Shown piece after piece: positions 1 to 64,000 of a DNA stretch of 64,000 nucleotides (position 1 is the stretch's first letter; each line of letters begins with the position of its first letter). The notes beneath the pieces were generated by a model. That model was not told where the DNA came from. It ran no database searches and was given only the letters and a program-made list of their open reading frames with translations. The position numbers were made by a program, and so were the translations under genes. The stretch spans positions 372,001 to 436,000 of the forward strand of contig JBCAML010000020.1 of NCBI GenBank assembly GCA_038503075.1, given 5' to 3'. This stretch comes from Gyromitra esculenta. Taxonomy: Eukaryota > Ascomycota > Pezizomycetes > Pezizales > Discinaceae.

Positions 1-3000
1 CCACTTGAACTTCCACAATAATATAGCTACTGCAGCATCCTGCAGAACGACGAAATTTTGTACTTTAGATCTTCTTCAGGAAGAGTATCTAGTTCGCCCC
101 GGCTCTGTAACTGAATGGGATAATGCTTCGAGACCTTCGCCGCTATCGAACTCATCTCCAACTCATATAAAGCTTGGAAATCTAGTATCTGTACAAATCG
201 ATGAGAGACGATAGTGATTTAAGTTTTATCAGGTTAAATTTACCTCGTCAAATAATTCATTTATATTAGACTTTAGCTATTATCTAATCAATCTTTAGCA
301 AATATACCCAACATCCGCACACGATATTTCACTAGGAAAAACGCCCGTAATTGAGAGGTGTGCTAAAATTGCGTTAGCCATGACTCTCGTAGATCCAATT
401 GTTTGCTTCTCACGGTTTCGCGCAATAGTTTGTCCAAAGGTTAGAAATATTTACTGTAGGATGCGCCGTAGCACTCTAAAATGATATTCTAGTCTAGAAG
501 CTAGTTTTCGTGTAGTTACTGAATAGAATCCGATTTCTATGTTGATGCTGAAAAGCGTCTGTGAATATAGATTGATGCATTTCTGACACGTTTATGACGC
601 CTACGGTCTGCGTTAATTAGTATCCTTTTTGCTCTACTCTTTTTCACGAGTATGCTGAAAATTCCCACGATACGGGAGATTTGGAATAATAGTCGCTGAG
701 CGACATTTTTTCTCATTACAATGTTTCACGCACCTAAGGAAAGCCCCATCCGAATGGATTAAATGCAAATCGACGGTCATTGTGGAGATACTGCAACGAT
801 TGGCTTCAATCTTGGCGTTTTAACGGGGTAGGTAGTTCGCCTAAAGGAATAACCAGAAGCTGCTAAAAAGCAGGAACTAGGCCTCGAGGAAAGTTCAGGC
901 TGGTAATGCAACCTTGCAGAGTTGGTGGGAGATGCTAGTAAATAAAATAGGTTTCGTGAAGATTTGAAATGTCTTCGATAGGCCGATGATTCTAGAAATC
1001 TCTACGTTAGCTAATCCGGTTCTGAAGCTACAGTAATTTTTTTTCTCAATTTTTTTCGCGGTGGCCGTATGACCGTATCAGCTTAAGAATACGGGTAGTG
1101 TTGTAGTATCTTTTCTGATGGCTTACTGCTAAGGCTGCCGCGATTTTGATACAAGGCGACTCCGTAATACCCGCGTACATAAGTCCTGCCTCAATTGTCA
1201 GTCACTCATGAAATTTAAGAACACTTTCTTTACTAAACACGTCTCTAGCGTCTAATGCCTCTTATATGCTAATCCTACCTCCGATTAGATATCAATGGAT
1301 CTATTCGGGCATCTGCCGTCAAACTGAAAATGCGAAGGTGGTAATCGTGGTTCCTAGAGATGAAATCGGTGACATTAGATCGAGAAGTAATGTATTGTAT
1401 ACCATGCGATTCTAGAAAAGGGATTGAATGTCTTCATGCAACTATATCCTTGCCTCCATAGTAAACGTCCTTCTTTTAGGTTGTGGTTGGCTGATTAAGA
1501 CGAAGTACGCGAATAGATATCTTGGTTTCCTATGTTTCAAAACTATAATGTCATCTTTATATGTCATGTGTCTAGTTAAGAGATGGAACATAGCTTGAAT
1601 AAGTGTTAGAGCGTATTATTAGCCCTATCGAATAACTCTCAAATTCAACCTCGTATCGAATGACTAGTGACCCAGATGAGGATTTTAGATTCCTCGGTTG
1701 TATCCAGAGCTCTAAATGATATATCTGGGTATCTCTCTGCCCTAACGGTTGCTCTAGTTAACACTATCTGTCATGTTATCAAAGCGAGTTGGTTTCTTAT
1801 TGGATGATAGAGCGTGCGATTTTCGGGATGCCAACTTCTTCCCAGAAAACGCATTCCCTCCTTGCTTTCGAGATCTATGACTATTAACATGGGTCAAATG
1901 GGGCTAGGGATAGGAAGCTCCTAGTTGAACAACCTAGTCGTAATGACTCCGTAAAAATATCTTTAGGAATAACTGGTAGTCCATGTTGTCGCAGTGCCTA
2001 GATGCCCAAAGACTGCACCGGGAACACCAGGGAACACATGTTACCCTTGCTGTCTTACATCCCTCATATATGTCTCCTACCCTTCAGAGGACCTATAGAT
2101 GCAGTGGACAGCGATGATGCAAGATTAAATGGCCTCTCCGGTAGATGTAAACGAACCTAAGCACACACTGTTAGTTACCTATAAGCCTAATAGTTCTCCC
2201 AGTTCCGATCGCTCCATCGATAGTCCCTCTGGTAGAATGACATTAAGGGATAGAGCCTCTGTAATCGAGGCAGTATGCCGTATAGCTCTATACAGCACTA
2301 TGGTAAAGAGGTGAATGCCGATAATGGATTCTGGAATAGTGGTGTTTGTTGGAGAAGAGAGATAAGTGTGGGTGCGGGGCATAGTATACAGGCGGCTTTC
2401 GTTTGTCGAATGTCGTATGGAACGATCTATCTGCGTATCGGTCGGTAGAAATTTGTCTCCGTATTTGGACACCCGCACGATCACGGCCGCAGCTTTTAGT
2501 GCGTGTGGGCATTTCGTGTGCGAACCTCCATGTACATATCCCGTGCGAATAGTTCCTAGCTCAGGATCAGTATCTTTTCAATAATTTCCTCCGCATAACC
2601 ATGATAACTCATTATACGAAATGGAAAACTAGAAGACCACTGTTAACACTACCACTCGCGATTTGATTAAATACTTATGCGTCTCCATGACGGGAGCCAT
2701 ATCCTTTAGCCAGGATATATAATGACTCGTGGTGTAGAACTCTTGACAGCCTATCTCAATCAAATTTTAACGCTTCCTGTTACTCCATGACTCATATTTC
2801 GTTTACTCCGTATAGATTTCTCTGGACGGCTGAATGCGCTTTTGGTCTATGGTCTCGCCATCTCTTGATGTCCTAACCGTTCGGCCAGGAGAAGTCCACC
2901 CTTTGTCTCTTTTATTCATGTGTTCTACCTTTCCAGTATCCACTCCACAAATGTTCATCGTGCCCGCGACCTCCCTGAAAGAAACTTCTCCTAGCTTATT

Positions 3001-3973
3001 TCTAGATCTATCTCTTCGTCCGAGCCTATTACATATGTTCTTTGTTAACAGGTCCGCCATTCTCATCCTCAGATCTCACCACAAAGGGCCCTTCTCCAGT
3101 TAGGCTATTCCATCGTGAACCATTTGAATTTCCGGATCTGCGTCCAAAGTAGACGGTAGAGTACTATCAACTGACGGATAGAAATGAACTTGCAAAAACC
3201 TATCATCCACCAGAAAACGAGTAGATGCGAACGATTGTAGCCGCATCTAAACGGTGTTGAATACCATTAGCATCTGAATTTTGGACTTGGAGGGGAGATA
3301 AATTGATACTGCTTAATCGATTGATATGAATAAATTGTGTAGCTGGAGTTGTAATAGAGGAAAGCTCGATGAGTAAATGAGAATGAGCTCGTTGTTCTAT
3401 GTACGCGCGAAAGCGAAGTTGCTGTTGAGTAGATTCTAGAGGTCTGAATGGGTTAGCGGTTCTATTAAAAGGATAATGGGACGAATAAGCCTTATGATTT
3501 TGTTTGGAGTTTTAATATCAGTTGACCAAAATATGAGTATTGAATTTTGTTGATGGTTGTTGGTGGTATTGGTGGGGCGGGTGGAGGATGAGGTTGTTTG
3601 CACAACATAATTTAAAATCATGTTACATCACTCGGTCTTGGCACTCCACCACAGAAACAAACACATCCAACCAGCAAACATCCAACAGACCGTCGATATA
3701 TAACTCCCCAAACCCTACCCCAAACACAAAAGCTCACTAGCAAATGGTATATTAACCACGATTACAGCCAGTATAAAACTGCTACCTAATGTATACTACT
3801 ACCCAACAAGCCTAAGCCGCTAATCAACAGTCTACCACATGTTCGTACAAAAATACATAAATCCGTCGTGTACCCCCCTAATCAACACAAGCTTACCCAG
3901 AGTCAATAGTTTGAGAAAAGAAAAGATCGCGCACAGCGCGTCGACTATCCATACAACCCCCACACCCAGCCTT
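1..3973. other. Intergenic, no supported gene
   Basis: Open frames on both strands are at most about 100 codons and show no recognisable domain. The longest minus-strand frame (2803-3066) has no introns, start context or motif that convinces me. The last 400 bases, next to the Rmt2-like gene, become C-rich on the plus strand and probably include its 3' untranslated and downstream region. No RNA gene or repeat was recognised. Confidence 0.5.
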
Positions 3974-5286
3974 CTACCCTAAGAACTGGCAAACCGGCAA
4001 TTTATACTCCCCCAACACCCAATACCTCCTTCTAACCCCTTCCCACACCTTCCCACCTTCCTTCATATCTTCCAGTCCCTCTTCCTCCTCCTCTACGTCC
4101 CGTCCTTTCAGCGGCACAATTTCCCATTTCGTATCCAGGCCCGCTTCAAACAGGTCCATCTCAACCACGCGTGTATACACGTCATACGAGATACGACGAT
4201 CCGCGCCAAGCCCATGGAAGAAACTGAATCTACTCCCACCACCAACTGAGGAGTCTGAAGGCCCTAGTAGCGCAATCACGTATTCTGAGAAGAAGAAGCG
4301 GAGGGCTGTGTACGGTTCTGCAAAGGTGTCGAAATAGATTGCGTCAAACACAAGATTTCGTTCCACGAGCGTTGGTAAGACCTACAACCCGATGAGCCAC
4401 TCTACATCCGCTCATTCCAACAATACTTTTCAGGGGGGAGGGGGGGGTGTACATCCTGCCATCTACCTTCCAATATTTCCACACCCGGTTTCTTATCCCA
4501 GCCCTGCTCCTTCATCCGCTTCAGCACGTCTGGGTGGGGCTCAACAATGACATGATGCGCCGGTTTCCGAGACTGGAAGAATGTATCCACAATCCCCATT
4601 CCGAAACCAATATTCAACACCGTCTTCCCCTCATGTTTACCTGGCAGCAGCACCTCAACGGTACGCTCCATAATGCCGCGCTCCCACTCCATCATAACCC
4701 CATTACTGTCACCATCGAGTAGTTTATCATCATGATATGTCAGAGCCGACGCGAGGTAATCCGCCGAATTAACATCCTTCTCAGGCTCCTCGTCAACCGA
4801 GGTAGCGTCTGTCAGCGGCGCACTCTCCGTTTCTGCAACCTCTGCAGTGTCGAGTTCAAGATCCATACTCTCCTCTTCGCCGCCGCTAAGCTCTTCATAC
4901 GCGTCTAAGCGCGAGATTAGCATTTCGGCGCGGACACCAGCTTCAACCATGATCTCGTAGAGGCTGGTGAGACCCAGACGGTCGGCTACGCAGCCGGGGG
5001 TTTCGCCGCTGGCGTCGAGGTCGTTCCATATTGCGCCGTTCTGGAGCAGGAGTTTTACGGTTTCTTCGGCTGCTTTTAGTTCTTTTTTTGTATCTGAGGG
5101 GGTGCAGGAAGCGATTGCGACGTGGAGCGCGGTTTGTTGGGTTTCGGGGTCGAGGACGTTGGCGGAGGTGGTTTTGAGGAGGGATTCAAGGACGGGGATG
5201 TTATGGTCCGTTGCGGCGAGAAGGAGCATGGTGCTCGAGGGATCGGTGGGGAGGGGGGTGCTGATCGTGTTGGAGATTGTTGCCAT
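3974..5286 (-). CDS. rmt2: Protein arginine N-methyltransferase 2 (Rmt2-like, type IV)
   Basis: Two exons, 5286-4453 and 4381-3974, separated by a 71-base intron (GTACAC..TTGTAG, phase 0), give 413 residues; yeast Rmt2 is about the same length. Residues 18-130 form an ankyrin-like N-terminus (TALHVAIAS at 52-60), followed by an acidic linker at 135-172. The S-adenosylmethionine-binding methyltransferase core has motif I VLNIGFGMG at 223-231, the post-I acidic residue in VEPHPDVL, and AIYFDTFAE at about 292-300. The splice restores the family motif GRWQDVLPTLVE. Family knowledge: Rmt2 monomethylates the delta nitrogen of an arginine in ribosomal protein L12, in cytosol and nucleus. Reading through without the splice stops shortly after the donor, which supports the intron. 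It is transcribed leftward and stands alone. The ATG at 5286 is the first in frame and gives the family's expected N-terminus. Confidence 0.95.
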
Positions 5287-6705
5287 TTTAGTGGGGTTTG
5301 GGGGGATTTGGGGAAGGGATTGGCAGAGATGTGTGGGTTTGGTGTTGGAGGGGTGGAAGTGGGGCTGGAGGGCGTTACCCGGTCGAGAGGGCCGGGTAAC
5401 TGTCGAGTCATGGTGGGTGATGGGGCCTGGGTTTTCGTTTGTTTATATCTCTATTCGTCTGGTGCTAGTTGGGTTGAGTATATAAGCACATGTAGGATTA
5501 ACTTCTGCTTGGGTGCTACAGCGGTGATAACAGTATGACGAGGGAATGGTGGACAGCTCATCCAACTATACCTGGAGCGACTGTGTAGCACCATATTGCA
5601 GCAAAACCCATTACACCAAACACCAATTTATAAAACTCTATACTCTAAAGCCCCTTTCAAATTTCTAAATACCTATATGAAAGAGATATATACAGTTTCA
5701 CTATATAATTGGGTCGGAACAAGCTTCCACCAGCGAACCTATTTGAGGATATGACGTGCGGACCAAGTGCCGTCATTGGTTAAGCTGGCTTGGGTCTCGT
5801 TTTATTACTCGTGTTTTTCTGTGACTTCGGTTGTGCTGAGGCGTGGTAGATGGTAGTGCAAGCCGGTGGGTACAGAGTAGTACACGTACTCGGCCCACGA
5901 CTGAATAATAATTGGGGGTGAGGATGTTCACTTCCGTCAGCTATTTTATGCGGCACTGGATCCCTTCATATGGCTCAGGATCCACAAACCCTAAGTAGAA
6001 CTACAACACGCGCAGCAAACACGAAGTCCAAAACACTAACTCGATGTAATGCTACGGCATCAAGATGTAGCCATACCCACAACCAAGGTTTCCTCTACTC
6101 ACAGGTTTGCATCTCATCGCTACTGCACCATGGACTATCACTCGATTTTTACGCCCTGCAGATCACAGGCACTTATTTACACTGCACCGTTTGGGATCCT
6201 GCTCAACGATCTACTATAGTCTTAGTTCAAGATATATCATATTCACCTTAGATGAATAGAACTCAGTGTCAAGAACCAAATATACTTCACATCACTCCAC
6301 CCACCTTCAACATCCCACCCCCAAACCCTGCGAGCAACACTCCCACAACAACTCCACATCCACACTCACATCGAGCAAAGACTCTTAGAAGCACGTACGT
6401 ATCAATTGACATATACCGCCCCTTAGACCGCTAGCCCCCCCCAAGTCCCCTCCCTCTCTTCACTAAACAAACGCAAAAATCAAACCCCAACTTTTCCACA
6501 TAAAACCCACCCACCTCACCCCACGCGTACCATACCACCGCTCATGCTAACCCCCCCCCCCCAAATGATACCATAAAAGAGAAAAAAAGAAAACAAAAAA
6601 AAAGATTACCTTTCTAACCGATAAACGCCCCACGAGCCCCTATCCCGGTATAGATCAGCCAATGAATTTTTAATTTTTTTTCCTTCAGCCTTTTTTTTAA
6701 ATTTC
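5287..6705. other. Intergenic between Rmt2-like and LSM12-like genes
   Basis: The left part holds the 5' region of the Rmt2-like gene. The right part (about 6430-6700) is rich in C runs and A runs, including an 11-base C tract near 6550 and A-rich stretches near 6575-6603, and is downstream of the LSM12-like stop. No convincing coding frame or RNA gene is visible. Confidence 0.5.
5478..5485 (-). promoter_or_regulatory. Possible TATA box of the Rmt2-like gene
   Basis: A TATATA core lies about 195 bases upstream of the Rmt2-like start codon, in otherwise mixed sequence. The core is self-complementary, so the strand is assigned only from the neighbouring gene. No transcript start can be seen. 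Confidence 0.3.
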
Positions 6706-7512
6706 CTAGCCACCTTTTCGTTCGGTCGAGATGGGGGTAGCGGATCTTTTTGCGGTCTCGAGTTTTCTTCGTTCGCCCTCGAGCTGGTTGGTGTGTGTCA
6801 GCGGCGCACCAAGGAGGAGGGGAGGTGAGACATACAACTTTCTTAACTCTATTAAGCGCCGGTTTATCCTGCGAGCGAACACGTTCCGGAGTATACGGAT
6901 CATCAATAATGACGTTCCCCAGGACAACGATCTGTTTTTCGTGCCATCGACAAGGCATTCTAAACCAGTCAGCACCCTCCCCCCTCCCTCCAGATAGCCT
7001 CGGTGGGGGAATACCTACAATCTGGCCAAGGCATCGAAAATCTCCTGCCCTTCTCTACTAACGCCCACGCCTTTACTAGCGACTCTTTCGGATTCGCCCC
7101 GTCCTACGTCCTTCTCGCGCGCCTGTAGCGTGGCTAAGCTCACGGGAGCGATCTTGGGCTCAGCGTTGGTGAAGGGCTGGCCGGCGCGTTTTGGCGCGTT
7201 GCCGAGGACGGTGACTTCCTTCAGGAAGCTGACCTTGAGGATGCGGTAGTCGGGGTTCGGGAGGGCGGGCTGCATGAGCGCAAGAGTGGACGTGAGGGGG
7301 TCGTAGGAGAAGATTATGCCCTCGTAGGTATCGTCGATGATGGTTAGAACGCGGACACTGTGTAATGTTAGCGTTGAAAACGCAAAGGGGGGGGAGGGAG
7401 GGTACCGGAGCCCGACGACCCAGTCGAGGGAAGCGAGGTTTCCGGAGGGCCCGCCGCTGTAGGTTGGGTTGGCGGGGGTGCCGCCGCCGGAGGATTGACG
7501 GCGGTTATCCAT
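6706..7512 (-). CDS. lsm12: LSM12-like protein (LSm domain plus anticodon-binding-like domain)
   Basis: Four exons: 7512-7406, 7357-7019, 6959-6836 and 6783-6706, giving 215 residues. The introns are 48, 59 and 52 bases, all GT-AG, with branch sites GCTAAC (first) and GCTGAC (second). The splices give GLRVRVLTIIDDTYEG at the first junction, an ARL-MPCRWHEKQ join at the second and VKKV-LEGERRKLE at the third, all matching the LSM12 family. An LSm fold spans residues 28-90; the C-terminal AD domain includes EGQEIFDALARL and WHEKQIVVLGNVIIDDPY. Family members act in RNA metabolism; yeast Lsm12 partners with Pbp1 and ribosomes. The start at 7512 (context TTCCATGG) is preferred. An in-frame ATG at 7581 would add 23 low-complexity residues and cannot be excluded. 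Confidence 0.93.
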
Positions 7513-10500
7513 GGAACTGGAGAAAAGATGGGGGGAGAAAAGCGGCTTCCCCGGGGTGGAGGAAGGGGTGGGCGGTGGCACGCGCGGAGAAACACGAGGC
7601 CGCGGGTCGCGACGGGGATGGTGGGGCTCCGGGGCGGGGGGATTGCAGGTGGGGAGCTTCCTGCGGTGCGGCGTGTCGGGGGAGGGTGTGGGAGGGCGTG
7701 GGGGAGGGATGGTGGGCGGTCGTCAAGGCTGGTTGACAGGCGGATCGGCGAAACAAACAGGGGAGCGATGGAGGGGAGTTGGTTACCGGGTTAGTTACTG
7801 CGTGTCGTCCAGATTGGTTTAATTGCACCAGACTGGCTTAATTGGGAGTCTGCAATTAGAGAGAGAGCGGCGTGAACAGCAGAGAAGAGAAGAGAAGAGA
7901 ATAAATAGGAGAGTAAATCAAATAAATCTCACAGAAGAAGCACAGAGTTTACTCTCCTGCAATACTCCAGGTAATATTCCCAACGTACGCAGCCAGGCTC
8001 CCCTACTGCTGGGCCCGAGACCGTCACGAAACTGTCTCCGTTCGCCGGATTTCTCTTCCATTTAAAATCCATCCATCAGCTTCTTCCCCTGCTTTTGCTT
8101 CTGCTCCTTCTCCTGCAATATCTCTTTCTTTCTCCGCCTCGACACGCCAACTCACATTCTCGGCTAGCTGCGTACGTTACATCCTGATGCAGCATTCAGC
8201 TCAGCGTCAGGCATCCGTCCATCCATCCATCCATCCATCCCATACCTGACAGTGCATTCTACCACTGTCTCCAATCAACCATCTCCATTCCACAATCCCC
8301 CTTCATTTCTATTCAAACTGTGCCAAGAGACTCACTTCACAGATAGTTCCACTTCGCGAGACATTACTGGCACTGAGCACTATTCACAACTGAAATAGAA
8401 CGTAGTTATTGTCACTACAGTATCAATGCTACCGTTCAGTCGTCCCGTTTCCACTCGCAGAACTAAGTCGTCATATATTCCTAATGACAACACTAAACAG
8501 GCCAATATCATTGACTAACTTCCCACCAAACAAACAGCATCTCACAACGTCGTTTTCGGTAATTACTCTCCGCTGGTATAACCCCCCTCGCTCCTTCTGA
8601 TAATGTTTCTTCTCTACATGCTGCCTAAGCTTATATCCACTTTATAGGAGATCCATACTTTATATTTAAACAAAACTACAAGCCATTGCTATGCACATTC
8701 GAATATCGAAAACTCAAAGCCCCCATTAACGCCGTCTACCAAAACCAGTACTATAACCACCGATACAACTTCAATCCTAGCTACGATCACTCACAAGTAT
8801 CGTTCGATATCACTTTTTACATTCGCTGAGACACAAAGCTGCAACAGTGGCAGAGAAGAGAGCAGTATACCACCCACTGACATCGACCTATCCGTTGGAT
8901 AAACTACCAATCAATCCCATCCTTTTCATTTGCTTCAATCTAACTTGCATCAAGATACAGCACAAATACTTAATGTCCCTCAAATAAAGCGAAAACGGTA
9001 CGGTACGCCATCCGTATCTAAACACCTATTATACTTAGAGGGTAGCGGCATTAACTACACTACAGCCGATTTAACCATTCAAAACCAACCCCAGAACGTC
9101 GTCTTCCGAATTGGGACATGCAAATAAAGGGTATGCTTCCCCCACCCCATCTCGTTCCTGGTCTATCTAAGGTTTAACGCACAGCACTACTAAATATTTG
9201 CCATCGATGGCTAAAATTTAAAGGACGTCCCAACAGTAATCAATGCAATACAGCACACCTTAAAGCTGCATTAGGAAACATCAACAATACGAAAGAAATG
9301 ATATACTTTGAGCCAGAGTTATACGACCGCAGAGCCTTCTGCCCTCTACAAGACGATATGATACTAGTCACAACTAGAATTGTCATCTAAAATATGCATT
9401 TGGCATATTCAGCGGCTTCGGTACTTGGTACTCAGATAACAACTAACCAGCTGATTAGTACATTTGGAAAAGCAAGTACCAAAGGCGCCATTACAAATAT
9501 AGATTCATCGCTCATTAATACTTAATGTCTGAGCTAATCACTGTTGGTTTGCTAGGTGATGTGCTGGGGATTTCAGTCTTTCGCAGCACAGCATTAAGAG
9601 GAAGCCAATGCGTTTAATGTAAGATACTGATACGGTTAAGGGGTGGTAGCCCCGGGATATTCTTGCATACCCCGCACCCGGTTGAAGCTAGCTGACATAT
9701 ACAACTTCATCTCCAATTACGTGCAGCATATAAACAATTCTAGTACAATGGGTACATATTATTCGTTACCAAACACTGAAACAGCGAATACTCAAACACA
9801 ACTTCAACACCCTCGCAACAGCTCTATTATACAGAAACTGGTTTTATCGACACTGATTATTAAGCACAGATAGTCCAGGGACACCGTATACCTATACCTC
9901 GGGTCCTATTCCACAGTTTGGCAATACCAAGCCTAGTCATTTAATAACAAGAGAAAATCCACTAATGAAGAAGATTGGTTCATAGACTACACTTTATCGC
10001 TGGAAATATGTCCTTCTGACATGGACTAAGAACCTCCATCCGGGGCACAGCCGAGGAATTATAAGCTTAGTATTTAAAGGAATCTCAGGGGAGGGAAGGA
10101 TATTCAAAAGTCGGGAAGCGGATAGACACTCAAAAGCGTTGATGTAGCGTCCCTGTTCTGACGACTAATACGTAATTGAGGCATTGGTTTGTTGAGATGC
10201 TCACTGAGCGTTGTATCCGTTATGCGATGTTTTCGTACCTTGTATTGATTCCTAGCTACTTTGTGGCTCGTAGCTGATTGGTATTTAGGTTCCTGGCTAA
10301 GCTGTGATCTAGTGGTATCGGTCAAGCCAATGAAGGCGATGCTCATTGGCGAGTATCGGCTGCTAGGGTCTATGTGATTCATCTATACTTTCCACTCATT
10401 TATTCTAGTTCTTTGAGGATCCAACCACCCTTAAACGCTAAGAAAAGGTTCAGAGATTACCTGGACGCTGAAGAGGTGTATGCGAAATACTCCACCAATC

Positions 10501-13334
10501 ACTACTTACTGGCGAACAACTTTACTGAGAGAATATGTTCAACAAAACATTTTTGTTTTGTCTTTCACCGCGCTTCATATCTCCCTTAGCATTCTCATCC
10601 TATTCTTATTTGTAGCTAATCCAGAATCCCTACAGGTTGCGCCAATCCATTCTTCACCCCCTGATAAACTCTCAGTTTGTTTGGAATTCATTCAGAAATC
10701 GGTGACAACATATTGGAATCGAAACTACTCTTTCACGATCACGATCACATTACAAAAAACATTAGAACACCATATTAAGTCAAAAATGGCGCCAATCTCA
10801 TCTTTTCGGATCAAGACACTCCATCAATTAATTTATCTACTGCTTTCAGCCATTATTTTAAAGTAGGGTCTTTCTTATACAGTTTATCTCTCCATAGAAT
10901 CTCCATATTATACACTGTTTCATACTCCTCTCGCCGCTATTTCAACATCACAATTTTTCTCCTAAGCCACTAGACCTGTTTTAATAATATCGCCGCCTAC
11001 GGTAGATATCGCAATGTTTACTCGAGCGAGTCATCTTCCACAAAAGGAGCAATAATGGTTATTCGATCACTACCGCTACTTGTTTGGGTATCTGGTTCTG
11101 TTATTATCTTATTTGCCTTGAGCTATAAGTAGCAACAGCACCTTTGTGATACGAACTATACCTTAGAGCTCTGACACTTATATTAAGGCTACCTCAGCAG
11201 TTAACTCCCTAAAAGGGTTATGGTAACCCTCTCTTTCAAGTTTCTCGGCAAGAGCAAACACCATCATATCTGTGGGACACAGTCTCACTGCGCTGGTGTA
11301 ATAGCTATTTTTGGTCCTTATTACCAATCGTTTTGCGTAGTCATATTCAGTTATTTCCAAATTCAAATTAGTCGTCATTTCGTGTTGTCCTTGTCTATGA
11401 ACACAAAGATGGAGCAATGAACAAAATTAATAAATTTGGGCCTTGCTATAGCCATCCCCGTACATGTAGTTGATACCTTCTAGTGATTCAATAATGTCAA
11501 TTGCTGTCTCTATATACTCTTACACGAGAGTTACTCCATTAGCCGAGTAAATCCAGAAACCAATCCTTGTAATGGGTGCGTTGAGGTTGTAGTCTAGGCC
11601 ACCACTACCAATACGACAGAAAATCCCTCCACGCCTATTAACACACGTAAGCAGACTACACACGCTAGATAGCGAGTTCCTAGCCTTTTACACTAATAAT
11701 CTCAACTCCAATCATTAGAATTCCTAAATCAACCACTGCCGGCAGAGAATACACTCTCCGTGAGCTGAGCAGTTGATTTCAACGTCGAACGATACAGCTG
11801 CATGTCCACCAACCACTACCCCATAACCAGCAGAAGTTAATATCGACACCGTAGAAACACAGACTGAAATCGAGTTCCCATAGCGCTAACGATGTCACGC
11901 TGTAGGTATTCGCCAACGCGTCTTGCCTATGTGCCTATATTACATCCGAGTGATATTTCGTGGTCAAGACCCGTAAACCCTCCTCCTCCTCTCTAAACCC
12001 CCCATCCCCCCCTTTCCCCTATAGCTAATGAGTGATGTGGAAGTGTAGAGGCAGGTTGTATCGCTAATGTGGAATAAATAGAAATAAGAGCTGCCCGTGC
12101 ACGTGAGGGACAGTTTTAGACGAGTATCATTACGCCCGAACCAACCACTCCTAGCGAGTAGAGGTCTCAACGGGAAACGCACCACGAGCCACACACCCTT
12201 TCTACATAAATGATGATTTCATGTACACTTCTCAAAAAAGCTGCTCTAAAGCGGCAGTTTGGTATTTTTCAAGAGTAAGAAAGGACATAAAAGGTATACA
12301 TAATTTAGCTCCGACCAACGCGTACGTACTTCCACGATATCCTGAACGGGCCTTGCAAAAAAAAAAAAAAAAAGGGAATAACTACCTACCGCAATCGAGG
12401 AAACTACTTAGAGGTGGGGGAAAGGGGGGAGATTTAAATACTTTACACGAGCCCTAGCCTTGATTCTCGGATGGAAACCGTTGTACTGCGTGGAAAAGGA
12501 GGGGGCAACATTTGGCAAATGCCAAACCTACATGTATTGTGGTAGGTCGTAGATCTAGATGGTATTATTTCGCTAACGTGAGGGTAGGTCGGAATATATA
12601 TATATAGAAATTAGTGTCCGGCGGAATGGAGACAGGTGAACTTCGGGTAAAATTTTGGGGCACGATTAAGGTGAAAGCAATTCCCCCCCCTATAAAAAAC
12701 AAAAACCGAAAGGCTGTGTAGTAAGAAGGATAAGATTATACCCTAGTCTCGTGCCAAGACTTTTAGTCAGCACAAGACGCTCTACGGTTCTAATGGCTTG
12801 GCGAGGCAAACTACAGAAACTAGCTTAGCCTAATTGGGATATTTCGAGATAAGCACAGAATAATTCTCAGTCTTTGAAATGTCCAGTAGACTCGGCATAT
12901 TCGATCGGGATATCTACTATCATTCAAGAGTAGGTCTGAACGCGCGATACATCGAGCCTTACATGTATCTCAGCGCCAGTAACAAAAATTACGTGTACTT
13001 TCGAAGGATTTAAAAGTACATGTACTGTTGTATTTGGCAAAAAGATCTAATCGGATGATGCTAACTACGCTGAAACTGTAGAGTGCTGGAAGTAGCCCTG
13101 ACCCTGAATTTCCAACTGTCAGCTAGCCTGCTCCCGCCGCTCTACTTTAATGCCATGTTAGACACTTGTCAAAATACAATGTGTCAGGCGCATTGCCTGG
13201 TCTGCCACCGGTTACCCTGTCGAGTTACGAAAGACACAAAGACCCAACAACTACTTGACGCCAAGCCTTGGATGGGGTACCCGCGAGACTTTGCGCCAAT
13301 GGTTCTGCGCGCAGACCTTATTCTGGGTGGTAGA
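7513..13334. other. Long intergenic stretch, no supported gene
   Basis: Near the LSM12-like gene there is a G-rich plus-strand block (7380-7780) and a GA-rich block (about 7857-7910) that, read on the minus strand, look like pyrimidine-rich promoter sequence. A (TCCA)n run occurs at about 8215-8240 and an 18-base A run at 12357-12374. Reading frames elsewhere are short (at most 128 codons) and unrecognised; the longest, 10480-10866 plus, has no domain. No transfer RNA or other RNA gene was found. Confidence 0.5.
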
Positions 13335-13463
13335 GTACTCGTGATCCAGGGTAAAAACCTGAAAACATGGGTGGTGAATTTGTATGGTGAAATATCCGTG
13401 CACCACTCCATAGCATACAAAGCCACTCGATGTTTTCAGGTTCTTACCCTGGATCACGAGTAC
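13335..13463. mobile_element. Foldback MITE-like element, copy 1
   Basis: A near-complete palindrome of about 129 bases. It starts GTACTCGTGATCCAGG and ends with the reverse complement (GGATCACGAGTAC). The arms contain AACCTGAAAACAT and an imperfect ACAAAGCCAC/GGTGAATTTG region around a short centre. It has the same ends and centre as the copy at 15408-15540 but lies in the opposite orientation. TA at both extremities suggests a TA target duplication as in Tc1/mariner-type MITEs. No transposase is encoded. The open frame that crosses it (13083-13544) is a by-product of the palindrome. Confidence 0.8.
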
Positions 13464-13668
13464 CGTAAAAACTTAGTCATAACGAACTGGCTTGGACTGA
13501 GACAACATGATAGAACGAGTAGCGTAGTTGGTGCGACTGCTTGAGGCTCAGTGCTGGCTAGTAAATAAACAGATATGTTCAACTCAAACCCCGGGTTCTA
13601 ACCATTAAGGCTAGAGGTATTTCTTGTTGTCTCAGTCCAAGCCAGTTCGTTATGACTGAGTTTTTACG
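13464..13668. repeat. Inverted repeat with 44-base arms
   Basis: The left arm at 13464-13507 (CGTAAAAACTTAGTCATAAC ...) is repeated inverted at 13625-13668 with essentially one mismatch; the spacer is 117 bases. It directly abuts the foldback element on its left. It could be a separate non-autonomous element or part of a composite insertion. No coding content. Confidence 0.7.
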
Positions 13669-13689
13669 ATACGTGGTAGAGACTACCTA

Positions 13690-13834
13690 TTTACTCGGGC
13701 CAGGGGTGAAGTATTGGGGCTTACTAGGGTGTCACGGATCTGAGCGACCACAGTGTCTCGCAATATTTCGCTACGTCACGGCGTTGTTCTCCCTTCCCAG
13801 GGTGTCACAACACTTCACCCCTCACGCGAGTAAG
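13690..13834. repeat. Imperfect inverted repeat
   Basis: TTACTCGGGCCAGGGGTGAAG at the left is matched inverted by CTTCACCCCTCACGCGAGTAA at the right with a few differences. GGGTGTCAC occurs twice inside, as a direct repeat. This is probably a decayed small inverted-repeat element; the boundaries are uncertain. Confidence 0.5.
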
Positions 13835-13890
13835 CGTACTCTGCCTATGGGATTGGCCATTTGATGCTCCAAGTCAAACGTGACGAGATC

Positions 13891-14408
13891 TACCGTATTT
13901 TGTGCAGTTGCGAGATTGTGCAATGGCGAGAACTAACCAAATAAAGTCTGGGCGAGGGGGGCTCCGGGATGTGAGGGTGGGTGGTGGGTTAGGGATTTAA
14001 CTAGCCTTTAGATGTTAATTCACTAATTATTCAGAGCAATAATGCTATCTAATACTGCAAAAATAATGCTATATGCCTCAGAAATCGTTTTTGTGTTCGG
14101 GATCCTCCTTCTCTGGGTTCTCTATCAATCCATGTAAGAGCTTGAGCCATGTGTTTTCACTCTCCTAAAGTAAAGGCCCCTAGAACTCGAGTTTAGAAGG
14201 CACAGGCGTTTTTGATTTTATTGTTGTGATGATAGCTATAGCAAACATTATGCATGACTGCTCTGGTGTGAATTAAATTTTATTTGAGATAATTATGACG
14301 ACACTTCCCTAACCCACCACCCACCCTCACACCGGAGCCCCCCTCACCCAGACCTTATTTGGTTAGTTCTCGCCATTGCACAATCTCGCAACTGCACAAA
14401 ATACGGTA
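13891..14408. mobile_element. 518-base TIR element (MITE-like) with about 105-base arms
   Basis: The left arm 13891-13995 begins TACCGTATTTTGTGCAGTTG and runs to a GGGTTAGGGA end. It is matched inverted by 14306-14408, which ends CAACTGCACAAAATACGGTA. Only a few substitutions and one or two small indels separate the arms. TA at both ends fits a TA target-site duplication. The roughly 310-base AT-rich interior encodes nothing recognisable, so the element is non-autonomous. Confidence 0.8.
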
Positions 14409-14908
14409 CTCATGTCGCCAGATTTATAATGCTGGATGACTAAATTCTGACTAAGGTCGGAATTATCATGCCATTTAAGAGCGGCAGCAACTTCAGCACA
14501 CTTTAGACAATATACCTTAATTATTATAATTTTCTATATCCTGTGGCAATTAAAGAATCGAGCTTCCTGTGGGGATTTCACCAGTGTTTGGGACCCATTT
14601 TCGCGTTCAGTATCCATAGTCAGACTTCAGTCATCTGGCGATATGAGTAGCCAACTTCAATCGTGCTCTAACCTTTGCAGCCTCGGAGTCGGGAAGATGC
14701 ACGAAATCCCAGTACAAAGATAACATCAATCATGGCTAAGGTAGGCACAGCAGCAAGAGGTTTCGCTTTTACAATAAAAGTCTGGAGCAGATTTAAGATA
14801 CAGATAAAACTAGGAAACTGGTCGTGCAGCAGGCCAACGACCAGCAGCATTGATCAACCCCATTTTCTTCACTCCCTCGCCAACGGCCAGAAGAATAATG
14901 AAAAGGTT
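14409..14908. other. Intergenic, downstream of the U2 RNA gene
   Basis: This stretch follows the 3' end of the minus-strand U2 gene. It contains no reading frame with recognisable content and no repeat that I can pair. A short frame shared with the U2 gene (14675-15010 plus) is not coding. Confidence 0.5.
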
Positions 14909-15252
14909 CGCGTCAACCGGAGGCAGTGCAATACCGGTGACACAGTGGAACCGAGGACGTGCAAGCACGGAGCCCCAGCCCCTAGTTATAAAAATAAGTA
15001 TAATCAATAAATGGTTCCATAGAACCGTTTCAGAGATTAACTATTGATAAATTAGCAACTACAAGTGGAGAGAGAATAAGGGGAAAACATACACTGAAAA
15101 GAACAGATACTACACTTGATCTAAGCCTGTATTTTTGAAGGATTGTTAGTAAATAGATAAGAAGGGTAATACTGAAGAGGAAAGTGGTGATGGGAAAGGA
15201 AGGCAGTTGTTGCTGCGTTTAGGGGTTGACTTACCAAAAGGCAAAGAGAGCT
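14909..15252 (-). ncRNA. U2: U2 spliceosomal snRNA gene containing two mRNA-type introns
   Basis: Read on the minus strand there are three exons: 15252-15235 (AGCTCTCTTTGCCTTTTG), 15126-15093 (begins GCTTAGATCAAGTGTAGTAT) and 15040 to about 14909. Joined, they give a canonical U2 RNA of about 184 bases. It has stem I around GCCTTTTGGC, the branch-site-pairing GTAGTA, CAGTTTAATCTCTGAAACG, stem IIb GGTTC-TATG-GAACC, Sm site TTATTTTTATA, a stem III region, and stem-loop IV ACCGG-TATTGCACTGCC-TCCGGT. Intron 1 is 108 bases (GTAAGT..TTACTAAC..ATACAG). Intron 2 is 52 bases (GTATGT..TTGCTAAT..CAATAG). Without removing them, neither stem I nor the sequence after CAGT matches U2. Function: U2 pairs with the intron branch site in the nuclear spliceosome. 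The 5' end is placed by alignment to known fungal U2 and lies about 40 bases below a TATA box; the 3' end is placed at the base of stem IV. Two mismatches weaken lower stem I. Confidence 0.93.
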
Positions 15253-15284
15253 GGTGAGAGAAGAGAGGGGTGGAGGAAGAGGGG

Positions 15285-15292
15285 TATATATA
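15285..15292 (-). promoter_or_regulatory. TATA box of the U2 snRNA gene
   Basis: TATATATA on the minus strand begins 40 bases before the inferred U2 5' end, followed by a pyrimidine-rich leader (CCCCTCTTCCTCC...). Position and composition fit an RNA polymerase II snRNA promoter. Confidence 0.65.
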
Positions 15293-15320
15293 CTCTCAGG
15301 CTGCTTGGCGCCGAGGAAAT

Positions 15321-15377
15321 ATTTGGCCGACGCTATCCCGAACCAGCGACGGTTCGCCCCGCTAAAGATTTGGCCGA
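15321..15377 (-). promoter_or_regulatory. Repeated ATTTGGCCGA upstream of U2
   Basis: The 10-mer ATTTGGCCGA (plus strand) occurs at 15321-15330 and again at 15368-15377, 47 bases apart. Relative to U2 they lie about 70 and 117 bases upstream of the inferred 5' end. They could be proximal promoter elements; this rests only on position and repetition. Confidence 0.3.
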
Positions 15378-15407
15378 TTGCTGATCTCACTGGGTCGCCA
15401 AACTAAA

Positions 15408-15540
15408 GTACTCGTGATCCAGGGTATGAACCTGAAAACATGGGGTGTGTGGCTTTGTATGCGACGGAGTGGTGCACGGATATTTTGCCATACAAATTCA
15501 CCAACCACGTTTTCAGGTTCATATCCTGGACCACGAGTAC
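15408..15540. mobile_element. Foldback MITE-like element, copy 2
   Basis: A 133-base palindrome with ends GTACTCGTGATCCAGG and GTCCACGAGTAC-type, and arms containing GAACCTGAAAACATGGGGTG. Its centre (GAGTGGTGCACGGATATTT) is the reverse complement of the centre of the copy at 13335-13463. The two copies therefore flank the U2 gene in opposite orientation, this one about 155 bases upstream of the inferred U2 5' end. No coding capacity. Confidence 0.8.
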
Positions 15541-17667
15541 GTGCAGCAGGAGCTCGGTATCAAACCGATATGCAATGCAGGCAGCCCTTGTCTAGGTAGA
15601 ATGATCGAAGATCTTCGTAGAGCCGAACTGAGGGGTAACGATTGTTTGACGTGACTGGTGATTTTCATTCCCGTTGTGACCCGTCATTTTCGGGACGCAG
15701 AAAGGCACCCAATAGCTTACGATATTTTATAACCCTGGCCCATCGTTAAACTCCAAATATCTCACCGGAGAGCTGTGTATCAAAAACCCAGTATTCTAAA
15801 TATAAAATTGAGTGCTTTATGAGCATTTTGAGGGAAATTTGATAATGTAGAGTATCTTAATGTGACATGACAGGTGTGAGACTAAGACTGTAAACTAGCC
15901 AGAGAAACGACTTCTGGGACCTACACTTACACGCCCCTCAAGATAATTCCTGGGAGCTCAATCACAACTACACGCACCCAATTCACGTCCCATCCCTCGG
16001 CTCGCGCTCCCTAGATACCTGAATGAAACTGCATGGCACTACCTACATGTATAGTGAAAGACAAGAGGCATCAAAAAGAAATGAACGAGGGACTGCCCGT
16101 CATAACAAGCTAGACAGAGAGTATCGTGGATAAAATGCTGCTAGTAACCGTATTTTCGGGTACATGAACATAATTAAAGCTCTCTGCTTTATAGCCCAAT
16201 CCTTTCTAGGAGAGAGAGGCTTAGTCCCTTTGTTAATAAGAATGATTGATTCCACGTCTGCATCTTTCCACCGGTCGAAGCTACTAGTCTAACGTTAACT
16301 AAAAGGACAAAGCCTGAGCCTTTGGCAAAACTGCAAAAGAAGAACCGCTAAACATGAAAGCTCGGGTATCAATCCCACCAAAGACTTCCTTAAAGCTGTA
16401 GAAGCACAGCGGGAAGTACAAGCAACAGGATATATATCGATTACACCACGCTTTGCAAAGTGTGTTCAGGCATCAAGACCTGTGGAATACGACAACCGGT
16501 ACAGTAAAGGGTGCTCGCGTTACCTGGCTTACCTATCCACAACGGGTCGAGCCCTAGGTAGACTGTAAACGGGCTGAATTGGATAGGGCTCAACCCTTAA
16601 ACTGTCTAGTCCAAGTTAGAGCTTTCGACCAACCTAAGCCCACAGGGTTGACTAAGATTGTATGTTATAGAATATAAAATTTTACTTTCACAAACAATAG
16701 CCAAGTAGAAGAATGTCTTACCTCCGGCTGCGAGGCTAATAATATTCACCCAATGCTCGCCACACTCGGTAGACCCTTAGCCCCATATCTACTATAGCTT
16801 TATTGCACATTAAGAGCCATCGCTGGATGTATGTACATATATACAGGTTGGGCTAGCCGAGTCAAGGTGAGTATTGATTTAGAGTAGCAGTGAGCAAAAC
16901 ACACAGAAAATTAAAGGAATGGGAAGCGAAGAAGAACCAGATGTCTGCATTTGCGACATGTCCCTAGAAGCGGGTGAGAAAAGCATAGCAGTACATCTAG
17001 TATTTATCTCAGTTCTAGATCTTTATATTGATGTTACTCGCTAGCTGTTAGCTTCATCGATGAAGGCGAGCAGAATCGTTACCCGGCACAAAAAGTAGGT
17101 GATTACGACGCGGGACTGGATCTTCTCAAAAGGCCAATTTAATTTACTCGGCAGAGGTAGAACACGATTTGTCTCGAACTAAAACCTCCTCACGGCTCAA
17201 CGTTTGCACAAATATACCAGGCTGAAGCGAGAGAGATATGTAGCACAAACCACTAGGGAGGTTTTGCAGCGGAGTGCGTACTAAAGCAGGGATGATCGAT
17301 CTGGTTGATGAAAAATAAATTTTGAGTGAGGTTTTGGGGAGGTTGCACACTTTGGAAGGGAAACAAGGTCACCATACCGGATGTATCCACTGGTGCCATG
17401 AATGAGGTCCGGTCAACCACTCAAAGTGTTTGTTTACATGCTCCTAGCTTTGTTTATTTCTTCTATAGTATGAACTCTTCATTGCACTAATTTAATGTAA
17501 AAAATAGTCTGCATTTTCCCCGAGCTTTTCTAGTTCTGTATTTTCCCTGTCACTTCCCTGCCATCACCGTGGTAGCTGCCCCACAGCCTGCGCACTTCGC
17601 TGCAAAACCTGCCTACATACTCGGCCAAAGGCAATCCTTGTACCCAATTCGGTTAGCGCACACTGGT
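15541..17667. other. Intergenic, no supported gene
   Basis: Mixed AT-rich sequence with only short frames. One TACATGTA octamer lies at 16044-16051. No RNA gene, tandem repeat or paired inverted repeat was recognised. Confidence 0.5.
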
Positions 17668-17800
17668 TATTTGTTAGCAAGCACACGAACCGGAAAACAC
17701 GGGGTGTATGGCTTTCTATGCTACGGAACCCGTGCCTAATGTCGCAGCACACAAAGCCACACACCCCATGTTTTCTGGTTCGTATGCCTGCTAACAAGTA
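17668..17800. mobile_element. Foldback MITE-like element, copy 3
   Basis: A palindrome of 133 bases from TATTTGTTAGC to GCTAACAAGTA. Its arms carry ACGAACCGGAAAACACGGGG and the inverted CCCCATGTTTTCTGGTTCGT. It shares the AAAACATGGGG-TGTATGGCTTT core with copies 1 and 2, but its ends match copy 4 (60511-60639), so it belongs to a second subfamily. It is more diverged between arms than copy 4. Confidence 0.8.
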
Positions 17801-19027
17801 CATATAGCCTTGTATCCAAGGAAAAGGAAAAAAGAAAAAAAATCGGATTAAACTCTCCTAAAACCTCAAAGACCCCTCCCCAGATCAAGAGAAGGCGCAG
17901 GCTTTTCACATCCCAGATGGCCTCACAGTTACTCGCAATAAAAAGACTACCAAATGATTTGAGTACCATGCACGATATTTCTCCAAAACGACAGCTAATC
18001 TTGAGTAGTATATCAAATGATTCCATTAAAGGGAGAAATCTTTGCTCCCTAATTTCTTTAATAAGTTTTTAAATTAATGATGGTCAGCGAAATGAGTAAC
18101 GATGATACAGAGTAGGATAGGATGAAGTCATACTACTCATAAAAATAGGAAATCCGAAACCTGACATGAAGCAACGATGAAACGGTAATCTCCTCCAGGA
18201 ACTTTATCACTGCATGGATATTATAGTACGCTCTCCTTGAGCTTTTACCATCTGGCTTCCTCTCCCTCGCTTCTTTAATGCAGGCGAAGTTCATTGAGAA
18301 CGATTAGAGAGTAGGCTACCGCCAGCAACATAGGCCTATCCCCCCTAAACCTCTACAGAGCCCCAGGCTTTTCCTCTATAATCCATAAGCAATCCTAAGT
18401 GGCGAGTTATATATATATATTGAAGCAGCTTTACAATAGACATAGCTACATATATATGTGTACACTACGGCCAGAAAGCTCTCAGTGAGTACACATTATG
18501 GTCCTAGTAAATCAAGTGACATCCACCAGCATAGGGACTTTCTTATACGCATCCGCTTTTCGGATTTCGTTTAGATACCTACTCGAAAGTGTTTCCCTTA
18601 GCCTTACGCAGCGGATTATCATTGCTTGGTTGACGCTATCGTTATATTAAGCTAGGTGCAAAGTGCTTTCTTGACCTCTTCATTCAGAAGGGCTTTACCG
18701 AGTATATCAAGTAGCTATGCTTTCATCACACATAGCCTTGCGATTAACTTACGCCCGAGGTTTGTAACATATTTATGTGATAAACATATCTCTCGATAAC
18801 TGAGCGAGTGATATTGCATGCATTCGGATGTGCAATCCCGTGCGCCGGGTAACGCAACGAACACGAGGCTACACTCTCACGGAACCAGCATCACACTCCC
18901 ATTTCATAACTTTGGTAATTTTACAAGGCCAGCTTTCTTTCTTTTCTATAGCTTCAGGTTGTTTATCCGTCCCCTAAAGTTTCATTAAAGTCTGTGCCTT
19001 TACCAGTCCTCAGCTGTCATCACTGCT
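17801..19027. other. Intergenic, 5' region of the F-box/ankyrin gene
   Basis: AT-rich sequence with short TA runs near 18410-18425. A minus-strand frame (17736-18026) runs into the foldback element and has no recognisable domain. The last 150 bases before 19028 are pyrimidine-rich and are the likely promoter and leader of the F-box/ankyrin gene; no clear TATA box. Confidence 0.45.
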
Positions 19028-20233
19028 ATGTCGTTTCTCTCCCTTCCTCCTGAGCTCTTGCTCATGGTCGCCGAATACCTTACCTTACAGCAGCTTATTT
19101 CACTCCTCTCATCTAACCGCCACCTAAAATCTTTCTTCACCCCGCTCCGTAACAAAATCGCCGTCCAGCCTAAAGGCAGCCCTCCAAGCCCAGCTCTCAT
19201 CTGGGCGACTTTAGAAAACCACGAACCACTTGTCCACCTGCTGCTCTCACCCCTAGTATCTGAGCGTTATGCTATCGATGTAGATATCAGAAACGCTGGT
19301 CAAAGTGCGGCGCTTCACGTAGCTGCGGCGCTGGGGCGTGAAAGCATCGCACGACTACTGCTAGAAAATGGCGCAGACATGAATATTCTAGATCGGGGCG
19401 GATGCACACCGCTGCTGATAGCAGTCAGTTTTAGGGGGAATGAAGCCGTTGCTCGTTTATTGCTAGAAATGGGGGCAGATCCAACCATCGATGACGTCCT
19501 CTACCAGGCCAGTAAAAACTGCAATGACGAGGTCATCACGCTACTATTGAACAAACTACTCCTCTCTTCCGAGTTTGTCTCTAGCATGAAGCCCTGGTGG
19601 TCCAAAAATTCTTTCGTTGATGGAAAGCTGGCACTCACCTTGGCGGCGTCTGTAGGTGACATTAGCATGGTGAAATATCTGCTTGAGGTGGGCTTCGATG
19701 TCGACACGTCAGTTAGAAACGAGGGTACACCGCTACACTATGCATCCGAAGCAGGACACGAAGGAGTTGTACGGCTATTGCTTGATCGGCGCGCTGATGT
19801 CGATGCGCGCGACGATACTGGGTGGACGCCGTTACACTTTGCAGCTCGCTCGGGTTTTGTGGACATTATCAGGCTTCTTCTGGAAAGAGGAGCAGACGTA
19901 AATGCGCTGAACGAATGCGGAATCAGCGCACTGCACTGGGCAGCTCAGAATCCGAGCGAAAAAGCGGTCTGGATGGTTGAATTGCTACTAGAAAATGGAG
20001 CGGATGTGCAGGCTCAGAATGGGTTTGCGGAAGAGACACCACTGGGATGGGCCTTTGAGTTTGGGAAGAATAAACGTGTCATTTCAATTCTATCGTCTCG
20101 GGAGGGAATAATTCGAGAGATTGGGGGACACGAACCTCCTGAAATCAGGAGTTTAGAGTTGTTCGAAGAGTCTTGTGGTTGTTGTCAACGCTATGGGCCG
20201 AATGTGTATCTTCAGGATGTATCAGACTCATAA
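19028..20233 (+). CDS. F-box-like / ankyrin-repeat protein
   Basis: A single uninterrupted exon of 401 residues. Residues 3-42 look like an F-box (SLPPELLLMVAEYLTLQQLI), which in the family recruits a target to an SCF ubiquitin ligase through Skp1. At least six ankyrin repeats follow, at about 92-120, 126-152, 200-226, 232-260, 266-293 and 299-329, with signatures AALHVAAALG, TPLHYASEAG, TPLHFAARSG and SALHWAAQNP; the linker at 153-199 is a degenerate repeat. The C-terminal 40 residues are cysteine-bearing (ESCGCC) with no known domain. The likely role is a substrate adaptor for ubiquitylation, but the target is unknown. Such genes form large, variable families in some fungi. Start chosen as the first ATG, directly before the F-box. 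Confidence 0.9.
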   Translation: MSFLSLPPELLLMVAEYLTLQQLISLLSSNRHLKSFFTPLRNKIAVQPKGSPPSPALIWATLENHEPLVHLLLSPLVSERYAIDVDIRNAGQSAALHVAAALGRESIARLLLENGADMNILDRGGCTPLLIAVSFRGNEAVARLLLEMGADPTIDDVLYQASKNCNDEVITLLLNKLLLSSEFVSSMKPWWSKNSFVDGKLALTLAASVGDISMVKYLLEVGFDVDTSVRNEGTPLHYASEAGHEGVVRLLLDRRADVDARDDTGWTPLHFAARSGFVDIIRLLLERGADVNALNECGISALHWAAQNPSEKAVWMVELLLENGADVQAQNGFAEETPLGWAFEFGKNKRVISILSSREGIIREIGGHEPPEIRSLELFEESCGCCQRYGPNVYLQDVSDS

Positions 20234-23200
20234 TAGTGAATCCATCATGAATCCATTCTTAGGTGTGAACTCCACAGATGCTTGTAAAGGGTCCGAAATT
20301 ATTTCTTAGGTAGTGTTACTAGTAATTATTTTTTTTCCTTTCTAAGGTGGGATGGGCAGGTTAAGCAAGTTAATAGAGTTAGAATTATCATCTTTATAGT
20401 CTAATACCACTGTTAAATAGGTCAAATCAATTTGAGGATACGTATTAGTAATGGTAGAAAATATTAGGGTCAACTACATACATAGCGAGAGCAAGAGTAA
20501 TACACTGTTCATGAATTATGCCATGCTAGCTGTCCTCTGTTTGCCTCATATATGAGGAGGGGAAAGGTGAAAAAGAATGAAGTAAGGTTAATATTAATAA
20601 AATCTTTATCAATCCTAAGTTTGAGCCAGATATATAAATATACATAATAGCTCAGCTCTCTAATCGTAACTTATACTGAGAGCAAGTCTCTAAATGGTCA
20701 AATTCCCATTAGTCTTTCCTTTTCTATTATAGCTAATACCATACCAAACTCAACCTGGTTAAAGTTGGGCCACGGTCTGAGAGCATAAACGTTGCCCTTG
20801 AGACATGTCGAGAAATTTTGGATTCCCTTCATCAATTAAAGGTTCCCGTGATTCACCATAAATCACTCGTATCACACCAAAAGCAGTCCCAAATTAGCCA
20901 AACTTATGCATAAAATACAAACAGCAGCCCAAATTCGGCCATGGGCTAGAATCCTAGTGCTACGGCACATAATCGCAACTCTTGTAGCCCGTGTAACCCG
21001 GCCGCAGCTAGTGGCACGGTTACACAATCTCGCCCAGCACCCTGAACGTCGTAAACCAACATCACGTTTCTTTAGCTTTCTGCCAAACTCACTCTTTAAA
21101 ATCCAGCCCCTTCATCAAGACCCCGCATCTACCTATTGTCGTGACTACTTTCACATATCGACCCCTGTTGACAACGTGATAGTGGATCCAAGCTCGGACC
21201 GTGTGGGATGCCCATAAATTCTTATCCAAACCCCTCACGAAGATTTCAAGAATCTCCCAACACACCGCATCAAATTAGTCACAAATGTGCTATAGTTACT
21301 AACGCATTTTAGGTACTCTAGAATTTCTACAGCTGTGAGGGAAAACTAGCGAGACATAGCACCTTTTCGACACGTTGTGCAGCATGCACGCACATGTGGG
21401 CGTGTTCGATATTATGTTAGGAAGCGGCGTCAACAACAACCAGCACTGCACAATACTGCTAAGGGCGAAGCCATGCTCAATTTTTTGTCAGTGCGCGGCA
21501 TGAATTTAGGTGCGAGAATTAGTGATAGATGAACATTGCTATATGAAGGCATTGCGATTGAGGCTAAAATAATTCTTAGGATATCTACAACCAGAGAGAA
21601 ATCCTTCGGAGGCTGAACGGCGTTTCGTTTGCAGTTAGAAGAGAATCTTGGAATTGCTGTGTTACTGCTGATCTCGACACTAAAGACAAAATTGAGAGGC
21701 TGTAGTCGGCGAGAAACCGGGGGGACCCCGTTATTGTTATGTACAGGTAAACCAAGGAGAACATAGTATGTTTAAGCAAGAGGAGTCAACTACAGTAGGT
21801 ACATGTATATAAAGAAACATCATCTTGGGATCGATGCCTTTTTTTCGAATATGGTTCGTTCGCAGATTCTTTATTATCTCGTTATACTCTGAAGGTCTCA
21901 GCTTAGACGACTCAATCTTCTCGCCCTAGGAAATTAAAACGAGTACTGATATTCTTTAGAAATCTTCGTTCCCTCGTTGGTCTTGAGGGTGCATGGAGAA
22001 AAAACTAGAAAATACACCTATATATACCTAGTTCTCCGCACGGAATCAACATTCTTACATCTTCTATCAGAGTTCCTTATTTTCTGGTCAAATAAAATAA
22101 AATACACTTAGCCAATACCCTAAATAACTAAGATATGTATTCCACGGTTAGAATAATACATACCTGCAATGAACGATGGGAAACAGATACACGCAGGGTT
22201 AGGGCTGCAACCACCAATCTTCGCAATATATCGGATAATACTAGTCACGAACTTACCATACACTTCATACGGAGGAAATCAACGTCGAATTCGAATATTT
22301 CGCGTTGCTTCAGTGGTGATCTATCCTTTTTTAAGCAGCTCAAATCACCACTCCGAGGAATAATAACAAAACGAATGTAGTCAGGTGTTGCCATTATGCT
22401 CAGACGTCTTCACTGATAATTTTATTGTTTGTGTCATGCTCAAGCTATCTAGATTTCTTCAGCATGATACATCCTCATGTTGAAAATTCAAACGGGATAC
22501 CCACCCAAAGTATGGGCAATACAGTCTCCTATGGGAACCAACACTCGAAAGCTGGCCTGTTAAGGCACTAACCTGACTAGATACTTTTAGTACTAGGTCC
22601 TAAGATTTCTGATGGATAACATATCCGTTCCCCAAATAGAAGGCTGAATTTTTCGCCGATATCAGTATCATAGGTTATATTATCACAAGTTATCGAAGAT
22701 TAGCCTCCAACTTTCTATTATCAGGATCTTTACGATAACGTTATAATTGTCCATTGCATCTCGGCGACTAGTTGAAATACACTTCCTGGTATCCTCGGGG
22801 AGAGTATATCACTCCGGACAATCAAAACGAATAGAATTTCTTATCGACATTCAGGAGCTACAGCTAGGGACCCGGGCCGAAACCCTGAGAGAAGTAAAAG
22901 ACTATGGGCAAATAGATATTGCTGGCATATTTAAGCCGGTCCCTTAAAGCTTTCTGCAAGAGCACTCTGCACAAGTTTCTTGGTCCTGAGCTCGAAATAG
23001 TGAAATAAACCCTTAGTGCTATCACCCGAAAAAGCTTAAACTGGTTTTCTAGGACTCAAATCAGCCACGATACCCCTCGGCATAAAACTAAACTCGTAAT
23101 TAACGTCACTCTCTTTAGCTTTGTTTCGTCTGCGTACAGACTACGTAATCTAGTGTAGCATATCCAAATCTAATCGAACTCTGAAGGACATACGTAACTA

Positions 23201-26200
23201 TTTTAACATATATCTAACACCTAAAATACTTTCGAGCCCTATATTTCTCTTCCGCACAGTCGTAGAATATCTCCAGAATTCACAGAAAACTATATATGTG
23301 CAAGAGCGAAAACCTTATAGAAAGTACTCTAGATACGTAGCGAGATCAGAAGCCACGTGATCAGTAGCTCTGAATGTTCTTAGGTCTACTGTTTTATATC
23401 GATCATACAGTACTAAGAAAGGGGATGCAACTGGTATAGCATATGTGCGGCATTCTGAAGAAATGCTGAAGAAATGCTAGATCCGTAGCGTAAATACGGT
23501 AGCAGATATATTCACCCCACTTTCTCGTACCATATGCATCCTACCAGTTACACTATAAAGTATCGCTAAAAGATGTCCTAGTGCCATTTCGAGATTCCTA
23601 GTGCCATAACCCTTAGAAAGAAGAGGAAGATAGCTAATAGTATAATTAGCCGGAAAAAGACTAGACTTTAAAAACCATTCTAAGGCTGATATTAATTTAC
23701 TAAATTCACCACGTAAAATCAAGCATTTCTCCAAAGTCTACTCGTCTCGTACTTCAACCTCTTCTTTTACGAAGCTAGTAATTAAACCGAATCGGCCAAG
23801 AAACCCCGCCAGAGCTATAGGCATAGGATTTAGAGACTTCTATTTTTGATTATCCAGGAACAAAAACTTCAGCCCAGTTCTAATCCGAAAGAGATTGTTC
23901 CAAGAGAATTTGGGTACCCTCATAGCTCAAATGACACTTGTATGTTATAAACAAGTTAATTCAATCTAAAATCGAGATACCTCGCTCTTCAGTGATATTT
24001 CATGACCCAATAATGAGGTTTTCTGAGAAACACCAAAAAATTCGAGTGATAATGTATGATTTTCACGGCCTGACGAATCATGATCTGCCACGCCCAGCCA
24101 CGCGGCACCATGAACTGTCCCGCCTATACTAGTTAATTTTATCAGCCCCCATTCCCATTTTTAGAGTCAGCGGTGGGAAAAGTAAAGCCCGAGCCTTGCG
24201 GTCTCGTATTCACACAGTACTAGGCTTTCTGCTTTTTGTGGCACAGTTTTTAATATGAGTACACCCCTGCCAAGATAGTAGGCATACTATCCTTACTTGA
24301 TGGCTTTTTAGGCTCCGATACGATGAAAGGACTTTGCAAGGAATTTCCCTAGCCTGGTCTCGTCACCAGACCTAACTTATCAGATATTAATTATGTGTGA
24401 CTTCCAGTGTATCAGGTGATTTAGTGGTCTAACATCGTCATGGACTGCCCTGCCAGCCGAAGAGTCAGCAGAGACCTCAGAAGACTAATCAATGACCCTT
24501 TAATAATCTAGCCGAAATGTTGTACTCATAATCGTATGTGACAACGATGGATTGATAATCCAGGCAGCAGTAGCGTTGAATTTTTGAGATATTTTTGTAT
24601 TAGTTGGATCGAGCGAACCCACCGAGACCGAGATGAACAACAACACACAGGCTTATGCGGTTCTTAGATAGCGTAGGTGATATACCAACTGATAGGTGCC
24701 AACCTAGATATTCGAAACTGGGTTGATGGTAAGGCGGCAAGAGGATCTTGAGATGCCAAAAACTCATTTGCCAAGCTCAAAGTGCTGGCGCTCATGAGAT
24801 AATAATCAACATAATCGGACAATCTCCCCACAAAGGAGAAGATGGAAGTGCGCAGTGCTCGGACTCACATTACGAATGTGAGTATCAGGCGAGACATCAT
24901 GCCAATTTTTCCCAAATTATTGGTGAGGTTTCTCAAGAGTATGAAACAAGTAGAAGCTAAATGGTGTAATATTGCCAAAGGCTGACAATCGAGAGACGTG
25001 TATCGCGATGGTCTCTAAGATGCAGTGGGGTACTTTCTTATCCCACGAACAGTTCTTCTTCTCTGCACGCCCCACTCCGTATTTAAAGTGTCGCCCATAG
25101 GCTCCCTTAGCTAACTGGGTGGCCCTGAAATTCCAATCCTTACTTCGTCCCCAGTAATTGGTCAGGGTAAACCTTGCGAGCCTCTAGGGACCGTAGGGCC
25201 ATAAAAATGTGATACTAATGCCATCGCCAATCGAATCGTAGGAAGGCGGTATATGATAAGTCCGAGCATCTAAGAATTTACTCAATTCTATTATGCACTT
25301 ATAGGTAGATAGAGCAGCAAAGTGAATTTACCGGGTTAATGGTCGATAAAAAAACGTAAGTTCGGAGCAAGGTTGGCTTTTCGCATCTCGATCTAATGTC
25401 GGTTGAGTAGCAAAGCTGCGGCCTGGATATGTAAACCGCTTTAACAGATCGGCTTCTGTAAATCCATGCCGATAACACGATTTCTCACCGCTCGGTCCTT
25501 CCATACCTTTGACATATATTCAAGGCTCAGTTCACCCCGCCGAGGCTCCTTATTAGAGACTTTGCGCAAATAGATCCAGCTCCGATTTCTAGAAATTTAA
25601 CTGGTGCAGATCGGCTTCCGGTTGGTCAAAAACCAGGGCTGGCTCAAAAGCGCAAAGTCTCTATTACTGTATGCCACCAAAATATAGTTCAACCTGCACA
25701 CAAGAATTGCAGGATCACGAAGATCCTTGCAAGTAGTAAAGAGGTCATATTTCTCGATAAAATACTGTCTTCTAGATCGTATAAATTCCATCGACCCACC
25801 GTATAATAACCTTAACAATAGGGTCAAATATATCCAGAAGCGCAGTTTTGTAGAAGTAAGTTGGGAAAAATTCCAAACATTTCCAGAAGTTTTGTGCAAA
25901 GCCCATTTTTCCAGAGAGGTTGATCCATATACCATAGACCATGGTCCAGTAAGCCCTAGGCTGGTGCTGTCTAATTACCTACTGTTCAGCCTGCCGTCAT
26001 TTCGGCCGCCGCCACTTTTATAAGCCACATTAGTCATATGTGGCTGTTATGTGATATCACTATCAACCATGAGAATAATGCTATGTGCCACCAAAACCCT
26101 AATCATAGAGGAATCCGGATACACAGCACCGGAAACTTTGAATTTGAAGCCTCGTCCTCGGTCGGAAATCTCCTAGGAAGTTACGTGTCGTAAAAATAGG

Positions 26201-27444
26201 AGAAAACAGCCACGGGGAATTTCCGAGATAAAGGAGGGTGTTGTTGAATTCCAATCTAAGCCTGATGTGTGCTCGGATTAGGTTTACTGCACCTGCTCTT
26301 CTCATCCAGTAATCTAGAAATACGCCTTAGATATTCACTCCACACTCTACTGTAATTCAGTTAGCCATATGTTCGCAAAGATCAGACGAAAAATTAATAG
26401 TGCTGGGCGAGAAAAATACGAGGGTGGGATAGATTATCAAGCTTGTCGCGTATACGTATCACAACATTCGGCTGCGACGCGAAAGCAAAAACAGGGCGAA
26501 CGAAAAACAAATCTGAGCAAGGCTCTTACGCGCCTTCCCACCCATAGCTTGATTTACCCATGCTATGTTAGACATATACTTGTGTTGGATATATATATGT
26601 AATCTCGAAGTTAACCGGATGCAGGACCAGACAAAGGCTTGGGCCACGTGTATTGCTAGAAATGTAGTTTTGCCGGCAGAATGGATGCCTAGACGGACCA
26701 TAAAGTGTTAGTTCCCGTAAAGAAATTAACGATGGAAATCTTAGGTAATACTACGGAATATTCATTTCATGCCGCTCATCACTGATACCATCTATAGCAT
26801 AGATATTCTTCGATTAAGGAAATCCTTGTTAACTAGTTGTATACAAAATAATCTACTAGATTCCAAACCGCTTCTAGCGACGATCCAAAGAGGAAAATAA
26901 AGTGATACAAAGGAAATATAAAGCCAAGAATATTCTGAATCCAAAACATCTCCGGTGGGTGTAAGGACACAGAAATATACCGATCCCGTCTAGTCCAACA
27001 GAGGGGGTTAAAAAAAAATCCTCACCGAATATTTGCCAAGGATGAGTGACCCCGATCAGGTGTGTGACCGAAAATGAATAGCAGTCTGAGTAGCAAAACA
27101 AACGGACGAACCACACAAAGAAATATTTTTAAAAAAAAGTCGAAGTATGGCTGCACGTCCTGGTGGCGCATATATCCAATTGGTCGCTCTTTAATTCCAC
27201 CCGCACACAGCCACAACCAAATAACCATCCACCTATCACCCACCTTCGGTATTCCAAGTACAATTTTCCTCCTACTTGCTTTATCGGGACAAAAAGAAAG
27301 ACCGTAGAGAGTTGAGAAATAAAAATCAATCTTCTAGGGGAATGACGAAACACCCCACCCTCACAAAGCAATAGGTAGCCGATGGCCTGGTAGTGCCGAA
27401 GATATGCCCCCTCTGTTAAGAGTGCGTTCGGGGTTAATTAGAGG
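20234..27444. other. Long intergenic stretch, no supported gene
   Basis: Seven kilobases of AT-leaning sequence. Short frames occur (for example 20906-21217 plus and 25597-25935 minus) but none shows a domain, splice-consistent continuation or codon pattern that I trust. A duplicated TGAAGAAATGC lies at about 23456-23477. One TACATGTA lies at 21800-21807. Decayed transposon remnants are possible but I could not identify any. Confidence 0.45.
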
Positions 27445-30400
27445 TTAGCTTGCTGGAGAATTGGATTGGGCATTGACATCAACACCAGCGTTAGTATCAA
27501 GCTTTCCTCTCTTGTACTGGCGCTTCTTTTGTCCGCCGATCTTCATTTGCGCAATAGCCCCGTCCACATCCCCATTCGACTCTGACAACGCGAAGGCAAT
27601 GTCCTCTTCCCGCCAGTCCGGATACCGTTGCTTTAGGGTTGTCAGAGGAGCCCCGACCGATTTTCTCTTACTCCGTGCCGAGATATCCCTAGGGGAGCCT
27701 CCTAAGGCCTCTTGACCCATGTTCCCCCGAGGGGATAGGCTGCGCCCGACAACCGAAGCGGCTATTGCTGTCACGCCACGGGCGTTCGCTTTCACCCTCA
27801 TGTTGACGTCTTCTGTAATAAGTACAGCCGGTTCCGCGTCACTAGCATTGCCTAACAGTTGCCTGCGTGCCACTCCCTGCTGCTTCGTGGTCTGGATGAT
27901 GATGTCATCGATATTACGCAGTTCATCTTCCCCGTGTCTCTCCAGTCTCTCCCGATAAAACCCAATGTTCGTGACGTTGTTGCCCTTCGCTGTCACCACT
28001 TTGATATCCCTCTTTTCGCTCACTGCATCGTTGATGGCAATGATTGCTGCCTTTGCAGCATCACCCACGTTCCCAGGGTTATTCGTCAATCCCAGTAGCT
28101 CCGTTATCACTAAAAAGTTAGTGGGTTATTCACCCCAACATATAACGTCGAAACATACCGCAATTCGGTATCACAACGCTCCAGTTCCTCGTAGACACTA
28201 TAAGTCTAAAGGTTTCCGGGTGACTTAAGAGTAAATTTGTATCGACCACAAGTACCTAATGAAAGCCACGAAGTCAGGAGTCATTTTTTTTTAGAACTGT
28301 ATATTGAATGACCGCTTGAAACCTACTGTGTACTGAGCTTTTAACGCTTCGGGGCCTTTGGCAATGAATTCTTTAACCTTTTCAGCCACATCCGCGGTCA
28401 CACCAGCCCTCAGTTGAGACCTCAGTTGTCGTTCCTGTTGCTTAAGTCGACGAACTTCCTCAGATTGATCAACCAAAACATAATCCTCCTCCTCCGATGT
28501 ATTCCCTTCATTCGCAGTTGTCATTTCAACATCAGAGTCATCCTGTACCGAGGCCATTCTTGAACTAAATTGTGCATTTGCAGAAATTATTTTAGACTCA
28601 TCCATTCTCTGTAGTAGTGACGGATGGATAGCAAAGTTTCTTTTCTGAAAGACTAAATGATCACCAGACTATAGTATCCGTTAGTTATTTCTAATCACAG
28701 GGTTGGGGACTTCGGGTAGCTTACAGCCGCGATTCTTGTAGCCAGCCAGAGTATTCTTTCAACCCTAATATTAGCCATTGATGGTAGTTCCATCGATCTC
28801 TCTTCGTCGTCCACTTGTGCATCCTCAAACCATCGTTCCGGGAAGTATAGCCGCGACCAATCAAGTCCACGAAGTGTGTAGTCTTCTGGCAGTGGCCTAC
28901 CAACACCTTTCTCCGGAACCGGAAATGTTTCACCTTCGAACCTATTGCCATCGAAACTCTTGATCAAGAAGTTGAGCATCGCTACTAGAGCGTCCCAAGG
29001 GAACTCGATTTCTAGCAACCTCGTTGCCGGCTCTGAAGCCTTGATATGCATCATGAATACGAGCCATATGTGTACGTGTGGCAAGATATTGGCATCTCCA
29101 ATCCTCTCCAAAGTAATCTTTAAGATATCGTAAGCCAGTCTCTTCGAATAATTTAGCGAAATTTCCTGGGCCGACAAGCCATCACAAGGTGTTTGGTCAG
29201 CACCCGCGTCAGTAGCCTGGGGCGTTGCCGTTTTAGCCTTGCTTCCCAGTTCTGAGACGGGTTGCAGCAGGGACGTGACGTGTTCAGAAGTGGCTTCGTT
29301 AGGAATCGGGGGTAGAAGACCATCAAACTCGGCGATGTTACCACCTTCTCCAAATGATGCAGCTCCTGGGGTATCTTCCATCTCTTCCTCGACAACATGT
29401 CTCCGACCTTGACGCCATGCTTGGCGGAGGAGGCTGTCCTTGGCACCATATTGGTAGAGACCAATGATATTGCAAACCGCCACGTAGCCTCCTGGTACCT
29501 ATTGTCATGAACTTCCATCAATGCCTGCATTCAGAATGAAAACGCCTAAAGTTGACTTGGAGACAACCAACCTTCCACTTTGACTTCGGGTCCCCTATAT
29601 GGCTATCGAGAATATCCAAGAAATTGTCAAGTGCCTCATCAAATTTTTCTAAATCAATATGTGTGAAGTTTATTCCGTGAAGTTGGATAAACCCAGTATC
29701 AACTGGCAATGCTTTTTGCGAGATACTATCGGGAGCGAAAATGGGATCGAAGAGCGTAAGAATGCTCTCCCTTGCAGAGGAGAACGGCTGGCTCACACCA
29801 AGGCTTTTGCAATAGTAAAATAATTGCTGTAGAACGTTGGGTCGAGCTAAGATCGCTAAATGATGGTGGAGGCGTCCAACATACGGGGTTTTATCGGCAG
29901 CTTTGGAATACCAGAAACGAGCCACATTTGCCCACACATCACGGTCGCGAATATCATCATCTTCGATGGCCATCCGGTAACGACCGAGATCGCCGAGACA
30001 CTCTATCCATGTATCTTCGAAAGCAGGGACTGTTTCGTAGACTATTGATACAATTATCAGCTTCCCGATTGTAAATTACGAACCTACCAGTATATGTGCT
30101 GCGCACGGTAGCACGGCCGTACAAGTTAAGCACAGGTTTGAACCGAAGGTTTTGATATTGGAGTAGGAAGGGGGGTATTGAGGGTAGGCTTACGTAGCGC
30201 CATCATGCTATATGCGAGATATATAAACGTCAACATATGCTCTAGTGAATACGGTAAGCGGTGGCGAAGCAATTCCAAGAAACTATGGATCCCGTGACGC
30301 CACATTCTCGCTGGCATGGCGTATTTGAGTGCTAGCTTCCGAAGGGAAGGACTTGCACTGGGATGCTGGGACGCCAGAAAGAAGTCGTGATGCTCATGTA

Positions 30401-31712
30401 GGAGCGTCCGATGTAAAGCTATAAGTGCTTGCCATTGCTCGTTATTGAGACGAGGCTGTTTCCCCTCCGTATCTTGAGCTGCCGCGGCTTGTTTCGCGTC
30501 TACCTCACAGCATTTGGCTTCGACCATGACAAGCCCAGCGTAGATCCCCTTAACTTCGGCTATGAGCTGCTCGGGGCTAATAGGCCTCGTCTCTGGTTGA
30601 CCAACCATACGTGGGGTTTCATCCTCCTCGTCAGAGACGGGACCGGCTTGTCCCTGCTGTGCATGATGTTGTGGTTGCTGAGTTACGTTATTTAAAATCA
30701 TTATCCTACCACCCTCCCGACTGCCTTTGGCCATCGGTTGCTGTTGCTGCGGAGCATTTGCTTGTTGGTTTCTATGATCATACAATCGGGAACCCGGGGC
30801 TTGCGCTTTCTTTTTCTGTTCTCTCTTAGCACGAACGTTTTGCGTAGAACGGACTGCAGGTGGGATATCCTCGAGCCTCTTGGACGAGTCCTCCTCTGTC
30901 TTGAAAGCCGCAGGGTGGTCTCTTGCTGGATCATACAAACGACGTTGTGGCGTCACTCTTGAGACTCCACCATCATCGTTCTCGCCAGCGTGTTCGAAAT
31001 CGAAACGTGACCGATCAAACTCTGGATCCATTATCGGCGTTTGGTGGTTCTTCCGTGCTCTGCCTGGAGCTATAAAATAAAATAAGATTCATTTCAATCA
31101 CTTCAGGAGTTAGAAAGCATCATACCCGCAAGTCCTCCACGACCGGTCATTTCAACTCTCTTAATAGCAGCCCTAGTCCTCTTCGGAGATTGGGATACAT
31201 GGCTTTCACGGCTCTGGGCTGCAAACCCAGTTTCGATCGCAGGATCTCCGGTACGCTTGCGACCGTTCCGAGGCGAACGGCCAGCTTCCATTTGACCGGC
31301 ATCGTGCATCTTGATATCTGTATCGTGAGCCAAAGTTATGCCTGACGTTTTCTGTTCTATCTCCTGAACGCCTGGACTTCCGGTATGTTCACCCCCGTCT
31401 CTAGACCAGGTGGATGAGCTAGTTCCAAGACCCTTCGTAGCATCCCTGACAGACCATTGCGCGTAAGGTGGGCGATCTACGGGGGACGATGCTGGATAAG
31501 CTCTATCGCCCTGGGCAGTTGTCGTTGGATCGGTTTGAAGTCTAGGCAAACACACTGAGTCAACAAGTTTATGGAGCAAAGTTATGGAGCAAAGTCAAAG
31601 GTACAACTCACCTTTGCCTGCGAGATGCCTCTTTACGGATACTCTCGATCTGGGAATGTATATCCACACGAGAGCCAGATGCCTCATTTGTTCGGTCCAC
31701 TCCCATGGTCAT
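27445..31712 (-). CDS. EST1/SMG6-like protein with PIN nuclease domain and CUE-like tail
   Basis: Eight exons: 31712-31612, 31541-31126, 31069-30194, 30041-29572, 29498-28725, 28644-28327, 28255-28159 and 28109-27445, giving 1238 residues. All seven introns are GT-AG (49-152 bases) and keep frame. Residues 1-330 are low-complexity, with a Q/H-rich stretch. About 335-540 is the EST1 14-3-3-like TPR region (LHRTLLHEHHDFFLASQHPS, WIECLGDLGRYRMAIEDDDI). The EST1 nucleic-acid-binding region continues to about 880. An acidic and coiled segment (about 915-980) precedes the PIN domain, 986-1140, with likely catalytic acids Asp990 (VVDTN), Glu1021 (ITEL) and Asp1118 (TEDVN). Residues 1173-1207 resemble a CUE/UBA ubiquitin-binding helix bundle. 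Relatives act in nonsense-mediated decay or telomere maintenance; acids in place suggest an active endonuclease. The exon 4-5 junction (K-VPGGYVAVCN) is the least certain. Confidence 0.9.
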
Positions 31713-33316
31713 CTAGCACGAATATGCGGATATGTTTGAAAATCTCGGCTATGATGGTACTTTGATCGTAGTAAGAAAGGAGGAACTTAGGTTCGTGGAG
31801 CTCTTGAAGGTAGGGTAATTTTTATTTTTATTTTCGGGATGTTTTGGGGGGTCGATTTATGAAGTTGGAGTCCGCTGACTGGCTGGTTTAGGGGAGATGA
31901 CTTTTGGGATTAAAAAATGGTGCGTTGGTTTCGCCTCGCACGTAGAAAGCACTAAATTTTGTTGGAAGAATCAAGAAGGGTTCGATATTCAACCGATTCC
32001 CCTAAGTATGAAATAGTATACTATAACTGTGTTCTGCACGAGGTCCGATTGTTTATCCAGCTTTCACGGATTTTGTGAAAAGTGATTGCATGAAAAATCC
32101 CAAGTGCAAGCATATGCAAAGGGGCTCGAGTTGGTGTGAATGACCACTTTCAAAGACCGACAAGTCTGGATTTAAGGACTCCGAGATTGAGGCTGAAATT
32201 ACGGCAGAAATAAGGCAGCGGGGTTCGCACAAGGCGACGAGGGCTCTGATTTTTACCTCTGTTCACCTTGCTCCTCTTGCAACGGTGCGAAGATGGATGG
32301 ATGGTGTGCGCACTACTTAAATGCAATAATACTCAACACACTTCGCACTTGTGCAACCTGTCCACCCCCATATGTAAGATAGCTAACTTACATCGGTATA
32401 CAGACCCCACTTCATGCCACCCCTGTAAAACTACATGTAAATTGTGCCACAGTTACATGTAGGCTATAGCTACACATAGCATGCCTACCTACTGAATTTT
32501 TACTATGTATATCTACTACAATTTTACAAATATTTATTTACTCAGCAAGGTATAGAGAAATACTCGCATGCGCAATGTTAATTTGCTCTTTTCCTGCCCA
32601 TTCTACATATTCCCCAATTTGATAATCGCTCACCCTCCACAAAACATATATCTCCACCATGTACCACCCATAGCCTGCTGCGCGTGTGTGTATTCATGCG
32701 CATTCTTCGGATTTATCGTCTGTTGAGATTTTAGTCCCCCTCCAGGAAATCGCTAATTAACAGCTATGTACACCCTATAAGACCTAGAACATCGGACGCG
32801 CAAAAGTATTTTAGTAGCGATCGGTCAAGTATTGCGCCAGATGAACCAATTGGCCCTGGGAACAAAGGCAGCACATATATACCTGATCAGATCCTTCCGG
32901 ATTCTCCGTTAACAAAGATCGACCAATGAGACAGTGGATAAAATCGGAAAAGGTGATATGAATCAGTGCAGCACTGCCCATGATTGAGCTTAGCACATCT
33001 CTGAGAAGTGTCAATCAATATCGATACCGAAAACAAAAAACGACGTCCACATATAGATGCGGTCCAGCTACAAAATAAAATAAAAAGCATAATATCGCGC
33101 ATCTCCAGTAATTACTGTCAGACTAGGCGATCAGATATACTCGTAAACATGGCCGACAGCCTAATTTCCTTCGTCTCTTAGATCGAGATATCCTTATGAA
33201 TAATCCCGCGGTGTGCCTCTACCACCCGGTTATTAGATTGGTCTTGAGCTTACCCAATCCTTACAGCTTTATCATCCCGCACCCCGAAATCACGGCAGCC
33301 TGACATACATGTAAGA
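31713..33316. other. Intergenic, 5' region of the EST1/SMG6-like gene
   Basis: The left part is the probable promoter of the minus-strand EST1/SMG6-like gene. The rest is AT-rich with two TACATGTA octamers close together at 32432-32439 and 32454-32461, and a third at 33306-33313. No coding frame was supported. Confidence 0.45.
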
Positions 33317-33538
33317 TATCCCTTAGACCGTCAGGCCCGATTAAAATTTGGAGCACCAACCGGATATAGAAGGCATGATATGTTCTACACCAAGAATGGG
33401 TAGAGTTAGCATATCTAGGCTTCGCAAGCGATCAGATAAGCTCATGTAGAAGCCTTTGATTTCTGAGTTGAACATATCATGTATTCCATATCCGGTTAGT
33501 GCTCCAAATTTTAATCAGGCCTGGCGGTCTAAGGGATA
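33317..33538. mobile_element. 222-base TIR element (MITE-like) with about 68-base arms
   Basis: TA plus TCCCTTAGACCG at the left is mirrored by CGGTCTAAGGGA plus TA at the right. The arms continue through GATTAAAATTTGGAGCAC and CCGGATAT to GATATGTTC, with a roughly 84-base centre. Several C/T differences separate the arms. There is no coding content, and no other copy in the window. Confidence 0.75.
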
Positions 33539-36383
33539 CCTCCTGCAATACGCTCGAGCCGAAAAAATCATTAATATCTTGATATTCGCAAATTAATCTC
33601 AAATCCAGGGAATATATAAGCCTGCCTGAGAATTCGTGCCCGAAACAGCATCGTATTGTGTACGATTGGACTTCGGCTCTTTTCATGCATGGGACAAAAG
33701 AAGGTTACCTATGGCCAACGAAGCGGACGCAAGGCACAACCCAGCGCTAGTTTTATTCCTTCCCCTCGGGTCTAATATGCTGCATGGTCATATGAGTTTC
33801 ATGCAACTGAACAAAGGGCGCAGAGCCAATTGCTACCTTCACGGCAAGTGTATAACTAGTTGATTAAAAAATATCTAACAAAGGCTAACTAAACAAGAAC
33901 AGCACCGGGCACCTGAGCAAATATGTGTGCACTAGTATATCATTCTGTTGTAAACCGTTGGGTGCTAAAATTGAGACCTTGTTATCTATATAGCCTTCCA
34001 TCCACGCGCACGTTGACGCCTTCAATTTATGGTTTGCCAAAAGGCTGTGGGTTTTCGCAAACAGCTTGCCCTGCCTCCCCCCCCCGAAATTTTTGAGTTA
34101 TTTTATTTTTAGATTCTGGCGGTGGGTGGTGCAGCCAGTCCTGGCCAGAAAAGACTGTAAAGCAAAGAATTATCCAACGTCACCTTGTCGATACGCATGG
34201 GGGGGGTGCGGTGAGGAGGCCACCTACAGCATACATGTATACTATTCAGCGCTACAAGACACTTCAGAATTACGGAACCAAAACTTATTTATTTTTTCTT
34301 CCCTCTGCTGGCTTTAATAGAGCCACAAGTACGGGTTGGCTCTATACGATCTTGCTATTTGAAATTCGAAATCGCAACGTTAACCCCCACAGGCTTCGAA
34401 GCTACAACTCTACAAAGAAAAAAAAATTCTTATTTTAATGTTGAGGGTGTCCGAAAGCTCCATCAGAAGAAAACAATTACCCCCGTATTTTGCATCCCGC
34501 GGGGGACTCCACCTCAGATTCACTGTCAGGGGAACTTAGGCCTTGTTAGGAAAACAGGGGCCGGGGCCAGTATGCAACGTTTAACTTGTGTTCGCCTCAT
34601 GACTTATCGGTAACATTAAGATAGTCAGGAGGAACACAACACTGAGTATGTGTTCCCAGGATCACGGCTTCACACCGGCTATATCTCCGAACGGCTCGGA
34701 ACAGCGCTCAGAAAGATCTCGCTATTGATTATGCGTTGTTTCTCTGTTTAACGCGAATATATTTCGCTGAATCGCGGAAGAAATTAAAAACTCAGGCTTT
34801 TAATTTCGAAAGCCTTATCTTAAGTTTTGAGTAAACTAGAATTTCACCTTGAAAGCTGTGGGATGTAGGGTTTTTTGCGTGTGACGGTTTGAGCCTACCA
34901 GTGCTTCGAGACAACCCCGGAGCCAATGTTTCGAAGAACAAAGGGTCATAAGCACAACACTCAGGTTTTATTTGCAACACTTCCCACAATGGGCTTGGTT
35001 TTCAATGACACCAAAATTCGAACTCCACGGTTGCTATAGGTATCGGCTACAGCCTCTGAGCCGTTTTAGTCCCTCCTGGAAAATAGGAGGCCAATTCATA
35101 TTCATCCGCGGAGCTTCACGGAAACAGGAATCCAGTATATTTTTCGACACCCTTAACCACGCTTTCTGGTATCTTGCTGATGTTCTAAAACCGCCCAGGT
35201 CTGTATCCTGTACAAAGTTGCACGAGATGTGCTCATCTTACAAACACTGGCGCCCTACAGGCGCATTACCCCCTCACCACTACGTTCATCCCTTATTGGA
35301 AAGGCTGGCTACGGGGCAGTTTTGCCAGGAGGGATACTATGGGCTCTAATAAGTTTACAACCTATAATCAAACAAGAAACCTGGTAGCTATTACCTCAAG
35401 GCCGAGGTGCAATTACAGCGAGGCGAACGAAAGCTCCTCTAACATTTCGGTTACCCACGACCACCTGCATGGGCTATGGAGTTTTAACTGTAAAATCTGG
35501 AGCGAGCCTATTCACTCAAGCCATGGCGGATCACTCGTTCGATTTACATTTAAATCTAGACGCGGTCTAGAGGGCCGATCTGAACATCAAAACTGCCGTT
35601 TGCGGATTATGTGGAGGATCTTCTAAATGCGATTGCTTTATTAGCCTGCAACCTCCAAATGGTAAGGCTTGCCTGTTTGCATGGAGTATATGCTACAGTT
35701 GGTGTTTTAAGGCAATGGGATCCCGGGAGTTACATCGCCATGAGCCGAAGAAGGTACAAAACGACTATCCTTGCCGCTCTTGGGGCATCAGGCGCTTCAT
35801 ATAAATTTTGAGGCTGTCATTAAACATCAAAAACGGTGTGCAACAGTACTCTACGTTTAATCTTAGATATTTCACTACAGGGTTGGCTCGCCGCGAGGTT
35901 AATCGAGTTGCGTTCGAAAGAATTCAATAACTACAACGATCGCTGGTTTGAGGTGAAATCTAATATCTGCCAATTGGCCCCTTTCGAATTCTCGATTTGC
36001 TATACTTTCTGCGGCCGTGGATATATATAATCGAGGCACTAAAATGAAAGCCGAGTAAAAGTAGCAGAGCTCAGGCATTGGAGTCGATCTAAAGTACATG
36101 TACCCCTTATTAGAATTTCTTCGTCAGTGCATATGCATGTACATGTACGTACGCCTCAGTATTAAGCGCAGAACTGCATGTATATATGTATTTACCCTGA
36201 TCCAAACACTGTGTTCAGAGATACACATACCTCTAGATTTAGTGTGTACCCGCGTATGATAAAAAACTCAAAATTATATATATTGTCAGTGAATCTTTTA
36301 GAATTTTTGGTTTCTGTGGAAGATCAGTAGAGATGCATGTACATGTAGCTCACTTGAGACCCCAAACATTGCCCATATATACA
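33539..36383. other. Intergenic, no supported gene
   Basis: Contains several medium frames on the plus strand (34972-35349 and 35339-35626), which lack recognisable domains and are not joined by convincing splice sites. The region could be an old, mutated transposon, but no reverse transcriptase, integrase or transposase motif could be read. TACATGTA occurs at 34232, 36095, 36140 and 36340. Confidence 0.4.
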
Positions 36384-36695
36384 TAGACAGGCTGGCCCTG
36401 TACCGAGAACGGCCCTAAAGCGAGCACCAATTAAAATATGAGAATCGTTATGTGGTTTGCGGCTGCATGTAGTTGCAACGAACCTAGCGATTACCCACAA
36501 AAGATATCATCAAGTACAGCATCTGCAGCATAAGTTAGTGACAGTTATAGTTATCTTCTACTAGGTCAGTATGGGCTGCTCTTGGAGTGAAATCAAAATA
36601 CAGAGTTAATCTTTGGGTTACAAGTGCGTAAGTATAAACTCGTTTTGATTGGTGCTCGCTACAGGGCCGTTCTCGGTACAGGGCCAACCTATCTA
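36384..36695. mobile_element. 312-base TIR element with about 47-base arms
   Basis: TA-GACAGGCTGGCCCTGTACC at the left is mirrored at the right by the inverted GGTTGGCCCTGTACC-GATAG form ending CCTATC-TA. The arms continue through GAGAACGGCCCT and AGCGAGCACCAAT. GGCCCT occurs twice in each arm. TA at both ends fits a target-site duplication. The interior is non-coding. Confidence 0.75.
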
Positions 36696-36920
36696 CAATT
36701 GCAATTGAAGAGTTCACAAGTTGAAAGACTTCTGGGCACTAAAACCAGATCGACGATGCAGATATCCTCTAGATTATCTCGAAAACCCTAACGCTGATGG
36801 AAGCTATAAAGCAACCCCATGAGCAGCAAACAAGGCTGACAAAATAGTACGTGTACCCAACATATTATGTGCTACCCGGAACCATGGCTCAATCCCCCTG
36901 GTACCATGGCACCAGATACA

Positions 36921-37076
36921 TACAGCGTACGGCAAAAGGACCGAGAAACGTGAGACTTTGGGTTCGGGGCTGTTATTGGCTCTCCAGAGTTTTCGAGGAA
37001 GATTCTAGCAGTTAGATTGGCCACAGAACCCTGTCAGTAGACCCCGGTTTCTCGATATTTACTGCCATACGCTGTA
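36921..37076. mobile_element. 156-base TIR element, complete copy
   Basis: TA-CAGCGTACGGCAAAAGGACC at the left and an inverted partner ending GCCATACGCTG-TA at the right, with GAGAAAC/GTTTCTC at the inner arm ends. The interior carries GGGGCTGTTATTGGCTCTCC. A truncated inverted copy lies at 38498-38634. No coding content. Confidence 0.75.
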
Positions 37077-38497
37077 ATTTAAAATTGGACGCAGCTCGAT
37101 GACGATCTCCGCTTAAATGCAGGTATTTGGGGTTCTCAATAGTTTAGCGATTCCACGTACGCATTTGCAGAAGAAGTTCCAAACTTCGTATGCTTGTCTG
37201 CGCACATATTTTGCTAGGAAAACCTTATTTGAACTCTAATTTGCTGATGGGACTGCGCGTGGGGGGACAACCCCCACGTTTGTCTTACAAGTATATATGC
37301 ATAAATGGGCTTTGGATACCCGTACACGGTATTATATAAAATTAAGAGTTATAAGGGGGGCAGTTATATAAGCAGCTGCAGCGGGAGCATAGGAATAATT
37401 ATTTTTCTCAGTTAGATATTCCTGCCACCCTCTCTATGCATATACGTGTACATGTAGTTTTCTACGTATTGAACTTGTGTAATGTTATTGAATGATCCAC
37501 ATCATCCACCAACGGGTACTCGCATCTGCTACGTTGTTATATATACATGTATAATTGGTTTGCTTCTCTATTTCCGCCCGAGGGTATTCTTGCACCTGGA
37601 TAAAGCAATGAAACAGTGGTTTAACAAAAAAATTAAATTATCTCTATTTCCCGAGGGATGGCTAACTACAGCTGTTATCAATTCTTACACTTTCATTATT
37701 TTTCTGTACGGCAAATAATTATGGCCGATCTTAGTTTCAACTATACGACGTACAAAGTACCCGAACCTAGATTCAGCACCGTGAATGTGATTGAAATTAA
37801 GTTTGAAACCGGATTTTATACACGTGGACACTGGACACAACTACTTTACACCCAAGAGCCGCGGATATAGGCCAATCAATCCTAAAATCTATAGTAGGCT
37901 TCTCAGAACATGCAATGCCACTCAACACGAGTTCGAACTTGGGGCTCTGGACACACGAGAATCAATCAAACTCTATGACAAACTTGAATTAACTTTTCTG
38001 GGAGAAGCAAGGCTTCCTCTACCGAGGTGAATGAGTGCGCAAAGACTCACGTCTGGCAAGAAGTTTGGAAAAACAAGGGGAATCCCTGTGGCAAATAGGA
38101 CATCTAGAACTAACTTCGAAGTCTTCTAGCCAATCGGTACCCCTCAGGGATCTCCCCAAACTTCTTGCCCGGCGCGAGCAGATTGCTCTGACCAAAAAAT
38201 TGCCACCAGGCTCTGACTGATGAGTTGATATCGACGCGTACTCCAGCTCTTGATGTTAGATCTGCCTTCGTGGTGGCGCTTCGACATACCTCATCGGGCG
38301 AGTTTGGTTTGGCCACCGGGCCAGGATACAACGGGATCCGGCGGCTACCACTTTAGAGATATGTCCACATGACTATTATTTAACTAATATCAAGCAAAAC
38401 AGAAGCCGAGAGTTACCCCAGTCTAGACTAAACAAGTACATACATGTACCTTATAATCAAGGATGTAAAGGCCTGAATAAGGCGCACGATCCGCTGG
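37077..38497. other. Intergenic with a small internal inverted repeat
   Basis: Lies between the complete and truncated copies of the 156-base element. An imperfect inverted repeat occurs at about 38053-38172 (GGCAAGAAGTTTGG and CCAAACTTCTTGCC, each flanked by a TCCCTG/CAGGGA motif). Overlapping plus-strand frames at 37658-38220 are short and unrecognised. TACATGTA occurs at 37449, 37544 and 38441. Confidence 0.45.
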
Positions 38498-38634
38498 TAT
38501 AGCGTACGGCAAAAAAAGATCGAGAAACCAGGGCCTACCGACAAGGCTCTAGCTCTGCGGTCAATTCAACTGCTAGAATCTTCCTCGAAAACTCTGGAGA
38601 GCCAATAACAGCCCCGAATCCCAAGTCTCACGTT
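38498..38634. mobile_element. 156-base TIR element, truncated inverted copy
   Basis: Matches the reverse complement of 36921-37076, starting TA-TAGCGTACGGCAAAAAAAG and containing AACTGCTAGAATCTTCCTCG and GGAGAGCCAATAACAGCCCC. The match stops at CACGTT, so the second terminal arm is missing. Orientation is opposite to the complete copy 1.4 kb away. Confidence 0.75.
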
Positions 38635-41600
38635 GCATCCATGGGGTTGGGTTTACATCATCTGAAACCCTCCCTAAGAGAAAAGTCTCAGTCTTGCACC
38701 GGAGCTACCGATAACAAATATTTCAATGAAGTTGCTTGGGGGCTTTCGTCCAGGGGATCCGCAAACCCTAAACCCTACTCTAGAAGCCTAAAACCTAAAC
38801 CGGGTAGCTCAAGAGTGTTCAAGGGAGTCATCACACTCTGGAGTGATTCACAAAGCACTAAGAGGATAGATATCGGTTTCTTGTTATGATCTTTGTCAAT
38901 ACAGGTGGGTCATCGCGTCGATCTTGATAGCGTCGGAAACACAACTGATATAAAAAACAAGTTTTTATGGTCTCCACCACCAGTCACGAGCAGTGCTCCA
39001 AAAAACAAAGGATCAAGTAAAAACTAGGGGAATGGACCGCGCAAATGATACTCGCGGAGATAGACGTACCATAAAGAGCAATTATCAGGAGAAAGTGAGG
39101 AGAGATAAAATGATTCATAGGTCAGGAGATTGTTTCCCTCTGCTCATTTACGAAGAGATGGCTGGCAAACCTATTGTGTTCCTCTAGGCTGCTAGTTCTT
39201 TTCTTATAATAGCAAAGATGTTCTTGTGCCTTGAGCCTCTCCACAGTAATACAACTCCCCAAAAACCATTTGCTTGGTCCATTCCAATAAATTTTCGTCG
39301 ACTCTGTGTCTCGACACCTAGAAATAGCTACATAGCGCAAAACCATTAGTTTAAAGCTAATTCGCTGAATTGTGAGTAAGCCAATACCAAAGCCTTAAAC
39401 TTGTGGGACAGAGGTACAGCCTTCAAGCTTTTATTGGCCTTCCGGGTCTATCGGAAAGATTTTGGCTACGGTATTGGCTGCATGGGCATTCGCTGACCCT
39501 TGTTTTTCTACCAGAGGCTGTATCATGCGTGAAACAAAATCGAGAAATGAAGTGATTCTGTGGGACCTATGTCCATCGCTACCAAATAGAGGCTCAAACC
39601 CTCTGTTCACCATTGGAGGATTCACCGCCACCACATGAACGACTGTACCAAGTAATGTGGGTGCGCGGATCGAGCCGAGACATAAACAGCTGGAATCGCT
39701 CGCTAGGGACTGCATGGACGTCATTCATGCTTATTGCGCACTGTTACATGTGCGCACACTACTAAATCGAGAAATTTATGTCCGTTTACCAGAGGTGATG
39801 CTAAGCGAGGGCTGGGCGGCAACATTGCGGCAAAAGAGCCGCAATGAGTGTGTGTGGAGATCAATAAGTAATAGAAAGAACACGAGCTTTGATCATTCAG
39901 TTGATAGTCTCCTGCTTCGTTTTAGTTATCTATTTTGATACTATTTGGACTGCTGCCTAGAGTGGACCTGATTAGCTAATGTGACGGCAACCTCAAACAA
40001 GATATCTAGGGTTTGACATGAGCTCCATACTTATTTCGACGATAGCTAAAGAGTAATAGCATGTGCCTCTACTCACTCATAGCCCGGCGGCCCCTATTTG
40101 GGTTTTGTTTGTTCTTCTTTAGTTCAGTTTTGCCTAACTGTCAGGCATACGGATAGGTGTGCACTATAGCTCTTAACGGACCACAAACCACTGACCCATC
40201 TAGGAAGGTCTTTGGCAAGGTACCGTAGTTCATCCTCGTAAAAACCCCGCTATTACCCGTTCCTGAGTTTCTATAAACCAAATAGAGCGGGGATGTGAAA
40301 AGCACACTCGAGTAATAACCGATTTTCGGAGAGAGCAAGCCAGTTATGTTAAAGATGTGCTCTCGATACTAAAGCCCTAGCGTGTTATATTGTCGGCGGT
40401 AATGCCACAAAACCGTAATTCTCCTATCAGCCTGCTAGGTCTAGGCGGTTGAAGGACACTAATGCATAAACTCTCTGGTCTTGAGAACATAGATAAGCTC
40501 GACTCAAGGCCAAGCATATCCAGTGCTTTTACATTTTCTCCCAGCCTCAGCCTAAGGTTGGTAGTCCTGGAACACATATCCTTGATAAAATATCTGGTTC
40601 CAAATTACTAATCATGAAAAGTCACTCGAAATAGGATGGTTGCTAAAATTCTAAACCTACATACATGAATAGAAGGGGGATGATATTACAGTTTGACACG
40701 TATTATAAGCAGTTCATCATTGTGACGCAACCCTATTGTAAGGGAGCTGCGACGTAAAGTTCCTGCGCCGTTTAGCTAAAATTTCGAGGGTTTGATATGC
40801 ACAGAAGTGCTGAAAGATTTATCCAGTAAATGGATTTGCCTGTAGCAAAACCTGCTCAGTGTTGATCGATTCGGATTGCCTGTGCTCTTAACGTATATTC
40901 TAAATTTGGCTATACCGGTTTTTTTGGAGACAGGTGGTGCACTAAGATTCCAGAGTAAACTGCAAGAGCGCATGATCGATCTCATAATGGATCCGGAGTT
41001 AGGCGAGACATTTTACAGTGCGAAGCTGGTGTGAAGTCGTTGCAATTACCAGCAGCTGGTATTGCTTTTCGTCGATAGTGATGAGAGCAGTGTTTCGAAC
41101 CATTTAAAATATGATGTTAGCGAAATGTGGATGTATTTGTTTTTAAATTAGTGGGGCTGAAGATGTTGAAACAAAAAATTACGGAATGTGTGGGGTTACA
41201 ACCAACCTTAGGCATTTCATTACCCCTCAAAAAAGCGCCGGATTAGAAGGACATTACCACCACGTCAAGAAGGTTTCAGGCGCCAAATGTAAGAATTACC
41301 ACATTGAAGAGGATTTGGTACTAGCTGGCGCCCTGGAAATGCGGTGAGAGTTCGTGCCTAAATATTACATACCAGCGCGTCACCCGTCGCAAGCTTGCAT
41401 GAAGTGGATATCGAGCTGCTGAGAAGCAAGCTCTGATTGGGTTTTTAATTTATGTTGTGAAACCCGGGAGTTTCCATGACATTCGAGGAAGAAATCTGCT
41501 TCTCGGCGTAAATCGTTACGGGACAGATGGTTATGAAGAAGAGGGGGGCGTTAATACCCTTAGAGTACATATGCAATGCAGACCCATCACATTCGAGTTT

Positions 41601-43457
41601 GGTTCTGAAACCTCGTCTAAGGAATATCTTTGGCTATGCCAGTTTATACTGCTGAGATACTACACCCCTAAGCAACTGGCCGGGAAGACGTCAGAAGTGA
41701 GGTAGATTGCGGAAAGGGAGCTCAAGCCCCTATCAAGCTTCAATTTGGGTTTTGCCACAGTGAAAAAAAAAAAAAATTTCGTGTGGGCATATTCTGAAGG
41801 TATCGGTATAGTGCTACGAGGATCAATATCTAGAAAAGGTAGAAGTTGTAGTGAAAGATATACTATGTACTGGCATGAGTGCGCAGGATTGTGAGCCTCT
41901 ACTACATGTAGCTATAGATGACTATTGCTACACTGCGCATATATCAGGGACGTTGGTATCACCAAATATTGCAATATAGAGATACGATTAGAAATACTAA
42001 AACATGGCTAAACTTCTAATTCTATCATCGCTAAAGGAAAGAGGAGGTGAAAGGTGTTTGCTTTGGAGCTCTAGGTCTCGAGCCTAGTGTTTTTTTCTCT
42101 GTTTCTAGAGGTCCTGACAGTCTGTACAATTGACAAGATTTAGTTATGGTAGGTACACCCTGCTTCGGGACTCTTTCTCTCTAAATATTTCTCGGTCTTT
42201 CTCGCCTGCATCAATCGGCCGCGGTAAAGGAAGTGTAAATTGTAAATTGTCAATAAAGTATTAGAGATATTTCGAGGGATTCGTCCATTTCGAAGAGACG
42301 TTTTTAGTGTCGCAGATAGTTTTTTTGAGTACGACCAAGGGACTGGTATTTTTATTACATAAATTAGCCATTATATAGGTGATTTAGATCTAATAGATAT
42401 ATGATCGGGCTCCATCAACGTTGTGTCTGTCTGGGTGATGGTTTTGAGTGCCCAGAGAAAACGTTGCCTGTAGTTGTTGTTTATCTTCTCAACGAAGCCT
42501 CTGCTCAGGTATTTTTATTCCTGTCCCAAGCAGTCCCGCACATGTAATCACGATTATCACATGCAAACCATCGAAACCATCTTCCTATAAATGCAAATTT
42601 CCACGTAGCAAATTTATGGGATGAGCCATACAAGACTAGCAAACAAAAGTATACCCATCCACCATCCTTGAGACCTACAACTTGAGTGATTTTTCTGGGT
42701 ATCTTAGCACGGGATCAAAGGAATGCTAATGGCAATACGTGTCGAGAAATTTCAATCTCTAGGTCTTGGAAATCCTTTGAGTGTTCGAACTGCGCGCATA
42801 TCTTTTAGGAAAAGGACCACAACCAGTATGACTTCAACTCAAGTTTATTCTAATACTAAAGCTAATATAGGCTAACATTGGAGCGTATAATTGAGGTTGA
42901 TCTCGTGAGATATCTGACAGCTTCGGTCCATGATCTGTGGGATGACGCAATGACAAGAATTGTGATCAACACAACGATGTCAATGATAATGAGAATACTA
43001 GGTTGAATGCATCGAATCGGGAGTAATTATCGCCGTATCGAGCTCAAGCGTATTTATTTTTGAATATATTGAAAACTGAGTAGTAGTTTGCGTATTATAA
43101 ATTAAGTGACCTTTAGGTATCGGCAATATGGTTTCTTCGTTTATATTGGTTGTTTATATTAGTGATGAACGCAAGATATTATAAAACAGAATTATGAAGG
43201 ATTTATATTTAATGGGGGATAGACTTAGCACAGTGAAATGAATTAACTGAATATCTCGAGAGTCGATATCAAATATATTTTGCTGGGGCCGAAAAGAACC
43301 GAGATGACAAGTCAACTGGGGGACGTTCGCATGTAGCCACCGACTTAAACATTGAATAAGCCACCTGCGGTTTCAGAGAGAAGATAAACCGGAAGTTTGA
43401 TTATATCAGAATCCGAAAACGTGGCGTAAGGTGCTGTATTTCGAATATAACTGTATT

Positions 43458-44066
43458 CTAATTGGGTACATTGACCGTATCGTCGATGTCTTCTATTAGC
43501 GGGATGGACGAAAGAAACTCGGCACGGCTTATCGTAAGCGGAGACAAATAGAGGTTATTGTTGAACTTATCAGAAGTAAGCAGATATTCTGTGTAAATCG
43601 AAGCACTGATCGGGATGGGTACATACGGAACTGTTTGTGAGGTTCCACTGGCTTGCCCAGACATGCTGTAACACACACGAAACACCACCAAACAAATAAG
43701 TAATAAGGTATGTGAATCGTTAATCACAAACCATCGGAATTTAAAACTCACTTAAAAAACAGCATGTCGAATTTTTTGGTTGCGCGTTAAGGGTTGGATA
43801 AGCAGTGAGTACTTATTAGGTGGTACCACAGAGATCTTCACTCCGCGATAGCCGAATGTTGAAAGCAGCAGACGTAAACGATCACCCTGCAAGCGAGCGC
43901 TTAAGGTTATTTGAGATATTTCGATTGTGATCCTGGGTCTCCACTTAGAGTTTATGGATTCTCCGGATAATGTTAAAATTAGCATTCCGTGAATGGGATG
44001 TGGAGACGTGATATGAAAACCACCTCCCTCCGGATCCCCGCACTCGTCAGTGCTATGGGGCCACAT
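43458..44066 (-). other. Possible small spliced transcript with two ORFs
   Basis: A 104-codon frame (44066-43752) ends in TAA directly before a strong donor GTGAGT. An 86-base intron-like segment (43751-43666) ends TGTTACAG, and one base later an ATG opens a 68-codon frame (43664-43458). The pair is not one continuous protein as read. It could be a transcript with a 5' untranslated intron and an upstream frame, or two decayed exons of one gene. No domain was recognised in either part. Confidence 0.2.
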
Positions 44067-47000
44067 AACCCATCTTGTTAAATCTTTGGTGTATCCGCTA
44101 TCATCTCTTTATATTTTCATCAGGGCGCTCTTTCTCTGGTGGCCGAATTTCTGAGAGAAAGCATGAAGACTGGTTCGGTGGCGTGGTGGCTTGTATCTTG
44201 ACTGTACAGAAAGATTTCAAGAATGGGATGAATGAAGGTATGTTGGTCGGCCAGGGCGTCCTATGCTGTAATCTGATAGCTAAAGTATATTTTTGAGGCC
44301 TCAGGAACCCACTCAAGATATTGTATATGTTTTGAGTGAGGGGGGATGCTGACATGCTAAGTTTGGCATACATTGAACAACGATGCAAAATTCCTCATTT
44401 TTAGGCAAGACTATTTGGATTTGATCTTGTAGATCGATCAAGTTGCATCGTGTCGCAGAACTACAATAGCTCAATTGCAAGGACAAAAGTTTCGGCCAGA
44501 GTGTTTTGAGCTCTAATTTATTAGCAAGGTTCAGCAAACTCAACATGCACAAAAAAAAATCCATCGATCGGTGTTACAACAGTGCTTGTATCTAAATATT
44601 TGGTCCGATACCAGACTTTGATATTTCTGGCAAGTAATCTAGTAGTCGAGAGGGGTGATGGGAACTAATTTTCGAGTTATCCCTAAATCAACAGAAATTC
44701 CTGGGATTCCTAAAGATAGGATAATTTCATCGAAACTGGTTTTCGCAAAGCCTGGTATCTTAATATACTTCTGATTGGTTGCTTGAACATTTTTTGTGGC
44801 CACGATTCCCGAGTGGCTGTGGTCGTGGTGGGATTTATAAGGTGTCTGTGGGAGTCGGCCGGGACAGTTAACCCTGACTAAGATAAACTGGGTTGGTAAA
44901 TTACTTACCGGAGTATTTCAGTGCCTCGTATCATGCATCATTGTCCGTGAAAAAAACCGGGATTATTCTAGTAAAAGAAAAATCCGGCGAGGTATAACAT
45001 CAGCATCAATGGCAGGTGCAGCAATGACATCTCTTGTTTGACATATATATAACCTCTATACCATCTCACACAATTGGATTCAAACGGTGATGACTTAACC
45101 CCATCTGGCCGATGTTAATAGTCAGGGCATTTTTGTCAACTCGGGATAAATATAGGAATCACAGCGCTTACTGGCATTCATTAATATGGAATACGAGGCA
45201 CAAAAGGTAGGTCACTGCTGGATCACCACTTTTTTCCTCGTTACGGACCGCAGCTTCTAGCTCGTCGACTCGAGCACAATGGGATAGCTGCTTGTGAGGC
45301 TCCTGCGAGCTTGAATCTTTGCGTAGGGGTTGATTGTGCTTGAGTTATAAAGAGAGTTGCTATTAACTAGAGATATCCACAACCCAACAATCGCCCCCGT
45401 GGGCCTGCATCGAGTGGAATTAGTCGAGAATGTTATATTGACGCGTGAGAGCAAATGCATGGGTGGTGGTGTTGGCCGTGTAGGGGCATGGGCCTTAACG
45501 AAACTTGCTTTAGGTGTCCTGTTGCTCAAAAATAGGCCTTGGTCCTGCACACTGGAACAACCCAGCGGATCAAGCAATTGACACTATAAGATGCATTTGA
45601 GGCACAATCTTTGGTTGAAGCTGTATTTGGTATGTATCCCAAAACCTTTTCTAGTTCAACTAAAGTTGAATCAGCATCAACCTGTATACTGCAATGGAAG
45701 AGAGGAAAAATCGTAAATGGTTTTAAGTTCCAGAGACCAACCAAGGATATCTCGTGAAAAGTATGCTGAAGAAGTCTGTTGAGCCTTAGTCATGCTCAAG
45801 ACATATTAGCTGGGAAGCTGATGGGTAGAATCTAATATTGGGAATAACAGAGATGCCCCTGATGGGGTGCACGTGAGAAGTGGAGTAATCAACAGGAATT
45901 TTTCATAGCATACTAATAATTGCTGGTCGAAATATCTGCTTTAGGGGATATAACAAACGTAAAGGTACCTTTTAACGAAAACCCTACAGGACGAACCAGG
46001 AAAATTTCTATCAATAGGGCCTTAAGGGTACAAAAAACCAAATTAGCGGAAATAGAGCATACCTAAATGCGAAGGTCTTTAACTCAAGTGGAGCTTTAAT
46101 AGTCGATCGTATAAAACAAGCTATTGATTTGTGATTGAAGGCTATGACTAAGGGGAGCTTGGAACCTGGAGGCCTTTCTAGGTTTGTTCCTGTACATGCT
46201 GAATGATCATGTTAGCACTGCCACCCTGATATCAAGGATAGAAGAAGAATGGAAATACTCACAACAATTCTTCGTAGACATTACTTTTATCTTTTATTCA
46301 CTCCTGAATCGGCGCTGACTAGTATTGGGTAATATTACCCATGGGCGTAAAATTTAGGCTTGAGATATCGTCGGTTCAAACTTCACAGTGGCAGTGACTC
46401 TGCTGTACTATGATCACTCGCATCTCTATTGTACCTAGACACGGGTAGACGGGACTGGGCGTGAGACAATTGCAAAACGCCCTTCAAACGCATTTCGCTT
46501 CATAGTCAGTACTATTTTGAGGTTACTAGGCTGTGGACTTTCCTGAGTTTACAAATACCTACTGGAATAATTATACTTTGGCAGAATTTGAGACTCAACA
46601 TAAGCTCACATATGCCACCATCTTTAGAATTAGCAGGTAGAGTAAACTTGATCGAGAGCATCCCCCTTCCTGCTTGTAAGATACAAGCTAGTATTGACAA
46701 GAGCAGCAGTGATGCTAAGGATATCTGCGGAGATTGCAGCTCTGGAAAGGATAGCATGGGCCTTCGACAAGACCAGCTGGTGCTGAAGGATTTTGAAGCT
46801 TGATGTCAGCACTGTGGTTATTTTGCTGAAGGGTAGTCAGAAACCAATGCTTACTGATGGAGATATGCCCAACTGTAGAGGCTCTCTTGGGGTGAACAGG
46901 GCTAGCGAAGATCTAGGTAGCGAGGAAGCTGTACAGAGCTCAAAGCTCAAAGCTGTGGGAGCTGTCCACATCTTCTTGGGCTGAAATCGGAAATGGCATC

Positions 47001-47227
47001 GCGCAGCGGCGGCTAAACCTTATGTGAGGCGAAGGTTAAAGTGGTGGTTAGGATTATCTGGTCAGTAAGAGAAACCCCCGCTCGATCAAATGACAAGGCT
47101 TGTGATGTATATCTGTAACCGTTGGTGTACATACACATACATGTATGCTTTGCCTAGAATAAAAACACGTGCACATGAAGCTGATTTAAGGTTCAGGGAA
47201 TTCCCTAGACAACTCCTACCTCCTTCT

Positions 47228-47263
47228 ATCCTTATCCTTATCCTTATCCTTATCCTTATCCTA
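47228..47263. repeat. (TTATCC)n hexamer tandem repeat
   Basis: About six tandem copies of TTATCC. The unit is not the TTAGGG telomere repeat of most ascomycetes. The position is interstitial, and no gene overlaps it. Confidence 0.85.
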
Positions 47264-48489
47264 TCTATCCCTTTCGTCCTTCTTCTCACCTGTCCTCGTT
47301 CGTCATAATAGGAACGGGCCGAAACTTTCTCTTCTCCTCGTAAACCCAGCCACCCCTTCTGTTTTTCAAAATATCGACATCCTGATATCTAAAGGGAAAG
47401 GGAAAAGAGCAGGGGATTTGATGCTAGGACAACTATCAGGAATGGATATCCTTCAACTAGGAAATTTTAGAAGTCAAAGTTAGCGTTTCTTGGTGAACTG
47501 TAGGTGGGTTGTTTGATTACATAAATGTACCCTTGTTCGCCTAACCTCGAAACGCTACCTTAATAGGCGGAAAGCATCTGCCATAAAAGTGAGTCAAGCA
47601 TTATCCCAGCGGTTCTCGCGGTTTATGACATCCACTAAAAACATGTCTTAAAAGAAACCCAAAAACAATGTTTGCCCCGCTCTTCGTCAAGATTAACATC
47701 CATAGTCTTTGAGTGAGCTAATCCGAGAGACACCTACATACTCATCGCCTCCTACTTAATGGCCATAGATCATGCATGTGCGTGCCCGCAAACCTCTCGA
47801 AAGCAAACACGATCTTCCCATCCATGCGAGCACAGGACAAGAGCGATACATGACACTAAGCTTTTGACGAGATGAACGAACCATCAGCTCTCGAGTCCCT
47901 AAGCTATCGAAAGGGTTTCAATCTCTTCACTAAACCCAGCTAATACAGCTTGCGGACAGTATTTTTCAATTTGGTCTCACTCGGGTGGATGACTGTGCGT
48001 ATACGGAGATTTGATAGGACGATACGCACAGGCCCCCCAAGCAATTAGATGCGACGCGCCCGAACGCGCCTGGCAGGATGAGGAATCTATGTTTGTTGAC
48101 GTTCAGAGCTGTCGCTCGTTGATCTCCACAGAAGCTTTTTGCTCCTTCTATCCTCATTGAAAAGCTTCCATCGAAAATATTGAATTGAATGATCAGGTCT
48201 CGTGAGTTTCCGCTTTCCCATTTCCTTTTACATGCTTGTTCCATCCTCATTCAAAATAAATTTTTCTTTCAAACTGCGTTTGTCCCTTTTCTCTTAACCG
48301 CAGAGTTATTTCACCGACTCTTGTTGACCAAGCGCGTAGCCGGCTGTAACGACATCATCAAATCTGCACGAACCCATCTACATTTGGAGCCCCTCCGCTG
48401 CAAACTGTCATCAGTATCCCAGCTATAACCACCGCCACCCGTATCAGAACCCCACTATAACCCCTCCAAACTACCCATCACTTACCGAA

Positions 48490-49115
48490 ATGGCCACCAT
48501 ATCTCAGCAACAGCAATCTTCTTCTCCTCCGTCTGTGCCATCTTCCCAAGCCCTTGCATCCCGCGGTCGTCGCCCCGCACTTATCCCACATAATACCGAC
48601 CTCTCGCTTTCGCTCTCTGCTGCTGCTACAGCGCTTGGAATGGCGTCGTACTCCCCTGACCGCCAACGCGGGAGTGGTAGTTCCGGAGGCGTGCTTTGGG
48701 TGCTACCATCATCGTCACCACCAACGCCACTGCATCTCGAATGGAGTGCTAGCAGCGCAGGAGAGCATTTATTTCAAGACCGCTGGAAGGCAGAAGGCAG
48801 GGACGATGCCATGGAGTGCGAATTCGCTATGGAAGATGTGGAGGAGCTTGAGGCAGTGAGAAGTCTTGTTGTAAAGGATGTTTTTTCTTGGGTACGTCTA
48901 TGAATCTCTATTGAGTTATAAGCAGGTAGCTGATAGTTATCCTGAAATAGGTAAACGAAACGGACGGCGAACAAGTTCCACGCTCACGCTCAGCCAAGAT
49001 TAAAGCACCAGAGACAGCTCCAACATCACCACTAAGTGGAAATTTCCCCGAGGAACTTGAGTTCCGGCGGCGTAGGTTGCAAGAAGCAGAGCGAGAAATG
49101 GGAAGTAAGCGATAG
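48490..49115 (+). CDS. Hypothetical protein, two exons
   Basis: Exon 1 48490-48891 and exon 2 48951-49115 are joined across a 59-base intron (GTACGT..AAATAG, phase 0), giving 188 residues. I do not recognise the family. Residues 1-75 are rich in serine, glutamine and proline and look disordered. Residues 76-135 hold a hydrophobic and acidic block (VLWVLP, AMEDVEELEAVRSLVVKDVFSW) that may fold. The C-terminus is charged, with ELEFRRRRLQEAEREMGSKR as a possible helix. No signal peptide or membrane segment. The splice extends the frame naturally (FSW-VNETDGEQ) where read-through stops at once. The start context ACCGAAATGG is good. A GTAAGC just before the stop could be a further donor, but I find no in-frame acceptor. 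Confidence 0.6.
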
Positions 49116-50481
49116 TGCGCAACTGCGATGCAAAAAAACCCCCCTTCGAAAAAATCATGTGCCAGTACTGGATGAATCACGAATGACGACAACGCAAGAT
49201 CGATGATTATGATGATGATGATGATGATGATGAAAACCTATTATCCCAACAGGGTAATTATGATACGATGCGTATGAAATTTTTGATTTTCTTTCTTTCT
49301 CATTGAAGTGTAAGCAGGTATATTTTTATTTTTGTATTCCACTTCTTCAACCCACTGGGTAGATTCTATAATGATGTGAATTTCTCAGTTTATTTCTTTT
49401 ACCCACCTTCCTTCCGTTTTTGTTTCGGGTTTGAGGAGGTTTTGTATACCAGGGTTTGTTTAGTAATTTGCTTTTAAACAAGTAAGTAATTAATTCGTCC
49501 TCAGTGGTCGCAGGTTATTTGTTGTATCTAGCGATGAAAAAAGAAACTTGGTCGGTCTGCAAAGTGTTATTTCTTCTGTACGCCTTAAAAATGATACTTA
49601 GACCAAGTAAAGCATCCGTTATAGTTAACACGCTCATAACCTGAGACTCCTATATGGTTCGATCCACTGTGTCGGTATTCGTTCTCTGGTCATTTTTTTT
49701 TACCGGTTGCGTTTATGGATCCACATAACTACTGTCTGAACTCGGAAATAACTGACGGGACCGGGTTGATACAGCAGGAGAGCAATATATTACAACTGTC
49801 TGAGAGAACTGAATAGATCTTTGTCTGCTGGTTGAACTTGCGGCTCACACCTTTCCAACCAATGAGGATGTGATATCTTCCTGTTGCTTCAACCTGGCCG
49901 AGCTCGTTGTTTCCGAGTTTATACAGTACTACAGCTACATGTACCTAAGGTATTTAACACGTGTACACTCAAGATCTATAGCCTTCTAGAGGGTTTGAGG
50001 GAAGGAAATACAGGTATGGTCATATGGGTTAGGGTTATGATTTACATAGTTATAATTTCACGCACACCAGTTTCTCCGCAATCGTGTATCTTTGTTGTCA
50101 GGAAGTCCCCGCAAACATCTGTGGTTCATAAACGTTCCGTACTGGCCTGGCTGGTGGTTGCAGTAATCTGCTGGTACAAGGCTGGGCACGAGACTAATAG
50201 GAAGCCAATGGTAGTTTTAACGTCACACAAGGTATCACTCAATAGCACGTGTATGAGTACCCCTTAGAGTCAAAAGAACGGTCTATTCTCAATAAAGGTA
50301 GTCTATAGTAGGTGTCAATGCTAAAGATATCCATAATCGCATTCTCGTTTTTGTATGTGCCACACTTGGATGATAAAAATAGTGAAAGGCTATCCAGCTT
50401 TTCGTTTAGTCAATCAGAGTGACCGTGTGCCGGTCCTACGGGCTGTTTTCGTTTCGTAGAGTATTATGCACAGCACCCAAA
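49116..50481. other. Intergenic between two convergent genes
   Basis: 3' flanks of the plus-strand hypothetical gene and the minus-strand secreted-protein gene. T-rich blocks occur near 49300-49450. A plus-strand frame at 49884-50267 has no recognisable domain. One TACATGTA lies at 49936-49943. Confidence 0.45.
49202..49232. repeat. (GAT)n trinucleotide repeat
   Basis: About nine tandem GAT units with one imperfect copy, just downstream of the hypothetical gene's stop. If that gene used another exon this would encode an Asp-rich run, but the frames do not join. Confidence 0.85.
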
Positions 50482-50970
50482 TTAAGAAACGACAATTACT
50501 CCCCAGTCAAACACTGCCCTCCCGCTTGCCCTCGACTCTGGATCACCCCAGAAGTGATGAGCACACTTGGCCCCAATACGGCTTATAATTTTGCCAACGG
50601 TCCGACATGGCATGCCTCCGTTCCAAATATTGCAAATGTCAACTTTTGCAGAGCCTTGACTAATCACAGCAGTACATTCATACTGGGCATCACAAGTGCA
50701 CATAGCTTTCTGAGCTCGTCCTCCTAGATTGGCAGCAGCATTGTCTAGATCTGACTTGAACGGTGAGCTCTTTGAGGCATTGCAGATATACTCGCCACGT
50801 GAGGTATCATGGGCATCCCAGGCGTGTTCAGGCCCTCTTTTCCAGTGGAGGGAAGAACGTCTATGTCTAGCGTAGCTGACAGGGAGATAACGAGCAGTTG
50901 AGAAGGGGAACGTAGCGAGGAGTAGTAGGAGGATGGAGCTGATGAGTAGTACGATGGAATTGGACTTCAT
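50482..50970 (-). CDS. Small secreted cysteine-rich protein
   Basis: A single exon of 162 residues. The N-terminus has a typical signal peptide: charged KSN, then a hydrophobic run at residues 6-22 (IVLLISSILLLLLATFP), with probable cleavage near 26. An RHRR/KR basic stretch at 35-45 could be a propeptide cut site. The mature part has seven cysteines at 63, 91, 93, 99, 113, 122 and 136, including a CTCDAQYEC cluster. The likely location is outside the cell or in the wall. I do not recognise a named family; the layout fits fungal small secreted proteins, which range from wall components to host-interaction proteins, and nothing here decides between them. The odd cysteine number suggests one free thiol or a dimer. 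Start chosen as the ATG that gives the signal peptide. Confidence 0.65.
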   Translation of the reverse strand: MKSNSIVLLISSILLLLLATFPFSTARYLPVSYARHRRSSLHWKRGPEHAWDAHDTSRGEYICNASKSSPFKSDLDNAAANLGGRAQKAMCTCDAQYECTAVISQGSAKVDICNIWNGGMPCRTVGKIISRIGAKCAHHFWGDPESRASGRAVFDWGVIVVS

Positions 50971-53900
50971 CGTGGTTGCGGTTGCGGATGGCGGATTGTG
51001 GAGTGTGGATCAGAATCTGGTAGAAGAGGTTGCTATCAATGGTAGGGTCACAACGATCGGTGGGATGAGTGGTAGGTGTTTTATTCTAGCTGCTGTATGA
51101 AAATAGATGACTCAGAAAGGGTATCAAGCAGCTAAAGAAGCTAGTGTTTAGTACCAATTGATAATGACCTGGATGGAAAAGGAAACGTGAGGATTTGCGT
51201 TTGTGCTAAGAAGTCTGCAGACAATTCTAACGGCTATATTTCTATCAAATTGACTTCCATTTCTCGAGCTTCTCGCTACACATGTAGCGCACGAAGTCAT
51301 ATGGTTGGATTTTCGGTGGTTCTGATCCTCTGGTGTGGTTTAGTGCGTATTTCTTGGCAACCAAATCAGCAGAACTCGCCAAGGCCACAAACAAACACCT
51401 GCAAAAATTGCAGATTTTTGTTTTCAGAATCGTCCGAATAACAGGTTTGAAAGCATTTACTAAGCCAATAAGCCTTTGCTAAACAGCGGAATCTCATGTA
51501 GGAGCAGTTCAATGTTGCACAGAGCGTTATTCCGCACATTAGGCTCGACACGTGTTTCACCTACAGCGATTTCGTGGGCCGCACACACAAAATCGAAGAA
51601 ATGTTCACCGAGTCCTCAGGCACAGCTGGGCTGAACACGTTCTCGGTGAATTATGATAGGAACGAGCAGAGGTTGACCGATCTTCAGTAAGGCTGAAAGT
51701 CTGAGATCAGGACATTTAGCAGCTGCATTACTGGTAGTTGAATGACAACCAGCTGAAGTTCGCGTAGAATGCCAGTGGGATGAACTAGCAGCAAGCAGCA
51801 AGTTTCAGCCCATTTAACAACGAATACTATTAAGTCGACTAACGGTGAATATCGTGGTGATTGAGCTCTGTAAGTCGAATAACAGCAAGCACCGTGGTGT
51901 AGTTCTCGAGGCTGAAGTCGAGATGGCCAAGGGTGCGGCTTTGCCTAAGATGCTCGATTATTTGAGCCCCAACATTCGATGCTCGTCTTTGCACCAGCTT
52001 GTGTTCACTAATGTACCCCTTAGCTACGTACTTATGTGCTTCTCTGTTGGGATGTACCTTCATGGCAGCTTGGCCGAGGGGTAATATGATACAAATATAT
52101 GCTGTCCTACGTGTATATGTACACCATTCCGCTCCAATGGCGTTCAACAGCATTGCATTCATTTACTCTAGGAAGTCCATGTGATGCTAAATTGCGCGCA
52201 TGCGGCTGAACTTGGTTTGACAGCTGGAGGAAACGGAACTGTCTTACAGTGAGACAGGCGGCGCAAGAGGTGCTTAGCAAGTATTGATCACCAATATTTT
52301 CAACGATGTTTCTAGGATTAAGTGCTAGAATATCTTGAATGATAGATATCTAAGAGTTTTTTTTTTACTAGTTAGAATAGTAGGTCCTGCATCTTGTAGC
52401 TAGCCGTTCAGCCGTCTCAAGCCCACCAGAAAATTCCCCTCCCCCCCAATGGCATTTGGAAACTGTTCTAGCTAGCTTCAATATCTTCTTCTTCTTATCT
52501 AAGAATCAGACACTCAATTGAAAAAAATCTTGGAACAGCTGCTATCTAGCCATCCTATACTTCACTGGACCATCTGTGACATTATTGTGATAGAAAGTCT
52601 AGCAGATAGCAATCATGTCATAGCGTTCGAACTGCATGACTGTTTATCTCACTACTGACCACTCTCTGACCATTGAGCATTGTGCCCCACTGTCTGGACT
52701 AAGAGTGCTTGAGCTGGGCTTCAGGTGTTTTTGAGGTACAACGGCGACGAAGGGCAAGGAGTAGGGGACATCGATTACTAAGACCTGAATCGAATCAAAT
52801 AGAGCGTCTCTGTAGGGACTTGGCGCGATCTAAGAATGCTATTGTATCAACTCATCTCTGAAGAAATTTCGGGGAGCTATGAGAGTCGTTTTCGAGACGG
52901 GGATTTTAGGATGTCTAAACGGCAGAAGTATATTTGGTATCGATGTAGGCGAGGCCAGGCTCGAGCCTTATCGTTAGCCTTATCGTTCGTTCTCGATGCT
53001 AGTGATTACGTTAACTCCCAGAGATGACAGTTTAGAAACCTCCCTAGCGGAAGACCTGACAAGACTTATGCGAATTGTTAGTGCTGGGAGGGTGTTTAGT
53101 ATGGGGATTGAGGTTCTGGACAGGGGTCGAAACTCAAGTTTGGGGGTGGGGTTTGATGGGTCCTTTGTCTCTGAGATACAAACATATGGGGATGAAGTTG
53201 GGATGGTCAAGATGCTTAGCCATAGTGATTGAGCTGCATTGAGCTACGAAAAACTGTTTTTCGGTGCCCTAGCCGTCCCAGCTTCGCCCCGCATACGCTT
53301 GTACGTGGTAAAACCTGATCGTAACTTAAGAACTGTAAAGAACTGTAATTGTCGTGGTTTGGGGGTGTGCTGATAGTCACTAGAACGGTAGTTGCTTGGT
53401 TTCTCCCTGTTCCTTGTGAAAAGACTGGTCTTAGCCTTTGAGTCTTTGAATTTCGAAGCTGAAACTTACTGTCATAGAAATTAAAGATTCTACCTTAGCT
53501 CTAACTTTCGATATCCACTGCCTGAATGTAGATTCGTAGCTTTGTGATAACGGTTCTCCTGGAATGGGCTAGAAACGCTCAGCATCTGCGTATACGTAAA
53601 CGTACGCGTCGTATACTTGTAGTTGGTGCCTGGGAAATTCGAAAGCGTATTGAGTTTGTAGGCTGACCTTTTGGCAACTGGTATATAGCATGAGATCGTG
53701 AGTGGAGCAGATGTTGAAGAAATAGTTCTGTTGACCGATTTTCTGGGCTTTGGTGGCTTTGGATAGTGGAGATGTCTTGGGAGCAACGATGCGGGTACCC
53801 GATGCAGGGTTAGGTGAAATCCTGTTACCCAGTCGGTACAACTGTATCAATCCATCTCGGGTGATCACTCGGCTCATGTTTAAGTCAACTCAGCTCCATT

Positions 53901-56900
53901 TTTTTCCAAACATCTTTAAATCAGTCTCAAGGTTGGTCATCGAAGCTTTTCCACCGGATTGAGCATTAAAAACAAAAAGATGCCAGACGGCCATACACTC
54001 ATCGACTTATAGTAATCGCCTCCGAGCCTAACAGCACTCTAGAAGACTATTGCCAACATGTAGTTAATCGCTACGGTTTAGTGCCGCGTTATTGTTCTGT
54101 ATTTGGCTCCAGTGTCCGGTGAAATTTGTAAAAATGGCGGTACTCACATAAAATGTTGTTATTAAAGTTCACTAACCTTGGCTTTACCTTAACCTACCTG
54201 CGAATCGGGGAGATTAATGAAATTTGGATGTTACAGTGTATGGCATTCTACATCCTAATATTATTAGTTTGAATATTCTACGTAGGCTGGATTACCTATA
54301 TGATAACCGTTTAACCTAGCTAGCTAGCTCCGCACCCTCAATGAGGTGGCTGATCCGGGATTGTAGTCTTGGTGAGATTTCAAATCCTGTATTCTACATG
54401 TAGACTATAAGTTTATGACAATGAGATAGCTCGATGGAGCAGGTCAATCCACTCCGCAGTTCAAGCACAGTACCTCGGTTACTAAGTTGAGTTGAGGGTT
54501 TTAGTGAGTCGCAGGACTTAAATAGGATTTTGTAGGTCCCGACTATGATAGTCGGTTTCATTCAAGCTCCTAGGCCGAGCTATGGCTAGGATGGTAAACC
54601 ATTCCGCTGTTGGACATAAATGTCCGCGGATGACGCGTAACGAGAATTAAAATAAGCCGTTTATTAAAGGACTGATGTAGTATTCATTATAAGTATTTTT
54701 GGTTATTTAGGGTATAAAATATATGGTGGGGTAACTTCGCTATATAGTGGCACGGCACTCCGTGGCAAAGTCACTCAGCCACATCCACTTATGTTTTTGG
54801 TTGTGCTTCCCCAGAGGATTTTGAAAATATGACATAGTCGCGAATTAGGCCCCTAACCTACCGAAAAGTAAAGGTTCAGGGCTATACTAACTCCAGCTGC
54901 GCCGTGTTCCCATTTACCCATGATTTCATTTGTTGGATAGTTAGAGTAGACCTTCTGGTAGCAATTATAAAATAGTTTAAACTGGTAGTAAAAAGCTTGT
55001 AGACACAGCTATGCTTCTTCGGTGACTAATATAGACGATTAGGACACAGTGTGCAGAAGGTGCAACGTTCAGAAAGTTGCTAATGTAAGCGTTGTGTTGA
55101 TGGGGATACGATTCCAAGTAAATGGCCTGGGGAGTATGTGAGACACTACTGAACGTAAATGCGCCCTAGACTTGGTAGGAGCGAAATGTGGGATGTGCTG
55201 ATGCTCCATTTGGCAGGAGCCATGGAAGAGGGAATTCTTGTAGCTATCTTTCATTGTTGTGTTGTAAATGACTTAGTGATTTTTTGGTTGTACACCCTGA
55301 TTGGGGTGTCCTTTATTGAGTATCCACAGTGTAAGCACACGCATAAGTTCTAAAGTTAGCATATGCTTGAGGTCTGAAGCCTGACTACGATCCAGGTCGT
55401 GGAATTTTTCCTTTGCTTCAAATTTGCTGGTCCCCGTTGATTCAGCTATTTTTCTGGATGCTGTGGTCCTGGATACTTGTGCCCCGAAATGGTGAGAATC
55501 TGGTTCCATCGATTAGGGCGTGATAATATATTTGCTAAGATCTAGTTTGACAAGTTTAAACCTGAAAAAATTGGATTGGATTAAACCAAGCAAAATTCAG
55601 TCTGCCGCAGTCTGTGGGTTAGGGCCATCTATTTGTGTTAATTGATTAATTAGTTAACTAGACCATTCAATGTTTGTAACCTAACTGTAAAGGCGATGAA
55701 GTTTAGGATCACTATTAATATAGCCACAGGTAATCCATAGGCATGTGCTCATGATTGAGATATCATGCTCATTTTTTCCGTGAAACACAGATACACATGC
55801 AGATACGAAATACATTACCTCATATATCTACATTTCCTCTGATCCCCGGTCGCAGCTGCTATACTTATGAACTACACGGACAAAATTCCCGGGGCAATAC
55901 ATATTTATCAGGTGTTAAAGTGGGATATGCCAAAGATTAAAGTAAACCTTCAGATGTTGTGATTTCACGTCTCCAACGGCGCAATCGCGAAACCCAAGTA
56001 ATCTTGCTGAGTCTACAACTTTCTCTAAACAAGGTTACTTACTGCGTGGGTGTAGTACAGCCTTGTTCCGTACATCGTTGAGGTTCTAGCTGAGGTGTGT
56101 TTTTACTATTTAGACGGTTTGTAATCGGTTCAAATTCATGCTGACGCCCAAAAAATTCCGTCGGTTTTCATGACAGCCCAAGAGAGGGATCTGTTACGAG
56201 GACACTGGGTTTCCAATAATCCTACGATTTATGGAAAATAAATTCTTACCTCCGAATCCGACGAAGCACTTTCGAAAGGACTTTCAGGCCTCTTAACGAT
56301 ATGTACTCTCGAGATGCGACCTCGTTATGTCTAGAGCTGGACCCAATATAGTGCTAAATGTAGCGAAAAATAGCCATCCAGAGTCTCGTTTTGTTCTGAC
56401 ATCCATCAGATATGTGATTATACGTGGCTGATGTAGAGGGCGAAACTCTGAATAGCTTTTTTCAATACCAGGTTGGATTTAGCTTGGGGCATAGTTGGGC
56501 CGTATTCCGAGAGCAAATACAATATCGGAGTGATTCCACAGTAGGATGAGATTAAGTATCTTCGTTGCAAGGCGATAATTGCCTACAGCCACTCGCCGTT
56601 TCGCAGATTTGGTGGTCCTGCACGGAGGGAAATCACAGTCTCCGGAGTCTACTCTTCGAGGACTAGTCAGACCTACCGTAGGAGATTGGATAGACTACAA
56701 AACGTAAAACATCTGTCCTTGAGACTGCGCTGCGAAGCAGGTTTGTCCGCTGGAGTTAGATCTAGTGCTTTTTGGCCAGCTGGATGTATATGCTGTAAAA
56801 GCGTTGATCCATAGTCCCGCCTATGGTTTCCCAGGCAACGAGTATCCCGACACAGGCGGAGACTTGGAGCCCGAAGATCGATATAGGAATAGAGCAGACG

Positions 56901-59900
56901 GTGTTGCTATACCTGCCGTGTAGCTTAGACGCAATAGTTTCTGAAAGTGGTGCACATCCTCGGTAACTCCGAATGCTTTCTAGATGTGATAACCAATAGT
57001 GACAATCACCACGGATGATAAAACTTAAAAAGACCTCTGTTCTCAACTACTATTTTGTGCAGTCGAGATAGGGACGACTCTGAGTGCCACGGAGACATCC
57101 TAACGCTCCTGCTGTTCCGCTCCCGGCCCAAAACGGTGACAGGAGCCTTCTAAAAGCTGATTGTTATCGGAAGTAGATGGAATATCAAAAATTTTCGGTA
57201 CTGCAGTCCCAGCCAAAACAATGGCATATAACTAAATCCACAGAAATATTGTCGTGTCATCATGGAACCTGGTATGGTCTAGTAAAAATCCGGCATTTTA
57301 CCATCACGTAACTCCAGTCTCGGTAACTGCGACTGTCCCGTGGGTAGCTATTGCAAATTATCCTGCCGCGTTGTGCTTGTAAACATTTTCGCCTAAGCAT
57401 ATAACCCTTTAGTGCGATCTGCAATGACTATGCCTGTATTTTTCATCTTGATATTCGGCAAAGTTGTTGCCGAAAGTAATCCGTGGGTCTAGCTTCATCC
57501 GTTTGTGACACCGCACGGAAACAGCGGCAATTATTGGGGCCGATATTGCCGCGTTAAAGTAATAGGGATTGTATTTGGCAGTGTATCCACCATTATCCGA
57601 ATATGGCAGTGCGACGGCTTTCCTAGCAGGAGTAGGGCCCCACTGCTTCGGGCCTAAATACCTCGGCACAGATTGACCTGCACTCATAGACAGTCACTCG
57701 CCCATGACCCACCCACTTTGCAGGTCTTTCCGCTGGTAGGTAAGGAACCCACCCCACCCAGGATTATAGTTTAACCCACATCCCAAGAAAAGGGGGTTCC
57801 CGACCAGACCCGCCCGCATGGAAGGGCATGGGATATCTCCAGACCCGCAAAGATGTTCCCGCTTCGTCCCTCATGAAACGGGATATCATCCCGAGCCGGG
57901 ATTTCAGCCCAGTTCTGAAGCGGACTGAGTTGTAATTTTATATTCTTTAGCGTCATTTGCCCGGCGGCTGCAAAAGGGGGTGGCTTGGTATTCTTTTTCA
58001 GAAAGTTCTTAAGCACCGTAGAGGTTTGGAAAATAAACCATTGGCAGTGATGAATAAGTTGATATATTTGTAGTAGGTGTTCGAGGCTTGGCAGAAAATA
58101 GGTCCCTAACCACACCGACATATCGAATGGGGATTCAAGGCCCTTTTATAATGTCCGCTGAGAACGGGATAGTATTGGCTAACTGCCATAATAACCGTTC
58201 GTGATGGCCTGTACACGTTCGTAATGATATTATTGTTCGGTATTGTGTTCGTGGTATAGACTCAATGCACGCCTAAATGTCCTGCATGTAATCAAATTCG
58301 TCTAATTTTCTAGATGGCTTGTTTGGCATTAGATGTGCCGTTGTAGTGGCTGTTTCATGTAGTTTCGTGTGAGTTGGTTGGGATTTGTTGGGGCTGTGTT
58401 ATAAGATAGATATACAGACCGTCGATGAAGGGATTGTGGTGTCCCTTTGGATGACCATATTTATGTTTGGTGCCGCTGGTGTACGTATTAAGTGTCGTTG
58501 TTATGTAGTTATAGTAAGATATAAATAGACGTTGGCCTCTCTGCGCAGTGCCATGAGCACTGCGCGTCATTCTGCGCACCAGCTATTTTTATCCCACTCC
58601 AGTGAAGAATTCCGTTGAATTAGCGGAAATTCAATCTAGCATCATCTGTAAACAGCGAGCATAAACAGCGAGCAATAAAGCCTTCAACGAGGTATCCATC
58701 TAGCCTAGCTGAGATTGATAGGTCGGTAGGTCGGTTGGAGATTGCGTGCCACTGCGCATCATGGACACATCGGACGAACACATAGTCGTCGAACCGCCCA
58801 ACAGTCCCTTATTCAGTCACCCCCTTAATCTGCAACGTTGAATACCGTAGTTATTGGCAGACGGTGCTGTACTACCTGGCACAACATCGAGTCCGGCTGA
58901 TTTTTGTTCCAGTGCGACAGTTTGCGGATAGTGGCGTTGACGCTGGGTATGCGCATGTCTTGCGCAGGATCATCCCAGCCGCATCGTATAGTTTAGTCCA
59001 TCCTGCGGTCTGGTGGTCGTTCATCCCCTCCTTCTCAAAATCGCTGTTTTGGTTGTTCTGGCTGTTGATTGTTTTTCACCTTTTGGCCGGTGATGATGGG
59101 GGGATTTCGACAGCCTTTTATTCCACGCAGGGTGCGACCCTGCACACGCTGGGCACGCGCACGAAAAGGCACACAGGGGCCAGGCGGTGTTCAAAGGCTT
59201 AATTGAGCCTCATTCTTGGCATAGCGCGGGGCCGGCGCATCGGTTGCGCAATGGAGGCTGCGCGATTGGAAGAACCACCCACGCGAAGAAGTGTCTTGCC
59301 TGAACACCCTCCGGCACCAGGACTGTATTTCGCTGGTCTCTGCGCAGTTCGCGCGTATTTGCGGAAGAATTGCCGTCGGGAACTGCGGAGGCAATTGGTG
59401 TGGACCTTGGGGGGCTTTGACTGTTTTCTCGGTCTAGGAATACGGAGATGCTGCTTGCACGAATGGCATCGCTGTATTCCGCTGAACCACACGGTGAACC
59501 CGCTACCGCGAAACACAACAGCAGCACGGACGAAGAAGGAAAAAAAAACGAGGCATTAAAAAACGAAAAGAGCAAGAAAGGGAAAAGGGAGAGGAAAGGA
59601 AAGGAAAAGGAAAAGGTACATAATATAAGTGAGTATTCCATAGCTACGACCGCAGACTTGAGCCCCTATGTACATCGCAAGGTCCCAGGAGTGGATGCCA
59701 AGAGAAAAATAAATGAAACCTAGTAAATAAAACTGGAGTCGGTCACACATCTCCCACCCATGTAACCATCCCCCCTCCCAGCTTTTGAGGTTACACCGAT
59801 CCCTGTTTTTTTTTTATCGCCGAAGTTGGGATTCATGCATACATGTATCTAGATGCTTTTTGCCTTACCGAGGGAAAAAAAAGCAAAACAAGACCGCAGA

Positions 59901-60510
59901 ACCACACCGTAGAGTATCACTATTTAGCGGGGGTGGTGTTTGGAATACTCACGATACGCAGCAAAGGCCGTGTTCTAATGGGTGGTTCTCGACATGTGGG
60001 TCTATCTACCTCAAAACATACATCCCTAGCTTCCCCATTTCCCAGAGAACCCGTCTCCAATATCAGAAATAAAAAGTCGATCTCGAAGAAAAATGATATC
60101 CATTCTCGTCTCCAATCAGACTCCCTTCCCCCCCAAAAAAAAACCGAGAATCAAAAAAAAATAAAAAAAATTTCGCTTCTTGAAACATGGAATTCCTCTG
60201 CAGCACCCTGGTCGTAACTCAACTGTTATCCCACACCAAGATTTACCGAAATCTAGATCTCGCATTACGGACCGGAGTGATCCTTGTTGTATTTACTCGG
60301 CGATACATGTACTTGCGAGTAATGTTGCCTTTTTGGGTGGCTGGCTGTAGCTTCCGCGGGATGGAATGGCATGGAACGGGCTGCTGGGTTAGTACTTTGC
60401 ATGGCTATCGTTGTTTTTGCGGTGATTCTTTCGTTGGGTCCTGTTTCGTTAAATGCCAGGAGTACTTGCAATTACAGAGATACGACATCCGATAGCCAAG
60501 TAGGTGTTGA
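50971..60510. other. Long intergenic stretch with a GC-rich patch
   Basis: Mostly AT-leaning, with unrecognised short frames (51839-52162 minus, 53569-53877 minus, 57771-58121 minus). Two related 30-base segments near 51835-51896 (TAAGTCGA-TAAC...CGTGGTG) look like an old tandem duplication. A TAGC run is at about 54318-54329, and AAACAGCGAGC is duplicated at about 58651-58675. TACATGTA occurs at 54395, 59840 and 60304. The GC-rich patch 58860-59560 is listed separately. Confidence 0.4.
58860..59560. other. GC-rich patch, possible unrecognised exon region
   Basis: About 700 bases clearly richer in G and C than the flanks. Long overlapping frames are open on both strands (plus 58864-59202 and 59203-59559; minus 59210-59641), as expected from GC content alone. 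The first plus frame contains a hydrophobic span (residues about 50-77). A Lys/Glu-rich plus frame follows at 59448-59723, with a possible donor GTACAT after GGAAAAG near 59615. No domain was recognised and no splice chain could be fixed. Confidence 0.25.
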
Positions 60511-60639
60511 TACTTGTTAGCAGGAATACGAACCAGAAAACATGGGGGGTATGGCTTTGTACGCTGTGGCATTAGGCACGGATTCCGTAGCATACAAAGC
60601 CACACCCCCCATGTTTTCTGGTTCGTATGCTAACAAGTA
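60511..60639. mobile_element. Foldback MITE-like element, copy 4 (best preserved)
   Basis: A 129-base palindrome from TACTTGTTAGC to GCTAACAAGTA. Arms of about 57 bases (CGAACCAGAAAACATGGGGG, TATGGCTTTGTA) pair almost perfectly around a centre of roughly 13 bases (CATTAGGCACGG). It is in the opposite orientation to copy 3. TA at both ends. A transcript across it would fold into a long hairpin. Confidence 0.85.
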
Positions 60640-61000
60640 GAAGCAACCCTACCCTACAAGCACACAACCCCAAACGCCAATGAGGGCATCAGCATCTCAA
60701 ATCGTGGCACCAATAACACAAGTACCAACAAATCAACATTTCAACAGCTCAATGAGCATCGATACATGTATCTATTCTAATTCCTAAACGTCACTCGTCC
60801 GTAAGCACCAATTAAAAATATCATTACTAGCTTACTCACATGCACGCAGTAGAGATGAGTATTTTCAATTACCAACTACAAGCACCCTACTATAAAAGAA
60901 AAAACAAACATTTTTCACACTTTGAGTACAACCGATGGTATGCGACCTCAGCCCCCCAAAACAAACGCTCCCAACCCCTTCTCCTATAAAAAAACTAAAA
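60640..61000. other. Intergenic, 3' flank of the Vps17 gene
   Basis: Short AT-rich stretch with one TACATGTA at 60763-60770. No gene is visible; it probably includes the Vps17 3' untranslated region. Confidence 0.5.
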
Positions 61001-62980
61001 CTAAAAAGTACTCCCCGCCAGCCGACTAGCCGCATTCTTAGCATCTAACCTATCCTCATCCCCCGTTTCCTCCTCCTCTTTAATCCCCTGACTCCCCGCC
61101 GCGCCTCCATTCAACCCCGTATCCGGCGCACCTGGTCTATTGACGCCCGGAACCCTCTGCACGCCGCTCCAAGCATCGCCGCCAGGACCCTGACTAACTC
61201 TGAGACTCGCCCTACGACTTGCGGGAGGTGCGTCGCGGCCCAAACGGCTTAGGCCGCCGCTAGCATCGATGGCGCGGATGTCAGGACGGACAGACTCAAG
61301 GGTAGCTAATGTGCGACGCTCTGCTTCAATTTGGCGGAGACAGTAATCGCGGATGCTGTTTCTCATATCGCGGGCGGTGCGGGCGAACCATTTGCGTCTT
61401 TCGAGGACAAGGTTTCCGGTTACGCGGTTGACCTTAGATTCGAGGGATAGTTCGGAGCTTTTGGCTTCTTCGAGTGACGTGAGGGCTTCGTCGACCTTAT
61501 CGCGTTTAAGAGCACCTTTGCCTTTCAGGACTTCGACGGTTTGAAGTCTCGAGCGTGTGTCCTTTCGTGCCGCTTCGAGCTCGCGCATGAGGATTTGCCG
61601 GTTGGTTAGGGTTTCTTTGACGATGAAGGCATCCGAAGAGTGGTAGTTTAGGGCATCACCGAGCGTGGTGGCTTCGGCGGTAGCTTGGGCTGCGTGGTAG
61701 TCGCCGACCGATTGTATCGTTTTGCCAAGTTTGCGGAAGGCGTTGGACATCCCCGGATGGGACTCGGTCCGAGAGAGGGAGAAGAGGCGGATGCCGAGTT
61801 CAGATTCGGCGAGGCCGACACCTAATTATATTAGCGGGGGCTTATGTTTCCCCAGTATGCCTGTCGTAGAACGTACCTCTCCTACTCTTCACAACACGGT
61901 CTACCTTCTGCCCAGTCTCCATAGTTCCCAAATAAAACGCCTTCACAATCGGGCGTGCACTTTCCAGTTCAGGTGTATCATCTGCCGGCGGGGCAAACTG
62001 CTTAATTACCCGTCTCCTCACTCCTGTTGCCGGCTGCTTCCGTCTCACGACGGGAGAATACCCAAAGTCACTTTCAACAAAAAACACTATTTCCTCGTCA
62101 CGGATCAGCACATCGTTGGAGCAAACGGTGTTGAGCCAACGCTGCATAGTAGCTCGCACACGGGACTCATCTTCATCGGTGCCGACACCGGCGGAGGTGG
62201 AGGGCGGAGGCACGGCAGGAACTATGCAATCTGGGTTGGAGGAGAGAAGGTGGTTCGCGAGCTTCTGGAACTCGGGGTGCGTACGGCGGACATCGCGGAA
62301 CTGAGTTGTGCGGAATTTGGGGAGATTTGTCTAGCGGAAAAATTAGTTTATATGTATTTAGTAAAACGAGCTAGTCGAAAAATGGAAATTTCATGAAACT
62401 TCCATCCGTTCTGAGGTCCGCGAGGGAAATTTACGTGTACGTCAAATCTCAGTATGGGATCCTTTCTGCCTGTTCTCTCAAGAGCAGTGACCCTCGCCTG
62501 TAGCTTATGCTTCTGTGTTCCTTGCCCTTGTTGCCCTTGTTGCTGATGCTGATGCTGTTGCTGTTGGTGCTGTTGGTGCTGTTCTCCTTGGAAGCTCCCC
62601 TGAGCTTGTATCTCCGGTCTATGTTCACCATTTCCATCTCGACGTTCCTCCTCGATATGTTCATGATCGTGGTGTTCAACTGTAGACGGGATTCTCGGAC
62701 TCGCAATACCCTCTTCCGCGAAACCGGGATTCTGGAACCCGCCGTTGTCGTCATCGTGGTGCTGTAGTACTGGGGAGCCGAATATGGGGTCGTCGACATT
62801 GGGTCGGTTCGGTGTATGGGAGAATGTTGGGGCGAACGGGCTCTGTAGTGGTTCGGTGGTGTCATCGGTGAGGAGTGGGGGTGAGGCTAGGTGTGTTGGA
62901 GTTGTTGGGGTGTGGGGTTGGGCGAACGGATTAGCTTCACCGAAGCCGCCGGCGTCGGAGACGAGGGCGGAGTAGTCCAT
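61001..62980 (-). CDS. vps17: Vps17, retromer PX-BAR sorting nexin subunit
   Basis: Three exons, 62980-62435, 62330-61877 and 61821-61001, give 606 residues. The introns are 104 bases (GTAAAT..CGCTAG) and 55 bases (GTACGT..CGCTAAT..ATTAG). The splices rebuild family sequence: FDVH-TNLPKFRTTQFRD and KSRRG-VGLAESELGIRL. Residues 1-155 are a disordered leader with a Q/H-rich tract (133-156). A PX domain (about 157-285; LERTGRKDPILRFDVH, FRDVRRTHPEFQKLANHL) is followed by a BAR coiled-coil domain (about 345-560), including KLGKTIQSVGDYHAAQATAE and ERRKWFARTARDMR. Family role: Vps17 pairs with Vps5 on endosomal membranes and tubulates them, for return of sorting receptors to the Golgi. It is longer than yeast Vps17 mainly through the N-terminus. 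The last 60 residues are low-complexity. Start is the ATG at 62980. Confidence 0.95.
62519..62590 (-). repeat. Q/H-coding trinucleotide-rich tract in Vps17
   Basis: Interrupted CTG/TTG/TGG units on the plus strand, encoding a glutamine/histidine-rich run at about residues 133-156 of Vps17, just before the PX domain. Such tracts vary in length between strains. Confidence 0.75.
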
Positions 62981-63613
62981 TGTATTGATATTCGGGGTAT
63001 TTTATGCAGAGAGGAAGTGTTGTGGTGGTGGAGATGGAGGTGGTGGAGTTATGGATGATGCATGGAGGTGAGGTCGATGGATGGTTGATGGTTGAGATGG
63101 GACGGAGAGACATCCGTGGCCAAAGATGACGGGTCTTAAGGGTCCATGTTTCGGTGGAGAGGAAACACGGTGGAGGGAAATGGATAAGAATCCTGTACTC
63201 TATGGTGTTTTGGGATTTTTTGCAATTATTTCCTTGCTATTAAATGGCGATTTAGACTCGGAAATGCGTTCAGAGATTTGGTCTTGATTAAACGTGGGGT
63301 GAAGAGTGTGGCTGATAGCCGTTGAGCGCCACACTGTATCATCAAGTTCTGTTTCGAGAATGTGGCGTATTGTTTCAACGTGCGGCTCTACACGGTAGAT
63401 GTGGTTAGTTGGATGCATCGGCTGAGAAATTAATTGGGGAGTCTTATCAAACGAAGAGATTTACTGATATTCCTGCGGGAGTAAAAGAAATCGATATAGA
63501 GACAGGGCAGTTTCAATGTCTGTTATCCCCACTGCCTTTGGAATTAGTGTTTGTTATGGGTGTTGCCATAGCTTAAGGATTACCACGAGTTACATGTACA
63601 TACCTAAACACTC

Positions 63614-63632
63614 TGACTGACTGACTGACTGA
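63614..63632. repeat. (TGAC)n tandem repeat
   Basis: Nearly five tandem TGAC units, non-coding. Confidence 0.85.
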
Positions 63633-63774
63633 GTAAATGACAAGTCCATGCCCCATTGTAACACTAGGAGCCTGCTTATCATGGAAGATAAGTGTCTCTG
63701 TTGAGTTGTTCCAGTCAAAGCAGTTATTCCTCTTATGTTTCGGTTCCTTGGATGATTACGCTAATCGGCGTTGG

Positions 63775-63793
63775 GTAGTAGTAGTAGTAGTAG
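63775..63793. repeat. (GTA)n tandem repeat
   Basis: Six tandem GTA units immediately after the first copy of a duplicated 15-mer (TAATCGGCGTTGGGT). Confidence 0.85.
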
Positions 63794-63878
63794 AATTCAT
63801 TTACTCATCCAACCCTTGGGTTATGGCGATAATCGGCGTTGGGTCCATCAACACCATAGAATAATCTCATGTCGTCCT

Positions 63879-63910
63879 CACACCCACACCCACACCCACA
63901 CCCACACCCC
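63879..63910. repeat. (CACACC)n tandem repeat
   Basis: About five tandem CACACC units followed by a C-rich stretch near the window end, non-coding. Confidence 0.85.
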
Positions 63911-64000
63911 CCTCCCCCTCATCCTCTCCTCTCGTTTATTCGCTGTCTTTCATCCACCGTCCCTGCTCTCATATTCTGAAAACCTCCACAATATTGAAAA

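Follow-up and report, generated by a model that had tools for sequence, protein, structure and literature searches.

Whether a U2 snRNA gene that is cut into three pieces by two mRNA-type introns could serve as a working gene is the question raised by this locus of Gyromitra esculenta, which lies on the minus strand of the window (the whole stretch of DNA analysed, 64,000 nt). The gene structure is real and well supported; its RNA and the splicing of that RNA are predicted. The preferred reading, given a probability of roughly 85%, is that the window gene would be a working U2 gene, one of four dispersed copies in the genome, whose precursor would be spliced twice to yield a normal U2. A protein search with an RMT2-like frame points to Pezizomycetes: among the best 120 of 1,723 hits, the first named ones belong to Choiromyces, Rhizina, three Tuber and Geopyxis (57-63% identity), all Pezizomycete genera, with unnamed hits reaching 83%; a second search gave no named organism.

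The original prediction of a U2 gene in three pieces was borne out base for base at 15252-14908, and both introns (15234-15127 and 15092-15041) lie exactly where it had placed them. Three exons of 18, 34 and 133 nt are separated by introns of 108 and 52 nt (Table 1). The Rfam U2 model (RF00004), run on the unspliced sequence as had been suggested with the prediction, matched 15168-14902 with 109.5 bits against a cut-off of 46, and U2 was the only Rfam family at or above its own cut-off within the 64 kb. The first positions of the model were aligned to intron letters in this match, because intron 1 displaces exon 1. The outer exon limits were set by comparison and mark predicted RNA ends.

Table 1. 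Features of the U2 locus, numbered from the first letter of the window
Feature	Position	Strand	Description
Upstream promoter-like element GGCGCCAAG	15304..15312	-	60 nt before exon 1
TATA box TATATATA	15285..15292	-	GTATATA
U2 exon 1	15235..15252	-	5' arm and loop of stem I; no difference from this segment of paralogues L001 and L002
Intron 1, 108 nt	15127..15234	-	GTAAGT...TACTAAC (15151-15145)...ACAG; in none of the other three U2 genes
U2 exon 2, 34 nt	15093..15126	-	Based on Rfam alignment, paralogue identity and coordinates
U6-pairing region and branch-site-pairing GTAGTA (15113-15108)	in U2 exon 2	-	
Intron 2, 52 nt	15041..15092	-	GTATGT...GCTAAT (15056-15051)...ATAG; interrupts the stem IIa loop, as an intron does in each of the four U2 genes
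U2 exon 3	14908..15040	-	Based on Rfam alignment (to 14902), alignment and pair counts
Stem IIa 3' arm, stem IIb, Sm site ATTTTTA (14995-14989), stems III and IV	in U2 exon 3	-	
Downstream hairpin element	14872..14895	-	Core CTGGCCGTTGGCGAGGG at 14890-14874; also found after U1, U3 and U4 genes

The ends of intron 1 could be fixed by comparison, since positions 1-103 of the spliced RNA, which comprise exons 1 and 2 and 51 nt from the start of exon 3, do not differ from those of two other U2 genes of the genome, on contigs C8 and C1, where stem I is contiguous; a one-base ambiguity remains from a G common to both sides. The ends of intron 2 were fixed by the U2 consensus across stem IIa. Both introns follow the major-class (GT-AG) consensus, reading GTRWGT at the donor, CTRAY at the branch site and YAG at the acceptor. 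From the branch A to the end of the intron there are 19 nt in intron 1 and 11 nt in intron 2, distances that fall within the 6-36 nt given for fungal introns in a U3 gene survey (PMC5832005). When both strands of the window were searched with fixed ends for GTRNGT, CTRAY near the end and YAG, this signature was found at 2 of 127,784 positions for a length of 108 nt and at 2 of 127,896 positions for 52 nt, the introns themselves counted.

All five U1 candidates of this genome (38.5-67.3 bits, each below the Rfam cut-off of 69.5) carry ATACTTACCT at the 5' end, with which, in our reading, the intron 1 donor and the G preceding it would pair over 7 bases. Likewise, TACTAAC of intron 1 is read as complementary to the GTAGTA of U2. 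An ascomycete U2 gene with two mRNA-type introns, as originally proposed, is supported at the DNA level.

Four U2 genes above the Rfam cut-off were identified in the assembly of 47.1 Mb (23 contigs), on contigs C8, C1, C20 (the window copy) and C17, with scores of 105.2-128.1 bits and with all 192 positions of the model matched in every one. The prediction had held that a second, uninterrupted U2 gene receiving all RNA reads would make the window gene a non-functional copy; three further genes do exist, but none of them is uninterrupted, and all carry intron 2. The intron in the stem IIa loop measures 70 nt (C8), 85 nt (C1), 52 nt (window) and 80 nt (C17), while the stem I intron is confined to the window copy (1/4). 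The spliced RNAs would be 185, 185, 185 and 186 nt long and are 89-96% identical; their alignment contains a single one-base gap, with 8 to 21 differences between copies over 185 sites.

The intron 2 site is CAGT^TTAAT in the C8, C1 and window copies and CAG^TTTAAT, one base earlier, in C17 (L004), and both variants join to CAGTTTAAT. This shift of L004 relative to L001-L003 could come from intron sliding, which is possible, or from a separate gain. Identity between copies falls to 52-62% in intron 2 and to 52-77% in the 110 nt upstream. In BLAST comparisons of 3.3 kb loci, similarity reached no farther than about 70-85 nt on the upstream side of the RNA and 33-47 nt on the downstream side, so the four genes look like old dispersed copies instead of recent segmental duplicates. 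A joined stem IIa free of an intron was absent from the assembly (pattern search, up to 3 mismatches), the sole match (L033, 1561-1473, minus strand) not being U2 and being explained by a tRNA-Phe (gaa) gene.

The distribution of intron 1 could be explained by gain or by loss. Gain by the window copy after the copies had diverged is the likely course on grounds of parsimony, because one gain suffices, whereas loss needs two or three precise events that spare intron 2. The four informative sites of the spliced alignment conflict with one another, two joining C8 to the window copy, one C1 and one C17. In the other history, intron 1 would be ancestral and lost from the other three copies, with the gene otherwise working as in the preferred reading. 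Mixtures of intron-bearing and intronless copies are known for U3 genes of some fungi (PMC5832005) and give this history some precedent; however, besides the number of exact losses, a loss by reverse transcription of mature U2 should have taken intron 2 as well, yet an intron is present there in 4/4 copies. The U2 genes of other eukaryotes also argue against it. Exact U2 patterns gave no match in a viral contig collection; in a genome contig collection the longer pattern gave none and the shorter one hit four stretches, namely three U2 genes (L027, L028 and one common to L029 and L030) and a minus-strand fragment of L029, which departs from the U2 sequence before the end of stem IIa and was left out of the count of three. 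These three genes, none from a close relative, have no intron at either site; they lie in bacterial bins, probably as contamination. Taken with the four paralogues, ancestral presence followed by loss is considered unlikely.

A further alternative is that the window copy is silent or dying, with intron 1 as an inactivating insertion and the U2 pool supplied by the other three genes. The flanks speak against this. In all four U2 genes GGCGCCAAG precedes exon 1 by 60-61 nt, the start of GTATATA precedes it by 41 nt, and the core of the downstream hairpin starts 17-18 nt past the exon end, so the window copy keeps its promoter motifs, TATA box and hairpin at a spacing that is equal within one base in 4/4 genes. 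In addition, donor, branch site and acceptor are near-ideal and sit at the exact ends of the insert, which would be unexpected of an arbitrary insertion.

The RNA structure was examined with 41 pairs in a four-row alignment of the spliced copies. All 41 are intact in the C8 and window copies, and 40 of 41 in C1 and C17; GTAGTA and stems I, IIa, IIb, III and IV are present in the window copy after splicing in silico. Compared with its nearest copy, C8, the window copy differs at 8 of 185 sites, four of them in stem III, where each change is one-sided (e.g. C-G to U-G) and a standard pair is kept. No compensatory change was found in the window copy within the 41-pair structure of the four copies, and the 3 pairs changed on both sides appear to owe their changes to C1 and C17. 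The five observed values were reached by 18, 72, 72, 279 and 59 of 500 shuffles, including 18 for the paired percentage, 72 for pairs changed on both sides, 279 for further pair types and 59 for the covariation score, a weak control since the alignment has four rows only.

The Sm site is ATTTTTA in the window copy and ATTTTTG in the other three, a change that might weaken Sm binding. This departure, the want of compensatory changes of its own and the absence of intron 1 from the other three copies are what a silent copy would predict, and the first two would count against full function of the window copy. Decay of promoter, structure or 3' element, as in a pseudogene, was otherwise not observed, with the Sm-site change as the exception. 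Considering the unchanged spacing, the intact pairs and the complete splice signals, a silent copy is judged improbable, and less probable than loss of intron 1.

The last alternative, that intron 1 belongs to a group of mobile or introner-like elements spread through the genome, would account for a precise, copy-specific insertion but is very unlikely, since a DNA search of the whole genome with the 108 nt (simple repeats and very common words skipped) returned only intron 1 itself, its first 24 and last 30 bases each occurred once in the genome with up to 3 mismatches allowed, the many near-identical intron copies typical of introners were not seen, and in 9/9 local alignments of intron 1, against seven other U2 or U3 introns and two gene flanks, at least 38 of 200 shuffles scored as high.

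For a working window gene, the following course is proposed. Transcription would probably be carried out by RNA polymerase II from the promoter type common to other snRNA genes, and the precursor would be capped. The major spliceosome would then remove both introns and leave a U2 of about 185 nt, the 3' end would be matured near the downstream hairpin, and the mature U2 would be assembled with Sm proteins. Since the stem IIa intron occurs in 4/4 copies, its site appears to be old; together with the failure to find an intron-free stem IIa, this implies that all U2 would come from the very spliceosome that U2 serves, so that the whole supply would depend on U2 already present.

In the unspliced RNA the start of intron 1 can pair with exon 1 (TTTGCC-TTTT-GGTAAG) at -5.1 kcal/mol, versus -7.7 kcal/mol for the true stem I. 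This hairpin is regarded as a lead only, because a consensus donor meeting exon 1 explains much of it. It leads to a speculative idea, judged improbable: all U2 would pass through a closed loop, with U2 splicing its own precursor, and splicing of the copy that separately gained the stem I intron could sense how much U1 and U2 is available and adjust U2 output. Sensing is proposed because the hairpin of exon 1 and the intron 1 donor copies stem I, and because TACTAAC complements the GTAGTA of the adjoining exon.

A few systems resemble this locus. Rhodotorula hasegawae is a basidiomycete yeast with introns in its U1 and U5 genes. For its U2 snRNA gene, Takahashi and colleagues reportedly described an mRNA-type intron in 1993. 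The likeness is a spliceosomal intron inside a fungal U2 snRNA gene; judged by its title, that case has one intron in a basidiomycete, whereas the ascomycete studied here has four U2 genes, each with the stem IIa intron and one of them with another as well. Introns in the U6 snRNA of fission yeast and other fungi are said to have been described by Tani and Ohshima in 1989 and by Canzler and colleagues in 2016. They too are mRNA-type introns that interrupt a gene for a spliceosomal RNA, and splicing thereby produces one of its own RNA components, but both U6 copies of the present genome are uninterrupted. Spliceosomal introns in ascomycete ribosomal DNA were reportedly found by Bhattacharya and colleagues in 2000; these also lie in non-coding RNA genes, but in ribosomal and not spliceosomal RNA.

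Fungal U3 snoRNA genes are described in PMC5832005 as multi-copy and interrupted by GT-AG introns, with copies that differ in their intron state, a few two-intron genes and intron sliding. These features are shared with U2 here, intron sliding as a possible case, but U3 acts on ribosomal RNA and not in splicing. The present genome has a U3 intron as well: four U3 genes were found, three (L024-L026) with an intron after CTATAG and one (L023) with none.

No report of a U2 intron in an ascomycete was found among the titles and abstract openings listed from PubMed Central, and an exact-phrase search gave no paper, which is weak evidence of absence, as most older journals fall outside the coverage. 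Introns of mRNA type in snRNA genes were already known, one of them reportedly in the U2 of a basidiomycete yeast, and what would be new is the interruption of the whole U2 family together with a second, paralogue-specific intron. If RNA data confirm the structure, the U2 supply would depend wholly on pre-existing spliceosomes, a self-referential step. U6 in fission yeast and the snRNAs of some basidiomycete yeasts offer comparable steps. In addition, the four paralogues form a natural experiment on intron birth: they share the RNA and the promoter type, and intron 1 is in one of them and missing from three, so a single genome would allow a new intron's source, age and cost to be measured.

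The downstream hairpin was compared across the genome. A hairpin resembling CCCTGGCCGCTGGCGAGGG was observed downstream of L012-L015 (U1), L001, L002, L004 and the window copy (U2), L025 and L026 (U3) and L008-L010 (U4). The alignment covered 13 of 18 U1-U5 and U3 genes or candidates (4/5 U1, 4/4 U2, 2/4 U3, 3/4 U4, 0/1 U5). U1 L016, U3 L023 and L024, U4 L011 and U5 L007, in which inspection by eye showed no clear motif, were left out, as were the two U6 genes. In these 13 genes all 65 cells were paired, 9 of them changed on both sides, and covariation was present, counts that are likely flattered because the rows were chosen by resemblance. No shuffle of 500 equalled the observed covariation score, changed cells or paired percentage, but as many pairs changed on both sides were obtained in 87 shuffles, and as many further pair types in 33; slid versions were at most 64.4% paired. 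The hairpin may serve fungal snRNA genes as a 3'-end or termination signal. In fission yeast, Pac1 is found associated with the genes of U1, U2, U4 and U5, directly downstream of which hairpins with 23-32 nt stems have been predicted (PMC8421224). The hairpin of the present genome is shorter, so the parallel extends to position and possible role only.

The pattern ATCAAGTGTAGTATCTG, with at most one mismatch, occurs at five places in the genome. Four are the U2 genes described above, and the fifth (L022) was rejected as a U2 copy, with nothing U2-like in the surrounding 240 nt.

Introns were absent from the two U6, one U5 and four U4 genes and the five U1 candidates, whose matches span the whole models at about normal length, so that among the RNAs examined in this genome (U1-U6) only U2 and U3 are interrupted. 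Upstream, GGCGCCAAG is found in gene orientation in three of the five U1 candidates too. It stands about 20 nt before a TATATA box in the window copy (15312-15285) and in L001, L002, L004, L012, L013 and L015, as a shared snRNA promoter, and occurs reversed (CTTGGCGCC) in U1 L014 and U4 L010.
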